A stretch of DNA of 38,646 nucleotides from a virus. The notes beneath the pieces were generated by a model. That model saw only the letters and a program-made list of their open reading frames with translations, had not been told where the DNA came from and ran no database searches. The stretch spans positions 1 through 38,646 of the IMG/VR virus record IMGVR_UViG_3300048773_000035. One strand, written 5' to 3'. Of the stretch, positions 1-38,646 are shown piece after piece (positions within the stretch are counted from its first letter, which is position 1; each line of letters begins with the position of its first letter). The translations under genes and the position numbers were made by a program.

Positions 1-2291
1 AAAAGCAGTCCAGATCTTCCGCCCGGCACCTTGGACGCCAGAAAATTCACCCCGCGCACGACCGTGGATTGAATCCCTTGCGTGATGTTTGGCGCCGCAT
101 GCGAAAGCGCTACCGTGGAATCGCCCAAGTGTTGGGTGAGCGCTTGCGGGCTATTCGCAAGCTGTTTTATTCGGTCCACGTGCTCGTTGAATGCGGCGTC
201 TGAAAGTTTTATCCCCGACTCGATCGCAAGTGACTTCGGAAGCGGGTTTCCCCAAATGGCTTTTGCGCCCGCCTTGATCTGTGCGCCCGTTCGCTCGGCC
301 ATCGTTTGCAGGGTCTTGATCTGTGTGGTCTGGGCCGCTGTTCCTGCGAGGTAAGAGTTGATCTGGTTTGTTTTTTGTTTCTCCGCAACCCAGTCCTTCA
401 TCATGCGGACCGCGTCGGACTTCCACTTGAGTGGATCAATCCCGTTTTCTTTAAAAAGCCGCATGAGTGTCGGCGCGGTGTTCGATGGGTTGCCCGGCGC
501 AGCGTCCGGAATCACGCGCGTAATCAGGTTCACGTCTCTCAGGCGCTGAAGCACATCCGTATTTCCGGTGAAAGCTTCATTAAGTACAGATTCCTTGTTT
601 TTATTAAGAAGGTTCGACCATTTCGACGAACTGAATGCCTTCGTATTCGGGTCTGTCGCGTTCTCGCGCTCAAGACTCATATAGTCGGACAAAATATTTT
701 TAAAGCCCTCCTGGCCGGCAATCTCGCGCGCCGCTTTCACGGTTTCCGTGTTGGAAAAAATCTTATCGAGCACTTTTTCCATGGGCTTCCCGGCCTTGAT
801 GCCCAAACCTTCCACGATGTCCGCGTTTCTCTCGTTGATCGCGTAATCTTTGAACGCGTTGCGGACCTCGAAGCCGTAGCCCGGCCCGTCGAGCTGGTCC
901 TGTAAATAATCCATGGCGCCCGCTTTGAGCTGCGTGATCTCGCGTGCCGCGTCTCCGCCACTTCCAAAGTCGATGTTTTGGCCCATGCCCTTCCGGATGT
1001 TTCGGAGCGTGTCGAAGTCGGTGGGGTTGTCTTCCAGGCCCTTCAGCGCCTCATTGACCGTGTTGTAAGTCGCGCGGTCGATGCCCATACCCGTGTTGTA
1101 GGGCCGCACCTCATAGGGCGTTTGTGCTTCGGAATCAAACATCTTGGAGACGCCGGGAACGCGCCTGATCATCGCGCGCATCATTCCGTCTTGGGTGTCC
1201 TCGTTGATATCGAGATTAGTGTTTTTCAGAGCCTCGAAAACGGGTCCGAGTTCCTTTCGGTTTTCCTCGATCTTATCGGTCAGGATCTTTCCGGCACTCT
1301 GTCCGGCTTCCACATCTCCGGACGCCGCCGTGTGCTCCGGCGCGATGCTTTCAATCGCGTTATCGGTCAAACCCAAGAGCTCGTTGCGCTGGCGGGTTTC
1401 AAGGGTCCGGATGGCTTGGCCCATTTCGGACGGGGATTGCCGGATGGACTTCCCCTCGGCCATCAGCTCTGGGTCCTCGAGCATGGCGCGCTGCCAAGGG
1501 TTGACGTTCGCTTGCATCGGCACGCGGCTCAGGGCTTCGTCAAGAGCCGGCCCGGCCGCCGACCCCAGGGACTCGCCGCCGAACTTAACGGCGTCCTCGT
1601 TGGCCTTCTGGATGGCTCCCAGGGTTGTGGGCTGGACGCCTGCCGTTGCCTCGGGGATGGCCCTTCCAGCGGCTTCCGCGGTCTCAGCGGCGCCCGGTGC
1701 GACTTTACTCACCCCGCGCCAAAGGGCCGGGACCGCCGCAATCCCCTTTTCAAGCATCCCGAAGCCCGCGCCGGCCGCGATCCCGCCGCCGATGTCGGTC
1801 AGAATCTTTTGAGCATTCAGGTCGGGGTTTCCCAACGCGAGATCGGAGACCACCTGGCCCCCGCCCAATGCCGCCCCCTGAGCCGCACCGCGAGCGACCG
1901 CGCCGAGCTCACCAAACCCCGGAACAAGGACCGAAGCCGCAAGGGGAAGGACGGCGCCCACCACCCCGGTTGAGAATGCGGTGCCTGGGTTGGCCTGTTC
2001 ACGCGCCAGGATGTCTGCGGGCTTCGCGATTCCCAGCATGCGCTCGGTTTCATCAGATAGCCCTAGGGTCGCACCGCGGGCCAGGCCTTCGGCCGCCGCC
2101 TTAAGCTGTTCCGGGAGCGTCCCGTGGGCTTGCTGGAGCACGTTGGCCTGATCCGCCTCCTTTTGCTGAAGGAAGGTGTTTGGGTCAAAGCTGCTCAATG
2201 CGGCCGGATCCGGTGGCGCTTGTGGCGCCGCACCGGATTGCCCCGCCTTGGCGGCTAGGTATTCGTCTGGGTTGAATCCCTGATCGTCCAC
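1..2291 (-). CDS. Large internal virion (DNA ejection-type) protein, N-terminal 763 residues, cut by the window edge
   Basis: The frame is open from a GTG start (TAGTG overlap with the stop of the upstream gene) to the window edge. The start region is Pro/Ala-rich. Residues about 104-180 are hydrophobic and Gly/Ala-rich (VVGAVLPLAASVLVPGFGEL), followed by a long, mostly helical, charged region. It is the third of three large proteins after the nozzle-like gene, the usual place of podovirus ejection proteins that leave the virion ahead of the DNA. The visible end (NFLASKVPGGRSG) continues in frame into the fragment at 38207-38646 if the molecule is circular, giving about 907 residues. The role is inferred from position and composition; no lytic transglycosylase motif was recognised. 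Confidence 0.85.
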   Translation of the reverse strand, partial: MDDQGFNPDEYLAAKAGQSGAAPQAPPDPAALSSFDPNTFLQQKEADQANVLQQAHGTLPEQLKAAAEGLARGATLGLSDETERMLGIAKPADILAREQANPGTAFSTGVVGAVLPLAASVLVPGFGELGAVARGAAQGAALGGGQVVSDLALGNPDLNAQKILTDIGGGIAAGAGFGMLEKGIAAVPALWRGVSKVAPGAAETAEAAGRAIPEATAGVQPTTLGAIQKANEDAVKFGGESLGSAAGPALDEALSRVPMQANVNPWQRAMLEDPELMAEGKSIRQSPSEMGQAIRTLETRQRNELLGLTDNAIESIAPEHTAASGDVEAGQSAGKILTDKIEENRKELGPVFEALKNTNLDINEDTQDGMMRAMIRRVPGVSKMFDSEAQTPYEVRPYNTGMGIDRATYNTVNEALKGLEDNPTDFDTLRNIRKGMGQNIDFGSGGDAAREITQLKAGAMDYLQDQLDGPGYGFEVRNAFKDYAINERNADIVEGLGIKAGKPMEKVLDKIFSNTETVKAAREIAGQEGFKNILSDYMSLERENATDPNTKAFSSSKWSNLLNKNKESVLNEAFTGNTDVLQRLRDVNLITRVIPDAAPGNPSNTAPTLMRLFKENGIDPLKWKSDAVRMMKDWVAEKQKTNQINSYLAGTAAQTTQIKTLQTMAERTGAQIKAGAKAIWGNPLPKSLAIESGIKLSDAAFNEHVDRIKQLANSPQALTQHLGDSTVALSHAAPNITQGIQSTVVRGVNFLASKVPGGRSGLL

Positions 2292-3877
2292 TAGCGGTTT
2301 CCCACGACTTGGATGATCTTTGCCGCGCGCGGATCATTCGGGTTCGCCATAGCCCAAGCTCGAGCTTGCTGATCGGACGGCGCCTGAGCAAATGGCACAA
2401 CGCCCAGGTTTTTCATGGTTGAAAGCCTGTTTTGATCAACCTTTTGCTGCAGATCATCGAACGATTGAACAGCCTGAGTTGTGTTCCATGCGCCCGGGTT
2501 CTTGGCCATGTCGGTGTACTTTTTGGCCTCGAATTCGTTGATGCGCTTCAGGTTCACGAGCTGACCGATCGAAAGCTGAAGCGAGTTCTGGATGTCGTTT
2601 GCTTCTTGGTTTTTTTCGCCAAAAGGGTTGTATGTGGTCCCGGTGGTTTGGGCGAAAGCCTTGGCCCGGACAAGCTGCTTTTGCATCTCATCGAGCGCGG
2701 TTAGGGACTCCCGGTCAGCCGGGGTCGGCGCCACGCGCGCCACGCCAAGGCCCGGGATGTATTTCGACTGCATATCCTTGTACATCTCCGGATTCACTTG
2801 CTGCATGATCTTAAGGTTGTTGGCGTAGCCCGTTTCGCTTCCGGGGTGAGACTCACCGCCGCCAACGGATCGCATCCATTGGTTCGTTGCGAGCTCTTTA
2901 TCCAGCGGGAGGATTGCCGCCGCATAGCGAGCCTGGGCGATGGGTCCTTGCGCCGTCGCCGCGCCTTGCTGAAGCTGGGCCTTCGCAAGACTCAGGTATT
3001 GGTCGCGGGTCGCGAGATTCGCCGCCTGTTCGGATGTCGTGTTTTCGCGGTTCATCTTCCAGAGGGTTGTTGCCTTTTGCTGGTCGTTTTTCTGAGCGTC
3101 GATGTCCCGATTGATTGCGGCGTTCAGAAGGTCCAAGGCGCCGTTGGACTGATGGGTCAACCCAGCGCCGATCCCGCCCAAGAGGACGGAAAGCGCGGCC
3201 GTGATCTTTGATCCAGTGCTGGCGAGCGCACCGCCTTCTTTATAAATACGATTCGGGTCAACCTTCGCAGAAGCCACCGCGTTTTGAAGGGCCTCAGACT
3301 GCTTTTGATACTTCTGAAGCGTCTGGATATCGGTCGGGACCTTACTGGAGTCGTCGATGTAGGTTTGAAGCGACTGAGCCGCCTGGTTGCCCTGAGTTGT
3401 TTCGGCCTGGGCGGCCTTTTGATAGGCACCCTTCGCGGCGTTAAGCCCCTTGGACGCGTCCGGGTATTGACCGGATGAATCGGGTTGGGCTGTCGTGTTG
3501 GCGGCTGCCGGAGATTGTGCCGATTGCTCAGCCGAAGCGGGAACACCCACCTGAGGCGCCGAGGCAGGGTCGGGCGGAAGGGTGACGGCGACCGTTTCGC
3601 CATTCTTGGGCGGAGCGTCCTGAACTGCGGGCGTTGGATCGGGCGTGGGTGACGGCGCGTTGACCGTTCCAAATGGGAGATCGCCCGGATCCGCGGGCGT
3701 ACCGGATGCCGGCGCACCACCTTCATCGAGATTCTGGGTTTTCTTCAGCTTTGAAACCGCATCCTTTGCCACGGGCGAAAGCCCAGCCTTGGCCACGCGC
3801 AAAGACTTGCCGTTCGGATGTCCCACCGTGTACGAGTCGCCGTCTTCTTTCAGAAGGGTAAAGTCTTGAAGGTTCAA
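2291..3877 (-). CDS. Internal virion / ejection-type protein (528 aa)
   Basis: Starts with TTG overlapping the previous stop as TTGA, which indicates translational coupling. The N-terminus (MNLQDFTLLKEDGDSYTVGH) resembles a short beta domain. Residues about 50-150 are a Pro/Ala/Gln-rich linker. The rest is helical and Gln-rich, with a Gly/Ala stretch (ALSVLLGGIGAGLTHQS) near residue 235. It lies between two other proteins of the same type, so it is probably carried inside the capsid and released at infection. No enzymatic domain was recognised; the assignment rests on context. Confidence 0.8.
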   Translation of the reverse strand: MNLQDFTLLKEDGDSYTVGHPNGKSLRVAKAGLSPVAKDAVSKLKKTQNLDEGGAPASGTPADPGDLPFGTVNAPSPTPDPTPAVQDAPPKNGETVAVTLPPDPASAPQVGVPASAEQSAQSPAAANTTAQPDSSGQYPDASKGLNAAKGAYQKAAQAETTQGNQAAQSLQTYIDDSSKVPTDIQTLQKYQKQSEALQNAVASAKVDPNRIYKEGGALASTGSKITAALSVLLGGIGAGLTHQSNGALDLLNAAINRDIDAQKNDQQKATTLWKMNRENTTSEQAANLATRDQYLSLAKAQLQQGAATAQGPIAQARYAAAILPLDKELATNQWMRSVGGGESHPGSETGYANNLKIMQQVNPEMYKDMQSKYIPGLGVARVAPTPADRESLTALDEMQKQLVRAKAFAQTTGTTYNPFGEKNQEANDIQNSLQLSIGQLVNLKRINEFEAKKYTDMAKNPGAWNTTQAVQSFDDLQQKVDQNRLSTMKNLGVVPFAQAPSDQQARAWAMANPNDPRAAKIIQVVGNR

Positions 3878-4899
3878 GCGGATTTTCTCCCCGCAATGGC
3901 GCGTTTCAATGCCTCTTTGAATTCCTTCTTATGATCGGCACCGCCGCCCTGTTTCCTGAGTGTGTCGGCCACGAATTTTGCAGCCGCGGCTGGCGCGTCC
4001 TCCGCCTGGGTCACGGAAAGCGGCAAAACGATCTCTTTTGGGGTGAGCTTGGCGTCCACTACGTCATTTTGAGGAGAATCGCGCATGACATTGGGCTGTC
4101 CCGGCACCGGGCCCCCGGTCTGCATGTCCATCGTCCCGCCGTGGTACATCGCATGCACCTGTCCCATATGATCGCCGTACACGCGCGAGTTTTTCCCTCG
4201 GGGCGGCGTGATATCTCCCATGGAAACCACACCGCCTTTAGCCGCAGCCAAGGCCGTTGCCATGCTGCTCGCGCCACCGGATCCGGCCGCGCCACCGATA
4301 AGACCAGTAAGGAACTGTGAAGAATTATTTGCGTTCGTCGCCGAAATTCCTTCGTTTGCGGCATTCTGACCCTGCAGGGATTGCAGGAGCTGACCCTGGT
4401 TGCCCTGGGCCAGAGTATTGTAGTTCTGTGTCGCGCCCATTTGGTTTGCGACCTGTTGACCCGCAATGCCGCCCTCTTGCCCAAGCGCGCCAAGCGATTG
4501 GTTGGCCTGAAGTGTGGCGGCCTGGCCCGCGGCATTTTGCTGGATGCCGGAACCCTGCATTGCGGCTTGCCTCGACTCAAGGCCAACGTTGCCGGAGGCG
4601 CCGCGCTGGCCGGCCATAAGCGCCGCTTGGTTTGATACGTTCTGGCCGGTCGCCTGATTCAGCATGGCCTGGGCCGGGTTCGGTCCCGTCCCGTTGGCCA
4701 CGCCCTGAAGTTGGTTAAAGACCTGCGACTGATTGCCGATTCCGTTTTGACCGTTCAGCGCGTTGATCAATTGCTGTTGCTGGCTCAGTCCGCTTTGCAC
4801 TTGCCCTTGCGCCTGGTTCGCTTGAGCCATATTGGCCCCTTGTGCCTGAAATCCTGAGCCCTGGCCACCGATGCCCAGCATTGATCCAAGCTGTCCCAT
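3874..4899 (-). CDS. Gln/Asn/Gly-rich internal virion protein (341 aa)
   Basis: About the first 200 residues are almost only Gly, Gln, Asn, Ala and Ser (QGSGFQAQGANMAQANQAQG style), a low-complexity composition typical of small podovirus ejection proteins. A glycine-rich hydrophobic patch (FLTGLIGGAAGSGGASS) follows, then a more ordered tail ending in a lysine-rich helix. It is the first of three consecutive ejection-type genes. It abuts the GNAT gene upstream and overlaps the next gene by four bases. Function is inferred from composition and position. Confidence 0.8.
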   Translation of the reverse strand: MGQLGSMLGIGGQGSGFQAQGANMAQANQAQGQVQSGLSQQQQLINALNGQNGIGNQSQVFNQLQGVANGTGPNPAQAMLNQATGQNVSNQAALMAGQRGASGNVGLESRQAAMQGSGIQQNAAGQAATLQANQSLGALGQEGGIAGQQVANQMGATQNYNTLAQGNQGQLLQSLQGQNAANEGISATNANNSSQFLTGLIGGAAGSGGASSMATALAAAKGGVVSMGDITPPRGKNSRVYGDHMGQVHAMYHGGTMDMQTGGPVPGQPNVMRDSPQNDVVDAKLTPKEIVLPLSVTQAEDAPAAAAKFVADTLRKQGGGADHKKEFKEALKRAIAGRKSA

Positions 4900-5229
4900 T
4901 TAAATCTCCTTTTCCAACGTGATAAAATCCGGGTGCGCGCCATTGATCCGCATGCCGTAGTGCAGAAGCACTTTCATGCTATCCGTAGATCCGAACGCGC
5001 TCGGCACAACGGACCCCAGAAGCCGCTTACAGCCCGCGGCCCTGCCGATCTCGCATACGCAGTCCGCTAGATCGCGCGCGATCCCCTTTCCGCACTCTTC
5101 CGGGGTGACGAAAATATCCCGCAAATAGATGTCCGAGCCGTTGACCCTGTAGGTCGCAAACCCGTTTTCATTCTCGACCGTCTCGAAGCCTTCCCGGACC
5201 AAAACATACTGTGCGTAAAGAGATTTCAT
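4900..5229 (-). CDS. GNAT-fold acetyltransferase-like protein in the tail module (109 aa)
   Basis: A longer reading frame exists upstream, but the ATG at 5229 forms an ATGA overlap with the nozzle-gene stop and begins a compact GNAT domain, so I chose it. The acetyl-CoA loop is seen as VTPEECGKGIARDL (residues about 41-54), with a later strand GCKRLLGSVVPS. GNAT enzymes transfer acetyl groups from acetyl-CoA. A GNAT-like protein placed between tail and ejection genes recalls T7 gp13, a core protein reported to be GNAT-like. It may therefore act in virion assembly rather than catalysis. Confidence 0.8.
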   Translation of the reverse strand: MKSLYAQYVLVREGFETVENENGFATYRVNGSDIYLRDIFVTPEECGKGIARDLADCVCEIGRAAGCKRLLGSVVPSAFGSTDSMKVLLHYGMRINGAHPDFITLEKEI

Positions 5230-8200
5230 GAGGCCCCCTGACTGAAGGGCAGCGGTACGTAGCCCTTCTTTTGCCCGAACACGAGATTGAGTCCGGAAAC
5301 GGATAGACCCGCGCCTGGCGGGACGCCAAAGCTCGGGTCGTAAATTTCCTGGAACTGGATTTGAAACGCCTGGCAGCGCTGTTGAGTGAGATAAATTTTC
5401 CACTGCTCAAGCTGCCCTGGTCCGCCGTAAGGCGATTGTCCACCGTAAGGCCCGCTTCCGTAAGCGCCCGCGTAGTTGTTGGGAGAGATCAATGGGAACT
5501 GAGTTGCGTACGGGTTGTAGTCGTAGGCGATGCCTAACTGAATCTTGTGCGGACTCAGGTACTGGCCCAAGAAGTAGAACCAGTAGGCGCGCTGGTAACC
5601 CTGAAGCCCCGAGGGGCTGATCCAACCCGTGGTGAATTGCATCAGAACCGGCGTCGATCCATCCAGGTAAGCGTCCGGAGTTTCCTGAAAGACCAGTCCG
5701 GTCGGGCTAATGTAGGTGTGAAGCCCTTGGTAAAGCGTGCTCGAAACGGAGTTGTTCGTGTGCACCGACCACTTGTCGAAGAAATAATCGTACATGAGCC
5801 GGATCCCGCTATCGAGATCAAACCTGACTTGATTAGTTCCTGGGATCGAAACCGCGCTCAGGATGTTGGCGCCTAGGGTGAGCCCCTCAACCGCATCCCC
5901 GATGTATCGGGTACCGAGATCCCGGCCCAAAAGCCAGATCTGGTTTCCAGCGGCCGAGGCGAACTCAAACATCAGCCCGTTCGGCTGAAAGACGATCGAG
6001 GCCTGATTACTGCACCCGACCATGGAGGTGATGAAGGTGGGCTGGCTGTATTGAGAATTTGAGCCCGTGTTATCCGGACCCGTTCCGTTGATGTAGTATA
6101 GGGCCGTGGGCTTAAACAGGATGGCCTTGTCATCCATGGCGGCCCCGCAAGCTAGCGCTCCGGTCGGGCCCTGGGCACCTAAGGATGGGGCCACGTAAAG
6201 GGTGAGGAGATCAGATAGCTCGACCGGAGTGCCCTCGATGATCTGCTTAGAGAAACCAACTAGGTTTCTGTCTTCGGAATAGATCCCAAAGAGCCTGTCG
6301 TCAAAGGTGAAGGTGCTGACAAACGACGGGCCCCCGGTGTCTTCAACCACTCCGCCCGTGGTGTAAAGAAGCTGGTTTCCGGAAATCGAGGCATCCGCAA
6401 GTGTATCGGTATAGCTCCACGAGTCGGCCGTGGTCGAATTGAGAAGCGGAGTAGCGACCGACTGAACCAGGAACCACTCGGGCTGGTTTGTGCTGTATCG
6501 ATAGATGTTGTGTTTGACGTTCTGTTTATAGGTCAGGCGCAGGTTCGGACCGGCGAGAGTGACCGTGTTGGTGGCGGTTCCTGAGCCCGAGAGATCGACC
6601 AATACCGGGATAGATCCTGCCGAGTAGAAGATGTTTCCCCGGCTGTCGGTCCATGACTCTACGACCTGATACCAATATTTGTAGGCGCCCATGAACCCGC
6701 CAGTAGAGGCGTTCGCCGTGGATTCAACGGAGTCTGGATAGAGGAAAAAGCCCTGCTCAGTGGTCTGGGTGCCGTCGTATCCCCAAAGAAAGCCGCCCGA
6801 GATGTTGAGGTTTCCGGCCATTTCTGTCGCCGTGATCGTCGCAGCGCCACCAATGGTGAAGGTGGCCTGATTGATACCGGTCTGCGAATAAATACCGCCA
6901 ACGACTGAGGTCCCGGCGGCGTTCGCATTTGAGATCGCTTGAATCAGATCCTTGTAAAGATAGCCTACGCTTGCGGTTGAATTGGTTGTGTTGACGCTGA
7001 CCGAAGGCAGCCCGTTGGCCAAGTATCCGCCACCGTTCTCGTAGGCGACTTCCGCGACCACGTTCCCATTCGCTCCGTCGATCAAGAAATAGGTGGGCTG
7101 ATAGGGCGATGAGTAAGCCGAGAGGAAGTAATTGACCCCACCCAGCGCGAACGCCTTGGACGCAAGCCCCACAGAGCGAATCAATGTGGATGCGGTGCCA
7201 AGCGTTCCCCCCACCGTGAGCGTGTTGGTCTTGATCAGATTCGAGTGAATGCCAGAATCATAACTGTACGTGTTGGACACCTCGTAGAAGAGGGTTAGGA
7301 CATTTGCAGCCGCAACCGACGTAAGATTGAGCACCGTTCCGCTTGCGATGATTTCAGTTGCCGCAAGAATGGAGTTCAAGGCCGAACTTACGGCCACGGC
7401 ATAGCCAACCGTTCCGGACAGGTTGTAGTAAGAGGCCCAGATGGTGGCGCTCGGCGCGTCCACGGCCACGCTAAACATTGTTCCCTGGTGACTGGAGTCA
7501 ACTACATGTGCTGAAGAAAGCGAAAGCGTGGACGTGAGAAACGCCATCTTGACGCCGCTTGAGCTTGCGCCGTTCCACGCGAGATAAAGGGAGTTGTTAT
7601 AGACTACGCCGTCAAAGGCAACCGTGGAGCTTGGAGCGATCGATGTGGAAATGACCGCACCCGAGCCTGGGATAAGCGTTGAAATTGGGATCTGAATATA
7701 TTTGAGGTGATTGGTGCTCGAGGTGATGTAAACGACAATGAAATAGCCACCCAGAACGAAGGTGCGGGGGAATCCATATGGCCCCGCCACGTCTGCGTCT
7801 GAAATGGTCTGGGCTTCTAGAAGGGTCTGGCCAGTGGTCGAGTCGAAAACCGCGTATCTGAATTGCTTGGCGGCAAGACTCCCTGGATTCTGATCGGCCC
7901 AAGCCATGAGCAATAGCCCAGTGGGCGAGACGACCGAATCGACTTGGGATTGGTTGGTTGCGGCCCTGACCACTGGGAGCGCTGAGAGATTGCAGGGGTA
8001 GAAATTGCCAAGGTCCGTCCAAACCTCAGACCCTGCCGAATAGGCTTGGACCTGAGTCCCAATTGCCGTAAGCGTTCCGGCCAGTGTCGTGACGTATTCG
8101 GCTTGCACCGAAGGAAGCGCGCCGAAGCCATTGCGCTTGGTCATGCGCTTTCCGGTGGAAAACACCATGTTCTGAAGCGAAAGGAAGCGACCAAAATCGA

Positions 8201-8270
8201 GCTGGAACGGATCTGTTTTTAGATCCAGTGCCTGCGCGAAGTTGATGGATGCCGTTTGCTTCTGGATCAT
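5226..8270 (-). CDS. Large tail nozzle / tail-tip beta-propeller-like protein (1014 aa)
   Basis: This is the largest complete gene. The N-terminus (INFAQALDLKTDPFQL, then SLQNMVF and KRNGFGAL) looks like the opening of P22 gp10-type packaged-DNA stabilisation or nozzle proteins. The remainder is rich in repeated short beta segments, consistent with a propeller. The C-terminus has a Gly/Tyr-rich loop (YGSGPYGGQSPYGG). Its position, after fibre genes and before ejection genes, fits the lower tail of a short-tailed phage. It abuts the 381-aa gene and overlaps the GNAT start. The general role is likely; the exact homologue is unproven. Confidence 0.8.
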   Translation of the reverse strand: MIQKQTASINFAQALDLKTDPFQLDFGRFLSLQNMVFSTGKRMTKRNGFGALPSVQAEYVTTLAGTLTAIGTQVQAYSAGSEVWTDLGNFYPCNLSALPVVRAATNQSQVDSVVSPTGLLLMAWADQNPGSLAAKQFRYAVFDSTTGQTLLEAQTISDADVAGPYGFPRTFVLGGYFIVVYITSSTNHLKYIQIPISTLIPGSGAVISTSIAPSSTVAFDGVVYNNSLYLAWNGASSSGVKMAFLTSTLSLSSAHVVDSSHQGTMFSVAVDAPSATIWASYYNLSGTVGYAVAVSSALNSILAATEIIASGTVLNLTSVAAANVLTLFYEVSNTYSYDSGIHSNLIKTNTLTVGGTLGTASTLIRSVGLASKAFALGGVNYFLSAYSSPYQPTYFLIDGANGNVVAEVAYENGGGYLANGLPSVSVNTTNSTASVGYLYKDLIQAISNANAAGTSVVGGIYSQTGINQATFTIGGAATITATEMAGNLNISGGFLWGYDGTQTTEQGFFLYPDSVESTANASTGGFMGAYKYWYQVVESWTDSRGNIFYSAGSIPVLVDLSGSGTATNTVTLAGPNLRLTYKQNVKHNIYRYSTNQPEWFLVQSVATPLLNSTTADSWSYTDTLADASISGNQLLYTTGGVVEDTGGPSFVSTFTFDDRLFGIYSEDRNLVGFSKQIIEGTPVELSDLLTLYVAPSLGAQGPTGALACGAAMDDKAILFKPTALYYINGTGPDNTGSNSQYSQPTFITSMVGCSNQASIVFQPNGLMFEFASAAGNQIWLLGRDLGTRYIGDAVEGLTLGANILSAVSIPGTNQVRFDLDSGIRLMYDYFFDKWSVHTNNSVSSTLYQGLHTYISPTGLVFQETPDAYLDGSTPVLMQFTTGWISPSGLQGYQRAYWFYFLGQYLSPHKIQLGIAYDYNPYATQFPLISPNNYAGAYGSGPYGGQSPYGGPGQLEQWKIYLTQQRCQAFQIQFQEIYDPSFGVPPGAGLSVSGLNLVFGQKKGYVPLPFSQGAS

Positions 8271-9416
8271 CTAGATCTCGTAGACGTACATTGTCCCGGA
8301 GAGCGATATTTCTGAGTTTGCGTTTCCGGTTGAGATACTAATCGTATAGGTGTGCGTTCCGGCCGAAGAAGGCGCAACCAAACAGCTGAGCGAACTTGCT
8401 GGAATTTTTTGATTCCAAGCCGCCGCGGCAGCGTTTTGCGTGAAACCCTGTGAAAAAGAGCAAACGACACTGGATCCATCAGATATTAATATGCCCCCAT
8501 TGATCCCAAGGCATCCCGAGCTCAAGCAAAGGACCGCGATTGATCCGGCTGAAAACCCCAGAAATACTGGACGGCCCGCTGTGGTAAGGGTCACCGATCC
8601 AGAGACGGTACTGGATCCACCGCTTGCTGTTCCACTGACCGTACTAGAGGCCACGCCGCCCAAGGGTGCTGGATTTGAAAATGTCTTAGTTGCCAGCATC
8701 CCCTGCGTGATGCCTTGAGTGGTTGAGATGGGCGCAGTAATGTTTCCGCTCGTATCCATCGTCATAAAACTCTGGGACCCCGGAAGACTTGCCGGAAGAG
8801 TCAGGGCAAAACCAGTGGCGAGCGATGCTGGGGCTTCGATCGCAATGTAATTTCCAGACGGCGACGGGTAAGAGCCTGGATATCGAATAATTAGAGTTCC
8901 AGCATCCATATTTGCGGCCGTAGATGCCGCCTGTTGCCACACGAAAGTACCACTTGCGGATACGAACGACGCAGAGGCTGGAGAAGTAAGATTGGAGATG
9001 GATCCAGGGGACCCATTCACACCACCGCCCGATGTGATTTGGACGACGTTTCCGTTTCCGTCTTTGTAATATAAATCAACTCCCTTTGTGTAAGTCGAAT
9101 ATCCACTGGTTGGGTCGCCCGACTGAGCCGTGTAGACTTCTGCACCAAGCCCGGTGATAAAGTTTCCATTGAATCCAAGGTTACTCGTGATGTTCATCCC
9201 CGATGGGGTTATTGGCACTCCCTTGCCAGGAGAATGGTCGTGCGCATCGATCAATGTCAGGGAGGCGTTAATGTCGTTGGCCCATTGGGGCCCGAGTTCT
9301 TGACCCGGGGCCGGGACCGTCAGGCCCATGTTAGGGCTTGTGTAATAAGTCGCAGCCACCGCTATAAACGGAAGCGAGTAAAGAAGTAGGAACGTAAAAA
9401 ACTTCCGGAGCTTCAT
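8271..9416 (-). CDS. Fibre-like structural protein with N-terminal signal peptide (381 aa)
   Basis: The first ~22 residues form a clear Sec-type signal: basic KLRK, hydrophobic core FFTFLLLYSLPFIAV, then an AVAA cleavage-like site. The rest is Ser/Thr/Gly-rich beta structure of tail-fibre or appendage type (GVPITPSGMNITSNLGFNGN; SISTGNANSEISLSGTMYVY). The start overlaps the preceding stop as TGATG. Virion parts normally assemble in the cytoplasm, so an export signal is unexpected. Two fibre genes near 35-38 kb share this feature. The target and function are not known. Confidence 0.8.
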   Translation of the reverse strand: MKLRKFFTFLLLYSLPFIAVAATYYTSPNMGLTVPAPGQELGPQWANDINASLTLIDAHDHSPGKGVPITPSGMNITSNLGFNGNFITGLGAEVYTAQSGDPTSGYSTYTKGVDLYYKDGNGNVVQITSGGGVNGSPGSISNLTSPASASFVSASGTFVWQQAASTAANMDAGTLIIRYPGSYPSPSGNYIAIEAPASLATGFALTLPASLPGSQSFMTMDTSGNITAPISTTQGITQGMLATKTFSNPAPLGGVASSTVSGTASGGSSTVSGSVTLTTAGRPVFLGFSAGSIAVLCLSSGCLGINGGILISDGSSVVCSFSQGFTQNAAAAAWNQKIPASSLSCLVAPSSAGTHTYTISISTGNANSEISLSGTMYVYEI

Positions 9417-9712
9417 CAGAATACCTCCAAATCAATCACCACGGCGGCGCTTGAGGTAAGTAGAAGGGTTAAGGAGGGATGAGAGTTTGCATCCTGAGTG
9501 TCGTAGAAGGTCGCGGATGCCCGACAACGCACGACCCGCCAGCCGGTCAGGTTCCGGCCAAGACCATGATTGATTATGTTCGATCCACTGGCGAGCGACA
9601 CGTTCGCTAGAATCGACGTATTCAAAGAAGGATTTCCTAGCAGGGGGTCCAGGGCCGACTTCCATTTCGTCTGCATCTGGCTGATGGTGAGGCCGAATGG
9701 AAGTTTTGCCAT
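9416..9712 (-). CDS. Small virion-associated beta protein (98 aa)
   Basis: A short protein with a compact C-terminal beta module (INHGLGRNLTGWRVVRCRAS, then a TLLLTSSAAVVIDLEVF tail). I have the impression of similar modules as small proteins in podovirus structural clusters. ATG follows directly after the upstream stop (TGAATG), and its own stop overlaps the signal-peptide fibre start, so the three genes are probably co-translated. It may be a partner or chaperone of the following fibre protein, which is inference. Confidence 0.75.
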   Translation of the reverse strand: MAKLPFGLTISQMQTKWKSALDPLLGNPSLNTSILANVSLASGSNIINHGLGRNLTGWRVVRCRASATFYDTQDANSHPSLTLLLTSSAAVVIDLEVF

Positions 9713-10732
9713 TCAATAGAGCCCCGATCCGCCGCCATCACCACCATCGGACCATGCGAAATTTCTGCTCTTCGAGTCAGAAACGGTCTGAGGCTCGCCC
9801 TGATTCCTGTTTTCGGCCGCATCCTCGATCCGCTTGAGCATTGCGGCCTTCTGAAGTAGGAACGGTCCCGCATCTTCTTCGCTCTTAATCATGCCCTTGG
9901 CACAAACGTCGGCGATGATGTATTCTTCCCAGCCCGATATCCCGTCCACGAGGTCGGTCGTGTTGATGAGCTGAGACGGGCGCGGGCAATACCAAATGCG
10001 GATCGTTTGGCCAGCGCTTGAGATCGGCACAATCTGAAGCTGGGTGCCCATGAGCCTATAGCGCAGATTTGTGATGCCGTAAAAAGTGTAGACGTTAGGA
10101 TAGTTCCAGAGATTGGCCTGGATGTCGTTGAACTGCCTGAGAGTGATCCAAGAGTTTGGATCATTCGGGTTGAGTGCAACTTCGCAGCGCCGGAGCTTGT
10201 AGAAGTTCTTAGGCAGCGGAAACACCTGCGCCTGGTAAACCGGGTCAAGCTGCCCCGTGGTGAGGAAGCTCACGGGCGGTGCGACGAAGTAGTCATCGCC
10301 GTACTTCTGCACGATGATGTCATAGAGCTCTTTGAAGCTCTGCGAGATCATAGAAATCCACTCTTGCGGCGTGATGTTCGACGCGTAAATGCGGTCCATC
10401 CGTTGCTGAGCCTCGAGCATGAGATTCCCTGCGGTCGTTTGGCCAGGATTCAGCGAAAGCCCTGAGATCGAAGGGGTTGGGATCGAGGAGTTCGTGCCGT
10501 TTGAGGCGATTACCTGGTAGTAGTAGATCGTCCCAACGACTCCGCTTGCGTCTGAGTACTGCAGGCTTGATGTCTGGGCAATCTGAGTGAACGTGACGCC
10601 GTCCGCCGATCGCAGCACGTAGTAGCTCGTCACGAGCGGCGACTGCGTCCAAGTCAAAAGGACCTGCCCCTCGCATGACTGCGCAAGCAGGTTTCCGGGC
10701 GTAACTACATTTCCGACCGGAGGGATTGCCAA
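9713..10732 (-). CDS. Connector / head-tail adaptor-type protein with N-terminal fibronectin III-like domain (339 aa)
   Basis: Residues about 10-95 look like a fibronectin type III fold (VLLTWTQSPLVTSYYVLRSA, then IYYYQVIASNG). Residues about 105-320 are a mixed helical domain (LMLEAQQRMDRIYASNITPQ; IIADVCAKGMIKSEED) of the kind seen in podovirus connector or head-completion proteins. The Gly-rich tail ends DGGDGGGSGLY. An FnIII domain on such a protein may add a surface-exposed adhesive knob. Function is inferred from the domain pattern and location. Confidence 0.75.
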   Translation of the reverse strand: MAIPPVGNVVTPGNLLAQSCEGQVLLTWTQSPLVTSYYVLRSADGVTFTQIAQTSSLQYSDASGVVGTIYYYQVIASNGTNSSIPTPSISGLSLNPGQTTAGNLMLEAQQRMDRIYASNITPQEWISMISQSFKELYDIIVQKYGDDYFVAPPVSFLTTGQLDPVYQAQVFPLPKNFYKLRRCEVALNPNDPNSWITLRQFNDIQANLWNYPNVYTFYGITNLRYRLMGTQLQIVPISSAGQTIRIWYCPRPSQLINTTDLVDGISGWEEYIIADVCAKGMIKSEEDAGPFLLQKAAMLKRIEDAAENRNQGEPQTVSDSKSRNFAWSDGGDGGGSGLY

Positions 10733-10745
10733 CGGACCTCCCTAT

Positions 10746-11006
10746 TCAGGACGGCCCAGTGGGCTTGTCCCCTTGAGCCATGTGCATGTCCAAATAATTT
10801 CCAAGCGCTTCGGAATACTTCTGGGCCGAACCCTCGTTCATCGCCGAAAGCATGTCCTGCGCGGCCAGGTGCCGACCATCAGTCGCCCCATCTGCCGTGT
10901 TTGTTTCCTCGGCCTTCATTGGGGTGGGCATCGCGGTGCGCTCGCCCTTCTTGTTCCGGCGTCCGACAATCGTCATGGCGTTTTTTTTTGCGTCATCCCA
11001 AAGCAT
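10746..11006 (-). CDS. Small structural-cluster protein, unknown (86 aa)
   Basis: The frame is open further upstream, but ATG 11006 overlaps the previous stop as TGATG and gives a protein with ordinary composition (MLWDDAKKNAMTIVGRRNKK), while the upstream extension is Arg/Gln/His-rich shadow sequence. Residues 1-25 are basic; the C-terminus is helical (AAQDMLSAMNEGSAQKYSEA). It sits between two structural genes. I do not recognise the family. Confidence 0.7.
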   Translation of the reverse strand: MLWDDAKKNAMTIVGRRNKKGERTAMPTPMKAEETNTADGATDGRHLAAQDMLSAMNEGSAQKYSEALGNYLDMHMAQGDKPTGPS

Positions 11007-11953
11007 CAGCCACCGCCCGTTGAGTTGGTCGTGCTCGAGCTGAACACGAAGCTCATCCCGATCACGGTGTTGTTTGCGGGCGCCTTGAGGATGCCGGTCG
11101 GGTTGCTCGTGCTGGTCGGGCCGTAGCAACCCAGGATCATCTGGGTTCCGTTCGGCTCTCCCATCTGGGCGCCGGCCAAAGAGCTGATCGTGGTGTTGGG
11201 GTCACCGATGGGCTGGATGTTGTACAGGTTCGCGCCGGCTGCGGCAGGAAGCTGGACCTTTCCGGTCCCGGTTCCGGCTCCGGTCGCGGCGGCAATGAAG
11301 GCGACGCCAACGGCAGGGGTGATCCCGATGGGAACACCCAGGGTTACCCAGTCAGCCGCGGTCGAGGTTCCCAGAGACACGATAACGTAGGCATCGCCCG
11401 CGGTCAGCGCCGCATCGGACGCATCCACGTTGATGTTGGTTCCGGTGAGTGCTGGTAAGAAGCCGGCAGAGCCGAAGAAGTACTGATTAAAGTTGTCCGC
11501 AAACTGGACCACGATGATCCCCGCCTGTGGGTTCGGGTTGCCGGCCAGCGCCGCAGTCATTGCGAAAGACAGCGTATCCCCGGGTGAAGACGCCGATGCG
11601 CCCGCAGTGACCACGCTCAGGGTGATCTGGCTACTGACCGGGTTGATGGCCGTGATCTTTGTGCCGCTCGTGATATTTCCACTGGTCGTGGAGTCAGTAA
11701 TAACCATCCCGACCACGAGATTGAGCAAGCTCGAGACGGTAATGACCGAAACGCCCGCAGCGAAGACAGAAGTAGCCGTCGTGGCCGAGGGGTTCGTATT
11801 CATGAAGACTTGAGGAACGCACGAGCGCGAGGACTTAAGGGACCGTTGGCCCAGGCCGTTGCCGTTCGTCTGGTCGACGATGAAGTTGCAGTCGATCTGC
11901 ACGGCCTTCTTGTGGGGGGTAAAGTAAAACTGAGTGTACCAGCGAATTGACAT
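11006..11953 (-). CDS. Virion structural protein, beta-rich (315 aa)
   Basis: Begins MSIRWYTQFYFTPHKKAVQI. After residue ~55 it is dominated by Ser/Thr/Val beta segments and Gly/Ala turns (ITVSSLLNLVVGMVITDS; AAATGAGTGTGKVQLPAA). A Ser/Thr/Gly-rich tail follows. It is the first gene after a terminator and a late-motif copy, so it opens a separate transcript (structural, nozzle and ejection genes). A head-decoration or outer capsid role is possible; I cannot assign it to a family. Confidence 0.75.
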   Translation of the reverse strand: MSIRWYTQFYFTPHKKAVQIDCNFIVDQTNGNGLGQRSLKSSRSCVPQVFMNTNPSATTATSVFAAGVSVITVSSLLNLVVGMVITDSTTSGNITSGTKITAINPVSSQITLSVVTAGASASSPGDTLSFAMTAALAGNPNPQAGIIVVQFADNFNQYFFGSAGFLPALTGTNINVDASDAALTAGDAYVIVSLGTSTAADWVTLGVPIGITPAVGVAFIAAATGAGTGTGKVQLPAAAGANLYNIQPIGDPNTTISSLAGAQMGEPNGTQMILGCYGPTSTSNPTGILKAPANNTVIGMSFVFSSSTTNSTGGG

Positions 11954-12000
11954 GAACTTGCCTCGGAGGGTTAAGGTCGTTTCAGAGATCGGTGGTCTCT

Positions 12001-12023
12001 TACTCTTGGGTTAATCCGTTAAA
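12001..12023 (-). promoter_or_regulatory. Late motif copy C (candidate late promoter)
   Basis: Minus strand reads TTTAACGGATTAACCC then AAGAGTA. It matches three other copies (20616, 14045, 38186) across a 23-base core. It lies just downstream of a terminator hairpin and 48 bases before the 315-aa gene start, as expected for a promoter that restarts transcription. Confidence 0.7.
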
Positions 12024-12027
12024 ATGG

Positions 12028-12063
12028 ATCGGGCCGACGCCAAGGGGATGATGTCGGCCCGAT
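12028..12063 (-). terminator. Hairpin terminator after the HNH gene
   Basis: A perfect 11-base-pair stem (ATCGGGCCGAC with GTCGGCCCGAT) and 14-base loop follow the HNH stop. On the minus strand it is followed by CCATTTTAACGG, a short T run that then runs into late motif C. Confidence 0.65.
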
Positions 12064-12096
12064 TGGCCTAGGCACTTCTATTTATGAGTCAATACG

Positions 12097-12558
12097 TTAT
12101 GGATGGCGGTAGCGGCGAAGCTGCTTATGCTTTGCTCGATACCTGGCTCTTTCCTGAGCGTTTTTACATAGCTTGCAACGTCTCGCCCCGTTGTATCCGT
12201 TGTCAGAAATGATGAGATTTTTGTCCGAATAGGGGTGACCGCTTGGGCAGCTTTTTTTTGCCGCATTTTTATATGCCAGCGTGGTTTTGGCGCGATGGGT
12301 ATTCACGCGAGTCGTTACCTGCTCCAGATGGTCTGGGTTTACGCAGGACTTATTTTCGCAAAGGTGGTCAATCTCGAATCCGCGGCGAATGGGCTCTTTG
12401 GCCAACTCGTACGCCACCCGGTGGGCTTTTTTGGACTTTCCATCGAAGCAGAAAATCCCATAACCCTTTGCGTCTCTGTAGCCATTCCAAACCCAGCAGG
12501 AATCTTCCTTTTTTACTTTCGACCAAAATCTATCGGTTATTTTCATAAACCGGGGCAT
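12097..12558 (-). CDS. HNH endonuclease, free-standing homing-type (153 aa)
   Basis: The HNH core is visible as FEIDHLCENKSCVNPDHLEQ (residues about 61-80): the D-H pair, the Cys pair that holds the fold, and the NPDHL helix. A C-terminal CPSGHPY...CKLC segment suggests a second zinc site before a basic tail. These enzymes nick or cut DNA and often spread as homing genes between phage genes. A GTG further upstream lies inside a terminator stem, so I start at ATG 12558 (MPRFMKITDRFW); ATG 12546 is the alternative. No good ribosome binding site is visible, which suggests low expression. Confidence 0.85.
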   Translation of the reverse strand: MPRFMKITDRFWSKVKKEDSCWVWNGYRDAKGYGIFCFDGKSKKAHRVAYELAKEPIRRGFEIDHLCENKSCVNPDHLEQVTTRVNTHRAKTTLAYKNAAKKSCPSGHPYSDKNLIISDNGYNGARRCKLCKNAQERARYRAKHKQLRRYRHP

Positions 12559-12567
12559 AACAAATAA

Positions 12568-12607
12568 AATAGGGGTGTTCCACGAAAAACGTGATAACAC
12601 CCCTATT
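12568..12607 (-). terminator. Hairpin terminator after the capsid gene
   Basis: A perfect 12-base-pair stem (AATAGGGGTGTT with AACACCCCTATT) with an extra CACG/CGTG inner stem and an A5 loop. On the minus strand it is followed by TTTTATTTG. It lies 15 bases beyond the capsid stop and would end the capsid message before the HNH gene. Confidence 0.75.
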
Positions 12608-12621
12608 ATTAGGGCTGTTAT

Positions 12622-13923
12622 TTAGAATTCAACGAGCTGGACTTGGACAACCCCATTATGACCGGGTTTGGTCGTGTAGCAGTTTTTGTAACCGCCGCAA
12701 CGAAGCTCGGCCGCATCGACGCCAGGGACGCGCAATATTTCGATTTCATCCATATATTTAAGGATGTGCACGGCATCCCCCTGGGATCTCAGAATCCAAG
12801 TGTCGCTTTCGAGGAAGTAAATCAGACCATCGGGGCAGTTGCGATCCGGGAAGACAGAGACAACGGAGTTTGCGCCGTTGATCTGGACGCCGCGGAAGCC
12901 GATTTCACCGATTTTTTCGTCAACATACTGGATTTTGGAACCCAAGCTGATGATGTAGGCGGTGTACGTCGAGTACGAGCACACACCCGTATCCACGCGA
13001 CCGCCGTTCACGGCAATGCGCGAAGTGCCCTGGAGGCTTGCTTCTTCCAGGCTGAGCTGTTGACCGTTGAACGACACCCCGGCGAGCCTTTGGGTGTCCG
13101 CGAGTCTCGAAACGCCGAAGAACGAATCCCCAGCCTGAGGCCCCGCCACTGGCAGCCATGCGGCAAGCCCGGCCAAGCGCAAGAGGCTATTGGTCGAGGT
13201 CGAGCCAGAGGGCTGGAAGTTATTGTTGGTCGTGGTCTGCGTGTCGCCCTGGATGGCCAAGTAATACACGGCATTGGTCCATGCGCTCGAAGGTGAGCCC
13301 GTGGAACCCGTGCCGGTCAAAACGCCGGTATTGCGATTCACAGTCAGAATATCGACATAATCGGTCGAAACGGTACCAGAGCCGTCGGCATTCTGAACCG
13401 CGACCAGTGTTTGACCGTCTTCGAACTGAGTCGCATCATCCGGATTGGCGAGGGTGATGGTCCAAGCCGTAGTCGTATTCGAGAACGCTTCGAGCTGGCC
13501 GATGACACCACCACCGTTACGGAAAATGGCACTCGCATCGCGATTGACTGCGGTCTGAAAGGCCGCGTCGATCATGAGCTCGGAACCGTCAATGAAGGCG
13601 CCCGGATCAGTTTGGGCGCTGGCCAAAAGTTGGCCGTCGATCGTCGCGAGCGAGAAGTCCGACACGCGCGTGATCAGGAACTCAGCAACCAGAGGAGATG
13701 TCTGGTTGTTGTACGCGCTCGCAAAGGTCGCGCTGGCGCCCTGAGAGAGCCCGTAGACCACTGGATTGGGGAAGTATTTACCCGGGAATCGGGTTTCCTT
13801 CTTCATCATGGCATACAGGGGGTTGTCCTTGTATGTCAGCCATTGGACTTTCTGGTCATCGTAAAGCTCTTTCAGAATGCCAGGGACGCTGGACTGTGAA
13901 ACGTAAGAAGGGGAATTGGCCAT
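12622..13923 (-). CDS. Major capsid protein (433 aa)
   Basis: The length and N-terminus (SVPGILKELYDDQKVQWLTY) fit HK97-fold capsid proteins of short-tailed phages: an N-terminal helix, then beta-rich domains. A large Ser/Thr/Asn-rich insertion (about residues 180-245) looks like a surface domain. The C-terminal part has DEIEILRVPGVDAAELRCGG and a closing VVQVQLVEF strand. It directly follows the scaffold gene, has its own late-motif copy and 120-base structured leader, and is closed by a terminator, as expected for the most abundant virion protein. Confidence 0.88.
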   Translation of the reverse strand: MANSPSYVSQSSVPGILKELYDDQKVQWLTYKDNPLYAMMKKETRFPGKYFPNPVVYGLSQGASATFASAYNNQTSPLVAEFLITRVSDFSLATIDGQLLASAQTDPGAFIDGSELMIDAAFQTAVNRDASAIFRNGGGVIGQLEAFSNTTTAWTITLANPDDATQFEDGQTLVAVQNADGSGTVSTDYVDILTVNRNTGVLTGTGSTGSPSSAWTNAVYYLAIQGDTQTTTNNNFQPSGSTSTNSLLRLAGLAAWLPVAGPQAGDSFFGVSRLADTQRLAGVSFNGQQLSLEEASLQGTSRIAVNGGRVDTGVCSYSTYTAYIISLGSKIQYVDEKIGEIGFRGVQINGANSVVSVFPDRNCPDGLIYFLESDTWILRSQGDAVHILKYMDEIEILRVPGVDAAELRCGGYKNCYTTKPGHNGVVQVQLVEF

Positions 13924-13931
13924 TTAGGACG

Positions 13932-14003
13932 CACCTCGGACGGTCGATCGGATGGAGCTGCGGCAATGTCGCGCTCGAAAATCCCCGATCCGCGCCCGAG
14001 GTG
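13932..14003 (-). promoter_or_regulatory. Structured leader of the capsid gene that pairs the ribosome binding site
   Basis: In the minus-strand RNA, CACCTCGGGCG (from 14003) pairs with CGTCCGAGGTG (ending 13932) over 11 pairs including one G-U. The 3' arm contains GAGG, the only good Shine-Dalgarno sequence for the capsid ATG at 13923. An inner GATCGG/CCGATC stem is also possible. This could control capsid translation. Confidence 0.5.
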
Positions 14004-14044
14004 TCTGTGTGGGCGAAAGTCACTAAGACAGAAGTGGGACCTTC

Positions 14045-14067
14045 TATCCTTGGGTCAATCCGTTATT
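14045..14067 (-). promoter_or_regulatory. Late motif copy B (candidate late promoter) before the capsid gene
   Basis: Minus strand reads AATAACGGATTGACCCAAGG then ATA. It overlaps the scaffold stop codon and precedes the capsid start by about 120 bases. Compared with copy C, the core differs at one A/G position and in the GGATA/GAGTA end. Confidence 0.7.
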
Positions 14068-15037
14068 TGCGGAGGCCGTGGGCCGTGATCCGTGCAGCCA
14101 AGCGGGCCTTCAGCTCTTCTCGCGACTCTTTGCGTGGCGCCGACACTTGGGCGCCTGGGCGGTCCGCATTCGATGGGCTTCGAACTCGTGTGATTACGGG
14201 CTTTTGTTGAAGCGCCGGATCCGATGCGGTGACTGTGCGCGTGCGCGCCTGGGGGGCCTGTACCTCGGCTTGTGGGGCTGACTTTACTTTACGGAGTGCG
14301 GCCATGGCTTCGTCCTGTTCTTGATAAAACTGCTCAGTAAGCTCGAAAGCTTCCTTGACTGAGATCAGCTCGGTTCCCTTGCTTTCGGCAAGGACGGCCA
14401 GGATGTTCTCGTAAGCCTGGACCTCGGCCTGTTCGCCGAAGAAATTGCAGTAGGGAAGGGTTTCCTTCTGGGTCTCGCGAAACCGTGTGATCTCGGTCTT
14501 AAGCCCCTGGATCTTTTCGGCATCGGAGTTCTTTTGCTGTTCTTGGGCGCGCTTGTCCGCGTCCTCTTGGAACTTCTTCAAGGCGGCTTGCGTGACTTCT
14601 TCGGCGGTCTTGGCCGCGAGCTCGGCGGGGCTCGGCTCCTTCTTTTCAGGGATGGAGGCCATGAGGTTGAAAATGTCCGTATCTGTGTATCCCAGGGCCT
14701 TGAATGCGGCGATGTGGTCGGTCTTGCGTAGTTCTTCAAAGCTCTGCGCCTTCTTGATAATCTCGCGGGCGCGCTCGGTCTCGGCAATCTCGGCCGCGCG
14801 GGTTTGCTTGTGGGCTTCCTGCTCGCGCTTAAATGCCAATTGCTGGCGGACGAACTCGGTTTCTTTCCGTGCGATGGCCGCAAACCTGGCCGCATCGGGA
14901 AGCGGGACCTCCGGGCTCAGTGTCGGATCTGGCGATGGGGCGTCGGTGGTTGGCGCAACGAGTTCGGCTTCCGGAGCCGAAGCTGCGGGCTGGGGTATGG
15001 CTGCGCGTGCGGCTGCAAGGGCTGATTCACGAGACAT
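14063..15037 (-). CDS. Capsid scaffolding protein (324 aa)
   Basis: An acidic, Ala/Pro-rich N-terminus (residues 1-45) is followed by a long charged coiled-coil region (ETEFVRQQLAFKREQEAHKQ; KKFQEDADKRAQEQQKNSDA) and a basic C-terminal tail (ELKARLAARITAHGLRK). That is the usual build of scaffolds, with the basic tail contacting the shell. It sits between portal and major capsid genes, the standard position. The start has a clear AAGGAG six bases ahead of ATG. Confidence 0.85.
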   Translation of the reverse strand: MSRESALAAARAAIPQPAASAPEAELVAPTTDAPSPDPTLSPEVPLPDAARFAAIARKETEFVRQQLAFKREQEAHKQTRAAEIAETERAREIIKKAQSFEELRKTDHIAAFKALGYTDTDIFNLMASIPEKKEPSPAELAAKTAEEVTQAALKKFQEDADKRAQEQQKNSDAEKIQGLKTEITRFRETQKETLPYCNFFGEQAEVQAYENILAVLAESKGTELISVKEAFELTEQFYQEQDEAMAALRKVKSAPQAEVQAPQARTRTVTASDPALQQKPVITRVRSPSNADRPGAQVSAPRKESREELKARLAARITAHGLRK

Positions 15038-15046
15038 GGGAACTCC

Positions 15047-16975
15047 TTACGCCGCTTGCGGCATGTTGGGGATAAGATTGGATTGCGGCGGTGCGGTCGG
15101 GACTGCCTGGGGCTGTGCCGCGGCTTGCACTTGGGCGGCAGCCATCGCGGCCCCTTCGGTTGCCTTCTGAATGACCACGTCAAGCTGTGACTTCCACTGA
15201 AGAAGCATCTGCATGCGATCGTTCGGGGCACCCATATACTGCGCGTAATTGTAGTATTGAAGATAGAGCTCCTTAGCCAACATGAGATCGTGCTGCTCCT
15301 CAGGCGGACAGAACTCACCATCATCCAGGATCTTTTCAAGCATCTGATGGATTCGATTCTCTGGCGCAGAAGTCAGCGTGTCGAGCATTTCAACGTCTGG
15401 CATGCCCATCATGCGCTGGGCGGTGCGCGGACTGATAAACCCTGCCTGCGCGAGCTCCTGCACATCCGAAAGCCTTCCGCTCAGGTCGTCAGACAGACTC
15501 GAGGTCGGGAAGGCCTTAAGAACATAGTGGTCCTCATCCAGGTTGATGTCTTTCCAGTTGATCGTCTCGATGAAGTTTGCCTGAGGGAATGTAACTTCGT
15601 AAGACCCACCCTTGTCCTCGGCAATCTCTTTGATGACGTTGATGGCTTGGCGATGGACCTCAAGGGTCACGGCTTCCATCTCCTGAGACATGAATGTGAA
15701 GCGGTCGTCTTCCACGTTCGTCATTGCCCTGATTGCCTTACCGCTGTCCACGCCCATGGGCTTCACCCCCTGAGAGGAAAGCGGACTCACCCCCTCTTGC
15801 CGATATCCCTTGTCAATCAGGGACTCGACCCACTGGTAAATCTCAGGCTGAACAAGTGGGGGTGTGTAAAAAATCGGAGCGACGCCCGTGTAATGGATGA
15901 TTGGCAGGATGTCATTGCTCACATGCTGCGGCACGACCTTGGATGAATTCTCAAGAAATACCTTCGCGGTCGCGCCCATCCAAAGGGCCTTCTGGATCGT
16001 GATCATATTGCGGTTGATCTCGCCCTGCAGGGTTTGCAGGCGCTCAACTGCGCCTTGCCCATACCAACCCAAGAGCCGGGCCTGGCCGGAATAGCAGAAA
16101 TGAGGAAAAGGGAAGTAATCGTGCTTCCATTGCTCAACTAAAGCCCCATCGCGGATGAATATCCCGTGTAGACCGTCTTTCGCCTTCTTCGCGCTCGGAA
16201 GATGCCAAGCCTCATTGACTTCCACGAGATCGGCCGAAGTCCCCTGACTTCCAAGGTCGGTGTAGCCGGGGGCCATAGACTGCATAATCTCTTCTTCAAG
16301 ATCGGGCCAGCGCTCGCATGCCACACCCTTGTCCATGAGCATGGTCCTGTAGAGTGTGCGGGGGGGTCCGACAAGAGCCTCGACCTGATCAACCCAGAGA
16401 TTGTGCGGGAGCTCGCGCTCAATGCCCAGTTTTCCGTTGTCGTTAAAGACGTGCAAGAACCCGTCGCCCCAGACACTTCCGTCGCGGAACATTCCCATGG
16501 TCAGATCATGGACGTGGTGCTCGTAGTCCACACCCTGGCAGAACTTCGTTAGAAGCTTCGCCTTCTTCTGCATCGACCACACGCCACCGTTCGTTATAAA
16601 CGTCGGAATTACCTTATCTTTTGCCATTTTCGAAACCAGCGTATCCACGACGCTGTTGCAAAGGTTGTAAGAGACTCGTGAGCTCATGGGATTAGAATTG
16701 ACTGCGGTCGCGCGCGACAGCGCTGAGCCCATGAGGTTGTAAGCGTTCGTATTCCCATAGAGCCGCGTTGAAGTCGTGAGCTGCTCGACTCGGCCGCTCT
16801 GATGTTGCCGGATGAAGTTGATGTTGGCGGCAACCGCGCCGGACATGTCCTTCTCATCCAGGGTCCAGAATTTGAAATTCCTGGACTGGTCGGCAGCGTT
16901 GTCTCGTGGCGCCCGCAGGACGGTGCCTTTGGAGTCAGTCTGGGTCATGTTGCTGCGCTGGACTTTTTTGCTCAT
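15047..16975 (-). CDS. Portal protein (642 aa)
   Basis: Forms the dodecameric DNA gate at the capsid vertex. It follows the terminase genes and precedes the scaffold, and has the size of podovirus portals. Recognisable segments are NFIRQHQSGRVEQLTTSTRL near the N-terminus, a stem/clip region rich in aromatic residues (WGDGFLHVFNDNGKLGIERE), and a helical wing with MDKGVACERWPDLEEE. A Gln/Ala-rich C-terminal helix (AAAQVQAAAQPQAVPTAPPQ) may form the barrel. The start overlaps the 92-aa gene as a four-base junction. Confidence 0.9.
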   Translation of the reverse strand: MSKKVQRSNMTQTDSKGTVLRAPRDNAADQSRNFKFWTLDEKDMSGAVAANINFIRQHQSGRVEQLTTSTRLYGNTNAYNLMGSALSRATAVNSNPMSSRVSYNLCNSVVDTLVSKMAKDKVIPTFITNGGVWSMQKKAKLLTKFCQGVDYEHHVHDLTMGMFRDGSVWGDGFLHVFNDNGKLGIERELPHNLWVDQVEALVGPPRTLYRTMLMDKGVACERWPDLEEEIMQSMAPGYTDLGSQGTSADLVEVNEAWHLPSAKKAKDGLHGIFIRDGALVEQWKHDYFPFPHFCYSGQARLLGWYGQGAVERLQTLQGEINRNMITIQKALWMGATAKVFLENSSKVVPQHVSNDILPIIHYTGVAPIFYTPPLVQPEIYQWVESLIDKGYRQEGVSPLSSQGVKPMGVDSGKAIRAMTNVEDDRFTFMSQEMEAVTLEVHRQAINVIKEIAEDKGGSYEVTFPQANFIETINWKDINLDEDHYVLKAFPTSSLSDDLSGRLSDVQELAQAGFISPRTAQRMMGMPDVEMLDTLTSAPENRIHQMLEKILDDGEFCPPEEQHDLMLAKELYLQYYNYAQYMGAPNDRMQMLLQWKSQLDVVIQKATEGAAMAAAQVQAAAQPQAVPTAPPQSNLIPNMPQAA

Positions 16976-17250
16976 GGCTGATCCTTCAGGTCTTTTTCGG
17001 CTTCGGCATGCTTGCGCCTGTCCTCTTTGGCCGCCATCAGCGCGTCAAAGTGGGGCGTGGAATAAAACAAAATCTCTTCTTCGGTGTACTCGAACCCAGG
17101 CCCGGCACTGATCTCTGGGGTCTGGGGCTCGGCGGTGGGATCGGGTGGCAGGGCCGGCACCGGCATCTTAACGCCGTCAACTTCGATCCACGGCATCCGC
17201 TGCTCGCGCGCGAAGGTAAGAAGCGCCTTAATCTCTTCGGGTGACCTCAT
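16972..17250 (-). CDS. Small protein between TerL and portal, unknown (92 aa)
   Basis: MRSPEEIKALLTFAREQRMP opens a helical region. The middle is Pro-rich (VPALPPDPTAEPQTPEIS), and a charged helix ends the protein (AAKEDRRKHAEAEKDLKDQP). It is joined by ATGA overlaps to the 30-aa ORF upstream and the portal downstream. I do not recognise the family; a portal or packaging accessory role would fit the position. Confidence 0.7.
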   Translation of the reverse strand: MRSPEEIKALLTFAREQRMPWIEVDGVKMPVPALPPDPTAEPQTPEISAGPGFEYTEEEILFYSTPHFDALMAAKEDRRKHAEAEKDLKDQP

Positions 17251-17339
17251 TTGACCCCATTTTTCAGCTTCTTCACGAGCGAAGCGCGAATTCTGTCAAT
17301 CGCGTCGATGCATTCTTGGATATTGGCTTCAGATTTCAC
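17247..17339 (-). CDS. Micro-protein (30 aa) coupled between two packaging-region genes
   Basis: GTG at 17339 overlaps the stop of the 218-aa gene (GTGA), and its TGA overlaps the ATG of the 92-aa gene (ATGA). The peptide is a single charged helix (SEANIQECIDAIDRIRASLV followed by KKLKNGVK). It exactly fills the gap with four-base overlaps on both sides, the pattern used throughout this operon, so it is probably translated. Function unknown. Confidence 0.65.
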   Translation of the reverse strand: MKSEANIQECIDAIDRIRASLVKKLKNGVK

Positions 17340-17992
17340 AGCTCACCCACTTTTTTACACAAGAGTCCGCCGCTGGCTCGGTTCACAAACCACCTGATGC
17401 CGCTCCACGCGCGGTTAGGCTGTTTGATCTCGGTGAAGACCGCGTCTTGGATGGTCTCCGGCTTCTCCTCGCCGCGGATCTCCTGGACCTTCTGGAGTGC
17501 AACCGCAGTAAAGTCCTTGCCTTCGGCCTCGGCTTGCTTCTTGATCGCCAGCACGTACTCGTTGCCGCCCTCATTGCCACCGAACTTCTTAGCTTCTTCA
17601 CGGAGTTTTTTTGTGGCTTCCGCGCGGGCGATGAATTCAGGATTGAGGAGCGGGGCCCCTGGGTTTGCGCCCACGTGCTTGAACGCTTCGTCGATCTTCA
17701 TCTTGTTTCTGGCCTTGGCAAGAGTGGCCTTGGCGATAAGAACTTCGGGGTCAGCCGTATTGAAACAGAACATTCCCCACGTATCGGCAACAACGTCCTT
17801 GGGATCGTAGCGCCCGTCTTTATCCTTCTCAACTTTGTAATAGCCGTTGAAGCGCTTCCCATCTATGAGCGACTGAATGCCCTCTTGGCTTTCCTTGAGC
17901 GCATTGAACCACGCGACATACTCTTCATAAGCCGCCTTGCGCCGCTTATCGTTCATCATCCAATACTTTGTATTGACTGGTACTACCTTCAT
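17336..17992 (-). CDS. Unknown packaging-region protein (218 aa)
   Basis: Starts with ATGA overlap to the TerL stop. The first half is aromatic-rich (TKYWMMNDKRRKAAYEEYVA; VVADTWGMFCFNTADPEVLI). Residues about 85-190 are highly charged and helical (KLREEAKKFGGNEGGNEYVL). I do not recognise a family. Its tight coupling to TerL and the portal suggests a head-assembly or packaging accessory. Confidence 0.75.
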   Translation of the reverse strand: MKVVPVNTKYWMMNDKRRKAAYEEYVAWFNALKESQEGIQSLIDGKRFNGYYKVEKDKDGRYDPKDVVADTWGMFCFNTADPEVLIAKATLAKARNKMKIDEAFKHVGANPGAPLLNPEFIARAEATKKLREEAKKFGGNEGGNEYVLAIKKQAEAEGKDFTAVALQKVQEIRGEEKPETIQDAVFTEIKQPNRAWSGIRWFVNRASGGLLCKKVGEL

Positions 17993-19494
17993 TTTCCCCT
18001 CTTTTTCTGAATGAAGTAGGACGCGACCTCGCCGCTATCCATTCCAAACGTTTCGAAAGACTGGCGCTCTTTGTCCTCGGCCTCTTGGCGGTCGATATCG
18101 CGCTGAAGTTGATCGTCCATGAGCTTCCGAGTGTGCTCGACTAACTCGGGGGATCCGGCGCGAAGCCTGATCTTCTGGCGCTCAGCCAGGATCGGGCGCG
18201 ACATCATCCCCATGCGGATCATGTCGTAAGCGTCATCACCGCTCATCGGGTCGCCGTCGGTCGCGTCGATCTTGAGTACGTCCTCTGGGCGGTCTGGGTC
18301 GTGTTGCATCCGACTCAGGGCTTCGAAGGTGATCGGGCATGTGCTGAAGATGAAGAGCCGCGGTAGTCCGTCCTGGGCCTTGCCGCCACCAATCGGCGCC
18401 TTGTCCTGCCAGGCTAGATAACTTCTGAGCTGGGCCGCGCCCTGGATCCGGTCAATCTGGGCGCGGGACAGGATGAGCTCATGGGCCAGGAACTCCTCGG
18501 CGACCGTGGGCGGAGCTCCTCGGCGCAACACAGCCTTCTTGGCCCAAGCATCCCAGCCGGCCACGATGGGATTGAGCTGCTTTGTCTCGGGGAAGCGGTT
18601 GATGGCCGCTGCGAACTGGTCTACGCGGAGCTGGGCTTTGACAAACTCGCGGTAAAGGTAGACGTTGCCGTCTTCGTCGCACGCGAACCATCCAAAGGCC
18701 GCGGGATGGTTGAACCCGAAGTCATATGCGCCGAAGCGGGTCCAGTGGTCCGGAATATCGAAGGGCCTGACGAAGTGGACCTCACGCCGGAGCTCGGTGA
18801 AGAACTGGCCGGCGAAGATATCCCAATCCCCATATCGGTAGGCCTTCCGGAGCGCTTCGTTCGGCTCGGCCTCGAGCCGGTGGACATAGTCTGGGTCGTT
18901 CTTAAGTAGGGCTGGGTTGTCATCGACCAGGGCCTTGATGAAAGCGTAGTCCTGCGGGCGCTCGCGCTCGTTAAATCGCCGCTCGATGAATAGCCGCTTG
19001 AGCCACGCATGCCCGATGCCGCCCGGGTTTCCGGTCAAAAGGCAGCGCGGGGTAAATCCTGGCGTACTTGAGCGGTTCGATCCGTGAAGCGTCCTGAACA
19101 TCTTTTCGGTCCATTGGCCGGCCTCTTCGATGGCCAAATCCTCAAACTCCCGCCCCTGGTACAGCTCAACGTCCGACTCTGACTCACAGTGGCAAAACTC
19201 AAGCGATGAGCCGTTCGGTATGTTCAGGACCTTCTTGGAGTCATTCCAAAACTGCCGAAGCTCCGGGTGCTCCTTGAATAGGGGCCTTATATGGTTGCCC
19301 TCGAGCTCCTTGTACGTCCTCCGGAACAGGCCGCCGTGGGTCTTGGGGTTCTCTAGCCTCCGCAAAAGCATGATGTCCCGGACGCCGCGGGACTTTCCGC
19401 CGCCCTTGGCCCCCCCGTAAAACGTAACTGGGGTCTTTGCGACCGTTTCGCGGAAAAGCCGCTGCTTTGGCTGCAGGGCGAATTTAAGCTCCAT
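17989..19494 (-). CDS. terL: Terminase large subunit (501 aa)
   Basis: The packaging motor ATPase and nuclease. The Walker A loop is GGAKGGGKSR (residues about 27-36). Walker B is FEDLAIEEAGQ with the catalytic Glu. The coupling motif is LLTGNPGG. The C-terminal RNase H-like nuclease domain shows GAYDFGFNHPAAFGW (first metal Asp), IVAGWDAWAKK, and GDDAYDMIRMGM (third acidic site). The length is normal. It overlaps the candidate small subunit upstream by 11 bases and the 218-aa gene downstream by four. Confidence 0.95.
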   Translation of the reverse strand: MELKFALQPKQRLFRETVAKTPVTFYGGAKGGGKSRGVRDIMLLRRLENPKTHGGLFRRTYKELEGNHIRPLFKEHPELRQFWNDSKKVLNIPNGSSLEFCHCESESDVELYQGREFEDLAIEEAGQWTEKMFRTLHGSNRSSTPGFTPRCLLTGNPGGIGHAWLKRLFIERRFNERERPQDYAFIKALVDDNPALLKNDPDYVHRLEAEPNEALRKAYRYGDWDIFAGQFFTELRREVHFVRPFDIPDHWTRFGAYDFGFNHPAAFGWFACDEDGNVYLYREFVKAQLRVDQFAAAINRFPETKQLNPIVAGWDAWAKKAVLRRGAPPTVAEEFLAHELILSRAQIDRIQGAAQLRSYLAWQDKAPIGGGKAQDGLPRLFIFSTCPITFEALSRMQHDPDRPEDVLKIDATDGDPMSGDDAYDMIRMGMMSRPILAERQKIRLRAGSPELVEHTRKLMDDQLQRDIDRQEAEDKERQSFETFGMDSGEVASYFIQKKRGK

Positions 19495-19792
19495 TCGGCT
19501 TGTCCGTGTAGTCGATTACGGTGACTTTGATCCCAACCTCGCCCGTAATGGGCGCCCGCGGCTGGGCGTGAATCATCTTGGTCGCGTCCGCTGCCGCCTT
19601 CGCGCGCAAAGCGGGGTCCAGCGGCTTCTTGATTCCCAGGGCGCCGTACTGTCCCGCCGCAAAAAGCAGCAAGACCTCGAACGGGTTGATGCCCAAATGA
19701 TCCGCCAAGTCTCGGCAAGGTACCGAGTTCTTGTTTTTACTGCCCTTTTTCCGGCCAGAACCGGGTGTTTTTGGCGATCCCTTGGGCCGCAT
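19484..19792 (-). CDS. Candidate terminase small subunit / DNA-binding protein (102 aa)
   Basis: Sits immediately before TerL with an 11-base overlap, the standard place of TerS. The N-terminus is basic and glycine/proline-rich like an AT-hook (RPKGSPKTPGSGRKKGSKNK). A helical part follows (ADHLGINPFEVLLLFAAGQY; ALRAKAAADATKMIHAQ). It is shorter than many TerS proteins and no clear helix-turn-helix is seen. The assignment is by context and the basic head. Confidence 0.6.
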   Translation of the reverse strand: MRPKGSPKTPGSGRKKGSKNKNSVPCRDLADHLGINPFEVLLLFAAGQYGALGIKKPLDPALRAKAAADATKMIHAQPRAPITGEVGIKVTVIDYTDKPNGA

Positions 19793-19808
19793 GGCTGCCT
19801 ATCCCAGC

Positions 19809-20165
19809 CTATCCCTGGCCCGCGGCGCGGCTCACCGTGCGGGGGGCTGGGCCAGAGGAGCGGAGGGCGCGAAGGTTCGGCTTAGGGGGTGCGACCTGAT
19901 CGGGTGCCGCGGGCTTTGCGTTGCCGTCGTCCAGGATAATCGCCTTGATATTGGCCTGGCCGATGACTGCGGTGCCCCCCGATGCGCGGCTAACTGCACA
20001 CCACGAATGGAGCTCGCGGTCATAGAAAAGCTTCGAGAACTGGCGCCCGACCATGTAGCGGGTTTGGCGCGAAATGACCTCGATGGGAACGTAGAGCTCG
20101 ATTGTCTGGGCCAGGATCTCTTTATGCGTGTCCTTGGGTTCCGGTTGGGTTTGCGCGAGTTCCAT
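19809..20165 (-). CDS. Unknown late-operon protein (118 aa)
   Basis: Two ATGs are close together. The second (20165, MELAQTQPEP) has AAGGAG six bases ahead, while the first abuts that same GGAG, so I use the second. The middle looks like an ordered domain (IELYVPIEVISRQTRYMVGR); the C-terminus is Pro/Arg/Ala-rich and probably disordered. It overlaps the end of the GNAT gene by 44 bases. No family recognised. Confidence 0.65.
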   Translation of the reverse strand: MELAQTQPEPKDTHKEILAQTIELYVPIEVISRQTRYMVGRQFSKLFYDRELHSWCAVSRASGGTAVIGQANIKAIILDDGNAKPAAPDQVAPPKPNLRALRSSGPAPRTVSRAAGQG

Positions 20166-20595
20166 GGGCATCTCCTTTGAAAAGCAGGTTGACGTTGAAG
20201 GTGAATCCGGGATGGGTCTTGATAATTTCGCGGCCGAGATGGGTCATGTGCGTGACTACGGGGCGCTCGCCGAAATGGTTCTGATAAAGCGCCTTGGCGA
20301 TGCCGAACCTTCGGAAGCCTTGCTTCACGAAAACGTAGTGCAGTACGCGCGGCTCGGCGATCATGTAGCCCCAAATGACATCCGGTTCATCGGGCTTGGC
20401 GGCCACCATGATGATCGTGCGGTCCTTATCAAGGATGTGGTCGATCACCTGATTGTAGGTGAGAAAATAAGCGTGCTTCCCGCTCGCGAGTCCGAGTCCG
20501 GATCCGGTGCGGTAGCTTCTGAGCCAGGTCGAATAGATGAAACTGATGTCCTCCGGCATGCCTGGCCGGATGATCCATCGAGATGCGTTGGTCAC
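20122..20595 (-). CDS. GNAT-family N-acetyltransferase-like protein (157 aa)
   Basis: GNAT fold: an N-terminal substrate part (IRPGMPEDISFIYSTWLRSY), strand IIMVAAKPDEPDVIWGYMI, and the acetyl-CoA loop VFVKQGFRRFGIAKALYQ (residues about 88-105, Q-x-x-R-x-x-G-x-A). The start is GTG, with GAGG ten bases before. It directly follows late-motif copy A and leads the terminase block. The substrate is unknown; phage GNATs may modify host proteins or packaging partners. Confidence 0.8.
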   Translation of the reverse strand: MTNASRWIIRPGMPEDISFIYSTWLRSYRTGSGLGLASGKHAYFLTYNQVIDHILDKDRTIIMVAAKPDEPDVIWGYMIAEPRVLHYVFVKQGFRRFGIAKALYQNHFGERPVVTHMTHLGREIIKTHPGFTFNVNLLFKGDAHGTRANPTGTQGHA

Positions 20596-20615
20596 TAACG
20601 CGAGTCCTCACTATC

Positions 20616-20638
20616 TATCCAAGGGTTAATCCGTCACC
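20616..20638 (-). promoter_or_regulatory. Late motif copy A (candidate late promoter) before the terminase block
   Basis: Minus strand reads GGTGACGGATTAACCCTTGG then ATA. It lies between the small HTH gene and the GNAT gene, so it would drive GNAT, terminase, portal and scaffold genes separately from the HTH gene. Confidence 0.7.
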
Positions 20639-20987
20639 CGCTGCCGCCTAAAAGCTTGCGCCGATAAGCGCGAAACGTCCCTCGGACGGTGGAATCGCTT
20701 AGTCCGGTAATTTCCCGTATTTGCTTGGGTTTATTCCCTTTTACATATAGGGAAAGTATCTTCCGGTCGCGTCGAGGGATTCCCTTGGTATTAGTTAGGA
20801 AGTGCTCGAGCGACCGGAAGAATTCGGCTAGGACTTGTCGCGCGGGCGGTGCGAATGAGATCAGCCGCGGATTGTTCTTTCTGAGCTCGCCGCCCAGCCT
20901 TTCAATGTCATCAAAGCCGTCGTCTTTGAGCTTTTGGCGCCATTCGGCTTCAAGCTTTTTGAAGGCTTTCGTCTGAAAGAACTTCAT
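20634..20987 (-). CDS. Small helix-turn-helix protein, sigma region 4 / LuxR-like (117 aa)
   Basis: The C-terminal third carries an HTH of the sigma-70 region 4 or LuxR type: PRRDRKILSLYVKGNKPKQI followed by REITGLSDSTVRGTFRAYRRKLL (residues about 71-114), where SDSTVRGTFRAYRRKL is the recognition helix. The N-terminal part is charged and helical. It is the second gene of the late arm, ATGA-coupled to the 120-aa gene, and lies directly before the first late motif. This suggests, but does not prove, that it activates that motif. A TerS role is the alternative. Confidence 0.75.
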   Translation of the reverse strand: MKFFQTKAFKKLEAEWRQKLKDDGFDDIERLGGELRKNNPRLISFAPPARQVLAEFFRSLEHFLTNTKGIPRRDRKILSLYVKGNKPKQIREITGLSDSTVRGTFRAYRRKLLGGSG

Positions 20988-21346
20988 TGATCAAGCGCGG
21001 AATTCTCGTTATTTTCGTCGTCTTTTACTTTCACGCCCGCAAGCTCCAGCGCTTCCTTGGCAATCCGCTCATTCGCAGCCTTCTGGAGCTTGTCGCGCTC
21101 GAGCTGATCCGAAAGCATGGCAACAGGCTTGGCCCGAAGATGCAGCGCCACGAGGAAAAAGCGCAGGATGGCCAGCGGGACGTGAAGGAAGATGAAGAAC
21201 TTAATCTGCCAATGGGTAATCTTCGAGAGCGCGCGGCATTCTGCGTCATGCCAAAGAGAAAAGCGCTTCTGGATCTCGGCCTTGGACTGTTCAAAACGAG
21301 CGGTTTCGAAGCTATTTTCAATGAATTTGAAGAAGGTCATACCCAT
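20984..21346 (-). CDS. Small protein with one membrane-like segment (120 aa)
   Basis: A charged N-terminus is followed by a hydrophobic stretch IKFFIFLHVPLAILRFFLVA (residues about 48-67) and a charged helical tail ending NENSALDQ. ATGA overlap with the HTH gene supports this strand over the antisense frame of equal length. It heads the late arm. No strong ribosome site is visible; ATG 21340 is an alternative start. A membrane-anchored early/late protein is likely; function unknown. Confidence 0.65.
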   Translation of the reverse strand: MGMTFFKFIENSFETARFEQSKAEIQKRFSLWHDAECRALSKITHWQIKFFIFLHVPLAILRFFLVALHLRAKPVAMLSDQLERDKLQKAANERIAKEALELAGVKVKDDENNENSALDQ

Positions 21347-21405
21347 TGAATCGACACAAAGGGCGCGCTTCTTGAGTTTCGGGCCTGGGCGACCGAAAAC
21401 TAGAG

Positions 21406-21537
21406 ATGATGAAAAGAGTGGATTGGCTGCTTTTGTGCCTGTTTATCTTGAGCGCTGGGCTTTTTTTTGCATTGGGTTATACCGTTGGCGTGTATCCGGA
21501 CAAGGACGATGCGGTATCTCTTCAGCAGGGGGGATAA
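21406..21537 (+). CDS. Small single-span membrane protein (43 aa), candidate
   Basis: MMKRVDW then LLLCLFILSAGLFFALGYTV, a textbook transmembrane helix with a positive N-terminus, and a short acidic tail. Its TAA runs into the ATG of the next micro-ORF (TAAATG). The ribosome site is weak. It lies in the divergent control region, so strand assignment is less certain than elsewhere. Confidence 0.5.
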   Translation: MMKRVDWLLLCLFILSAGLFFALGYTVGVYPDKDDAVSLQQGG

Positions 21538-21633
21538 ATGCTGGACGAAAAGCTGATAGAAGAGCTTCTAATTCGGGTGTTTAACGGGGAAATCCGCACG
21601 ATCTCCAATGTCTGGGAGGCTGTGCGCGTATAG
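21538..21633 (+). CDS. Micro-ORF (31 aa), candidate
   Basis: ATG follows the preceding stop directly and has a G6 run four bases ahead as a ribosome site. The peptide is MLDEKLIEELLIRVFNGEIR with a short tail. It overlaps a minus-strand candidate, so only one of the two may be real. Confidence 0.35.
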   Translation: MLDEKLIEELLIRVFNGEIRTISNVWEAVRV

Positions 21634-21783
21634 GTGCGCGTCCATTCGATCCTCTAACTTATGGATTCGCCACCTTAAATAGAGCCAGTAGAGAAAAGCG
21701 CCGGCCACGTACCATTCCATTCCCTCAGGGTAAAACATGCCCGCTGATTCCGGCAAGGAATCGCGATAAAATTGCAGGATCAT
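21568..21783 (-). CDS. Small membrane protein candidate (71 aa)
   Basis: Contains WYVAGAFLYWLYLRWRIHKL, an aromatic membrane helix followed by a charged cytoplasmic-type helix. The frame is open further upstream to 21855, but that part is Ser/Thr-rich and unconvincing. No clear ribosome site. It overlaps the plus-strand 31-aa micro-ORF and starts back to back with the 54-aa ORF. Confidence 0.4.
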   Translation of the reverse strand: MILQFYRDSLPESAGMFYPEGMEWYVAGAFLYWLYLRWRIHKLEDRMDAHLYAHSLPDIGDRADFPVKHPN

Positions 21784-21946
21784 GGAAGAAGTCACCGAAG
21801 TTGAGGTCTTGGAAGCAGAACTCGTTCTTTTGATCCGCAAGATGTTCGTGCGCAATTTCTACGTCGAGGAGAGGGTGAGCTCAATCCTGCGCGGGCTAAG
21901 ATATGAGGAAGCCAATAATATTCCCCCGCTCGAAGATCGGCACTAA
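21782..21946 (+). CDS. Small acidic protein candidate (54 aa)
   Basis: MEEVTEVEVLEAELVLLIRK opens an amphipathic helical protein ending IPPLEDRH. The composition is protein-like, and AGGA lies close ahead of ATG. Its start overlaps that of a minus-strand candidate, and its end overlaps the minus-strand Cys-rich ORF. Function unknown. Confidence 0.45.
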   Translation: MEEVTEVEVLEAELVLLIRKMFVRNFYVEERVSSILRGLRYEEANNIPPLEDRH

Positions 21947-22065
21947 GGGCACCGGAGATAGAGCGCCAAGCAGTAAATCATTCCGCACAAGAGCGCGAAA
22001 TGAAGAACTAATCCAATGGCCTTAACCGGGCACCGTGATTGCTGACAGTGTGGGCATTTGTTCAT
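21943..22065 (-). CDS. Micro-protein with Cys pair and membrane helix (40 aa), candidate
   Basis: MNKCPHCQQSRCPVKAIGLV has a CxxC pair plus another Cys, and LHFALLCGMIYCLALYL forms a membrane helix. Such a zinc-type head plus membrane span is plausible for a small phage regulator. It is weakly supported: the ribosome site is poor and its end overlaps the 54-aa ORF. Confidence 0.4.
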   Translation of the reverse strand: MNKCPHCQQSRCPVKAIGLVLHFALLCGMIYCLALYLRCP

Positions 22066-22090
22066 AATTCATCGTATCAAATAAAGTTGC

Positions 22091-22109
22091 AAATGCATAG
22101 TAAATGCAT
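22091..22109. promoter_or_regulatory. Operator-like pair of palindromes ahead of the early HTH gene
   Basis: AAATGCAT occurs twice, 11 bases apart start to start (one helical turn). Each holds the self-complementary ATGCAT. It lies 13-31 bases before the start of the small HTH gene, in an AT-rich stretch suited to the early promoter. Binding by the HTH protein is inference. Confidence 0.5.
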
Positions 22110-22121
22110 TATTGTTGAATC

Positions 22122-22322
22122 ATGAAACCAAGTGAACTGCGCAAGTGGATGGCGATCAACGAGAAATCTCCTACGGATGTGGCGTCTCTGACACGTGTGG
22201 CATTGACCACCGTGCAGCGGTTCTTGTCCGGCGAGATCAAGAACCCGCAACCCAGAACCCTAGAGGCATTTAAAAACCTATTGGCCGGAAAAGAAGCGCC
22301 GGATCCGTTGACCGGCTTCTAG
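22122..22322 (+). CDS. Small helix-turn-helix regulator, Cro/XRE-like (66 aa)
   Basis: First gene of the early arm. ELRKWMAINEKSPTDVASLT then RVALTTVQRFLSGEIKNPQP fits a Cro/XRE HTH: helix 2 about residues 16-23 and recognition helix about residues 27-34, with a short C-terminal extension. It lacks the dimer or cleavage domain of a CI-type repressor. A single such gene beside a palindromic operator suggests autoregulation of the early arm. No clear Shine-Dalgarno is present. Confidence 0.75.
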   Translation: MKPSELRKWMAINEKSPTDVASLTRVALTTVQRFLSGEIKNPQPRTLEAFKNLLAGKEAPDPLTGF

Positions 22323-22374
22323 CCTAGTCTTAATAGGTCTGCGCGCGGCGTCAGCGTAATGAATTGGAGAAGTT

Positions 22375-22614
22375 ATGCCATTCAATAAAGAAGAACACGA
22401 TTGGCTGAACTCGCCAAGCCTTGAGGTCATGACCCTGAGGGATACGGCCGAAGCCCTGGAGGCGCTTCTCGATGCGCTGGAGGCCAGAGAGGATCGCGTG
22501 AAAAACGATCCAGCATGGGCCTCGCTCCGATCGGATCCGGAGGCATGGGATGCCTTCATCGCCGCGCGGACCAAGGCGATTCTTTCGCGTTCATTCAGGG
22601 GATCCAACAAATGA
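22375..22614 (+). CDS. Small early protein, unknown (79 aa)
   Basis: GGAG lies five bases before ATG. The protein is acidic and helical (LRDTAEALEALLDALEARED) with a basic end (KAILSRSFRGSNK). It overlaps the next gene as ATGA. No family recognised. Confidence 0.7.
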   Translation: MPFNKEEHDWLNSPSLEVMTLRDTAEALEALLDALEAREDRVKNDPAWASLRSDPEAWDAFIAARTKAILSRSFRGSNK

Positions 22615-22823
22615 GACACGTTCCGCCCGAAAACACGAGCCTGTCCGCCGCACAGCTCCGAAAGCGGTTGACCGACAAACTTACGCACATCACCCAAAGG
22701 TTGAAGGAAATGGGCGCAGCGGAGCGCAGCGGAAAAATGGGCAAAGCCTTTCAGGCTGAACTGATCAACACGACTCGGCGGCTTCGCGCGCTGGACGACA
22801 AAATCGGCGTTGGCCATGAGTAG
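22611..22823 (+). CDS. Small early helical protein, unknown (70 aa)
   Basis: The frame is open earlier, but ATG 22611 forms an ATGA overlap with the previous stop. The protein is basic and coiled-coil-like (LRKRLTDKLTHITQRLKEMG; ELINTTRRLRALDDKIG). It overlaps the next gene by eight bases. Function unknown. Confidence 0.7.
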   Translation: MRHVPPENTSLSAAQLRKRLTDKLTHITQRLKEMGAAERSGKMGKAFQAELINTTRRLRALDDKIGVGHE

Positions 22824-23037
22824 GGAGCTTTGCTCGATGTGTCTCGGCTCGGGCGAGGGTCTTTCGCTGACCGGCAATGACCCGACTTGGCCACGCGCAG
22901 AGCTTGGTGATTGCTGGCGATGCCGCGGGTCAGGTTTCGAGCCTTCGTCTCAGCGCTTTTCTGAGGTGAACCAAAAAGTCGCAATGGACGCGGCGGTGTT
23001 GGCCATGGAGCGGCCGTTTGGAAAGAAAAAAGCATGA
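22816..23037 (+). CDS. Small DnaJ-type zinc-ribbon protein (73 aa)
   Basis: Two CxxCxGxG motifs, CSMCLGSG (residues about 6-13) and CWRCRGSG (about 34-41), form one four-Cys zinc site of the DnaJ central-domain kind. A helical tail follows. I use ATG 22816 rather than the upstream TTG. It is ATGA-coupled to the next Cys-rich gene. Probably binds nucleic acid or protein; no target is evident. Confidence 0.75.
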   Translation: MSRELCSMCLGSGEGLSLTGNDPTWPRAELGDCWRCRGSGFEPSSQRFSEVNQKVAMDAAVLAMERPFGKKKA

Positions 23038-23186
23038 GCCCGCAAAAAGAAACTGAAGAACATGAGTGCGATGAAAACGCGACCCCGGACATAGATATCT
23101 GTCGGGGGTGTGGTGAACACGCCGGATGGTGTTCGGCTTGTGGGCTGTCGAATTGCTGCGGCTATCACGCGATACCCACCGATTAG
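23034..23186 (+). CDS. Cys-rich micro-protein (50 aa)
   Basis: ATGA overlap with the previous stop. It carries CRGCGEHAGWCSACGLSNCC, several CxxC pairs that probably bind zinc. The N-terminal half is acidic. It ends nine bases before the ERF gene start. Function unknown. Confidence 0.65.
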   Translation: MSPQKETEEHECDENATPDIDICRGCGEHAGWCSACGLSNCCGYHAIPTD

Positions 23187-23194
23187 GAGTTGAC

Positions 23195-23860
23195 ATGAAG
23201 ACCTCTGAACAGACGAACGAAATTACAGCGGCACTCGCGAAGGCTCAGGGCGAATTGAAAAACCCAGAGAAATTACGCACGGCTAAATATCCAACGAAAG
23301 CCGGTGGCGTGGTCGAATACAATTACGCCGATCTTCCCGCGTGCCTGGATGCCGGGCGCGACCCGCTTTCAAAGAATGGCCTGGCCTTCACGTCTTCGGC
23401 GAGTTTCGTTGAAAACAATTACACGCTTTTTTGTCGCCTCACCCACACTTCCGGCCAGTGGTACGAATCCGAGTGGCCGCTTCCGGGTGCGGCAGAGCCC
23501 AAGATTATCGGCGCATCAATGACCTATGGGATTCGGTATCTCTTTTGCGGCCTGACCGGAATGTCGGGAGAAGAAGACATGGACGAAGCGCCTGAACCAA
23601 AAGGACAGTACGCGGCGCGCTCGCCTGTCGCGCCGAAAGCATCGTCGGCCCCCCACCCAACGCATCCGAGCGAAGCCCAAATCAAGCGGCTTTACACGCT
23701 CGCAAGCACTGGCCGCATTCCAACTGAAGTGGTCAAAGCCTATTGCGAGAAGCATTTCAAAATCACGACAACCAAAGACCTCACAATGCTCCAATATAAC
23801 GAACTTTGTAATCAGATCGAATCGGGCCGGATCATCCAAGAGCCGGGGTCAACCGGATGA
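23195..23860 (+). CDS. erf: ERF-family single-strand DNA annealing protein (221 aa)
   Basis: AGGAG five bases before ATG 23195 fixes the start (a longer frame upstream is ignored). The ERF core is seen as ITAALAKAQGELKNPEK, YNYADLPACLDAGRDPLSKN, GLAFTSSASF, then MTYGIRYLFCGLTGMSGEED with acidic MDEAPEP. The C-terminal ~60 residues (HPSEAQIKRLYTLASTGRIP) form a separate helical domain common in annealing proteins. It pairs complementary single strands for recombination, possibly genome circularisation or concatemer formation. Confidence 0.88.
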   Translation: MKTSEQTNEITAALAKAQGELKNPEKLRTAKYPTKAGGVVEYNYADLPACLDAGRDPLSKNGLAFTSSASFVENNYTLFCRLTHTSGQWYESEWPLPGAAEPKIIGASMTYGIRYLFCGLTGMSGEEDMDEAPEPKGQYAARSPVAPKASSAPHPTHPSEAQIKRLYTLASTGRIPTEVVKAYCEKHFKITTTKDLTMLQYNELCNQIESGRIIQEPGSTG

Positions 23861-23943
23861 GCCCAGCTCTTTCCTTCATCGGCTTCGCGCTCTTCGTCGG
23901 GATCGTCGTGTTTCTGAACGCCAAGGATCGGGTTGACCCATGA
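23857..23943 (+). CDS. Micro-protein with one membrane helix (28 aa)
   Basis: ATGA overlaps with the ERF gene before and the integrase gene after. The peptide is ALSFIGFALFVGIVVFLNAK framed by MSP and DRVDP, almost entirely one transmembrane span. The exact fit between two genes argues for translation. Function unknown; it may mainly couple translation. Confidence 0.6.
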   Translation: MSPALSFIGFALFVGIVVFLNAKDRVDP

Positions 23944-24863
23944 GTAACGATGAGGCCCTGCGAGCACTTCAGCGCCAGATGGCTAAGCTCACGGCGGGCC
24001 TGAACCGGGTTGCGGGCGACACTCCGGTTATCCTTTTCAAGGATTACGCGCTTCAATATATGACAGCCAAGCTTGCTCGCCCGACGCTTCGGGCTTCGAC
24101 GAAAATCAGTTTTGAGAATCAAGTGCGCAAGCATCTGATCCCTCGGTTTGGAATGCTCCCGCTCGACAAGATTACGAATGCGATTTGGCTTCAATGGGTC
24201 GAGGACGAAAAGGGTCTGACAAAGTTTTTCAATGCTAGGAAGTCGTTGGTTGAAATTCTCACTGCGGCGGCAGAACAGGGCCATCTCGAAAAGGTGCCCG
24301 AACTGGACAACCCGGACGAGTATGAGAATGTTGGTCGCGCGCTTGAGGACCGGGAAGTGCTTGCCTTCCTTTGGAAATGTCGGCGGCCGTTTCGATTCAT
24401 CTTCTATGTATTTTGGCGGACCGGGTGCCGGCCACGAGAGGTCTTGCGATGGGAGCATAGCTTTTTACGCAAAGAAGAACCGGGCAAGCCAACGTGGGTA
24501 GACATTCCCGCCAGAATCTCGAAAACGAATAGGTCTAGAAGCATCCCGCTCGCGAAGCACGTGGGCCGGATCGTTCGCCAGCGGCAGGTGCGTGGCAATA
24601 ATTCAATTTATACCTTCCCGGCGAGACAAGACAACCGGCGTCCGCAGCTCAGCTATCAGTCCGCCAAGGAAACGGCCCGGAAGCGCGCGAAGGTTGCGGA
24701 CATGACCGCCTATGATTTTCGGCGCACATTCGTCACCTACCACGCCGCCCGGGGGGTTCCGCTGCTTTATCTTGCAAAGATTTTGGACACGTCGGTTGGA
24801 ATGTTAGAAAAAATTTACGCCAAGAATCAGGCCGAAACTCTGGAAGGAATAGTCTATGAGTAA
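23940..24863 (+). CDS. int: Tyrosine recombinase / integrase (307 aa)
   Basis: Residues about 30-110 are a SAM-like core-binding domain (FKDYALQYMTAKL; ENQVRKHLIPRFG). The catalytic domain shows the first Arg in RTGCRPREVLRWEH, the Lys region in ISKTNRSRSIPL, the second Arg in AYDFRRTFVTYHA, and the nucleophile Tyr in MLEKIYAKN near residue 293. The two usual His positions are Tyr (YDFRR) and Thr (LDTS), variants I recall from other phage integrases. It cuts and joins DNA for integration or resolution. No attachment site was identified. Confidence 0.9.
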   Translation: MSNDEALRALQRQMAKLTAGLNRVAGDTPVILFKDYALQYMTAKLARPTLRASTKISFENQVRKHLIPRFGMLPLDKITNAIWLQWVEDEKGLTKFFNARKSLVEILTAAAEQGHLEKVPELDNPDEYENVGRALEDREVLAFLWKCRRPFRFIFYVFWRTGCRPREVLRWEHSFLRKEEPGKPTWVDIPARISKTNRSRSIPLAKHVGRIVRQRQVRGNNSIYTFPARQDNRRPQLSYQSAKETARKRAKVADMTAYDFRRTFVTYHAARGVPLLYLAKILDTSVGMLEKIYAKNQAETLEGIVYE

Positions 24864-25110
24864 AAAAGTCGAATTCACGTTAGACGGCGAAGAGATTGAA
24901 ATCGCCGGGTCTTGCCAACAGGGCACTAAAGGCCGACGCGCCAGCAAGTTCGATGCGCTTGAGCCGGATGAACCGCCCTGTGTCGAGGACCTTTACGTTG
25001 GTCTGATCATCGGCGGCACAGCAATTGATATCACCGACAGGCTGAACCAAAAGCAGCGCGATTACTTCGAGCAGAAATGTTTCGATGAGGCCAGTGATGA
25101 TCAAGAGTAG
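24856..25110 (+). CDS. Small acidic early protein, unknown (84 aa)
   Basis: Overlaps the integrase end by eight bases. It is acidic with a Lys/Arg patch (TKGRRASKFD). VEDLYVGLIIGGTAIDITDR resembles a small beta unit, and the C-terminus is charged. It could be an integrase accessory by position, but no family was recognised. Confidence 0.65.
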   Translation: MSKKVEFTLDGEEIEIAGSCQQGTKGRRASKFDALEPDEPPCVEDLYVGLIIGGTAIDITDRLNQKQRDYFEQKCFDEASDDQE

Positions 25111-25145
25111 TCTTCGTAGGACGCGGATTCAAGCCATAAACCTAG

Positions 25146-25157
25146 TTTTTACACTGA
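25146..25157 (+). repeat. Early start-site repeat, copy 1 (TTTTTACACTGA)
   Basis: Identical to the copy at 27341 and one base different from that at 28006. It lies 15 bases before the start of the 244-aa gene, just ahead of AAAAGG (ribosome site). Confidence 0.55.
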
Positions 25158-25172
25158 AAAGGAATAGTCAGA

Positions 25173-25907
25173 ATGACCGAAGCAAGTGAAACCCTCGAAT
25201 CCATGATCGCAGAAAACCGTGTCATTCGCGGAAATTGGGTGGGTACGGACGCGCAAGGCCGTGAAACCGCGTGCCTACTCGCGGCCATCTCGGTTGACGT
25301 TCGCAAAAACCACTGCCCGGGACACTGCCCGGCAGACATTATGCCGCCATGGCTCGCGCACCTGACGCCATTCATTGACGATCGCGGGAGCCTTGAGGCG
25401 TGGCCGGGCGTAATCCGCCGTTATGCCAAGCTCGCGGCCCGCTGGCACGCCCTGACGCCAGAAGCCTGGCAACGCGCCGAATGGCGCTGCAAACGCGCAA
25501 GCGTGATTGAAGCAAAATCGCATACCAAAAACGGGCGTTCCGTCCTTGTCTGCGACAAGGTGATTGCGCTCTTGGATCGCGCAATCAACGGAACCACGCC
25601 GCCAGTCGAAGAATGGGAAGCGGCAAGAAAAGAGGCGACGGAGGCGGCGGAGGCGTGGGCGGCGGCGAAGGCGGCGTGGGCGGCGGGGGCGGAGGCGAAG
25701 GCGGCGAAGGCGGCGGCGGCGGCGGAGGCGGAGGCGGCGAAGGCGGCGGCGGAGGCGGCGGCGGCGGCGGCGTGGGCGGCGGCGAAGGCGGCGAAGGCGG
25801 CGGCGGCGGCGGAGGCGGCGGACCGAATGATTACCGCTTGGTTTGAAATCCTCGAAGACGAAATTACACAGGCTGAGTTGAGTCCTGCGGAGACTGCAAG
25901 CAAATGA
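25173..25907 (+). CDS. Early protein with long alanine-rich tail (244 aa)
   Basis: Residues 1-140 are an ordered domain: NRVIRGNWVGTDAQGRETAC, CPGHCPADIMPPWLAHLTPF, SLEAWPGVIRRYAKLAARWH. Residues about 150-222 are a low-complexity helix of Ala with Trp, Lys and Glu (AEAWAAAKAAWAAGAEAKAA). The last ~20 are acidic. I have the impression of similar domain-plus-Ala-tail proteins in other phages, but know no function. The tail is encoded by a GCG/GAG repeat. The start has AAGG upstream after an early repeat. Confidence 0.8.
   Translation: MTEASETLESMIAENRVIRGNWVGTDAQGRETACLLAAISVDVRKNHCPGHCPADIMPPWLAHLTPFIDDRGSLEAWPGVIRRYAKLAARWHALTPEAWQRAEWRCKRASVIEAKSHTKNGRSVLVCDKVIALLDRAINGTTPPVEEWEAARKEATEAAEAWAAAKAAWAAGAEAKAAKAAAAAEAEAAKAAAEAAAAAAWAAAKAAKAAAAAEAADRMITAWFEILEDEITQAELSPAETASK
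25633..25820 (+). repeat. GCG/GAG triplet-rich coding repeat
   Basis: About 190 bases made mostly of GCG and GAG/AAG/TGG triplets within the Ala-rich tail. The plus strand has almost no T. This gives false long frames in all three phases and an Arg-rich false frame on the other strand. Confidence 0.85.
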
Positions 25908-26140
25908 AGCATGTAACGGCCCGTTGGGTTTACACCGAAACTGCACGCGGAAGGTATCGCAAGGGGCCGTTCGACGTTCGTTGCGACTTTTGCAGCAAGG
26001 GGCCGCCCGATGCCTTTGAGTTCATATCAACAGATGGGGCCGTGTTTTACTGCCACGGATGCATGTCGAAGGCACTAGAGATGAAAGACAAGAACGGCGA
26101 GCATTGTCCGACACCGATTGCAAAGGAGCCGACGAAGTGA
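25904..26140 (+). CDS. Small zinc-ribbon early protein (78 aa)
   Basis: ATGA overlap with the preceding gene. Cys pairs CDFC (residues about 27-30) and CHGC (about 50-53) form a zinc ribbon around a short beta unit (FEFISTDGAVFYC). The tail is charged. The next gene starts inside its stop (GTGA). Function unknown. Confidence 0.7.
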   Translation: MKHVTARWVYTETARGRYRKGPFDVRCDFCSKGPPDAFEFISTDGAVFYCHGCMSKALEMKDKNGEHCPTPIAKEPTK

Positions 26141-26433
26141 GTCACGATAAAATCACTTATACAAACGTCGATGACGGCAAGAACGACGTGAATATCAAGG
26201 TCAACGGGGAGCTGCTGATCCACATCCCGGAAGCCGGATACCGTGCCGTGGGTTTGAGTTTCGACCAGGCCAAGGAATTCGCAAAGGCCACGAGTGAGCT
26301 AATCATGGCGTGCGCCGACCTGGCCGCCAAGCCCAGTCCCGAAGAGCCTGTGCGGTGCTTGGTACGCGGCGACTTGGGATGCTTAGTGGTAAACGATAAA
26401 TGCGCCGGGTGTGGAACGCCCACATACCCGTAA
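26137..26433 (+). CDS. Small early protein with C-terminal Cys pairs (98 aa)
   Basis: The frame is open upstream, but GTG 26137 overlaps the previous stop (GTGA) and has GGAG eight bases ahead. The N-terminal half is beta-rich (ITYTNVDDGKNDVNIKVNGE), followed by a helix (SFDQAKEFAKATSELIMACA). The C-terminus has CLVRGDLGCLVVNDKCAGCG. Function unknown. Confidence 0.65.
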   Translation: MSHDKITYTNVDDGKNDVNIKVNGELLIHIPEAGYRAVGLSFDQAKEFAKATSELIMACADLAAKPSPEEPVRCLVRGDLGCLVVNDKCAGCGTPTYP

Positions 26434-26455
26434 AGACGACAAGTAAGGAGACCAA

Positions 26456-27088
26456 ATGATTGCGGCCCTTTTCGTCCACCCAGCCGGACCCTATGCGAAC
26501 CGTCCCGGCGTGGACGCATGGGATGAGCTCCGCGATGCCAGGAAGTACTTCAACGACTTTCCGGTTGTGGCGCATCCTCCCTGCCAACGCTGGGGCCGCT
26601 ATTGGTCCGGGGGGCCGTCTGCAAGGGTTCGCCGCAAGATGGGCGACGACAATGGCTGTTTCAAGTCCGCGCTCGCATCCGTTCGAAAGTGTGGCGGCGT
26701 CCTGGAACACCCGGAAGCCAGTCACGCATTCAAGAAGTTCGGCCTTCCTATCCCCGCATGGCATGGCGGTTGGACCACGCCGGATGAGTTTGGCGGGCGC
26801 TCATGCTGTGTGGCCCAAGGTCACTACGGGCATCGCGGACGCAAGATGACCTGGCTTTATGGCGTGGATATCGACTTCCGCGAGCTCATCTGGGGGCCGA
26901 CCGATCCGAAAGACCGAATGGACCTTGGGTATCACTCGAAAGAGGAAAGGGCGCGGGCAGTAAAAACCGGAATTTGCCAGCGGCTCTCGCACCGCCAGCG
27001 GCTCTTGACGCCGCTGCCTTTCGCGGAGCTCTTAATCAGTCTGGTAACGAATCGACCCATAAAGCACGGGCTAGGGGAAAAGAAATAA
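26456..27088 (+). CDS. PPCQ-motif protein, compact cytosine-C5 methyltransferase-like (210 aa)
   Basis: VVAHPPCQRWGRYWSGGP (residues about 37-54) resembles the catalytic PCQ motif of C5 cytosine methyltransferases. GGVLEHPEASHAFKKFGLP could match the ENV motif region, and QGHYGHRGRKMTWLYG the QxRxR motif. The usual SAM-binding FxGxG at the N-terminus is not visible and the length is well below a standard enzyme. I have the impression of similar uncharacterised phage proteins. It may bind or modify cytosine bases, but activity is unproven. AAGGAG precedes ATG. Confidence 0.6.
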   Translation: MIAALFVHPAGPYANRPGVDAWDELRDARKYFNDFPVVAHPPCQRWGRYWSGGPSARVRRKMGDDNGCFKSALASVRKCGGVLEHPEASHAFKKFGLPIPAWHGGWTTPDEFGGRSCCVAQGHYGHRGRKMTWLYGVDIDFRELIWGPTDPKDRMDLGYHSKEERARAVKTGICQRLSHRQRLLTPLPFAELLISLVTNRPIKHGLGEKK

Positions 27089-27336
27089 TGGTTTGGGTGC
27101 CTCGAAAGAGGGGGTTAGGCAATCAGGGAACGGATATCGGACTCTCCGCGAAAGCGGGAGAAATGTATCATACTCCGTTTCTCCCCGTCGCAGGAAAAGG
27201 CCAGGTGGGAGTAAGACCCACGCGCGTAGCATCGACAAAACGCATAGGAACCGGACTCCCCAGTACGGCGAAAGCGACCACCCAATTAAATCAGGCGAAT
27301 GTAAGAACCGTAAGGCCAGCAAGTAAGCCTGTTTAG
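27088..27336 (+). CDS. Small basic protein, doubtful (82 aa)
   Basis: TAATG overlap with the previous stop. It is Gly/Thr/Lys-rich (MVWVPRKRGLGNQGTDIGLS) with no recognisable domain and no acidic balance. An alternative frame of 77 residues from TTG 27093 is equally open. The DNA contains two similar blocks around GCGAAAGCG, so this stretch could instead act as RNA or DNA structure. Confidence 0.4.
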   Translation: MVWVPRKRGLGNQGTDIGLSAKAGEMYHTPFLPVAGKGQVGVRPTRVASTKRIGTGLPSTAKATTQLNQANVRTVRPASKPV

Positions 27337-27340
27337 AAAC

Positions 27341-27352
27341 TTTTTACACTGA
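27341..27352 (+). repeat. Early start-site repeat, copy 2 (TTTTTACACTGA)
   Basis: Preceded by TGTTTA at the same distance as copies 3 and 4. It ends 12 bases before ATG 27365 and runs into the GAGAGG ribosome site. Confidence 0.55.
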
Positions 27353-27364
27353 GAGGAAATATTT

Positions 27365-27640
27365 ATGGAAACGAAATACAGCACCGCCAATGGAAAGCTC
27401 AGCCTTGAGTGCGATAAGGTTAGCGTTTTCGCGCTCGTCAATGTCGCCGAAGCGATGATCAGGGAAGCGCGGAAACTCATGGATCAGAAGGGCCTGGAGC
27501 TTACTGGCGTGGATCGCGCGGCCTACGAGGATGCGGACGCCAATCTTGATAATATCGAGACAGAGATTATGAATCTCGATGGCCTTATTGATGGGCACGA
27601 AAGCGAATGCGCGTTTTACTACGACAACGCGTCGGCGTGA
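27365..27640 (+). CDS. Small early protein, unknown (91 aa)
   Basis: GAGG eight bases ahead of ATG. A short beta start (TKYSTANGKLSLECDKVSVF) is followed by a long acidic helix (ANLDNIETEIMNLDGLIDGH). No family recognised. It follows an early repeat copy. Confidence 0.7.
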   Translation: METKYSTANGKLSLECDKVSVFALVNVAEAMIREARKLMDQKGLELTGVDRAAYEDADANLDNIETEIMNLDGLIDGHESECAFYYDNASA

Positions 27641-27652
27641 GAGGAGTGCAAG

Positions 27653-27955
27653 ATGGCTGACAGAGTCTTTATTAAAAACACGGGTGACATGAAGGGCGAA
27701 GCGTGGCTTGAGTTTTGGGACACATCTCAAAATGAATGGGAGATAGGCTGTCGCGCGAAGCTGATGTTCATGGGTAAGAAATGCTTGGTCGATACACTCG
27801 ATACACCCGTCAAATTCAGAAAGCGTGGTTACGCTTCTCAGGTAATAAAGGAGCTTCAGTCTCATTTCGATGAGGTCGAACCCATCGGCGTAACAGATGC
27901 CGCCAAAGGTTTTTGGGCTAAGTTCGGAATGAAAGACGGACTTGGGGAAGAATAG
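27653..27955 (+). CDS. Short GNAT-like acetyltransferase (100 aa)
   Basis: The acetyl-CoA loop is KFRKRGYASQVIKELQ (residues about 54-69), followed by GVTDAAKGFWAKFGMK, a typical GNAT end where a residue packs on CoA. The N-terminal strands are short, so this is a minimal GNAT. GAGGAG lies six bases before ATG. It is one of three GNAT-like genes here. The substrate is unknown. Confidence 0.75.
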   Translation: MADRVFIKNTGDMKGEAWLEFWDTSQNEWEIGCRAKLMFMGKKCLVDTLDTPVKFRKRGYASQVIKELQSHFDEVEPIGVTDAAKGFWAKFGMKDGLGEE

Positions 27956-28005
27956 TCAGGCGAGGAATTTACCTGAGATGACTTACATATCACCTGTTTA
28001 CGAGG

Positions 28006-28017
28006 TTTTTACACTGT
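28006..28017 (+). repeat. Early start-site repeat, copy 3 (TTTTTACACTGT)
   Basis: Preceded by CCTGTTTACGAGG. It ends two bases before ATG 28019, so it overlaps the initiation region of the nuclease gene. Confidence 0.55.
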
Positions 28018-28018
28018 A

Positions 28019-28546
28019 ATGAATTCTTCGATGATCACATGGCTCCTGGCGACTCGCATGGCTTCGCCGTTCTACGCTCGGCGCCTCTATGCCGTGGTGC
28101 CAAATGTGAGCTGGGGCCTGATCCCCTGGGAAGCCGATATCCTTGCCTGTACAAAGGCTGGGTTTCTTCATGAAATCGAAGTGAAGGTTTCGATGTCCGA
28201 CTGGAAAGCCGACCTATTGAAAGACAAGTTCAAGGGCGCGGCTCATTCGAAATGGATCAAAAACTTTTGGTACGCGGGTCCTCCGAAACTCATGGCGAGG
28301 TTCGGAGAGATCGCGATACCGGAAACCGCTGGCGTCATTGCCGTAGATGACTCCGGGGTAAAAGTATTGCGGGCGGCGAAGGCGAACAAAGCAGCAAAGC
28401 GTCTTTCGGCGCCGGAGATTTTGCAGCTCTGCCGCCTTGGCGCAATCAAAGCATGGCGTCGACACAAGCCGTTGCCGGAACAAACGGATTTCATCGGTCA
28501 GCTTGTCGACGTCCCGGGCCTTAAAGATGGAGGAGTGAATGAGTAA
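28019..28546 (+). CDS. PD-(D/E)XK-type nuclease-like protein (175 aa)
   Basis: The motif pattern is PWEADILAC (Asp) then HEIEVKVSMSDWKAD (E-x-K), residues about 36-65, with an upstream helix (FYARRLYAVVP), which fits a compact PD-(D/E)XK fold. KWIKNFWYAGPPKLMAR follows as strand and helix. The family is akin to MmcB/VRR-type DNA repair nucleases. With the ERF annealing protein it could form a recombination pair, which is inference. ATG 28031 is an alternative start. Confidence 0.7.
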   Translation: MNSSMITWLLATRMASPFYARRLYAVVPNVSWGLIPWEADILACTKAGFLHEIEVKVSMSDWKADLLKDKFKGAAHSKWIKNFWYAGPPKLMARFGEIAIPETAGVIAVDDSGVKVLRAAKANKAAKRLSAPEILQLCRLGAIKAWRRHKPLPEQTDFIGQLVDVPGLKDGGVNE

Positions 28547-28805
28547 CCCAATGATGAAATGCGGCCACGCCGCGAATGCTACGGACGGAAACGGCAAGCC
28601 TTGCTGCGTGATCTGTGGCGGATTGACGAGCCACCCGGGTGGAAATGAGATTGATGAAACGCCAATCGACTTTTCAACCCGGATCGCAAAATGCGCCGAG
28701 TGCCGGAATACTTCTCCGAGTAGTCCGGACAAATTGGCGTTTTTTGAGTACTGTCCAAAGCAAGCGCAGGACAAGTTCTACTGCGGCTGTCACGGGTGGG
28801 AATAG
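28539..28805 (+). CDS. Small zinc-binding early protein (88 aa)
   Basis: MMKCGHAANATDGNGKPCCV then CAEC and FYCGCHGWE give a chain of Cys/His pairs (MKCGHA, CCVIC, CAEC, CGC). I recall a widespread small phage and bacterial family with this CGHAANA start, function unknown. It overlaps the nuclease gene by eight bases. Confidence 0.75.
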   Translation: MSNPMMKCGHAANATDGNGKPCCVICGGLTSHPGGNEIDETPIDFSTRIAKCAECRNTSPSSPDKLAFFEYCPKQAQDKFYCGCHGWE

Positions 28806-28836
28806 ACGTAATGAGTAAGTATTTCAGGAGAGTCAA

Positions 28837-29022
28837 ATGAGCGAAGATACGACGCTAGAGCAAATGGTTGAGCAGGGTTTCATTGAAAAGAGCCCTCGGA
28901 TTGAAGGCCGCTGGTGCCTCACCGAAAAGGGCCGGGCCGCATTTGAAAAGATGGTCGCTTCCGATCCGAAGTTCTACGCAAAGGAATTTCCGGAATGGAT
29001 CACGATTGATTTCATCCACTGA
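28837..29022 (+). CDS. Small early protein with winged-helix-like core (61 aa)
   Basis: AGGAG precedes ATG. VEQGFIEKSPRIEGRWCLTE then KGRAAFEKM resembles the wing and last helix of a winged-helix domain. It is too short for firm assignment. Function unknown. Confidence 0.65.
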   Translation: MSEDTTLEQMVEQGFIEKSPRIEGRWCLTEKGRAAFEKMVASDPKFYAKEFPEWITIDFIH

Positions 29023-29064
29023 AGCAACCACTTGAGACGCCTTATATTCGGCATGTTTAGGAGG

Positions 29065-29076
29065 TTTTCACAGTGA
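29065..29076 (+). repeat. Early start-site repeat, copy 4 (TTTTCACAGTGA)
   Basis: Diverged copy, preceded by TGTTTAGGAGG. The GTG start of the next gene lies inside it, and AGGAGG serves as the ribosome site. Confidence 0.5.
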
Positions 29077-29330
29077 GTGCAAATATTTACGCAACGCCGA
29101 TTAAGCCGATCGAGAAACTCGACATTGAGTGCTGGTCTCCATCCAATATGATGAAGACCTGCGAACAAGTGTTTGGAGAGTTCCCGGTGACTCTGTCGGT
29201 TCACGATATTCCGAAACTGGAGACGCTTGCTGCAATCACTGGAGACGGCGCCGGAAAAGGAAAACCGTGGGCCGACATCATCGAGAAAATAAACAAGTTT
29301 GGCGCCATCAGAGTATGGGCCGAGCACTGA
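29073..29330 (+). CDS. Small early protein, unknown (85 aa)
   Basis: GTG start nine bases after AGGAGG. A beta/alpha protein with VTLSVHDIPKLETLAAITGD and a C-terminal KFGAIRVWAEH. No family recognised. Confidence 0.65.
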   Translation: MSANIYATPIKPIEKLDIECWSPSNMMKTCEQVFGEFPVTLSVHDIPKLETLAAITGDGAGKGKPWADIIEKINKFGAIRVWAEH

Positions 29331-29347
29331 CGTTCCAGGGAGTTTAC

Positions 29348-29677
29348 ATGACTGACCAAATGATTGGGCACAGGTGCGACGGACAGACCCATTACGATGG
29401 CTGCAAGTGCCACGAGGCCGCTTGGCTTCACCGGCTAAACCAAGAGCGCCAGGACCTGCTGGAATGCCGTATAGCCAACACGGCCCTGCAAGCCAGCGTG
29501 GCGCTTCTCAAAGAGAAGCTTGAGCCCCTGCAGTCCAAGCTGGACCGGGCTTTGTCCGAGTTTAAAACTTGCGCTCATCGTTCTTATTGGGGGCTAGTTG
29601 GAGAATGCGACCCGTGCGCCCAAGACACCTTTAAGACTCGCTTGCAGACCGAAAAGGCCAAGGACAAGCCGGAGTGA
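29348..29677 (+). CDS. Early protein with Cys-rich ends and coiled coil (109 aa)
   Basis: AGGGAG five bases before ATG 29348 fixes the start. HRCDGQTHYDGCKCHEAAWL and CAHRSYWGLVGECDPCAQDT flank a coiled coil (LLKEKLEPLQSKLDRALSEF). It is probably zinc-binding at both ends. It overlaps the NrdR-like gene as GTGA. Function unknown. Confidence 0.7.
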   Translation: MTDQMIGHRCDGQTHYDGCKCHEAAWLHRLNQERQDLLECRIANTALQASVALLKEKLEPLQSKLDRALSEFKTCAHRSYWGLVGECDPCAQDTFKTRLQTEKAKDKPE

Positions 29678-30108
29678 ATTGCCCAGAATGCCTAGCCGAA
29701 TCAGTCGTGATCGAAACTCGCCCGCGCGAGAAAACGAACGGCTTCCGCCGACGCAGGAAATGCACCATGTGCGGGCATCGCTTCACGACGAATGAGGTAC
29801 TTGTGGAACCTAAAGACACGCACAGCGTTGATAGTATTAAAAATGGGCTCATCTCGGCCGAAAAGCAGGGCCTTGTTACGCGCATGATTTTTGTTCACCC
29901 AAACAAGCGGAAGGCGCTGGCTGGGATTACAGAAATAGGGGGCGCGGTTATTGTTATCCCCACCTTTGATGAGCTTTGGCGTCTTGCCTCTCTTTTTGGG
30001 ATGTCCCCGCACGAAGTGAAGTTTTGGAATGAGGATCACTGCTTTTTGGTAGGCGACGGACCGCTATGGGACCAATACCGCGCGGCCCAGGCTCACGTTA
30101 CTTCCTAG
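29674..30108 (+). CDS. NrdR-like zinc ribbon fused to an unrelated domain (144 aa)
   Basis: GTG start overlapping the previous stop. Residues 1-41 (MNCPECLAESVVIETRPREK, then RRRRKCTMCGHRFTTNE) are nearly the N-terminal zinc ribbon of the bacterial ribonucleotide reductase repressor NrdR. The ATP-cone that should follow is absent; residues 55-140 are different (VIVIPTFDELWRLASLFGMS). It may bind DNA through the ribbon. It converges with the glycosyltransferase, overlapping its end by 11 bases. Confidence 0.75.
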   Translation: MNCPECLAESVVIETRPREKTNGFRRRRKCTMCGHRFTTNEVLVEPKDTHSVDSIKNGLISAEKQGLVTRMIFVHPNKRKALAGITEIGGAVIVIPTFDELWRLASLFGMSPHEVKFWNEDHCFLVGDGPLWDQYRAAQAHVTS

Positions 30109-31147
30109 GTTCAGTGATCGACCAGGAGCGATATTCGGGGACATCCTCCATCCGACTCCGGAAATAAGCCCGGATCGCGTCCCGTAGATTGATTTGGCGA
30201 TCGTCCCAAGTTTCGAGCTGAAGCAAACCTTGATGGTCATATTTCAGATCCGTATTGGGGTCATATTGATACCGAACCAGGATATCCTTCCGCGAAACGT
30301 AGTACCGGCACTGCATCGGCCCGTGGTGATCGTGGGTGATGCCGCCCTTGACCACGCCGATATCCTTCTTGATCCAGCGGAGCGCGCGGGCTTGCCAGTC
30401 GTAGAGTTTCTTGGAATAGCCTGGGCTCCATGTCTCGGCCTTGCCCGGCTCAAGGATACCCAGAAGCCCTTGGGCCATATGCCAGTCTGCGGAACCCAGG
30501 ATGCAAAAGTCGATCAGGCTCCCCACTTGGTTGAACGCGTCGATATTCGCCGCCCAGGCGCCGCCAGGCGAGCCCAGCCAGAAGCTTCCGGGTTCGACAT
30601 ACTTCCCGGGCTGACAATTCGCTGAAGTCGCAAGGGCGGCCCCTCCGCGCATATAGGAACCCATGAAACTGGGCCGCGGACCGTTTAGCGGGTTGGATTC
30701 GGTATCCAGGTTCATGATCCATTCATACATCTGGACGAACTGGTAATGCTGGAGCTCGTGCCAAGTCTCTTCGAACCATTGTCGCGCGGGCGCCATCGGG
30801 CGCAGGTCCGCGTCGATCCAGGCGATGTGCTGGAGCTTCGGATCCAAGCGGGCGGCGTGCTGCGCGCCAAGGTTGCCCATGTTCTCTTTGTGCCAGAGCT
30901 CTTCGACGCTCCTGAGCTGGAGGTGCATCGGATTGCCGGCTTCCGTGATCATGAATGGCCGATCTCCGAAAGCGAGCTCAACGGTCACAAGCCGAACCCC
31001 AGCCGCTTCGCACATCGCCTTGAAATGCCAATAAAGCTCATATCTTCTGCGATAGCGGACGGGATTACTCAGAACGGTGACCACCCAGAAGTGGGAGAGA
31101 TCCGCGCTGACCTGATGCGCGCGGTGGGGAATGTGATCTTGGATCAT
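30098..31147 (-). CDS. Glycosyltransferase-like protein (349 aa)
   Basis: A GT-A type enzyme: HFWVVTVLSNPVRYRRRYEL at the start, KENMGNLGAQHAARLDPKLQ, then HIAWIDADLRPMAPARQW with the metal/sugar-nucleotide DxD (residues about 106-123). WLGSPGGAWAANIDAF and ILGSADWHMAQGLLG follow, then a His cluster (THDHHGPM). It could modify phage DNA, virion or host surface sugars. It is the only complete minus-strand gene inside the early arm, so it is probably under separate control. Confidence 0.8.
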   Translation of the reverse strand: MIQDHIPHRAHQVSADLSHFWVVTVLSNPVRYRRRYELYWHFKAMCEAAGVRLVTVELAFGDRPFMITEAGNPMHLQLRSVEELWHKENMGNLGAQHAARLDPKLQHIAWIDADLRPMAPARQWFEETWHELQHYQFVQMYEWIMNLDTESNPLNGPRPSFMGSYMRGGAALATSANCQPGKYVEPGSFWLGSPGGAWAANIDAFNQVGSLIDFCILGSADWHMAQGLLGILEPGKAETWSPGYSKKLYDWQARALRWIKKDIGVVKGGITHDHHGPMQCRYYVSRKDILVRYQYDPNTDLKYDHQGLLQLETWDDRQINLRDAIRAYFRSRMEDVPEYRSWSITEPRK

Positions 31148-31181
31148 TTGAAAATGGTACAGGAAGGGTTCTTAAATAAGA

Positions 31182-31226
31182 AGCGCCGCTTGACCTTCCG
31201 GTGAAGCGGCGCTAATTCTTTTCTTG
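31182..31226 (+). terminator. Strong hairpin with T-rich tail between divergent genes
   Basis: A 10-base-pair perfect stem (AGCGCCGCTT with AAGCGGCGCT), plus an inner ACC/GGT extension and four-base loop, is followed on the plus strand by AATTCTTTTCTTG. It would stop early plus-strand transcripts that run through the antisense glycosyltransferase. An inverted repeat TTCTT-AAAT-AAGAA lies just before it. Confidence 0.65.
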
Positions 31227-31243
31227 CGTCGAAATGAGAGTCC

Positions 31244-31268
31244 TTTATGCGCAGATTTTGCGCAAAAA
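31244..31268. promoter_or_regulatory. TGCGCA inverted repeat upstream of the replication gene
   Basis: TTTATGCGCA and TGCGCAAAA are opposed around GATTT, with TGCGCA itself palindromic. It lies 27 bases before the replication gene start, where an operator or attenuator could act. Low support beyond symmetry. Confidence 0.35.
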
Positions 31269-31294
31269 ACAACCCCTCATTTCAGGGGGGATAT

Positions 31295-32014
31295 TTGGCA
31301 ATCCTAAAAATAAAGATTCTTTCATGGGACGACCACCAATGCGGCAAACGCAAAGACGTGCACAACCCGAGTTGGTTTGCGTTCAAGCATTCCTTTTTCC
31401 TTCATCCGAAAATTCTTGCGCTGTCGGACGCCGAAAAACTCACATGGATTTACCTTCTTTGTGAGAAGTCGCAGCGCCGGAAAGACGATTACGTCACCGT
31501 AAACACCGAGTTGTTCCACCGCGTGACAGGTCGAGATTCTGAAAGCTTCCACCGTGACGCTAAAAAACTCAAACAACTTCAAATGATTGAGATGCGCACG
31601 TCACGTGGACGTTCCGCGGACGTTCCTCTAGACAAGAAGAGAGAAGAAGAGAAGAGAGAAGAAGAGAAGAGAGAAGAAGAGAGAAGAAGAGAAGAGAGCG
31701 CAACATCGGGCGAAGCGCCCGTGATTGCGATTCCAGAAATTTCAGATTCGCTGACGCTTGAACTTTTGGAAAAGGTGAAACTGGAAATCCAAGAGTCTTG
31801 GCTGAAGCTTTACCCTGAACCCGGATGGGTTAAGGGCGAGATCCAACAAGCGGCCGTTTGGTGCAAGGCAAACTCAGCCAGGAAGCCGAAGAGCGACTAT
31901 GGACGGTTCTTGACAGCTTGGCTCGCTCGTGGTTGGGAGAAACATAGAAAAACACTTCCGAGCAATCACATCCCAAAAAAATCAGACTATTCTTACCTGG
32001 AAGAGCGCCCATGA
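31295..32014 (+). CDS. Replisome organizer / replication initiation protein (239 aa)
   Basis: TTG 31295 is preferred over ATG 31247 because AGGGGGGA lies just ahead. Residues about 1-95 form a winged-helix domain of phage replisome organizers (WFAFKHSFFLHPKILALSDA; DYVTVNTELFHRVTGRDSES). A charged hinge (KREEEKREEEKREEE) follows. The C-terminal domain includes LKLYPEPGWVKGEIQQAAVW and GRFLTAWLARGWEKH. It would bind the origin and recruit the loader encoded next, like SPP1 gp38 or lambda O. The gene itself may hold the origin. Confidence 0.75.
   Translation: MAILKIKILSWDDHQCGKRKDVHNPSWFAFKHSFFLHPKILALSDAEKLTWIYLLCEKSQRRKDDYVTVNTELFHRVTGRDSESFHRDAKKLKQLQMIEMRTSRGRSADVPLDKKREEEKREEEKREEERRREESATSGEAPVIAIPEISDSLTLELLEKVKLEIQESWLKLYPEPGWVKGEIQQAAVWCKANSARKPKSDYGRFLTAWLARGWEKHRKTLPSNHIPKKSDYSYLEERP
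31634..31698 (+). repeat. All-purine 15-bp direct repeats inside the replication gene
   Basis: A 65-base run without a pyrimidine, built from about three copies of AGAAGAGAGAAGAAG. It encodes the KREEE hinge. Iterons within an initiator gene are typical of phage origins (lambda O), so this is a candidate origin or triplex-forming tract. Confidence 0.6.
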
Positions 32015-32409
32015 CATCGTTAGAATTCGCGACTCAAATTGATCGACTCAAAAACACTTTCAGCGAAAAAGCCTATCCCCCTGAGCGGGTGAAGCTGATT
32101 TGGCGCTTCGTTGCGGAGTTTACGCCCACGTGGCTTGAACGAGAAGTGGACGGGTTTCTGGCCACGTTCAAATTTGCGCCGGTCCCGAATGATTTCAGCA
32201 TTGCCGCCGCCGAAGAGCGCGAACGGATGTGGGCCGAGCAAAAAAAGCAGAACGCCCAGGAGGCGAAAGACTTTTGGGCTGGAACACTTGATCCAATCGA
32301 GACCGCTCATATTTGCCAGATGATTCGAAAGCGCATAGTCGGAGCGGCTCTAGATTCAGAATGGGAAAGCTTTTCTTCCGCATTGACCACACTCAGAGCT
32401 TCAGGATGA
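32011..32409 (+). CDS. Helicase-loader-like protein (132 aa)
   Basis: ATGA overlap with the replisome organizer. Residues about 5-70 (RLKNTFSEKAYPPERVKLIW; EREVDGFLATFKFAPVPNDF) match the pattern of the SPP1 G39P-type loader N-domain, with the FxPxPxD signature. The tail is charged and helical. It would bring host replicative helicase to the organizer-bound origin; no phage helicase is present. Similarity is by pattern only. Confidence 0.6.
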   Translation: MTSLEFATQIDRLKNTFSEKAYPPERVKLIWRFVAEFTPTWLEREVDGFLATFKFAPVPNDFSIAAAEERERMWAEQKKQNAQEAKDFWAGTLDPIETAHICQMIRKRIVGAALDSEWESFSSALTTLRASG

Positions 32410-32636
32410 GAGAAAAACTGACCATCCTCCTGATCGCAAAGCTTCACGTTTGGTCGCAAGTTTGTACGCCATTCATGGGGCAAAACCCTCCCAACGATCC
32501 CGGATTGGCGCTCGCCTGTTCGCGCGCCCAAATCCAGCTTACGAGACTGATCAAAAGAATCGACTTGCTTGACACGGTTCAGTCAAGTGATAATGCCGAT
32601 ATCCGAAGTCAAACTAAAAAAAAGGAATCAAGATGA
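32406..32636 (+). CDS. Small early protein, unknown (76 aa)
   Basis: ATG 32406 overlaps the loader stop (ATGA); the longer open frame upstream is ignored. KLTILLIAKLHVWSQVCTPF then SRAQIQLTRLIKRIDLLDTV suggests a helical protein with a hydrophobic start. It is ATGA-coupled to the next gene. No family recognised. Confidence 0.65.
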   Translation: MREKLTILLIAKLHVWSQVCTPFMGQNPPNDPGLALACSRAQIQLTRLIKRIDLLDTVQSSDNADIRSQTKKKESR

Positions 32637-32875
32637 AATCCACCAACGGAATTTATATGTTCAGCGGCCTGTCCCATGCTCAAAAGATCGCGTTCAACCT
32701 CAACGCCTTTACCGCTGTGTTGCCGATCAATTCCGCCGATCTCCAGGCCGGCTCGATCATTTACGGCGAGGGCGCCCCAGTTGGCGGCCTGTACGTCAAG
32801 GAAACCGTCCCCCAGGTCAACGAACTTGTTGACGGCTGGTTCACCACGCACCCCGGCCAAGCTGGCCGCGCTTAA
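32633..32875 (+). CDS. Small protein at the early arm end, unknown (80 aa)
   Basis: AAGGA six bases before ATG; overlaps the previous stop as ATGA. The composition is neutral and beta-like (GIYMFSGLSHAQKIAFNLNA; GAPVGGLYVKETVPQVNELV). No Cys, no membrane span. Function unknown. Confidence 0.7.
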   Translation: MKSTNGIYMFSGLSHAQKIAFNLNAFTAVLPINSADLQAGSIIYGEGAPVGGLYVKETVPQVNELVDGWFTTHPGQAGRA

Positions 32876-32884
32876 GGAGCAATC

Positions 32885-32971
32885 ATGACAAAAGCAAAGA
32901 CGAAAAAGACTGCGAAGAAGTCGAAGACCAAGCGCGCGTACAAATCGCGCGGCAAAAAAGTCTCGAAGTAA
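32885..32971 (+). CDS. Highly basic micro-protein (28 aa)
   Basis: AAGGAG five bases before ATG. The peptide is MTKAKTKKTAKKSKTKRAYK plus SRGKKVSK: 12 Lys, two Arg and no acidic residue, like a histone tail. The excellent ribosome site argues that it is made. It would bind DNA or RNA. Last gene of the plus-strand arm. Confidence 0.65.
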   Translation: MTKAKTKKTAKKSKTKRAYKSRGKKVSK

Positions 32972-32983
32972 TTCGGGGTGGGA

Positions 32984-33019
32984 GGCTGGCGCGGTTTACA
33001 ACTCTCAATCGCGTCAGCC
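32984..33019. terminator. Stem-loop between convergent arms
   Basis: GGCTGGCGCG pairs with CGCGTCAGCC over 10 positions (one G-U on the plus strand) with a 16-base loop. It lies in the 50-base gap between the last plus-strand gene and the last lysis gene. No T run follows on either side, so intrinsic termination is uncertain. Confidence 0.45.
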
Positions 33020-33021
33020 GA

Positions 33022-33264
33022 TCATTCGCCTTGATGACAAACCTCTTCATGAGCCTTGAACTCTGGCCCATGAAAGCAAACAAGGTCATGGGAATTCACC
33101 CAGAGTAAATCAGAGGCTTCCCCGGTGGCAGCATTGAAACATGAAAAAACATCGGCCTCAGTCAGTGACGGGACACAGTTATCCAGCGGCACGAAATGCC
33201 GCGCGGGTGCGGATGCGCAGCCCATTTCAAGAACCAGTAAGAGCAGCGAGATCCTTTTGCGCAA
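33022..33264 (-). CDS. Small signal-bearing lipoprotein-like lysis protein, o-spanin candidate (80 aa)
   Basis: TTG start with GGAGG nine bases ahead. MRKRISLLLLVLEMGCASAP is a short lipoprotein-type signal, with Cys16 as possible lipid site, though EMGC is not the classic lipobox. The mature part has four Cys. The start lies inside the preceding gene by 38 bases, as often seen for outer-membrane spanins. It is the last gene of the lysis cassette. No inner-membrane spanin partner was found. Confidence 0.55.
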   Translation of the reverse strand: MRKRISLLLLVLEMGCASAPARHFVPLDNCVPSLTEADVFSCFNAATGEASDLLWVNSHDLVCFHGPEFKAHEEVCHQGE

Positions 33265-33445
33265 GGGTCAATGCCTCCGGGGAGTTGGCAGCGGAGATCG
33301 CAGCGAAAACAGCGTCCGACTGAGTGAGAAAATCCGGGTCCGTCGCGCGGCGATGAAGTAGGTCCGAGATGATTTTAACACAGATGCCCTCGATCATGGC
33401 TTTCACCACTGGGCTCGCTAAAATCGCTTCGATGATCTCTGCCAT
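33227..33445 (-). CDS. Small lysis-cassette protein, unknown (72 aa)
   Basis: MAEIIEAILASPVVKAMIEG then ICVKIISDLLHRR is an amphipathic helical start without a clear membrane span; the rest is Ala-rich and helical. It lies between the holin-like and lipoprotein-like genes. Function unknown. Confidence 0.6.
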   Translation of the reverse strand: MAEIIEAILASPVVKAMIEGICVKIISDLLHRRATDPDFLTQSDAVFAAISAANSPEALTLAQKDLAALTGS

Positions 33446-33448
33446 GGA

Positions 33449-33658
33449 TCAGGCCTGGGGAGGCTTCTGCGGCGAAGGCGCGGGTTGTGACGCCGGAGCT
33501 TGCTTACTCTGAGCAAGTAGGAGGATCTGATGCAAGATCCCGTTCCCGGCGAGGCTTGGGACCAGCGCAATTACGAGATCAATCACGGCGACGGTCGCGG
33601 CGGCCAGCATGGCGCTATGAGCGGTGACGAAAGTTATAACGGTAGTCAAAATGGTCAT
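33449..33658 (-). CDS. Holin-like membrane protein (69 aa)
   Basis: GGAGG five bases before ATG. Two hydrophobic stretches, LTTVITFVTAHSAMLAAATV and AVIDLVIALVPSLAG, precede a short Gln/Pro/Ala-rich tail. Size, topology and position next to the endolysin fit a holin that opens the inner membrane. An antiholin role is possible, as the 43-aa neighbour is also membrane-like. Confidence 0.65.
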   Translation of the reverse strand: MTILTTVITFVTAHSAMLAAATVAVIDLVIALVPSLAGNGILHQILLLAQSKQAPASQPAPSPQKPPQA

Positions 33659-33678
33659 AAATACCTCCGGTTTAATAA

Positions 33679-33810
33679 TTACAGGACAAGCCTCAGGATT
33701 ATTGAAACGACTGCGGCAAGGACGGCCGTGCGAAGCTCAACACGACCGAGTCTTTTTTCGATGCGCTCAAGGGATCTTAAAACGCGGGCTTCGAATGTTT
33801 CCTTCATCAT
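33679..33810 (-). CDS. Small helical protein with C-terminal membrane segment, XhlA/holin-like (43 aa)
   Basis: ATG 33810 overlaps the endolysin stop (ATGA); ATG 33807 is an alternative. An amphipathic charged helix (ARVLRSLERIEKRLGRVELR) leads to a hydrophobic end (TAVLAAVVSIILRLVL). That is the layout of XhlA-type lysis proteins. It sits between the endolysin and holin-like genes and is too short for routine gene calling. Confidence 0.65.
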   Translation of the reverse strand: MMKETFEARVLRSLERIEKRLGRVELRTAVLAAVVSIILRLVL

Positions 33811-34199
33811 TCAACATCCGGGAGGAGTTCGAAGTGATCGCCGTCGCCAAGCGTCTTGAAAGTTCCGCCCCAAATAATATTCGGGTAGTCGAGCTTATTT
33901 GTGGCCGAGATCGCAGCGAAGAAAAGTGGGGGCCAAAGGGCTTGCCCCTGAACGATTTCGAAGAGGTCCAATGCCCGGGCTGGTATTTTGTTGTGCGCGG
34001 ACTGCGGGAAGTGAAGATTGGTTTTTCCATCTTCAAATGCAGCTTCTTGTGCGGCCTGATCACGATAAGCCCAGGAAACGTGCGCGTCGGGATGTTTGGG
34101 CTTTACCGCCGCCTTAAACCAGGCGACCAAGTCAGGATGTGCTGTCTTCAGCTTTTCTTCACAAAGAGGGCATGATGGGTCTGACGTGTGGTGAATCAC
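33807..34199 (-). CDS. Endolysin, M15-type peptidase (130 aa)
   Basis: GTG start in a GTGA overlap. The M15 zinc site is read as SAHNKIPARALDLF (residues about 67-80, S-x-H-x(6)-A-x-D) with the last His in GDGDHFELLP. VSWAYRDQAAQEAAFEDGKT is the conserved region before it. It cleaves peptide links in peptidoglycan and has no signal peptide, so it needs the nearby holin. The N-terminal CPLC pair is unusual. Confidence 0.85.
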   Translation of the reverse strand: MIHHTSDPSCPLCEEKLKTAHPDLVAWFKAAVKPKHPDAHVSWAYRDQAAQEAAFEDGKTNLHFPQSAHNKIPARALDLFEIVQGQALWPPLFFAAISATNKLDYPNIIWGGTFKTLGDGDHFELLPDVE

Positions 34200-34636
34200 G
34201 TGAAGTGGCGAGTCCTTTTCTTTTCGGCCAAGGCCAATTGCGCAGCTTCGGTGAGTTCTTTCTTGTGCGGCATAGTTTCTGCGAATTCTTCCTCTGGCGC
34301 GGGTTCAATGGGATCGGGACTATTCACTTCTGGTGTGGCGCCCGTGGAATAGCTCGATATTTCGTCTTGCTCGCCACGCCGATAAAGGGCCTTGGCAAGC
34401 ATCTTCTCGCGGTCGTCTGTTTCTGGAGCGCCCACGGCTTCCGGCGTAGCCTGGGATTCTTCTGGGTTTGCGGTTTCGGCCACCCTTTTCGAGTTCCGCG
34501 CACTCGCCAACGCCGCCGCGATGGCCTGATTTTGCGTCCGCCCGGATTTGATCATTTCTCGGATGTTTGATGAAATAATTTGTTTTGAGTGGCCTTGCAT
34601 GATTTCCATAGGGCTCCTTAGTGGATCTTTCAGCAT
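34196..34636 (-). CDS. Small virion/late protein with SKxxxNI-type helical motif (146 aa)
   Basis: The N-terminus has HSKQIISSNIREMIKSGRTQ then NQAIAAALASAR, a helical motif I recall from many small phage proteins. The remainder is acidic and Pro/Glu-rich, ending in a basic KKRTRHFT. TAATG overlap with the fibre gene and GTGA with the endolysin. Function unknown. Confidence 0.7.
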   Translation of the reverse strand: MLKDPLRSPMEIMQGHSKQIISSNIREMIKSGRTQNQAIAAALASARNSKRVAETANPEESQATPEAVGAPETDDREKMLAKALYRRGEQDEISSYSTGATPEVNSPDPIEPAPEEEFAETMPHKKELTEAAQLALAEKKRTRHFT

Positions 34637-35898
34637 TAGAAGTGCCCAACGCAGTGGTAATCCAGTAGCGTACTTGCAGCGAATGCCAGCGTTGCGTTGA
34701 AGGTGACCGTAGTTGCCGTGGGCACGGCCTGCACGCTGATAATGGCGCTCTGGTCATTGACGAAGCAATGCGGGGCATTTGTCCATGCCGGGGTTGTTGC
34801 GAAGGTGAGGAGGCAGGATGTTGCCGTTCCGCCCGTGCCCACCGTGATCGTTCCGGCCGTGTTATTCCCCACAACGCTTGGGCTTGTCCCGCAACTCGAA
34901 ACCGTGGGCGCGACGCCATGGAAGTTCACTTGGCCGTTTTGGTTGATCCGCATCGCTTCGGTAAGCGTTCCCGCCGTGTTCTGGAATAGAAACACCTCGC
35001 TTTGCTCAGACCCGCTTGTAGCTACAACCTGGCGCGTTCCAACGCCGCCCAAAAGATTGGACGAAGATCCGGCTGTTGCCCTCAGGGCTAGCGTATTAGC
35101 CGTTGTACTCTTGTTCTGATATACGTCCAGCGGAAGGGCGTTGTAGGAGGCGCCCCCTAAGGCCGTGAACGATGAAAGCGCCGTGATTGCCCCATCGGCT
35201 GCGCGATTAGTAAACATGATCGGCCAAGGAAGTAGCCCGACACCGGGGTAGCTTGGACCATCCGCAGCAATCTCAATCCCACCCACGTAGCTATGCGATC
35301 CAGCCGTGTCGGAAATGAAAAGTGTTCCGCTCGTAAAAGGACTGCCATCAATGAGCAGGCCACCAGCAGTTCCATAATCAAGGGCGATGGTTCTGGAGTT
35401 GTTTTGGTTGCCCAATACGACTCCATTAGCCAAACCCTGTTGCTTGACATAAAGGACATCGGGTTGTTGCGCATTCGTTCCGGCCGTGATCCCGCTTGGC
35501 GCAATGACCTGGGTGAATACCACGACGCCCGTGGACCCAAGCACGCCCGTCGCCCCGGTTGCACCGCTCGCGCCCGTCGCCCCGGTTGCACCGCTCGCGC
35601 CCGTCGCCCCGGTTGCACCGCTCGCGCCCGTCGCCCCGGTTGCACCGCTCGCGCCCGTCGCCCCGGTTGCACCTGTCGCGCCAGTAGACCCACCGCCGCC
35701 GCCGCCGCATGAAGAAGATGGCTCCCACTGAAGGTCCGCGCCCACGTAAACTAGGCATTCTGCGTTCGTTGGAGGAGTGGTAGAGATCGGTACGCCCTGA
35801 AGAAGGGTCGCGTTTAACCCTATGTCATCGTACCCGCCGAAGGTGGCTCCGAAGGAACAAACCGACAAAGCCGCGACGATCGCAAGAAGTCTCCTCAT
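34636..35898 (-). CDS. Collagen-like fibre protein with signal peptide (420 aa)
   Basis: [20 protein letters not shown] is a Sec-type signal. A short beta domain ([14 protein letters not shown]) follows, then a Gly-rich hinge, then collagen-like Gly-x-y repeats (GATGATGAS units, about residues 70-120). The C-terminal 300 residues are beta-rich, ending with a small Cys-containing head ([18 protein letters not shown]). Trimeric collagen-like shafts are known in phage fibres. It is ATGA-coupled to a small beta protein, repeating the arrangement upstream. Confidence 0.8.
35544..35673 (-). repeat. 27-bp tandem repeat in the collagen-like shaft
   Basis: Four exact 27-base units and a fifth partial one, each coding nine residues (Gly-x-y times three). 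Identity at the DNA level suggests recent expansion and easy length change. Confidence 0.9.
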
Positions 35899-36236
35899 GG
35901 GCCCTTAGACTCCGCGTTGACGGTGATGGTCCCGGTACTCGAGGAACTGTTTGCATAGTAAAGCCTGGCAAACTGGTACATAGCCGTCGGGACGTTCCAT
36001 ATGAAGTCCCCGGCTGACCCCGCGATGGCTTGCGGCGTTCCGGTGATGTCAGACCAAGTTACGCCGTCGATAGACGCCTGAATCTTCACTATTCCGTTGA
36101 TTCCACTGGTCCATATGGCCTGCATCGCGTAGCCGTACATCTGGTACAGCGACCACGCCGGGGTGAATGCGTCGGCGCTTGCTATTGTCAGGGCCGCGAA
36201 GGGCTGATTATTAGGCCCATTGATTGCTGTTTTCAT
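35895..36236 (-). CDS. Small beta-sandwich-like virion protein, paralogue 2 (113 aa)
   Basis: [20 protein letters not shown] then [10 protein letters not shown] aligns with the 115-aa protein at 37829 ([20 protein letters not shown]), and the ends match too ([16 protein letters not shown] versus [15 protein letters not shown]). It precedes a collagen-like fibre gene with ATGA overlap, as its paralogue does. It may cap or anchor that fibre. Function inferred from pairing. Confidence 0.75.
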
Positions 36237-36257
36237 TGGGATGTCCTCATAGGTTCC

Positions 36258-37832
36258 TCACTGGTAAAATTCCTCGACGATGATGACGCCAGAACCACCA
36301 CTGCCGCCCGCGAAAGAGCCACCACCGGAAGCGACCCCTCCAGCCCCTACGGTGTAAGTAAAGGTCTGTCCAGCGGTAGGATAGATGATCGCTTCAAGGT
36401 AACCTCCAGCGCCACCACCTCCCGCTCCAGCTAAGGTATTTCCTCCGCCAGCTCCAGTGCCGCCTGATCCCGTATTTGCAATGGCAGATGTACCATTTGA
36501 TGAATCTAGTCCACCCGCTGGTGCACCCCCAAAAGGAGTACTGGCACCAGCACCACCGCTACCAGCTCCGACCGAAACACCCGCAGTAGAGCCGCCTTGA
36601 CCGCCCTGAAGAGCGACAAGGTTAAGAGTCGTACTGCTAGTAGTTACAGTAGCTGTGCCTCCCACTCCACCAATGGCTCCAGCTGAATTCGTAGTAGCTG
36701 CTCCGCCGACCCCTCCATTTGCAGTTAGAAGAGAAATTCCGAAAGTTGTGTTCCCTCCGGTTGTTCCTGTGCCCGAAGCTCCTGCCCCAGAGTTTCCGCC
36801 GCCACCGCCTCCACCGACCATCCGATCGCGGAGGTAGAGAGGAGCAGGACCTGTGGGCGTCGTATAAGTAGCGGTAGGTACATTGGCCGAAAAGGTGACG
36901 CTGGAAGTTCCAGAACCAGTCGCACGGGAAAGCGTCCCACTTGACGTAGGAGCACTAGCTCCAGATAGGTAAAACACTTGCCCAGTGTTTGCTGAAAGTG
37001 CACCTTGGACGGTGTAGGTATTTCCGTTGTTTGTATAGGTGTCGCCGACTGCGCACGTCGTCGAAGTAGAAATGGTGAAGAGATACCCAGTAGTAGAACC
37101 AGTAGCGTCGAATTGATGAACAGTCGGAGCGATGAGCGCTTGGAACGTAGGGGTCGCAGCACTCCCGCTCTGCGGCCCGGAGAGGAAGGTTCTCGCCGTC
37201 TGTGTATTTAGAGACGCAGTAACGGTTCCGCTGGTCGTAACCGCGGAGCTCGGGGTGCTCGAGAGCACGGTTCCATCACCCGTGAATGTAACGGAAGTCA
37301 CAGTTCCGCCAGCACCCGTCGCGCCGGTGGCACCCGCTGCGCCATTGGTGCCGTTTGTACCATTGGTTCCTGACGCACCCGTCGCGCCGGCACTCCCGTT
37401 AGACCCGCTTGCACCGGTTGCGCCGGCGGACCCGGCCCCAGTCGCACCTGTCACTCCGCTTGCGCCGGTCACCCCCGACGCGCCATTGGATCCGTTGCTT
37501 CCGGTCGCACCCGTCGCTCCGCTTGCGCCGGTCACCCCCGACGCGCCATTGGATCCGTTGCTTCCGGTCGCACCCGTCGCTCCGGTTGTACCTGTTGCGC
37601 CAGTTGGACCGGATAACACCCCCCAGGCCGAACCATTCCAAACGTATTCACCGTAAGCGGTTGTCTCTATGCGCGCATCGCCAGGAGAATTCCCAGTGGC
37701 CGGAAGCGCACCAACGGAAGACACCGGGGACTTCCAATGAATGTCTCCGAAAGGCGAGTATCCCCCCACCGCTTGCATTGCTCCGAAAGAAGAGAGGGCC
37801 AGGGCGATGATTGCGGCTGAGATTAATCTCAT
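36258..37832 (-). CDS. Large collagen-like fibre protein with signal peptide (524 aa)
   Basis: [20 protein letters not shown] is a Sec-type signal with the same SFGA...GGY pattern as the 420-aa fibre. A small binding-like domain ([11 protein letters not shown]) is followed by about 110 residues of collagen-like repeats ([19 protein letters not shown]). The middle is beta-rich. The C-terminal ~190 residues are extremely Gly-rich ([20 protein letters not shown]) and end in [14 protein letters not shown]-like beta strands, a glycine-rich receptor-binding head type. ATGA overlap upstream. Confidence 0.8.
37455..37580 (-). repeat. 63-bp direct repeat in the large fibre shaft
   Basis: Two adjacent near-identical 63-base units coding 21 residues of Gly-x-y each. 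Indicates duplication within the shaft. Confidence 0.85.
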
Positions 37833-38176
37833 CTTGTTTTACCCAAAGAGGTCACGGTCAAATTCCCGGCCCCTGTCGCATTCGTGTAAACGAGCTCAAG
37901 CCACTTCATCCCGTGACCAAAAAGAGGAATCAGACACCCACCCGATGATCCTGCCGGCTGAGTCGGAACGGAAACGCCAAAAGCGTAAAAGTTCACTCCA
38001 TCGAGCGAGCCCAAAACGGTGATGACGCCGGCCAGTGATCCGCCCCATGTCGCCTGAAAGGTGAAGGTTTCAAAATCGGTCACCTTCACCGGCCCTGCCG
38101 TGACCGGAGAGGTCCCGGAAACGGCGGCATTAAAAAGGGGCGTCTGAGTGTTATCGCAAAAACGGTAGCTCGACAT
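37829..38176 (-). CDS. Small beta-sandwich-like virion protein, paralogue 1 (115 aa)
   Basis: Opens [20 protein letters not shown] with a beta-rich body ([20 protein letters not shown]). It is paralogous to the 113-aa protein at 35895. It is the first gene after late-motif copy D, with GAGG four bases before ATG, and is ATGA-coupled to the large fibre. Fibre anchoring or capping is inferred. Confidence 0.75.
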
Positions 38177-38185
38177 AAGCCCTCT

Positions 38186-38208
38186 TATCCTTGTGTTAAT
38201 TCGTTATT
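38186..38208 (-). promoter_or_regulatory. Late motif copy D (candidate late promoter) before fibre and lysis genes
   Basis: Minus strand reads AATAACGAATTAACACAAGG then ATA. It overlaps the stop codon of the ejection protein and ends about ten bases before the next ATG. Confidence 0.65.
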
Positions 38209-38646
38209 AATCGTCGTTTTCATTCTGGTTTCCTGGTCTCGCGCGCTCGGACCCGCGGAGCTGTTTCATCCCGCCGATCGTGGCGCGCGTGGGCTTTGTT
38301 GCGGACTGCGTGCTTTGATTGGGCTTGGCGTAAACGGCTTGGTTGTCTGCCGCCGCTTGAGGTGTCATCTGATCGCTGAGCGGTTGACCCAGGAACTGAG
38401 ATATTGCCGCGCGCTGTGCATAGGTGAGCTTTTTGGCCTTGTCCGCCGAGTATCCGGACATGACTTCTTTTCGCATCTCATCGAGCAAGTGCGGATGGAC
38501 GGCGGTGAGCGCTTCCATGGCTTCCGGACTCAGTTGTGCCCTCTTGACTTGGCCGATCGTAATCATGGGGTTGTCTACGGCGTTAAGATAGGCGCCAAAC
38601 TTCGTCTTGTCGGCAAGCGACGGCCGATAGGGCTCAGAAAAAAGCA
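38207..38646 (-). CDS. C-terminal part of the large internal virion protein, cut by the window edge
   Basis: The frame is open to the window edge upstream of the internal ATG at 38566: EPYRPSLADKTKFGAYLNAV and DNPMITIG lead into ITIGQVKRAQLSPEAMEALT. The pattern of SKxP, then PS...KF..YL.AVDNP, then LSPEAMEAL..VHP is one I recall from the C-terminal part of phage internal virion proteins. It continues the protein cut at base 1. About 145 residues are visible. ATG 38566 is therefore an internal Met, not the start. Confidence 0.8.
   Translation of the reverse strand, partial: LFSEPYRPSLADKTKFGAYLNAVDNPMITIGQVKRAQLSPEAMEALTAVHPHLLDEMRKEVMSGYSADKAKKLTYAQRAAISQFLGQPLSDQMTPQAAADNQAVYAKPNQSTQSATKPTRATIGGMKQLRGSERARPGNQNENDD

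Follow-up and report, generated by a model that had tools for sequence, protein, structure and literature searches.

Sec signal peptides repeatedly gained by tail-fibre proteins suggest fibre export in a group of tailed phages

Introduction

Why should a fibre-like protein encoded in the structural module of a tailed phage begin with what looks like a Sec signal peptide? Tailed-phage assembly is, in the textbook account, cytoplasmic. Signal peptides are found on pIII and pVIII of the filamentous phages, virion proteins assembled in the membrane during extrusion; the DNA analysed here, in contrast, belongs to a tailed phage and includes terminase and head genes. It is an IMG/VR virus record of 38,646 bases, here called the window, with its structural module on the minus strand. 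An initial annotation had read a Sec signal (MKLRKFF, a hydrophobic core and an AVAA site) on a fibre-like protein, had attributed signals to two collagen-like fibres at 34636 and 36258, and had proposed export, membrane tethering or an unknown assembly route.

Results

The genome and its relatives

The module encodes a terminase (Pfam match), a 642-aa portal-like protein that received no name from the libraries searched, a head protein with a weak match in PHROG, and an adaptor-like protein whose match to the SU10 adaptor lies just under the cut-off. When the ends of the record were joined, no continuous ORF crossed them, and no terminal repeat was found, so a small part of the genome is probably missing from the record. 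A search for cultured relatives of the fibre, portal, hub and P0003 found none, and the terminase reached at most 38%. The fibre N-domain occurs in one Burkholderiales MAG contig and in none of the 299 other genomes of that order; a binning artefact is therefore possible, and Burkholderiales was set aside as the host.

Some neighbouring genes deserve a separate mention. An HNH-endonuclease-like gene lies beside the head gene (window 12097-12600, minus), as do similar genes in contigs L116 (6692-7207) and L206 (9572-10051), and a small lipoprotein-like ORF (window 33022-33264, minus; MRKRISLLLLVLEMGCASAP), lacking a Pfam or NCBIfam match, is possibly an outer spanin. The related genome G002 encodes an apparent papain-type cysteine protease whose signal resembles that of a lipoprotein (L013:11797-12645, minus), and its head gene (L013:18031-19652) looks interrupted, with 'LLHNPE.RLKARS' remnants, possibly by an intron or intervening sequence.

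The signal peptide of P0001

The locus comprises the following features:
5226..8270, minus: P0004, 1014-aa hub-like structural protein, directly 3' of P0001, synteny conserved
8271..9416, minus: P0001, 381-aa fibre-like protein (from translation, orthologues and AlphaFold)
9354..9416, minus: predicted signal peptide of P0001, residues 1-21, MKLRKFFTFLLLYSLPFIAVA cut before A (from the filter; missing in unsignalled orthologues)
9416..9712, minus: 98-aa protein, its stop overlapping the P0001 ATG as TGATG
9424..9428, minus: Shine-Dalgarno GGAGG of P0001, 7 nt 5' of the ATG

The interval 8271-9416 was correctly given in the initial annotation, and the gene lies on the minus strand, the plus-strand frame there containing 11 stops. 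Translation starts at MKLRKFF, a start backed by the GGAGG and the TGATG overlap, and the N-terminus reads MKLRKFFTFLLLYSLPFIAVAATYYTSPNM. The n-region carries a charge of +3 and is followed by a hydrophobic core and an AVA-A cleavage site, so that the predicted processed protein begins ATYYTSPNMGLTVPAPGQELGPQWANDINASLTLIDAHDHSPGK. Behind the Sec signal peptide, P0001 consists of an SPNM N-domain at about residues 22-80, then a beta shaft, and finally a beta-sandwich tip at the C-terminus (255-380).

Signals were tested with a crude SPase-I filter (basic n-region, hydrophobic core, small residues at -3/-1), whose reference set was nine E. coli signals. P0001 scores comparably to OmpA, DsbA and PelB on this filter, and all three fibre genes of the window pass it. 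Because 3.5% of arbitrary small ORFs pass as well, a lone hit is weak, and the case rests on comparison. The features of a Sec/SPase I substrate are clear in P0001 and weaker at the cleavage site in the other two fibres. A lipoprotein (SPase II) reading was rejected for P0001 and P0003, whose signals have no Cys and do not match the lipobox [LVI][ASTVI][GAS]C, and is unlikely for P0002, where LSVC, with Val at -1, fails the lipobox.

An AlphaFold model of P0001 built from 73 sequences (mean pLDDT 80) leaves residues 1-17 below 50, whereas the mature part folds: after residue 17 it shows a small N-domain with a helix at 44-57, a beta shaft and a beta-rich C-terminal region (255-380). As this is a monomer model of a likely trimer, it should not be pressed further. 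Compared with PDB structures, it gave nothing at E 0.001 or better; in a viral structure library, phage tail-fibre and collagen-like proteins are among its matches, with low TM-scores. The SPNM family profile had no match among PDB sequences, and the PDB sequence matches of P0001, nearly all antibody chains, were set aside as chance. The predicted Sec signal of P0001, as first annotated, is confirmed by the passing of three fibres from the same genome, by the comparative evidence presented below and by the modelled disorder of residues 1-17.

The two collagen-like fibres

The second fibre locus contains:
34196..34636, minus: 146-aa protein 'IISSNIREMIKSGR', a syntenic marker after the fibres
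34636..35898, minus: P0002, collagen-like fibre with a likely signal (residues 1-17, nt 35848-35898)
35895..36236, minus: 113-aa protein before P0002, with a weak DUF6385 match below cut-off
36258..37832, minus: P0003, collagen-like fibre with a Gly-rich tip and a fibre N-domain to which its likely signal (residues 1-17, nt 37782-37832) is joined
37829..38176, minus: 115-aa protein before P0003; in sister phages, too, the large fibre has a 115-aa protein before it

P0002 and P0003 have basic n-regions and hydrophobic cores, with Gly at -1; at the alternative site, position -3 is Phe. These sub-optimal cleavage sites make their signals less clear than that of P0001; what had been proposed for both fibres therefore holds as likely, their N-termini having the character of signals and passing the filter.

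P0003 lies where the large fibre lies in the sister phages G012:C129 and G013 (MSTFVWPPSGGGG..., MASFTWPPTGTG...), after the 115-aa protein and before a 'ISSNVREMMKSGR'-type protein, and the region in which it aligns with the G012 fibre (38% identity, E 1.2e-12) takes in the Gly-rich tip. The mature N-terminus of P0003 matches the extreme N-terminus of two unsignalled fibres, L261 (47%) and L262 (40%); since these begin at that point, the signal once more takes the place of the starting Met of a fibre domain. The PHROG tail-fibre matches of both collagen-like proteins rest largely on the collagen repeats. The DNA of the three signals of the window is not clearly alike, 'SFGA' being shared by P0002 and P0003, and a common origin of the three is unsupported.

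The SPNM fibre family

P0001 sits in the structural operon and has fibre orthologues in relatives, in a conserved order of adaptor, 98-aa protein, fibre and hub; the 98-aa protein is directly 5' of the SPNM fibre, without exception in the close relatives examined. The syntenic orthologue in genome G001 shares 37% identity with P0001 over residues 29-251, and in G001, G002 and G003 the orthologue has the domain as its very N-terminus (MSTILSNISL and MSSPNMNL). From synteny and homology, we infer that P0001, P0002 and P0003 are virion parts.

Searching IMG/VR with the N-domain yielded 334 relatives, and the best 80 of these were retained. Further members came from another search that started from signalled fibres, from earlier loci and from one genome match, for a total of 122 distinct domain sequences. 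In this set, built from the best 80 of 334 and later additions, about 117 of the 122 fibres begin at the domain without a signal, although they share with P0001 the SPNM N-domain and the adaptor/98-aa/hub setting of podovirus-type tail fibres in IMG/VR. The window and four contigs make up the five signalled cases; the four are, with cut sites assigned by reading the sequences:
L018: MKLFIRLLFLTLWLLAPKAAA cut before ENYTLSPNM
L052: MFSSKRTYCALFLIAVGLGGIIYA cut before QVTTSPNM
L053: MKLAALFLLLSTAAYA cut before ANYTTSPNM
L079: MIFKRITLFAILTTALACVPFKVLA cut before NGETVSPNM

In all five, the cut falls 4-5 residues before SPNM, and the commonest spacing from Met to SPNM in unsignalled members is likewise 4-5 residues. 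As the mature protein has the same length ahead of SPNM as most unsignalled relatives, the product would be an ordinary fibre made outside the cytoplasm. Signalled fibres do not have a higher Cys content than unsignalled ones (p = 0.27), and an argument for export from disulfides was dropped on that ground. The signalled fibre of L052 (L052:2989-4137) has a Cys-rich tip, 'SCGSGQILTGGGC...WQC...YAICC' (TGGGC...YAICC), absent from the other family members compared.

A leaky signal of dual fate, by which part of the protein would fold in the cytoplasm and be built into virions and the remainder be exported for a second job, would reconcile the virion-type N-domain with the signal. We consider it improbable, since a search of the window between the P0001 signal and the domain saw no alternative start with a ribosome site and the unsignalled relatives are simply without a signal.

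A second signalled fibre family

In two sister phages, G015 and G016, a different fibre with a signal was found, whose mature form starts GLPPTT. Its family (GLPPTT...FPNFTGTH) is signalled in 12 of 12 contigs (L249-L260), with about ten distinct N-termini; the query included the signal and so favours signalled matches, several of which cover mainly the mature part. Two of these signals were missed by the strict filter and are signals by eye. The genes lie within structural regions, and at least two types of phage are represented: in some contigs (L253, L254 and L259) the major head protein belongs to another family, phrog_14242, so the trait extends beyond a single type of phage. The SPNM fibre of G015 and G016 is unsignalled, and this pairing with a signalled fibre implies that export need not mean attachment to the virion. 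Most fibre-like genes of 20 control genomes have no signal. One further genome, G005, encodes a collagen-like PA14 lipoprotein (L029:13728-14396, minus; MKTVIVILALGLMGC cut before ADD...).

Could the hydrophobic segment remain on the protein, anchoring the fibre in the inner membrane or persisting uncleaved in the virion as an assembly tether or a contact with the target membrane? The hydrophobic stretch is real, and the cleavage sites of P0002 and P0003 are sub-optimal. However, an AxA-type site abuts the domain in five of five SPNM cases, and the GLPPTT signals, too, end in an A-type site, for which a tether would have no need. Uncleaved tethering, one of the routes first proposed, thus becomes quite unlikely, while export is well supported by signals that are repeated, variable in sequence and exact in position.

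Chance, with a few hydrophobic codons in front of the domain mimicking a signal, might be suspected from the filter background, which is near 5/122. We regard it as highly improbable: unsignalled members have no extension at all (in L106 there is an upstream open frame, yet the gene has its own start at the domain and no signal-like extension), all five clear N-terminal extensions of the SPNM family are signals, three of them with a ribosome-site match, and the GLPPTT fibres are signalled throughout. Moreover, the window and L053, sisters in the fibre tree with 62% identity, have signals that have diverged strongly in sequence and length, yet both are still signals.

Repeated gain of the signal

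The fibre tree requires four changes of signal state, at least two of them forced by well-supported branches. In the hub tree, which includes four signalled rows because the L053 contig ends before the hub, there are four changes, at least three forced; in the adaptor tree, all five changes are forced. The trees were built quickly and judged by one support measure only, and they place neighbours differently, a sign of gene exchange; the number of gains is therefore approximate, and what can safely be stated is that there were several. The forced changes in the trees of the flanking genes indicate, as far as such trees show, that the signal was gained several separate times at the same spot in related phages.

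Discussion

In this study, we have described predicted Sec signals on all three visible fibres of a tailed phage, and it is very probable, judging from their sequences, that P0001, P0002 and P0003 are exported by Sec and cleaved. We propose that the P0001 tail fibre gained a cleavable signal and that both collagen-like fibres likewise carry one; the fibres would be expressed from the late operon, passed by SecYEG to the periplasm, cut by signal peptidase I and trimerised there, and would attach to the tail hub once lysis brings them together with the virions. To export a component of the virion ahead of assembly is costly if that component has no way to rejoin. Tailspikes and fibres are added to finished particles in extracts of P22 and T4, which makes joining at lysis plausible. 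Periplasmic folding and late joining are favoured because every visible fibre of the window is signalled, with no candidate for an unexported one in that genome, and because P0001 keeps its ordinary domain and place. For P0001, this whole reading, from gained signal to hub attachment, stands just short of an even chance; attachment of the fibres to virions after lysis is put forward tentatively, and that a whole group of tailed phages completes its virions outside the cytoplasm at or after lysis, by a Sec route that has arisen several times, is a possibility that we offer with greater reserve.

The main rival is use off the virion, as adhesins or decoys on the lysogen or the dying cell, where the proteins might alter host-cell sticking, or bind the receptor and so block superinfection or re-adsorption of progeny. 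Such a role would fit the integrase gene of the window, the G015 and G016 genomes, which keep an unexported fibre beside the exported one, and collagen-like segments resembling secreted bacterial adhesins, far below cut-off. There are also precedents. The MAT fibres of Bdellovibrio bacteriovorus are secreted trimers that resemble phage tail fibres, made with a signal peptide and ending in adhesive tips that vary; they are encoded by chromosomal genes of the predator and have a conserved beta-rich N-domain of about 130 aa and, in 13 of 21, an S74 tip (PMC10769870). In streptococcal prophages, the tail protein PblB acts as a surface adhesin; the pneumococcal NTUH-P15 form, with a role in adhesion, has a predicted signal, while that of S. 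mitis is released by phage lysis and is drawn without one, as presented in that source (PMC4508584). We nevertheless hold off-virion use to be less likely for the window, which it would leave without any visible unexported fibre; P0001 retains the N-domain of an ordinary fibre and its place between adaptor and hub, and no surface anchor was seen.

Secreted phage-like fibres on bacteria, and one prophage tail protein with a predicted signal, are thus already known from these two reports. As described there, a MAT resembles our fibres in having a signal peptide on a tail-fibre-like protein and works like an exported phage fibre. The window genes, in contrast, lie in a phage structural operon, and the SPNM domain is the fibre N-terminus in other phages. 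No S74 tip (PF13884) was found in the window, and MAT membership was not assigned on that basis, the tip not being universal among MATs. The PblB phage differs in being a Gram-positive siphovirus, and repeated gain of a signal is not described for PblB in the report cited. In the open literature, most subscription journals lying outside its scope, we found no account of repeated Sec-signal gain on structural-operon tail fibres.

All together, our results suggest that some phages send fibres through the cell membrane rather than building only inside the cell. That Sec signals were joined to fibre N-domains several times over, and always at the exact boundary, would mean that selection favours fibre export in some phages, with either virions completed outside the cytoplasm or receptor-binding proteins put to use in secreted form, as adhesins or decoys. 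The finding may also have a bearing on the origin of bacterial secreted phage-like fibres such as MATs.
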